NCBI GenBank assembly: GCA_017459315.1
Contig: JAFUDD010000367.1
Coordinates: forward strand, 1-12,786
Reading direction: 5' to 3'
Source: Clostridia bacterium
Lineage (GTDB): Bacteria; Bacillota_A; Clostridia; Christensenellales; CAG-138
Length of the DNA stretch: 12,786 nt
The translations under genes were made by a program, and so were the position numbers. Of this stretch, positions 1 through 12,786 are shown piece by piece. The notes under the pieces are model-generated. The model did no database searches and was not told the origin of the DNA. It was given only the letters and a program-made list of their open reading frames with translations. How positions within the stretch are numbered: the stretch's first letter is position 1; each line of letters starts with the position of its first letter.

Positions 1-1
1 C

Positions 2-235
2 CTGTTGATTCTAAAGGAGATCGAAAAGGGCGATGAGATTGATGTTGTGATGCCCGATGGCAAGGTCTATACTTACGTCGTGGAGAAAACAGAGATCCTT
101 GAAACGGACGAAGCCATGCATATCCTGACGATAGAGGGGATGCATTTGATCCTTATGACCTGCTATCCGTTCTATTACACAGGACACGCACCGCAGAAGT
201 TTGTTGCGACGTGTACCATGAAAGACTCGCTATGA
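2..235 (+). CDS. Sortase, class D-like, C-terminal part (5' end outside window)
   Basis: This is the C-terminal ~78 codons of a sortase, the membrane-bound cysteine transpeptidase that joins secreted proteins to the cell wall or to each other. The frame is open to the first bases of the window, so the gene is cut by the window edge rather than starting here; the catalytic His would lie upstream. Family signs are GDEIDVVMPDGKVYTYVV (the beta-strands before the active site) and LILMTCYPFYYTGHAPQKF, which matches the class D pattern TLxTCYPFxYxGxAPxRF. The catalytic Cys codon is at 161-163. The residue aligned with the essential Arg (AP-x-R-F) is Lys, codon 197-199. That change, next to a decayed lipoprotein gene, suggests weakened or lost activity. 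The gene ends in TGA 24 nt before the lipoprotein remnant. Sortase identity is fairly certain; the exact class is less so. Confidence 0.85.
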   Translation: MLILKEIEKGDEIDVVMPDGKVYTYVVEKTEILETDEAMHILTIEGMHLILMTCYPFYYTGHAPQKFVATCTMKDSL

Positions 236-258
236 AATCTATTATTCAAGGTTGAAAA

Positions 259-466
259 ATGAAAAGAATACTTTGTTTTGTACTTGCATTTTAGCTGATA
301 CCGGGTTTCGGATGTAGCAAAGTAAAATGAAGAAGAACAATCGGCGGTTCCTACTATGGAGCCGTCGATTGTTATGTCTGCATCTGTTTCGACCGCCGAC
401 GCGTTGGTCGGCTAAATCACAGCGCCTATTTCAACAGACCTGCTGAGCAAATCCTGTCAAATATGA
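259..466 (+). pseudogene. Decayed lipoprotein gene
   Basis: The sequence starts with a good AAGG ribosome binding site and ATG at 259 and reads MKRILCFVLAF, then a TAG stop (292-294), then LIPGFGCSK, so the stop interrupts a lipoprotein signal peptide just before its lipobox Cys. The first frame ends in TGA at 328. In the next frame (from 329) it continues as EEEQSAVPTMEPSIVMSA, a typical Ser/Thr/Glu-rich lipoprotein linker, so a single-base indel near 325-329 is likely. TAA at 413-415 and TGA at 464-466 follow, and the reading between them (ITAPISTDLLSKSCQI) still looks protein-like. At least four disruptions argue against a working gene. It may once have been the partner of the sortase upstream. 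No downstream globular domain is left, so its family cannot be named. Confidence 0.55.
336..373 (-). terminator. Strong hairpin, possible minus-strand terminator
   Basis: A 16-bp stem (336-351 pairing with 358-373, two G-U type mismatches) closes a 6-nt loop (TACTAT). Read on the minus strand, the stem is followed by a T-rich run (TCTTCTTCATTTTA), as in a Rho-independent terminator. It would stop transcripts coming from the DUF2971 gene whose stop lies 165 nt to the right. It sits inside the lipoprotein remnant, so it may also be chance structure in former coding sequence. Confidence 0.4.
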
Positions 467-491
467 GTCTCTGAATTGTTTCTGAAATCGA

Positions 492-513
492 AAACCAAAG
501 CCCATCTTGGTTT
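492..513 (-). terminator. Weak hairpin after the DUF2971 gene
   Basis: A 7-bp A/T-rich stem (492-498 with 507-513, AAACCAA / TTGGTTT) with an 8-nt loop lies 25 nt after the DUF2971 stop codon. On the minus strand it is followed by TTTTCGATTT. Position and tail fit an intrinsic terminator, but the stem is weak and the hairpin at 336-373 may be the main stop. Confidence 0.3.
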
Positions 514-537
514 AAAAATCATTTTGATTCTTAAAAC

Positions 538-1464
538 TTATCTTCTTGTACGATATGGAATAGTTGATTTTTTAATGATTATGTTTGCGTAGTCAAATCC
601 ATTCTTTGCCAAGAAAAGTCGTACTGTATTGGGAGTACTTCCATTGCACGGTCCTATGGTCACCTCGCGAATGACATCCGTCATAAAATTTCCGGATGCA
701 TCTTCAAGTTTAAGCACATAATGTGGGACAATTGCGGTATTTCCAACATGAAAATCTACACCATGTAAATGACTTTCAGCTTGCGGACGAGCAATTTCAG
801 GCGAATGAATATAACGGACAAAGCAGAATCGAGTTTCTCTTTCATCTATAAAGCCAGTAGGTTTGAAAAAGGGCGCATCATTATCTAGAATTGTTGTACA
901 CCAATTCTTAATAGCGTGATCTATATCTTTTTGAGCGAGCCCAATATTTAATCCTATGTTTTTTAGTTCTTCTAGATATTTCCGTATTTTTTCTTGAATC
1001 AATTCATCATTAATGCTTCTATAGTATTTTACGTCATCATACTTGAACAATATATGTTGATTATACAGTTCTTCAATTCGTTGCTCATCAAATCCAATTG
1101 ATATTCCAAAGCCATCATCTCCGTATCCACGCCATTGAGACAAATTGTCCTGCATGTCTGAAAAACATATGGCTAAACAATAATAACTCGCCCCAAAAGA
1201 GGAGAGCTTCTTTATTGCCAATTTATATACTTTTCGTAAGTTTTCAACTTGATGATATTCTTTCATTCTTGGCCCTTTTTGAGGGGTATCCTCTCTATTA
1301 ATTGCCGGCAAGGATGCAAGACAATTCTTTATTGCATCTTTAACAATATCAACATACTTATAGATTTCGTAGCTATCATTTGACTGTGTCATGTCAGAAA
1401 GCCAAAGCGATCGATTTTTGATGATACTTGAAAAAGTGGAATTCTTGCAATAGTAGTATAGCAT
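538..1464 (-). CDS. DUF2971 family protein
   Basis: A 308-aa cytoplasmic protein without signal peptide or membrane segment. It shows the usual order of DUF2971 blocks: an N-terminal LYYYCKNSTFSSIIKNRSLW then LSDMTQSND (family pattern LYHYxxxxxxxxIIxNxxLWLSDxxxxND, residues 2-30), the central LSQWRGYGDDGFGISIGFD (residues 108-126, pattern WRxYxDxxxGxxIGF), and an acidic FIDERETRF block near residues 205-215. The function of the family is unknown to me. The spaced His/Tyr...Trp-x-x-Tyr...Glu-x-Glu-x-Arg order recalls ADP-ribosyltransferase folds, but that is my inference, and the first-block His found in relatives is Tyr here. The start is supported by AAAGGA 6-7 nt upstream of ATG at 1464. 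It follows the 64-aa gene by 47 nt with no hairpin between, so the two are probably co-transcribed. DUF2971 genes often sit in variable, defence- or toxin-rich regions, which fits the RHS neighbourhood. Confidence 0.8.
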   Translation of the reverse strand: MLYYYCKNSTFSSIIKNRSLWLSDMTQSNDSYEIYKYVDIVKDAIKNCLASLPAINREDTPQKGPRMKEYHQVENLRKVYKLAIKKLSSFGASYYCLAICFSDMQDNLSQWRGYGDDGFGISIGFDEQRIEELYNQHILFKYDDVKYYRSINDELIQEKIRKYLEELKNIGLNIGLAQKDIDHAIKNWCTTILDNDAPFFKPTGFIDERETRFCFVRYIHSPEIARPQAESHLHGVDFHVGNTAIVPHYVLKLEDASGNFMTDVIREVTIGPCNGSTPNTVRLFLAKNGFDYANIIIKKSTIPYRTRR

Positions 1465-1511
1465 TATATGATCCTTTCTTTATTCTTTTTGTAGTGTGTT
1501 TGCCTATCAGT

Positions 1512-1706
1512 TTAAAACATTTTATTGCATGTTTCGATCAGGCGATCTAAACGCCGAAGTTCATCAGTATCCCACGATCTGTATCGTTCAATATATCCTT
1601 TACAGTCTTTGAAACAGTCAAATGCAGTTCTCCATTCACCTTGATCAATTGCTGTCTGTCCTGCGGTGAAACGATTGTCATACTCCCATTCACTAAAAAT
1701 AGCCAT
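1512..1706 (-). CDS. Small helical protein, TPR-like, unknown function
   Basis: A 64-aa soluble protein beginning MAIFSEWEYDN. The start at 1706 is chosen because AGGAGG lies 6 nt upstream; a start 11 codons further up (1739) has no comparable site and would place the ribosome binding site inside the gene. The core DNRFTAGQTAIDQGEWRTAF followed by DCFKDCKGYIERY reads as one helix-turn-helix hairpin like a single TPR unit, followed by a third helix rich in Asp, Glu and Arg. It has two Cys and no export signal. It lies directly upstream of the DUF2971 gene and probably shares its transcript. Its role could be a regulator, antitoxin-like partner or immunity protein, but nothing in the sequence decides this. 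Confidence 0.65.
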   Translation of the reverse strand: MAIFSEWEYDNRFTAGQTAIDQGEWRTAFDCFKDCKGYIERYRSWDTDELRRLDRLIETCNKMF

Positions 1707-1742
1707 TGTCAACCTCCTAATCTTGAGTAATATGATCATGTG

Positions 1743-1806
1743 CTTTTATAACTGACAGTCATTTTATACCTTCTTTTCTGTCAATTTCGTGTCTTATATA
1801 ATTGAC
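1743..1806 (-). promoter_or_regulatory. Two 14-bp direct repeats upstream of the 64-aa/DUF2971 pair
   Basis: On the minus strand the sequence GTCARTTATAWAAG occurs twice, at 1806-1793 and 1756-1743, with 12 of 14 bases identical and start-to-start distance of 50 bp. Between them are TTGACAG and TATAAAATGA, which resemble promoter elements but are too close together (10 nt) to form a normal -35/-10 pair; the TATAAA inside each repeat is another possible -10. The region ends 37 nt before the start of the 64-aa gene, so it is the natural place for its promoter and an operator. Confidence 0.35.
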
Positions 1807-1831
1807 GCTACGAAACAGAAAAAATGACGAG

Positions 1832-1870
1832 AAATGCAAAAATTCCCGGAAGCAAATATGCTTCCGAGAA
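1832..1870 (-). terminator. Rho-independent terminator after the RHS remnant
   Basis: A 12-bp stem (1870-1859 pairing with 1854-1843, one G-T pair) with loop TATT is followed on the minus strand by TTTTTGCATTTC. It starts 3 nt after the TAA of the RHS remnant, exactly where an operon end would be expected. It is the best terminator candidate for anything transcribed leftward from the RHS/LRR operon. Confidence 0.7.
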
Positions 1871-1873
1871 TCT

Positions 1874-2157
1874 TTATAGATTTGAATGATTAGTCAGCAA
1901 AACGAGTATTTCTAACTCGATCGCAGGGATCAAGAGAAGTGACCCCATATCATGTGCATAGGCGCATATGGTATCGTCTCCGCTTTGGTACGTCGCTAAA
2001 AGCGCGGTCTGCGAACTGTTCGCGCCCGGTTTGTAGGTCAGTACCGTGTCGTAGTTGCTGGCGAGGCCGAGACGACGCTGCGTAACTCTGCCGATCGCAT
2101 CGTAGGTGTTCGTTAATACCTTACCACTTTCGAACGTTGCCGTCAAGGGACGGTTGT
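1874..2157 (-). pseudogene. RHS/YD-repeat gene remnant
   Basis: The reading TATFESGKVLTNTYDAIGRV and TQRRLGLASNYDTVLTYKPG onward is nearly identical to residues ~1820-1877 of the large RHS protein in this window. It then drifts (QSGDDTICAYAHDMG against KNGSDTAYAYEYDANG) and ends after a hydrophobic, unrelated tail ending LTNHSNL. No ribosome binding site or proper start precedes it, it has no RHS core motif, and it is far too short to fold. It therefore looks like a leftover of an RHS gene copy that was broken by deletion or recombination. Weaker similarity to the large gene continues a little past 2157 toward 2190. A Met at 2146 could give a 90-aa product, but I do not think it is a real gene. 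Confidence 0.8.
1985..2156 (-). repeat. ~172-bp dispersed direct repeat, copy 1 (RHS remnant)
   Basis: By eye this stretch matches 4817-4988 at a constant offset of 2832 with only a handful of differences (for example near 2075 and 2130-2150), so roughly 97 percent identical. Both copies have the same orientation, so recombination between them would delete the LRR gene and the C-terminal end of the RHS gene including its tip. Confidence 0.9.
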
Positions 2158-2205
2158 TGTAGCCTCGTAGTATCGTAGTCGTAAGCTCATACTGTTGGCG
2201 GTTAT

Positions 2206-2260
2206 GCGGCGCCTATGTTGTTGAGTAAAGCATCATAGGCGCCGCGTTTTCCTGTTTTTT
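2206..2260 (+). terminator. Perfect 12-bp GC-rich hairpin with T tract, plus-strand orientation
   Basis: GCGGCGCCTATG (2206-2217) pairs perfectly with CATAGGCGCCGC (2234-2245) around a 16-nt loop, followed on the plus strand by GTTTTCCTGTTTTTT. This is a textbook intrinsic terminator for rightward transcription, yet no plus-strand gene reads into it here. It may block antisense transcription into the RHS/LRR operon, or be a relic of an earlier gene arrangement. On the minus strand it has no T tract. Confidence 0.55.
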
Positions 2261-2332
2261 CAGTAGCCCCGAACTGCCCCTTGTAGTGTCAGAGGTCTAT
2301 CAGATGGCTCTTTCTGCATATAAAAATGCCAC

Positions 2333-3325
2333 TCATTGCGGCGGCAACGCCGCAAGATCGGAAAGTGCAATGAGAGAAAAACCGTTCCATTTTCCATCGG
2401 TTGGAGAAAAGTTTTCCAAATACTTGTCCATGCAGTAAACCGTCACATCGGAATTGTCATTGTTCATCAAGCCAAACGACTCTCCTGCAACATACCCATA
2501 CTTTTTAGGTGGCATTCCGCAAAAAACGATCTGCTTCAGAAAAGGCATATTGCTCGTCCGCAAGGAAAGTATTACATCAAGTTCGCCGGCTATCACCATG
2601 CAAGCGATGCCCGAATCAGAAAAAACGTCGTAGCCCAGCACTTTCACCGCCGCGGGAATTGTCACGCTTTCCAACGCGGTACAACCGCTGAAAGAATAAT
2701 CTTCGAGTGACTCCAAACACGCGGGAAGATGCACCATCTTGAGCGCAGTACAATCCGTAAAGTTACACCCCATCTCCGTGATCGAGTCCGGCAAAAAGCA
2801 CGTTTCCAATTCAATGCAGTTTGTAAAGGCAAAATCCTGAATGGTTGTTACGCTCTGCGGAAGAATCAGTTCACGAATCCCACATCCTTCAAATGCACTG
2901 CTTTCAATTCGCGTCAACGAGGGCGACCATACAACGGAAGTCAGGTTGACGCACCCGTAAAATGCTTTGCTTTCCACGCAGACAACGCCATTTCCCATAT
3001 CAACAGTCGTTATACTCATGCAGTTTTCAAAAAGCCCTGCGGGAATCGTCGAGACCTCATCGCCGAAAACGACTTCGGTATAATGCGCACTCGCGTCTGA
3101 ATCGTTCATCCACTTTTGAATGTCTTCCTCCGAGTGAAAAACGGCTCGATGTTGATCCGGCGCAACGCCCTGTCCGGACAAGACCATTCCGTTTTGAGTT
3201 AATTCCAGCTCATATCCAGCGCTATCGATTGGAGAAACTAAAGGAATTATGTCCGTTTCGCAGCCTATCAACAAGAAACAGAAGGATATAATTGCAATAC
3301 GAAGGAAATACCATTGTTGACTCAT
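2333..3325 (-). CDS. BspA-type leucine-rich-repeat lipoprotein
   Basis: A 330-aa exported lipoprotein. The N-terminus MSQQWYFLRIAIISFCFLLIGC has a charged start, a hydrophobic stretch and a lipobox (LIGC, lipidated Cys22), so the mature protein should sit on the outer face of the membrane. Residues ~85-240 hold about six LRR_5 (BspA/Treponema type) repeats, with repeated ...LTSVVWSPSLTRIESSAFEG..., ...LILPQSVTTIQDFAF..., ...VTIPAAVKVLGYDVF... units and a Cys at the end of most repeats. The C-terminus (CGMPP, then TVYCMDKYLENF...WNGF) is the usual cap of this family. These repeats bind proteins or surfaces; no catalytic motif is seen. The start has GGAGG 7-8 nt upstream. It begins 15 nt after the RHS stop, so it is surely in the same transcript. 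Its position directly after a predicted cell-wall-hydrolase tip makes it the best candidate for a surface immunity or partner protein, which is inference. Confidence 0.88.
   Translation of the reverse strand: MSQQWYFLRIAIISFCFLLIGCETDIIPLVSPIDSAGYELELTQNGMVLSGQGVAPDQHRAVFHSEEDIQKWMNDSDASAHYTEVVFGDEVSTIPAGLFENCMSITTVDMGNGVVCVESKAFYGCVNLTSVVWSPSLTRIESSAFEGCGIRELILPQSVTTIQDFAFTNCIELETCFLPDSITEMGCNFTDCTALKMVHLPACLESLEDYSFSGCTALESVTIPAAVKVLGYDVFSDSGIACMVIAGELDVILSLRTSNMPFLKQIVFCGMPPKKYGYVAGESFGLMNNDNSDVTVYCMDKYLENFSPTDGKWNGFSLIALSDLAALPPQ
2336..2355 (-). terminator. Small GC hairpin at the LRR gene stop
   Basis: TTGCGGCG (2336-2343) and CGCCGCAA (2348-2355) form a perfect 8-bp stem with a 4-nt loop directly before the stop codon of the LRR gene. 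A run of five T lies on the minus strand at 2326-2322, about 9 nt beyond the stem, which is further than usual for an intrinsic terminator. It may end or stabilise the transcript. Confidence 0.25.
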
Positions 3326-3340
3326 AGTTCCACCTCCGTT

Positions 3341-3922
3341 CTATTTCAGGTTTTTGGGATACAAGTATCCCACTATCGTAATTGGTTTGTTATTGTATGT
3401 CAATTTGCTTTTTACGGATCGTTCTGAAACCCCAAATATATCTTCTCTATCTGTAGAATCAATCATCATGTCATACCCCAAGTATATAGCGGTATGAACA
3501 ATTTTCCCTTCCTCGGTTTTATAGTATAATAGGGCACCAGCAGGTATCTTTGAAATATCACTTTCCTCTTGTCGTAACCATAGAGTACTATCATAATTTG
3601 CCCACTGATACCTTGCGCCTCTGCGAAATCCCGGATCATACATTAAAACGGACGCTCTTACAAGTTGTGCGCAATCCCTTCTGTCATATGATTCCCCGAT
3701 CATTATTTGTGCTTCATTAATATACGATTCTATTACTGGTGGATACTTTATAGGGGGGTGCGCAGTTTCTACATCAGATGAAATTTCTACCTGAATAATT
3801 GGTGGCGTCTCTTCTATGCAATCTACGGTTTGCACACTATTCGAGCAGCCAGTTGTAGCTGCTAATATAATAGCAATAACAACAATAAGGATTTCAGGAA
3901 TGGAAACGGAAGTGTTTCCAGA
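3341..3922 (-). other. RHS tip: hydrophobic segment, lipobox-like Cys, NlpC/P60-type peptidase domain
   Basis: This is the variable C-terminal end of the RHS protein, residues 2179-2369, not a separate gene. Residues ~2187-2200 (ILIVVIAIILAATT) are a membrane-spanning hydrophobic stretch ending GC (Cys2202), much like a lipoprotein signal. From ~2238 (INEAQIMIGESYDRRDCAQL) the pattern is that of NlpC/P60 peptidases: a helix then DC with catalytic Cys2260, then a Gly-Ala-Leu-Leu-Tyr-Tyr strand and VHTAIYLGYD with catalytic His2319, and an Asp a few residues on as likely third residue. Such enzymes cut peptide bonds in cell-wall peptides. The tip is visibly more A/T-rich than the shell (hand count 24 G/C of 60 at 3661-3720 against 36 of 60 at 4861-4920), as expected of a swapped tip. 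Alternative: a CHAP- or transglutaminase-like papain-fold member. Confidence 0.75.
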
Positions 3923-6900
3923 ATAGTCAGTACGAGAGGTGGGATTATTGAGACAGTACGCAAACGTATTGTGCCCGATCACACCCTGTCCGGTGGAGAG
4001 GAGCACATCCGCGGAGATAAATCTTCCTACCGTCGGATCGTAATACCGGCTTTGGAGGTAGTAGAAGTTGGTCTCCTCATCGTACACATACCCGCGGTAA
4101 CGGAACGGGTTCAGCACGCCAAGCGTAGAGGCGAGGGAGCCCGTGCAGCTCAGCTGCTTGCCCCAGGTGTCGTATGTGTACTCGACGACCGTGTTTTTGC
4201 TGTTGTCAATGAGCTTGATTACATCCCCTTGTCCGTTGCGGATGTAGTAGTAATACGTCCCGTTGAAGTTGACGGCTGCAGCTCTGCCTTGCGCGTCGTA
4301 GGAGAACAGCAGTGTGTTGCCGCCCTGCACAAGACTCATCAGCATCGAACCGTTGTAATAGTAGTTCGTCGTGGCTCCGCTGACAGTCTTCTGCGTCCGC
4401 AGTCCGTTTTCGTCGTACGCATAGGTCGTTGTACCGACGCCGGTAAGCTGCTTGCCTTCCCACGTTAAGGTGCTGCCGAGATAGGATGTCGGATTCCCCA
4501 TCGCATCGTAGGAGATCGACTGATTGTTGTAGCTCGTCAGCTGATCGCCCCATGTGCTGTTACCGTAGACATAGGGAATCGTTTGCGTCGGCGTACCGGG
4601 GTCTGCTGCCGTCGTATAGGCATAGACCTTCTTTTCGGTTATGTTGCCCCAGTCGTCATAGGTGTAGGTGACCGTCTGATTCGTGAAGCCGTTGTTTTCA
4701 CGAATCAGCTCGTTTGCGTCGTTGTAGGTATAGGTAACGCTTACCGTTCCCTGCGTGATCGAGGTAATGTTCCCGTTCGCATCGTACTCGTAGGCGTACG
4801 CCGTATCGCTGCCGTTTTTGTACGTCGCTAAAAGCGCGGTCTGCGAACTGTTCGCGCCCGGTTTGTAGGTCAGTACCGTGTCGTAGTTGCTGGCGAGGCC
4901 GAGACGGCGCTGCGTAACTCTGCCGATCGCATCGTAGGTGTTCGTTAATACCTTACCACTTGCGAATGTTGCCGTCAAGGAACGGTTATCGCCGTCGTAG
5001 GTATAGATCGTGTTCCAGCTCTGGCCTGCCGTTGTGTTGGCGAGCTTGGTCAGGTTGTCATTGACGTCGTATTCGTACTTGTAGGAGGATACGATCGAAC
5101 CGTAGCTGATCGAACTACCGGAGCCGGTAAAGCTCTTTTCGAGCGACGCCATGCAGCGTCCTGCATGATCGTAATCAAAGAACGTGGCGCGGTGGGTCTT
5201 GTAATTGCGCTGCTCATACAGATTCCCTTCGGCGTTATAGATCATTTCATACGCAAGGGAATTGTTCAGCTTAATCTGTGTAACGCGATCCAGCTCGTCA
5301 TAGATATACTGCGCGGTAAACCCGTTGCCGTAGGTAACGGAGGAGAGCCGGCCATAGCTGTCGTACGCATTGGTAGACAGCGCGGTATTGCCGACTTTGG
5401 TTGCAAGGGAACGGTTCCAGGTATCATAGGTCAAGCCGTAGACCGTGGAGCCGCGGGTAATGGCGGTCAGTTTTCCGTAGGCGTCATAGCCGTAGGAGAC
5501 GGTACCCGTATCGGCGCTCTGAAGGGATGCAAGCCTCCGCATATTGGCAGCGTTGCCATAGGTATAGGTGCTGACATTCCCCTTGGGATCGGTAATGGAA
5601 GTATTCTGCCGTGTTGTGCTGTCATAGCCGTACAGAACGCTGTTGCCGCGCGCATCGGTAACGGAGGTAGTTAAGCCGTTTGCAGCGTTGTAAGCTGAAG
5701 TGGAGCGGATATAGGTCGAACTGTTGCCGACCTTGGTTTCCGTTACTTGCCCCTTGGCGTTATAGGTATTGGTCGTAACAACGCCCTGCGGAGAGGTCGC
5801 CGTCAGAAGGTTGTGCTTGCTGTCATAGGTATAGTTGGTCTGATTGCCCTTCGGATCCGTTGATCGGGTTACGTTGTTGTTGCTGTCATAGGTAAAGGAA
5901 TCGTGCTGCCCGATCAGGGAGGTATAACCGGTCAGGTTGCCGGAGGAATCATAGGCGTATGCCTGACTGAATTCTTCACGGTACAGCTGCATACCGTCAA
6001 AGTACGAGGTATTGCAGGCATAGGAGAACTCCGCTTGCAGCGCAACATAGGTATAGGCGGAGGGAGCAACGGCGGAACCGCATACGTACTGCCACTGTGA
6101 AATGTCAGTAAGGAACGGCATTTTCACAATGCTGATTTCGTTATAGTCGCTGTCCAGGAAGCGGACCCGAATATTCAGGTTGCAATAGCTTCTGTCATAT
6201 GGACTTGTGTTTGCGATCCTCTGCGTGGTACAGGCCGGCGAGTTTGTATAGCACCATGCGCCGAAGGTCCATGTATCCCCGGCGCTGCCGTTGACGCGCG
6301 TATTGCAGTACAGATAGTTGTTGTAACTGTTTCCTGCAATTTTGTAGACATGCGTGTCCAGCATCGAAGGATGCGTCGTTCCCAGTGGCGTTGTATCCGA
6401 GCCGACATCCACGATCCCGCTGGGGGAGGTATCACAGTTTCCGTTAAAGTAATACTGATTGGTTCCGTTGTTCCAGTCCGTATTTTCCACCAGATTGTAG
6501 CGTCCGGGAGAAGCGCTTTGCTCGAACTGCACATAATCGACCCAGGCTTGTGCGCTTCCTCCGTTAACCACCTTTACGGTAACGGTTCCCGTATACGTCG
6601 ATCGAAAACTGACGGAAAGCTTCTCCCATCCGGAGCCTTGCGCAACACCGACAGATGCGGGGGCGGATGTGACCGTGCTTCCGCTTGTCGGTACGATCTG
6701 CAAGTACACGCCCGATCCGCCGCACACCGAAGCAGAGAGCGTATACGTTTTTCCACTCGTTACCGAAACCGTTTGAGCGATATTCGCGGACGCATTCAAT
6801 CGCATGGTGCGATGTCCGTTGTATCCGTAATCTCCGTAATACGAAGCGCCCGTACCAAGCGTCCATTCCGCGCTCCTCGCAAAATGGCCGTTTTTCAGAA

Positions 6901-9900
6901 GGTTGGTTGTGGTGCTCTGCAGTTTGGACACGGCGGAAAGCTGTGTCACCGTTCGATCCGCCGTATTGTAAGCGGCATATACGGCGTTGCCTTCATTATC
7001 CCGCAAGCTGACGGCCTGTCCGTTGTTGTCGAACTGGTAAATGGTATCGCGGCCTTGCTTATCGGTCACCGTTGTGCAGTTCCACCCATAGGTAAAGGTA
7101 AGATACTGCCCGGCGGTAGTGTTCGCCTTTTCTTCAACCTTGGTAACACGGTACGGAGCCGTTCCGTTATAGGTGTACGTCAGGTTGTAGGAATCTACGT
7201 TCATTGCGCGGGTCAAGCAGTGATTCGAATAGGTATAGGAACTGCTTTTTCCGTCCGCATAGGAGATCCCGGTCAAATCGGTTGAGGAATACGTATAATT
7301 GACGTTCAACCCGTTCGGAACGGTGATCGAAGAAAGAAGGTTGCTTGTATACGCGAGCGTAATGCTCTGCCCGGCGGACTGCCCGGCAAGCTTCTCTTGT
7401 ATGCTTGTAATCTTCAGATCGGTAATGGTTGTGGAACTGTAGGAGATTAAAATCTGATTTCCGTTGGCGTCCTGAACGGTGGTCAATCTGCCGTTATTGA
7501 CACCGGAATCACAGGCAAAGATCAATTTGTTTCCGCCCTTATCCGAGATCGTAACAGTTGTACCGGAAATCGTCAGCGTGCTGTTGTGATCCAGCTCGTT
7601 CACATATGTGTTGGCGCTGCTGTACTTGTAATATTGCCGTGTTCCGTCGCCGTCAATCAGCTGGTAATAGGTTGCGGTCCCCGTACGATTCGTAAGCTCC
7701 ACTTTTTTCAGAGATTGCGAATAATTCAGCCTCCAACCGTATCCGTAACCGATATTGGTGGTTCTGTCGTTTGTGTTGTATACGTGGGAAAGTGAAACCG
7801 GTAAAACACCGTTGCTAACGGAAGCGTCTGCATGCATCCATGTCAGATTTCCGGAGAACAAGTTCACACTGCCGGTTCCGGCTCTTCCGGCCTGTTGACT
7901 GTAATAGGAGTACCGATCTTCAAGTCCTGTAGAGTTTACATAGATCAGGGAAAAATACGGATGTCCCGAATAGGCGGCATTGTAGTCGGCGGAGCGATAT
8001 TCAATATAGGTACTGCCATCCAGCAGAATGCCGTAGTTTGACTGAATGCCGGCAATCCACTTTTTCGTAAGATCCGTAACGTCAAAATGATTGAAGTTGG
8101 AACCGTAAGCAGCACCGACAAGAGCAACGGCTCTGCTTGTATCTACAGGGTTTCCAAGCGCTTGAAATTTATTCCATGTATATGCCTGCGGCGTGATCCA
8201 GTCCTTAACGATCGGATAGGCCGTTACATAATAGCCGCCGTTTTCCGCCGCATACCGCGACAGATTTATAGTCGCCTCCAATACTACGTCTCCCGCCTGG
8301 AGCTGATTTTTCAAAGACGTAATATCGAAGTACACCAGCCCGTCATACGCTTTGCTGGAGCCTATTTTGATCCTGTCTCTGGTAGAATAGTTCGAAGTGG
8401 GAGAAGACGCCGTGATATACGCATCGATCGCACTTCCGCTGAACAAAGGCTTAATTTCCGGATCGATTACAACAGGATATGCCGCTTTCTGCAGCCACTC
8501 CATATCCGGCTCGACCATATAAATGAATGTGTTTTTATCAGCTGTATCAGGCGTATAATCGGGAAGGGGAATGTCCTCCAGAATATGCGCGATACGATCA
8601 GCTTCAAAAAGCTCCTCATCGGATGGCCATACCGCTTCTTCATCGACGGACGCCTCAGGCTCTTCATCCGTCGATTCCTCTGCGACTGTATCTTCTGTAT
8701 CTTCTTCGCCGGTCGTCATCTCTGCTTCAAAATCAGAATTTTCTTCCGGCGCAGGATTTTCTTCCGGCTCTTCCGGAAGCGCATTGTCGGATTCCCGATC
8801 CTCTTCCTCGACAGATGCATCTTCCGCATTATCATCCGTTCCCTCGGTTGATTCCTCCGGAACCGTATCGGGCGCTTCAAATGGTTCATCCGACGATTCT
8901 TCCGGCAACGTTTCAGAACCGTCATTCTCGGATTCTTCGAGCGAAGGTTCAACAGAATCCTCGGACGAATTTTCTTGGGATTCCTCATCCAAAGTTTCTT
9001 CTGCGGATTCATCCACCTGATTCTCCGCCGAATCTTCGCTGTCTCGTCCGTATGCCCAAAGTATGCGATCATCCTCTTCCGAGACAACACTTTCGATTTC
9101 AACATTCTCACCGAATGCATCGCAGGCAAAGAAACCTATCGTATCCTTGTAGCTGCCGTAGATTCGGTAATAAACCGCGCCTTCTCCATCCGTGAAGGAG
9201 AACAGCGCTGCTGTCATTTCTTCGTCGGTATCTTCGGGCGTATAAAAATCGGGGACAATTTCAAGGGCGTTGTCTGCACTGTCCGGATCAATATTCAATC
9301 GCTCTGCGACAAAGGCCTGCCGCTGCATATCGAGTTCTGCCGCATCTGTAGACTCCGCCTGTTCTCCGTCTCGCTCAGGAAGCTCATCTTCTTCATTATC
9401 CCGAAGCGTAGGAGGAAATCTCCACGCCGAAGTCCGCGCAAACGGAGAAGCCGGGACCATCGAATTTCCGGTTCCGATTATATTTTCTTCTTCTGCAAGA
9501 CCTTCTCCGACGTCTGTGTTTTCTGCTGCTGCGTTTGCTTTAGCACGATCTTCTCTGGCCTTACGCTCCGCTTCGATCCATGCGGCAAACTCGGATGCAG
9601 TCATGAGGCTGACACGAATATCTTCGCTTGTCTCACCGTCTGCATCTTCCATAGAGGGTGATCCAATACGGAAAACCGGCTCTTGTTTGTCGTTTTCAAA
9701 CAAAATGCTGCCGTCTTCTTGTACAACAGGATACACGCCGTCGCACTTCAGTTCTAACTGGTATACTGTTTTTTCTGTCGGTCTCTCTTTAACCGTAATA
9801 TATTCAGATAACGTATAGGACGTTAAAACGTATCGAACGCTTTCACCTGTTTCGGGATTCTCATACAGGATCGCGGAGGACAGCGTTTCGGGGAAGCGCA

Positions 9901-10450
9901 GCTCCATATCCTGTCGTTCATTTCCTGCCAGCTCGGCAAGAACCTCGCTTTCTTGTGAAAGGACCTGCGCTTTGCCGCCTTCCATGCGTAAAAACCGCCA
10001 TGCGACAGACTGATCATTCAACGTATAGCGAACCAGCTGATCGGCGCCAAGGGAATCACCGAATTGAACATCTGCGCCTGCGACCGTGCGATACCGGGTT
10101 TCTTTATTCTTTTCATCTGTAAACGGGATTAACGTATTATCTATATCTCGCCATTTACCGTTTTCCTGCATATGAACAGGATACGGATAGAGAACGGCTT
10201 CCACCGCGCCGTCCGCTCGGAGAAAATGCTTTTCGCTTTCTCCTCGCTTGTTTTCCTCCTCTCCGATCAGTGGACTGTATGTCAACTGCACATCTCGGGA
10301 AAAATCCGTCTTGCTTTCATATTCCTTGATGATTCGACTCGTTTCCAGTTCATCCGCTAATGCCTTTGCGGGCATGGCAACGTAGGATACAAACAGACAG
10401 ATCCCCGCCAGCAGTATCCCTATTACTCTCTTTGCTGCTTTGACTTTCAT
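3341..10450 (-). CDS. Secreted RHS/YD-repeat protein with NlpC/P60-type C-terminal tip
   Basis: A 2369-aa giant. Residues 1-32 are a signal peptide (cleavage after AKALA). An N-terminal beta-rich region is followed by an acidic low-complexity linker (~467-617), a YPVVIDPE motif near 662 and a DNRLRE domain (~675-840). From LEDRYSYYSQQAGRAGTGSV (~845) the RHS shell begins. YD repeats run to ~1175, are interrupted by two jelly-roll, carbohydrate-binding-like modules (~1180-1317 from NLLKNGHF, and ~1318-1497), and continue to ~2100. The RHS core YRGYVYDEETNFYYLQSRYY with DPTVGRFISAD lies near 2120-2150 and ends at NPTSRTDYSG (Asp2175). The last 191 residues are the tip, described separately. In this family the shell encloses the C-terminal toxin. 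AAGGAGA lies 8 nt before the ATG. The start is 90 nt after the upstream lipoprotein gene, with no strong terminator or clear promoter in the gap, so co-transcription is plausible. There is no LPxTG or C-terminal anchor. RHS identity is certain; what it kills or binds is not shown. Confidence 0.96.
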   Translation of the reverse strand: MKVKAAKRVIGILLAGICLFVSYVAMPAKALADELETSRIIKEYESKTDFSRDVQLTYSPLIGEEENKRGESEKHFLRADGAVEAVLYPYPVHMQENGKWRDIDNTLIPFTDEKNKETRYRTVAGADVQFGDSLGADQLVRYTLNDQSVAWRFLRMEGGKAQVLSQESEVLAELAGNERQDMELRFPETLSSAILYENPETGESVRYVLTSYTLSEYITVKERPTEKTVYQLELKCDGVYPVVQEDGSILFENDKQEPVFRIGSPSMEDADGETSEDIRVSLMTASEFAAWIEAERKAREDRAKANAAAENTDVGEGLAEEENIIGTGNSMVPASPFARTSAWRFPPTLRDNEEDELPERDGEQAESTDAAELDMQRQAFVAERLNIDPDSADNALEIVPDFYTPEDTDEEMTAALFSFTDGEGAVYYRIYGSYKDTIGFFACDAFGENVEIESVVSEEDDRILWAYGRDSEDSAENQVDESAEETLDEESQENSSEDSVEPSLEESENDGSETLPEESSDEPFEAPDTVPEESTEGTDDNAEDASVEEEDRESDNALPEEPEENPAPEENSDFEAEMTTGEEDTEDTVAEESTDEEPEASVDEEAVWPSDEELFEADRIAHILEDIPLPDYTPDTADKNTFIYMVEPDMEWLQKAAYPVVIDPEIKPLFSGSAIDAYITASSPTSNYSTRDRIKIGSSKAYDGLVYFDITSLKNQLQAGDVVLEATINLSRYAAENGGYYVTAYPIVKDWITPQAYTWNKFQALGNPVDTSRAVALVGAAYGSNFNHFDVTDLTKKWIAGIQSNYGILLDGSTYIEYRSADYNAAYSGHPYFSLIYVNSTGLEDRYSYYSQQAGRAGTGSVNLFSGNLTWMHADASVSNGVLPVSLSHVYNTNDRTTNIGYGYGWRLNYSQSLKKVELTNRTGTATYYQLIDGDGTRQYYKYSSANTYVNELDHNSTLTISGTTVTISDKGGNKLIFACDSGVNNGRLTTVQDANGNQILISYSSTTITDLKITSIQEKLAGQSAGQSITLAYTSNLLSSITVPNGLNVNYTYSSTDLTGISYADGKSSSYTYSNHCLTRAMNVDSYNLTYTYNGTAPYRVTKVEEKANTTAGQYLTFTYGWNCTTVTDKQGRDTIYQFDNNGQAVSLRDNEGNAVYAAYNTADRTVTQLSAVSKLQSTTTNLLKNGHFARSAEWTLGTGASYYGDYGYNGHRTMRLNASANIAQTVSVTSGKTYTLSASVCGGSGVYLQIVPTSGSTVTSAPASVGVAQGSGWEKLSVSFRSTYTGTVTVKVVNGGSAQAWVDYVQFEQSASPGRYNLVENTDWNNGTNQYYFNGNCDTSPSGIVDVGSDTTPLGTTHPSMLDTHVYKIAGNSYNNYLYCNTRVNGSAGDTWTFGAWCYTNSPACTTQRIANTSPYDRSYCNLNIRVRFLDSDYNEISIVKMPFLTDISQWQYVCGSAVAPSAYTYVALQAEFSYACNTSYFDGMQLYREEFSQAYAYDSSGNLTGYTSLIGQHDSFTYDSNNNVTRSTDPKGNQTNYTYDSKHNLLTATSPQGVVTTNTYNAKGQVTETKVGNSSTYIRSTSAYNAANGLTTSVTDARGNSVLYGYDSTTRQNTSITDPKGNVSTYTYGNAANMRRLASLQSADTGTVSYGYDAYGKLTAITRGSTVYGLTYDTWNRSLATKVGNTALSTNAYDSYGRLSSVTYGNGFTAQYIYDELDRVTQIKLNNSLAYEMIYNAEGNLYEQRNYKTHRATFFDYDHAGRCMASLEKSFTGSGSSISYGSIVSSYKYEYDVNDNLTKLANTTAGQSWNTIYTYDGDNRSLTATFASGKVLTNTYDAIGRVTQRRLGLASNYDTVLTYKPGANSSQTALLATYKNGSDTAYAYEYDANGNITSITQGTVSVTYTYNDANELIRENNGFTNQTVTYTYDDWGNITEKKVYAYTTAADPGTPTQTIPYVYGNSTWGDQLTSYNNQSISYDAMGNPTSYLGSTLTWEGKQLTGVGTTTYAYDENGLRTQKTVSGATTNYYYNGSMLMSLVQGGNTLLFSYDAQGRAAAVNFNGTYYYYIRNGQGDVIKLIDNSKNTVVEYTYDTWGKQLSCTGSLASTLGVLNPFRYRGYVYDEETNFYYLQSRYYDPTVGRFISADVLLSTGQGVIGHNTFAYCLNNPTSRTDYSGNTSVSIPEILIVVIAIILAATTGCSNSVQTVDCIEETPPIIQVEISSDVETAHPPIKYPPVIESYINEAQIMIGESYDRRDCAQLVRASVLMYDPGFRRGARYQWANYDSTLWLRQEESDISKIPAGALLYYKTEEGKIVHTAIYLGYDMMIDSTDREDIFGVSERSVKSKLTYNNKPITIVGYLYPKNLK
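4817..4988 (-). repeat. ~172-bp dispersed direct repeat, copy 2 (within the RHS gene)
   Basis: The partner of the copy at 1985-2156, same orientation, encoding residues ~1820-1877 of the RHS protein (GKVLTNTYDAIGRVTQRRLG part). This copy lies in an intact reading frame, so it is the parent or sister of the decayed copy. Confidence 0.9.
8600..9050 (-). other. Acidic low-complexity linker in the RHS protein
   Basis: Residues ~467-617 of the RHS protein consist almost only of Glu, Asp, Ser, Thr, Pro and Ala, with repeated EES/DEE/SDE units and no aromatic residues until AVWPSDEELF near its end. It separates the N-terminal beta region (ending near ILWAYG) from the YPVVIDP/DNRLRE part. It is predicted to be disordered and strongly negative. 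The DNA shows matching short purine-rich repeats (GAA/GAG/TCC units), so replication slippage may change its length between strains. Confidence 0.8.
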
Positions 10451-10540
10451 CTTCTTTGTCTCCTTTTCTGTAATTTTGAATGTGAAATCGCACTATATGT
10501 GATATAACGGCCGATAGCTTAAAGTATGAGAAACATGATT

Positions 10541-12043
10541 TCAATTTGTTAAACTGTTGTCGATCAGCGAGCCATCAATTGCACTGAAGGAAAACAATAG
10601 GGGCGAAAGACTTTGATCATTATCATCTGTACTTATCGGTGTATTTTTGTGTACTGTACCATAAAAATTCCAAGCCGGAATTAACTGCCCTATATCGTCG
10701 ATATCCGAAAAAGTAATGCGATTTAAGCAAAAGCTGATACGATTAATCTGTATAGCCGAATCGTTTAGCTCGGAAAAACAAATGTTTTCGATTGTTCTCA
10801 TCGCTTCTTGCATGAAAGGATCAAAATCGATTATCGTAACGTCATTCGTAATGGGCCTAACCATTTCCATGGGAGAATACCAGCTTATATAGTAAATCCC
10901 TTTTTCATCGACACATATACGAATACTTTCGTACTGCCATCGGTTAACTTCATTATTCGCAAGTAATATTCTATGCCCTGCATCATAATAGGTTCCGGGT
11001 ATTTTACGGTAGCCTCTTGAGCATAATAACAAGTAAGAATACTCTTTCGGATTATCTTTGTTCGTTAAGGCAATTACTGAATTAACAGCTATGTCATCAA
11101 TGCCTAATTTGGCCATAAACCATTCCGTATATGACACGGCATGCGTCGGCAAAAAAACTGCTTTCTCCAATCCGATATTTTGCAGTTCGATAGGATTATC
11201 CGGATCCGATATCAAAATGCGAGTATCTTGTTCTCCGCCAATTAAGCGGCATCGCCAATCCTGAAAGCAGAAATGCGCTTGGCGCCAAGGAATGGTTGTT
11301 CCTACAACATCATCTTTTTCATCTATATTAGGGTTTATTACCGAAAAGAAACGGGTCGGGGTCTGATTCTCTTCTGATCGTGCATCTACGCCAATGTAGG
11401 ATAACAATGGAATTCCCCAGTGATTTGTTTCCTGAATTATCGATGCCATAGTTCCGTCGCAGGAAATGTTTGTGTCAAAGAGAGGGGCGTTAGGAAATCT
11501 ATCGGCTAATGAACTGATCTCTCCTTTCAGATATTCTATATAGCCTGCTTCATCAGGGTCATTCTCTATCTGCTTCAGTTCGTCATAGTAACTTGATATT
11601 CGCTTGGCAATCTGTATTTTTGTTAATTCATATCTGTCCCTTTGCCACATTTGTGTTTCACTGCAAAGTTCATCAAACAATTGATATACCAGCGTTTGAG
11701 AAAAGCTACCTTTCTTTACTTCAACAATGGGTATCTCTGTGATGTCAGGCACATCAACAATAGCATTTACGGCAATCGAAACATCATCTCCAGTCCTGAT
11801 TTCACATTGATAATCATTTGGAATATGGTATATGCTGCGAACATACAGCGGCATACTGGATCTATTATCGGAACAATCCGAACTGCTTGGTATGAAGAGT
11901 TTTATCTGGGGAAGTGATTCGCTTATCCCGACATCCGCGCCACTGTTTTGGCTGTGTGTTTCTTTCTGAGATGTCAATGAAGGTGTGCAGGATATGTGTG
12001 TCAAGACAATGAAACACCAAAGAACCAGTAAGAGACGCTTCAT
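10541..12043 (-). CDS. Lipoprotein, resembles DUF6034 family
   Basis: A 500-aa predicted lipoprotein. I start it at 12043 (MKRLLLVLWCFIVLTHISC) because this gives a proper signal peptide ending in Cys19 and an AAGAGGG ribosome binding site 7-8 nt upstream; the longer frame from 12088 would put a charged 15-residue extension before the signal and overlap the upstream gene. A Ser/Thr-rich linker follows. The mature part has VNAIVDVPDITEIPIVEVKK (near residue 90-115), a charged helical stretch (YYDELKQIENDPDEAGYIEY, ~150-190), and a C-terminal PAWNFYG...SPLLFSFSAIDGSLID block. From memory this order matches the DUF6034 lipoproteins of gut Clostridia; I could not align it. The lipobox is weak at -3 (His). 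No catalytic motif is seen. It lies between a small secreted protein (16 nt upstream) and the RHS gene (90 nt downstream). Function unknown. Confidence 0.8.
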   Translation of the reverse strand: MKRLLLVLWCFIVLTHISCTPSLTSQKETHSQNSGADVGISESLPQIKLFIPSSSDCSDNRSSMPLYVRSIYHIPNDYQCEIRTGDDVSIAVNAIVDVPDITEIPIVEVKKGSFSQTLVYQLFDELCSETQMWQRDRYELTKIQIAKRISSYYDELKQIENDPDEAGYIEYLKGEISSLADRFPNAPLFDTNISCDGTMASIIQETNHWGIPLLSYIGVDARSEENQTPTRFFSVINPNIDEKDDVVGTTIPWRQAHFCFQDWRCRLIGGEQDTRILISDPDNPIELQNIGLEKAVFLPTHAVSYTEWFMAKLGIDDIAVNSVIALTNKDNPKEYSYLLLCSRGYRKIPGTYYDAGHRILLANNEVNRWQYESIRICVDEKGIYYISWYSPMEMVRPITNDVTIIDFDPFMQEAMRTIENICFSELNDSAIQINRISFCLNRITFSDIDDIGQLIPAWNFYGTVHKNTPISTDDNDQSLSPLLFSFSAIDGSLIDNSLTN

Positions 12044-12059
12044 CTGTCTACCCTCTTTC

Positions 12060-12503
12060 TTATCCATGGCAGCAATAATATGTTCCATACCAATAGCCGA
12101 AAATTGAAGCAGACGCAGATTCTGTATTATTGATTATTTTTAAATGTATCTCATGATAAGCGGTTTTATATAAAGGTATCATTTTTTCACACGGGCTGCA
12201 CCATTCAACGGGCGGACCTAAGGCCACGGCGTTCTCATTCACAGGTTGTATGTATATTGACAGTACCTCATTTGAATTCATTTCAAGGACGCTTACATAA
12301 ATATAGTCATCCCACAGATATTTTGCACCTGAAGTGGCAAACGGTTTGATGATAGCCTTTTCCGTATAGATTTCATTATCGCAAATACCGGCCGAGAAGG
12401 TGGCTGTTGAAACATTTTCCTCAATGTGGTTAGAATGGGATACGAATAGCAAGGAACTGCAGAGAAACCATAGAAACAGTTTTATAAATATGCTTCGACA
12501 CAT
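12060..12503 (-). CDS. Small secreted protein of unknown function
   Basis: A 147-aa protein with an N-terminal signal peptide (MCRSIFIKLFLWFLCSSLLF, cleavage probably near SHS-NH, residue 24). The mature part, about 120 aa, alternates short hydrophobic strands with polar turns, like a small beta-sandwich. It contains WCSPC (residues 101-105) and a tyrosine-rich end with paired Cys (GYWYGTYYCCHG), so disulfides are possible. WCSPC equals the thioredoxin-like active-site motif, but its late position and the lack of a cis-Pro region argue against that fold. GGAG lies 11 nt before the ATG, a longer spacing than usual. Its TAA is 16 nt before the lipoprotein start, so it is first in the presumed operon. 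I do not recognise its family. A stalk or surface partner of the lipoprotein is possible but unproven. Confidence 0.7.
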   Translation of the reverse strand: MCRSIFIKLFLWFLCSSLLFVSHSNHIEENVSTATFSAGICDNEIYTEKAIIKPFATSGAKYLWDDYIYVSVLEMNSNEVLSIYIQPVNENAVALGPPVEWCSPCEKMIPLYKTAYHEIHLKIINNTESASASIFGYWYGTYYCCHG

Positions 12504-12602
12504 TTTCTATATAACTCCATTTCACAGCAAATGATCCGCACTATTAGGTTCTCATTAAATATGACTAAAAAAACAAAGGCATATGATGTGTATAATAAAA
12601 AA

Positions 12603-12630
12603 ATTTTATGACGAATTATTCCTTCAACAA
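12603..12630 (-). promoter_or_regulatory. Candidate promoter for the secreted protein/lipoprotein/RHS operon
   Basis: On the minus strand TTGTTG (12630-12625) and TAAAAT (12608-12603) are separated by 16 nt and lie about 100 nt upstream of the first gene of the operon, in strongly A/T-rich sequence. The -10 matches the consensus in five of six positions, the -35 only in three. The whole stretch 12504-12786 holds no gene I can support and is the natural leader region of the operon. Confidence 0.3.
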
Positions 12631-12786
12631 AGCAAAAAGCATGGGATGTGTTGTTTATATTAAAAAATACTTCCTGTAATACTCTTTCCACATCCGATAA
12701 ACAAGAACTGTCGTATCACTCCAAAATGCATTAAAAAATACTGACATCAAAACAGATTCGTAAAAATGTTGTAATACTATGCGTGA

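What the first reader, a model, noticed from the sequence alone, without database searches (positions are those of the whole stretch)
3341..3922. RHS protein tipped with an NlpC/P60-type cell-wall peptidase
Most described RHS tips are nucleases, deaminases or other cytoplasmic toxins. Here the residues after the RHS core show Cys2260 in a DC motif and His2319 in VHTAIYLG, the NlpC/P60 pattern, in a locally A/T-rich segment that looks swapped in. A wall hydrolase carried inside an RHS shell on a Gram-positive secreted protein could act on neighbouring cells or on the producer's own wall during growth.
Basis: partly seen in the sequence, partly recalled or inferred. Interest (0 to 1): 0.75.

Follow-up and report, generated by a model that had tools for sequence, protein, structure and literature searches.

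The report
Swappable wall-cutting tip on RHS toxin
A giant, apparently secreted bacterial toxin, probably from a relative of uncultured Clostridia, carries at its end a cell-wall-cutting type of enzyme that has been swapped in, followed by a surface lipoprotein that is a good candidate for protecting the producer; the kind was predicted before from other bacteria, so this is a solid new variant and not a new principle.

The parts
3341..10450 (-). RHS protein gene, 2369 aa
   Evidence: RHS_repeat 1.1e-40, DUF6531 1.4e-7; YD repeats and Rhs_assc_core
10355..10450 (-). N-terminal Sec-type signal peptide (residues 1-32, MKVKAAKRVIGILLAGICLFVSYVAMPAKALA)
   Evidence: read from the sequence; no signal-peptide program was available
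7955..8425 (-). DNRLRE domain (residues 676-832)
   Evidence: NCBIfam NF033679, 1.8e-17
3917..4174 (-). RHS repeat-associated core (residues 2093-2178)
   Evidence: TIGR03696, 1.2e-18
3914..3943 (-). core-tip boundary PTSRTDYSGN (residues 2170-2179), a degenerate PxxxxDPxGL motif that keeps P, D2175 and G; identity with P0008 collapses here
   Evidence: motif from PMC8636562 passages
3845..3892 (-). hydrophobic, lipobox-like linker (residues 2187-2202, ILIVVIAIILAATTGC)
   Evidence: a similar segment follows the core in P0008, none in P0001
3344..3745 (-). NlpC/P60 catalytic domain (residues 2236-2369)
3671..3673 (-). Cys2260, predicted nucleophile
   Evidence: same column in 28 of 28 aligned domains (22 of them chosen by motif); first residue of a helix in the model
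3494..3496 (-). His2319, predicted catalytic base
   Evidence: same column in 28 of 28 (22 chosen by motif); in a beta strand of the model
3458..3460 (-). Asp2331, predicted third catalytic residue
   Evidence: in the column of the His of MIH in the phage domains; Asp in window, P0001-P0006 and P0082
2333..3325 (-). LRR_5 lipoprotein (330 aa, FLLIGC lipobox by eye), 15 bp downstream, candidate immunity protein
   Evidence: PF13306 2.3e-42; gap and hydrophobic N-terminus
1971..2155 (-). displaced copy of RHS core DNA, 95.7% identical to 4803-4987

Best explanation
This is a polymorphic RHS toxin of a Gram-positive-type bacterium whose current C-terminal cassette is an NlpC/P60 cysteine endopeptidase (Cys2260-His2319-Asp2331). 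Supported by computation: the family and fold, the catalytic residues and the exchange of the tip after a constant body. Inferred: the protein leaves by Sec, the RHS shell encloses the tip, cleavage near Gly2178-Asn2179 frees it, and the freed enzyme, perhaps held at a membrane by its hydrophobic linker, cuts peptide stems in the peptidoglycan of neighbouring cells. Also inferred: the LRR lipoprotein made from the next gene sits outside the producer's membrane and protects the producer.
Against: No activity, cleavage, secretion or protection has been shown. The pairing with the LRR protein rests on adjacency and a lipobox; BspA-type LRR lipoproteins are common (recalled), and no DNA around another copy of this tip could be fetched. 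The boundary motif is degenerate (DYSGN for DPxGL). A hydrophobic segment behind a Sec signal could also halt export and leave the tip inside the producer. The confident fold used an alignment with 22 phage NlpC/P60 domains picked by a His motif and a [DN]C[STA] rule, so fold and invariance there are guided by choice; with four sequences the model was poor (pLDDT 42.6). The tip alone finds no solved structure at E<=1, and a profile of four RHS tip sequences finds its best only at E 0.034.
Confidence: 0.65

Rival explanations
1. The RHS protein is a self-directed autolysin or wall-remodelling enzyme of the producer.
For: NlpC/P60 enzymes such as CwlO and LytE, wall hydrolases of the producing cell (recalled), are among the structural matches.
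Against: The tip is exchanged for an unrelated one on a body that is otherwise 98% identical, which housekeeping does not explain; a tip remnant occurs fused to another protein (P0006).
Confidence: 0.12
2. The tip is a cysteine peptidase or amidase toxin acting on something other than peptidoglycan, for instance proteins or lipids in the target cell.
For: [quoted passage not shown] NlpC/P60 relatives can act on lipids (same paper); identity to the solved structures listed is only 8-26%.
Against: Lipid-acting members have a circular permutation, absent here; the best solved matches of the sequence profiles are dipeptidyl-peptidase VI and NlpC/P60 wall enzymes (only weakly significant); the candidate immunity protein is extracytoplasmic.
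Confidence: 0.2
3. The LRR lipoprotein is unrelated to the tip; immunity lies elsewhere or is not needed.
For: LRR_5 lipoproteins are frequent surface proteins (recalled); the gene has another G+C content (46.9%) than the tip (38.8%).
Against: 15 bp gap, same strand, directly behind the tip; in four loci from human faeces the genes following RHS tips start with a signal- or membrane-type segment (6 of 6).
Confidence: 0.4

Closest known systems
Tox-NLPC/P60 polymorphic toxins (Zhang et al. 2012, PMC3482391; passages and section 38 part 1 read)
   Same: NlpC/P60 papain-like peptidase with conserved C, H, D in RHS toxins, predicted to degrade target walls
   Different: Listed for Bacteroidetes and delta-proteobacteria with T6SS, PVC and TcdB/TcaC export and no immunity protein; here a Sec-type signal, two core relatives named as Clostridia MAGs (P0020, P0124), and a lipoprotein partner candidate
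WapA-type RHS toxins of Gram-positive bacteria (S. suis, PMC12704120; passages read)
   Same: Sec-exported RHS body, variable C-terminal toxins, downstream immunity genes, displaced truncated copies
   Different: That paper's main text has no occurrence of 'peptidase', 'hydrolase' or 'NlpC'
Canonical NlpC/P60 endopeptidases (CwlO, LytE, RipA, C. difficile autolysins)
   Same: Fold, Cys and His, third polar residue 12 positions after His (RipA entry titles name mutants at C383, H432 and E444)
   Different: Asp as third residue (His in the phage domains, Glu444 in RipA); 59 residues from Cys to His against 47-56 in the 60 phage domains; carried as an exchangeable RHS tip
Imm65, lipoprotein immunity to Tox-JAB-1, and Imm-LRR (PMC3482391)
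   Same: Lipobox-anchored immunity protein; leucine-rich repeats used as immunity
   Different: Imm65 was the only lipoprotein in that collection; no LRR lipoprotein paired with NlpC/P60 appeared in the passages read

Membership tests
NlpC/P60 (canonical, P60-like) | Sequence profile above curated cut-off | tested here: met
   30.1 bits against 23 for the tip, 26.8 for the whole protein
NlpC/P60 (canonical, P60-like) | Papain-like NlpC/P60 fold | tested here: met
NlpC/P60 (canonical, P60-like) | Catalytic Cys before His, non-permuted, third polar residue | tested here: met
   C2260, H2319, D2331 in that order
NlpC/P60 (canonical, P60-like) | Cleaves peptidoglycan stem peptides | not testable with these tools
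   needs an assay
Polymorphic RHS toxin | RHS/YD repeats and RHS-associated core | tested here: met
Polymorphic RHS toxin | Exchange of C-terminal domain after a conserved core | tested here: met
   P0008 against window; 118 of 120 listed homologues without this tip at E<=1e-3
Polymorphic RHS toxin | PxxxxDPxGL boundary motif and autocleavage | tested here: inconclusive
   P, D and G kept, DP changed to DY and L to N; boundary column coincides with the ends of two solved chains; cleavage itself not testable
Polymorphic RHS toxin | Cognate immunity gene downstream | tested here: inconclusive
   LRR lipoprotein 15 bp downstream; pairing in relatives could not be examined
Tox-NLPC/P60 (2012) | NlpC/P60 domain in an RHS toxin with C, H, D | tested here: met
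   no direct sequence comparison with the 2012 members was made
Permuted NlpC/P60 (Tox-Act1, TseH) | Circular permutation of the catalytic core | tested here: not met
   Cys2260 precedes His2319, while Tox-Act1 has H43 before C151; definition from PMC12994826 passages

The most novel reading that the evidence does not exclude
Clostridia-type bacteria carry a distinct branch of RHS toxins that act in the cell envelope: wall-cutting or wall-binding tips, some behind a signal-peptide-like hydrophobic segment with a lipobox-like Cys right after the core, paired with exported immunity proteins. The boldest form: the freed tip uses that segment to settle in, or be exported to, the outer face of the target's own membrane, where it cuts the wall.
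Probability: 0.25. Interest if true: 0.75.

Novelty: new variant of a known kind. Interest (0 to 1): 0.48.

Why it matters
The Gram-positive RHS toxin best known to me, WapA, is a tRNase acting inside the target (abstract of PMC5566331 in the listing). A wall-cutting tip with an extracytoplasmic immunity candidate would mean that the same shell also serves envelope attack. It gives Tox-NLPC/P60, for which the 2012 table lists no immunity protein, a candidate that can be tested, and the pair P0008/window is a clean natural swap for asking what a tip needs in order to be carried.

Tried and rejected
Own-genome search: none held. Genome scans with the tip and the tip alignment found no relative, so the organism and the neighbourhood of relatives stay unknown. 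Viral-contig scans with the tip alignment, P0007, LRR protein, core alignment and a core DNA pattern (51) found none. The catalytic domain has no tblastn match in plasmids or phages at E<=0.01; core plus tip finds only RHS cores there, below 60% identity. First fold with 4 sequences was poor. Single-sequence search of solved structures gave nothing at E<=1; a 4-sequence profile gave 3 weak hits; a 5-sequence profile gave 27 hits up to E 5, several of them chance (CRISPR proteins), and contains one ordinary NlpC/P60 protein (P0007), which favours such hits. Enrichment of lipobox-like linkers: 3 of 100 distinct tips meet a strict rule against a shuffle mean of 0.96, and 33 of 500 shuffles reach 3: not significant; a looser rule gave 9 of 119, and P0108 passes only that. 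Exported downstream genes: 7 of 7 including the window against 3 of 9 in Bacilli plasmids. This idea came from the same loci; three of the seven lie on one contig; I chose the starts of two; I fetched 4 of 7 phage-collection records and 10 of 25 listed plasmid rows (of 1124 records); one fetched plasmid locus (L068) was left out because no gene is listed directly behind the RHS gene. No significance test was run. In the window itself the two genes behind the displaced core copy (75 aa, DUF2971) lack such a segment by the same rule. PADLOC gave nothing for the RHS or LRR protein. No Rfam family at gathering threshold and no tRNA in the window. Membership in the permuted, lipid-acting NlpC/P60 group was rejected by residue order. 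Paper search returned nothing.

Full report
What is there. The gene at 3341-10450 on the minus strand encodes 2369 residues: a signal-peptide-like start (my reading), a DNRLRE domain at 676-832, RHS/YD repeats, and an RHS-associated core ending at 2178. The rest, 3341-3922, is the finding.

Is it a swapped tip? Yes. P0008 matches the window at 95-100% in each 100-residue block up to residue 2000 and at 17-20 of 20 in each 20-residue block from 1950 to 2169; the next two blocks have 7 and 10 of 20, and beyond 2200 identity is 16-19%. Its tip has no Pfam family at E<=1. Conversely P0001 has residues 2236-2369 at 69% identity, the linker at 17% and the N-terminal part at 49%. Of 120 listed core homologues (1252 passed E<=1e-20), PF00877 is precomputed for P0001 only; P0082 carries a divergent version (26% identity; 20.6 bits, below the cut-off of 23); the other 118 have no BLAST match to this tip at E<=1e-3. 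A relic of the tip's end is fused to a HEAT protein in P0006. The breakpoint coincides with PTSRTDYSGN, a degenerate PxxxxDPxGL boundary motif (motif and aspartyl autocleavage from passages of PMC8636562; passages of PMC10684867 on Tse5 were also seen), and with the column where the deposited chains of Tse5 and TccC2 end.

Linker. Between core and enzyme lies a hydrophobic stretch ending in TTGC (2187-2202). P0008 has a similar stretch; P0108, P0115 and an orphan piece in L063 have one with a better lipobox by eye; P0001 has none. Under a strict rule the motif is not enriched over shuffles. I treat it as a membrane-directed linker of unknown role.

Neighbour. Fifteen bases after the stop codon starts an LRR_5 lipoprotein gene. 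Zhang et al. 2012 (PMC3482391; passages and section 38 part 1) say that all but few immunity proteins are cytoplasmic, that two are made of two TM helices, that a subset of those for the surface-acting L,D-peptidase toxins are secreted or TM, and that the single lipoprotein, Imm65, goes with Tox-JAB-1. To see what holds around here I read four of the seven phage-collection records with related cores, all from human faeces. L061 has an NlpC/P60-like tip (hhalign probability 92.9% against 0.1-0.2% for four other RHS ORFs; Pfam itself does not call it). L062 has a PG_binding_1 region (1.7e-10). L063 has three successive core-tip pieces, one broken in frame. The six genes following these tips have a hydrophobic 15-mer (Kyte-Doolittle mean 1.9 or more) near the start, 7 of 7 with the window, against 3 of 9 in Bacilli plasmid loci with distant cores, where the three look like multi-span membrane proteins by eye. 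This is suggestive and post hoc; the limits are in Tried and rejected.

How it works. Best reading: a Sec-exported RHS shell presents an NlpC/P60 endopeptidase to neighbouring cells, and the lipoprotein guards the producer. The order Cys-His-Asp speaks against the permuted lipid-acting group (PMC12994826 passages). Supported by computation: family, fold, residues, swap. Inferred: export, cleavage, substrate, immunity.

What is known. Tox-NLPC/P60 domains of RHS toxins are listed in PMC3482391 for Bacteroidetes and delta-proteobacteria, with residues C, H, D and no immunity protein. I saw no report of such a tip in Clostridia in the listings of searches of the open library; of those listings I opened passages of PMC3482391 and PMC12994826 only, so this is weak evidence of absence, and most subscription journals are not covered. 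Gram-positive RHS toxins are known as WapA; passages of PMC12704120 describe Sec export, sortase involvement and displaced old pairs. The window's displaced core copy (1971-2155) and sortase end (2-235) are in keeping with such a locus. Two listed core relatives are named as Clostridia MAGs (P0020, P0124); the window's own organism is not known. Hence: new variant of a known kind.

Noticed in passing
window 1971-2155: 185-bp displaced copy of RHS core DNA (95.7% to 4803-4987), followed by a 75-aa ORF and a DUF2971 gene: looks like the remains of an older cassette.
   Followed up: partly
window 538-1464: DUF2971 protein (5.3e-9) that also matches PADLOC candidate defence family PDC-S31 (8.9e-8).
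   Followed up: no
window 2-235: C-terminal part of a sortase (PF04203, 1.8e-10) on the other strand; PMC12704120 reports sortase next to wapA loci in other Gram-positives.
   Followed up: no
window 10541-12088: DUF6034 protein (1.8e-42) with a hydrophobic N-terminus directly upstream of the RHS gene, role unknown.
   Followed up: no
L063 1216-4858: Array of three RHS core-tip pieces in a row: one JAB/DUF4329-like (both below cut-off), one with a lipobox-like linker and a DUF7689-like match below cut-off (its core part broken in frame), one unassigned; each is followed by a gene with a hydrophobic segment near its start.
   Followed up: partly
L062 2341-3426: RHS tip with a PG_binding_1 domain (1.7e-10), followed by a gene with a signal-peptide-like start.
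   Followed up: partly
P0006: HEAT-repeat protein whose C-terminus is the last ~50 residues of this same NlpC/P60 tip: a fused relic.
   Followed up: partly
P0008, P0108, P0115 and L063 2662-3546: Tips with an NCYGYA-like motif follow a hydrophobic, lipobox-like linker; unassigned apart from a DUF7689 match below cut-off in L063.
   Followed up: partly
window about 2205-2245: Inverted repeat (GCGGCGCCTATG / CATAGGCGCCGC) between the LRR gene and the displaced core copy, read by eye; no T-run behind it.
   Followed up: no
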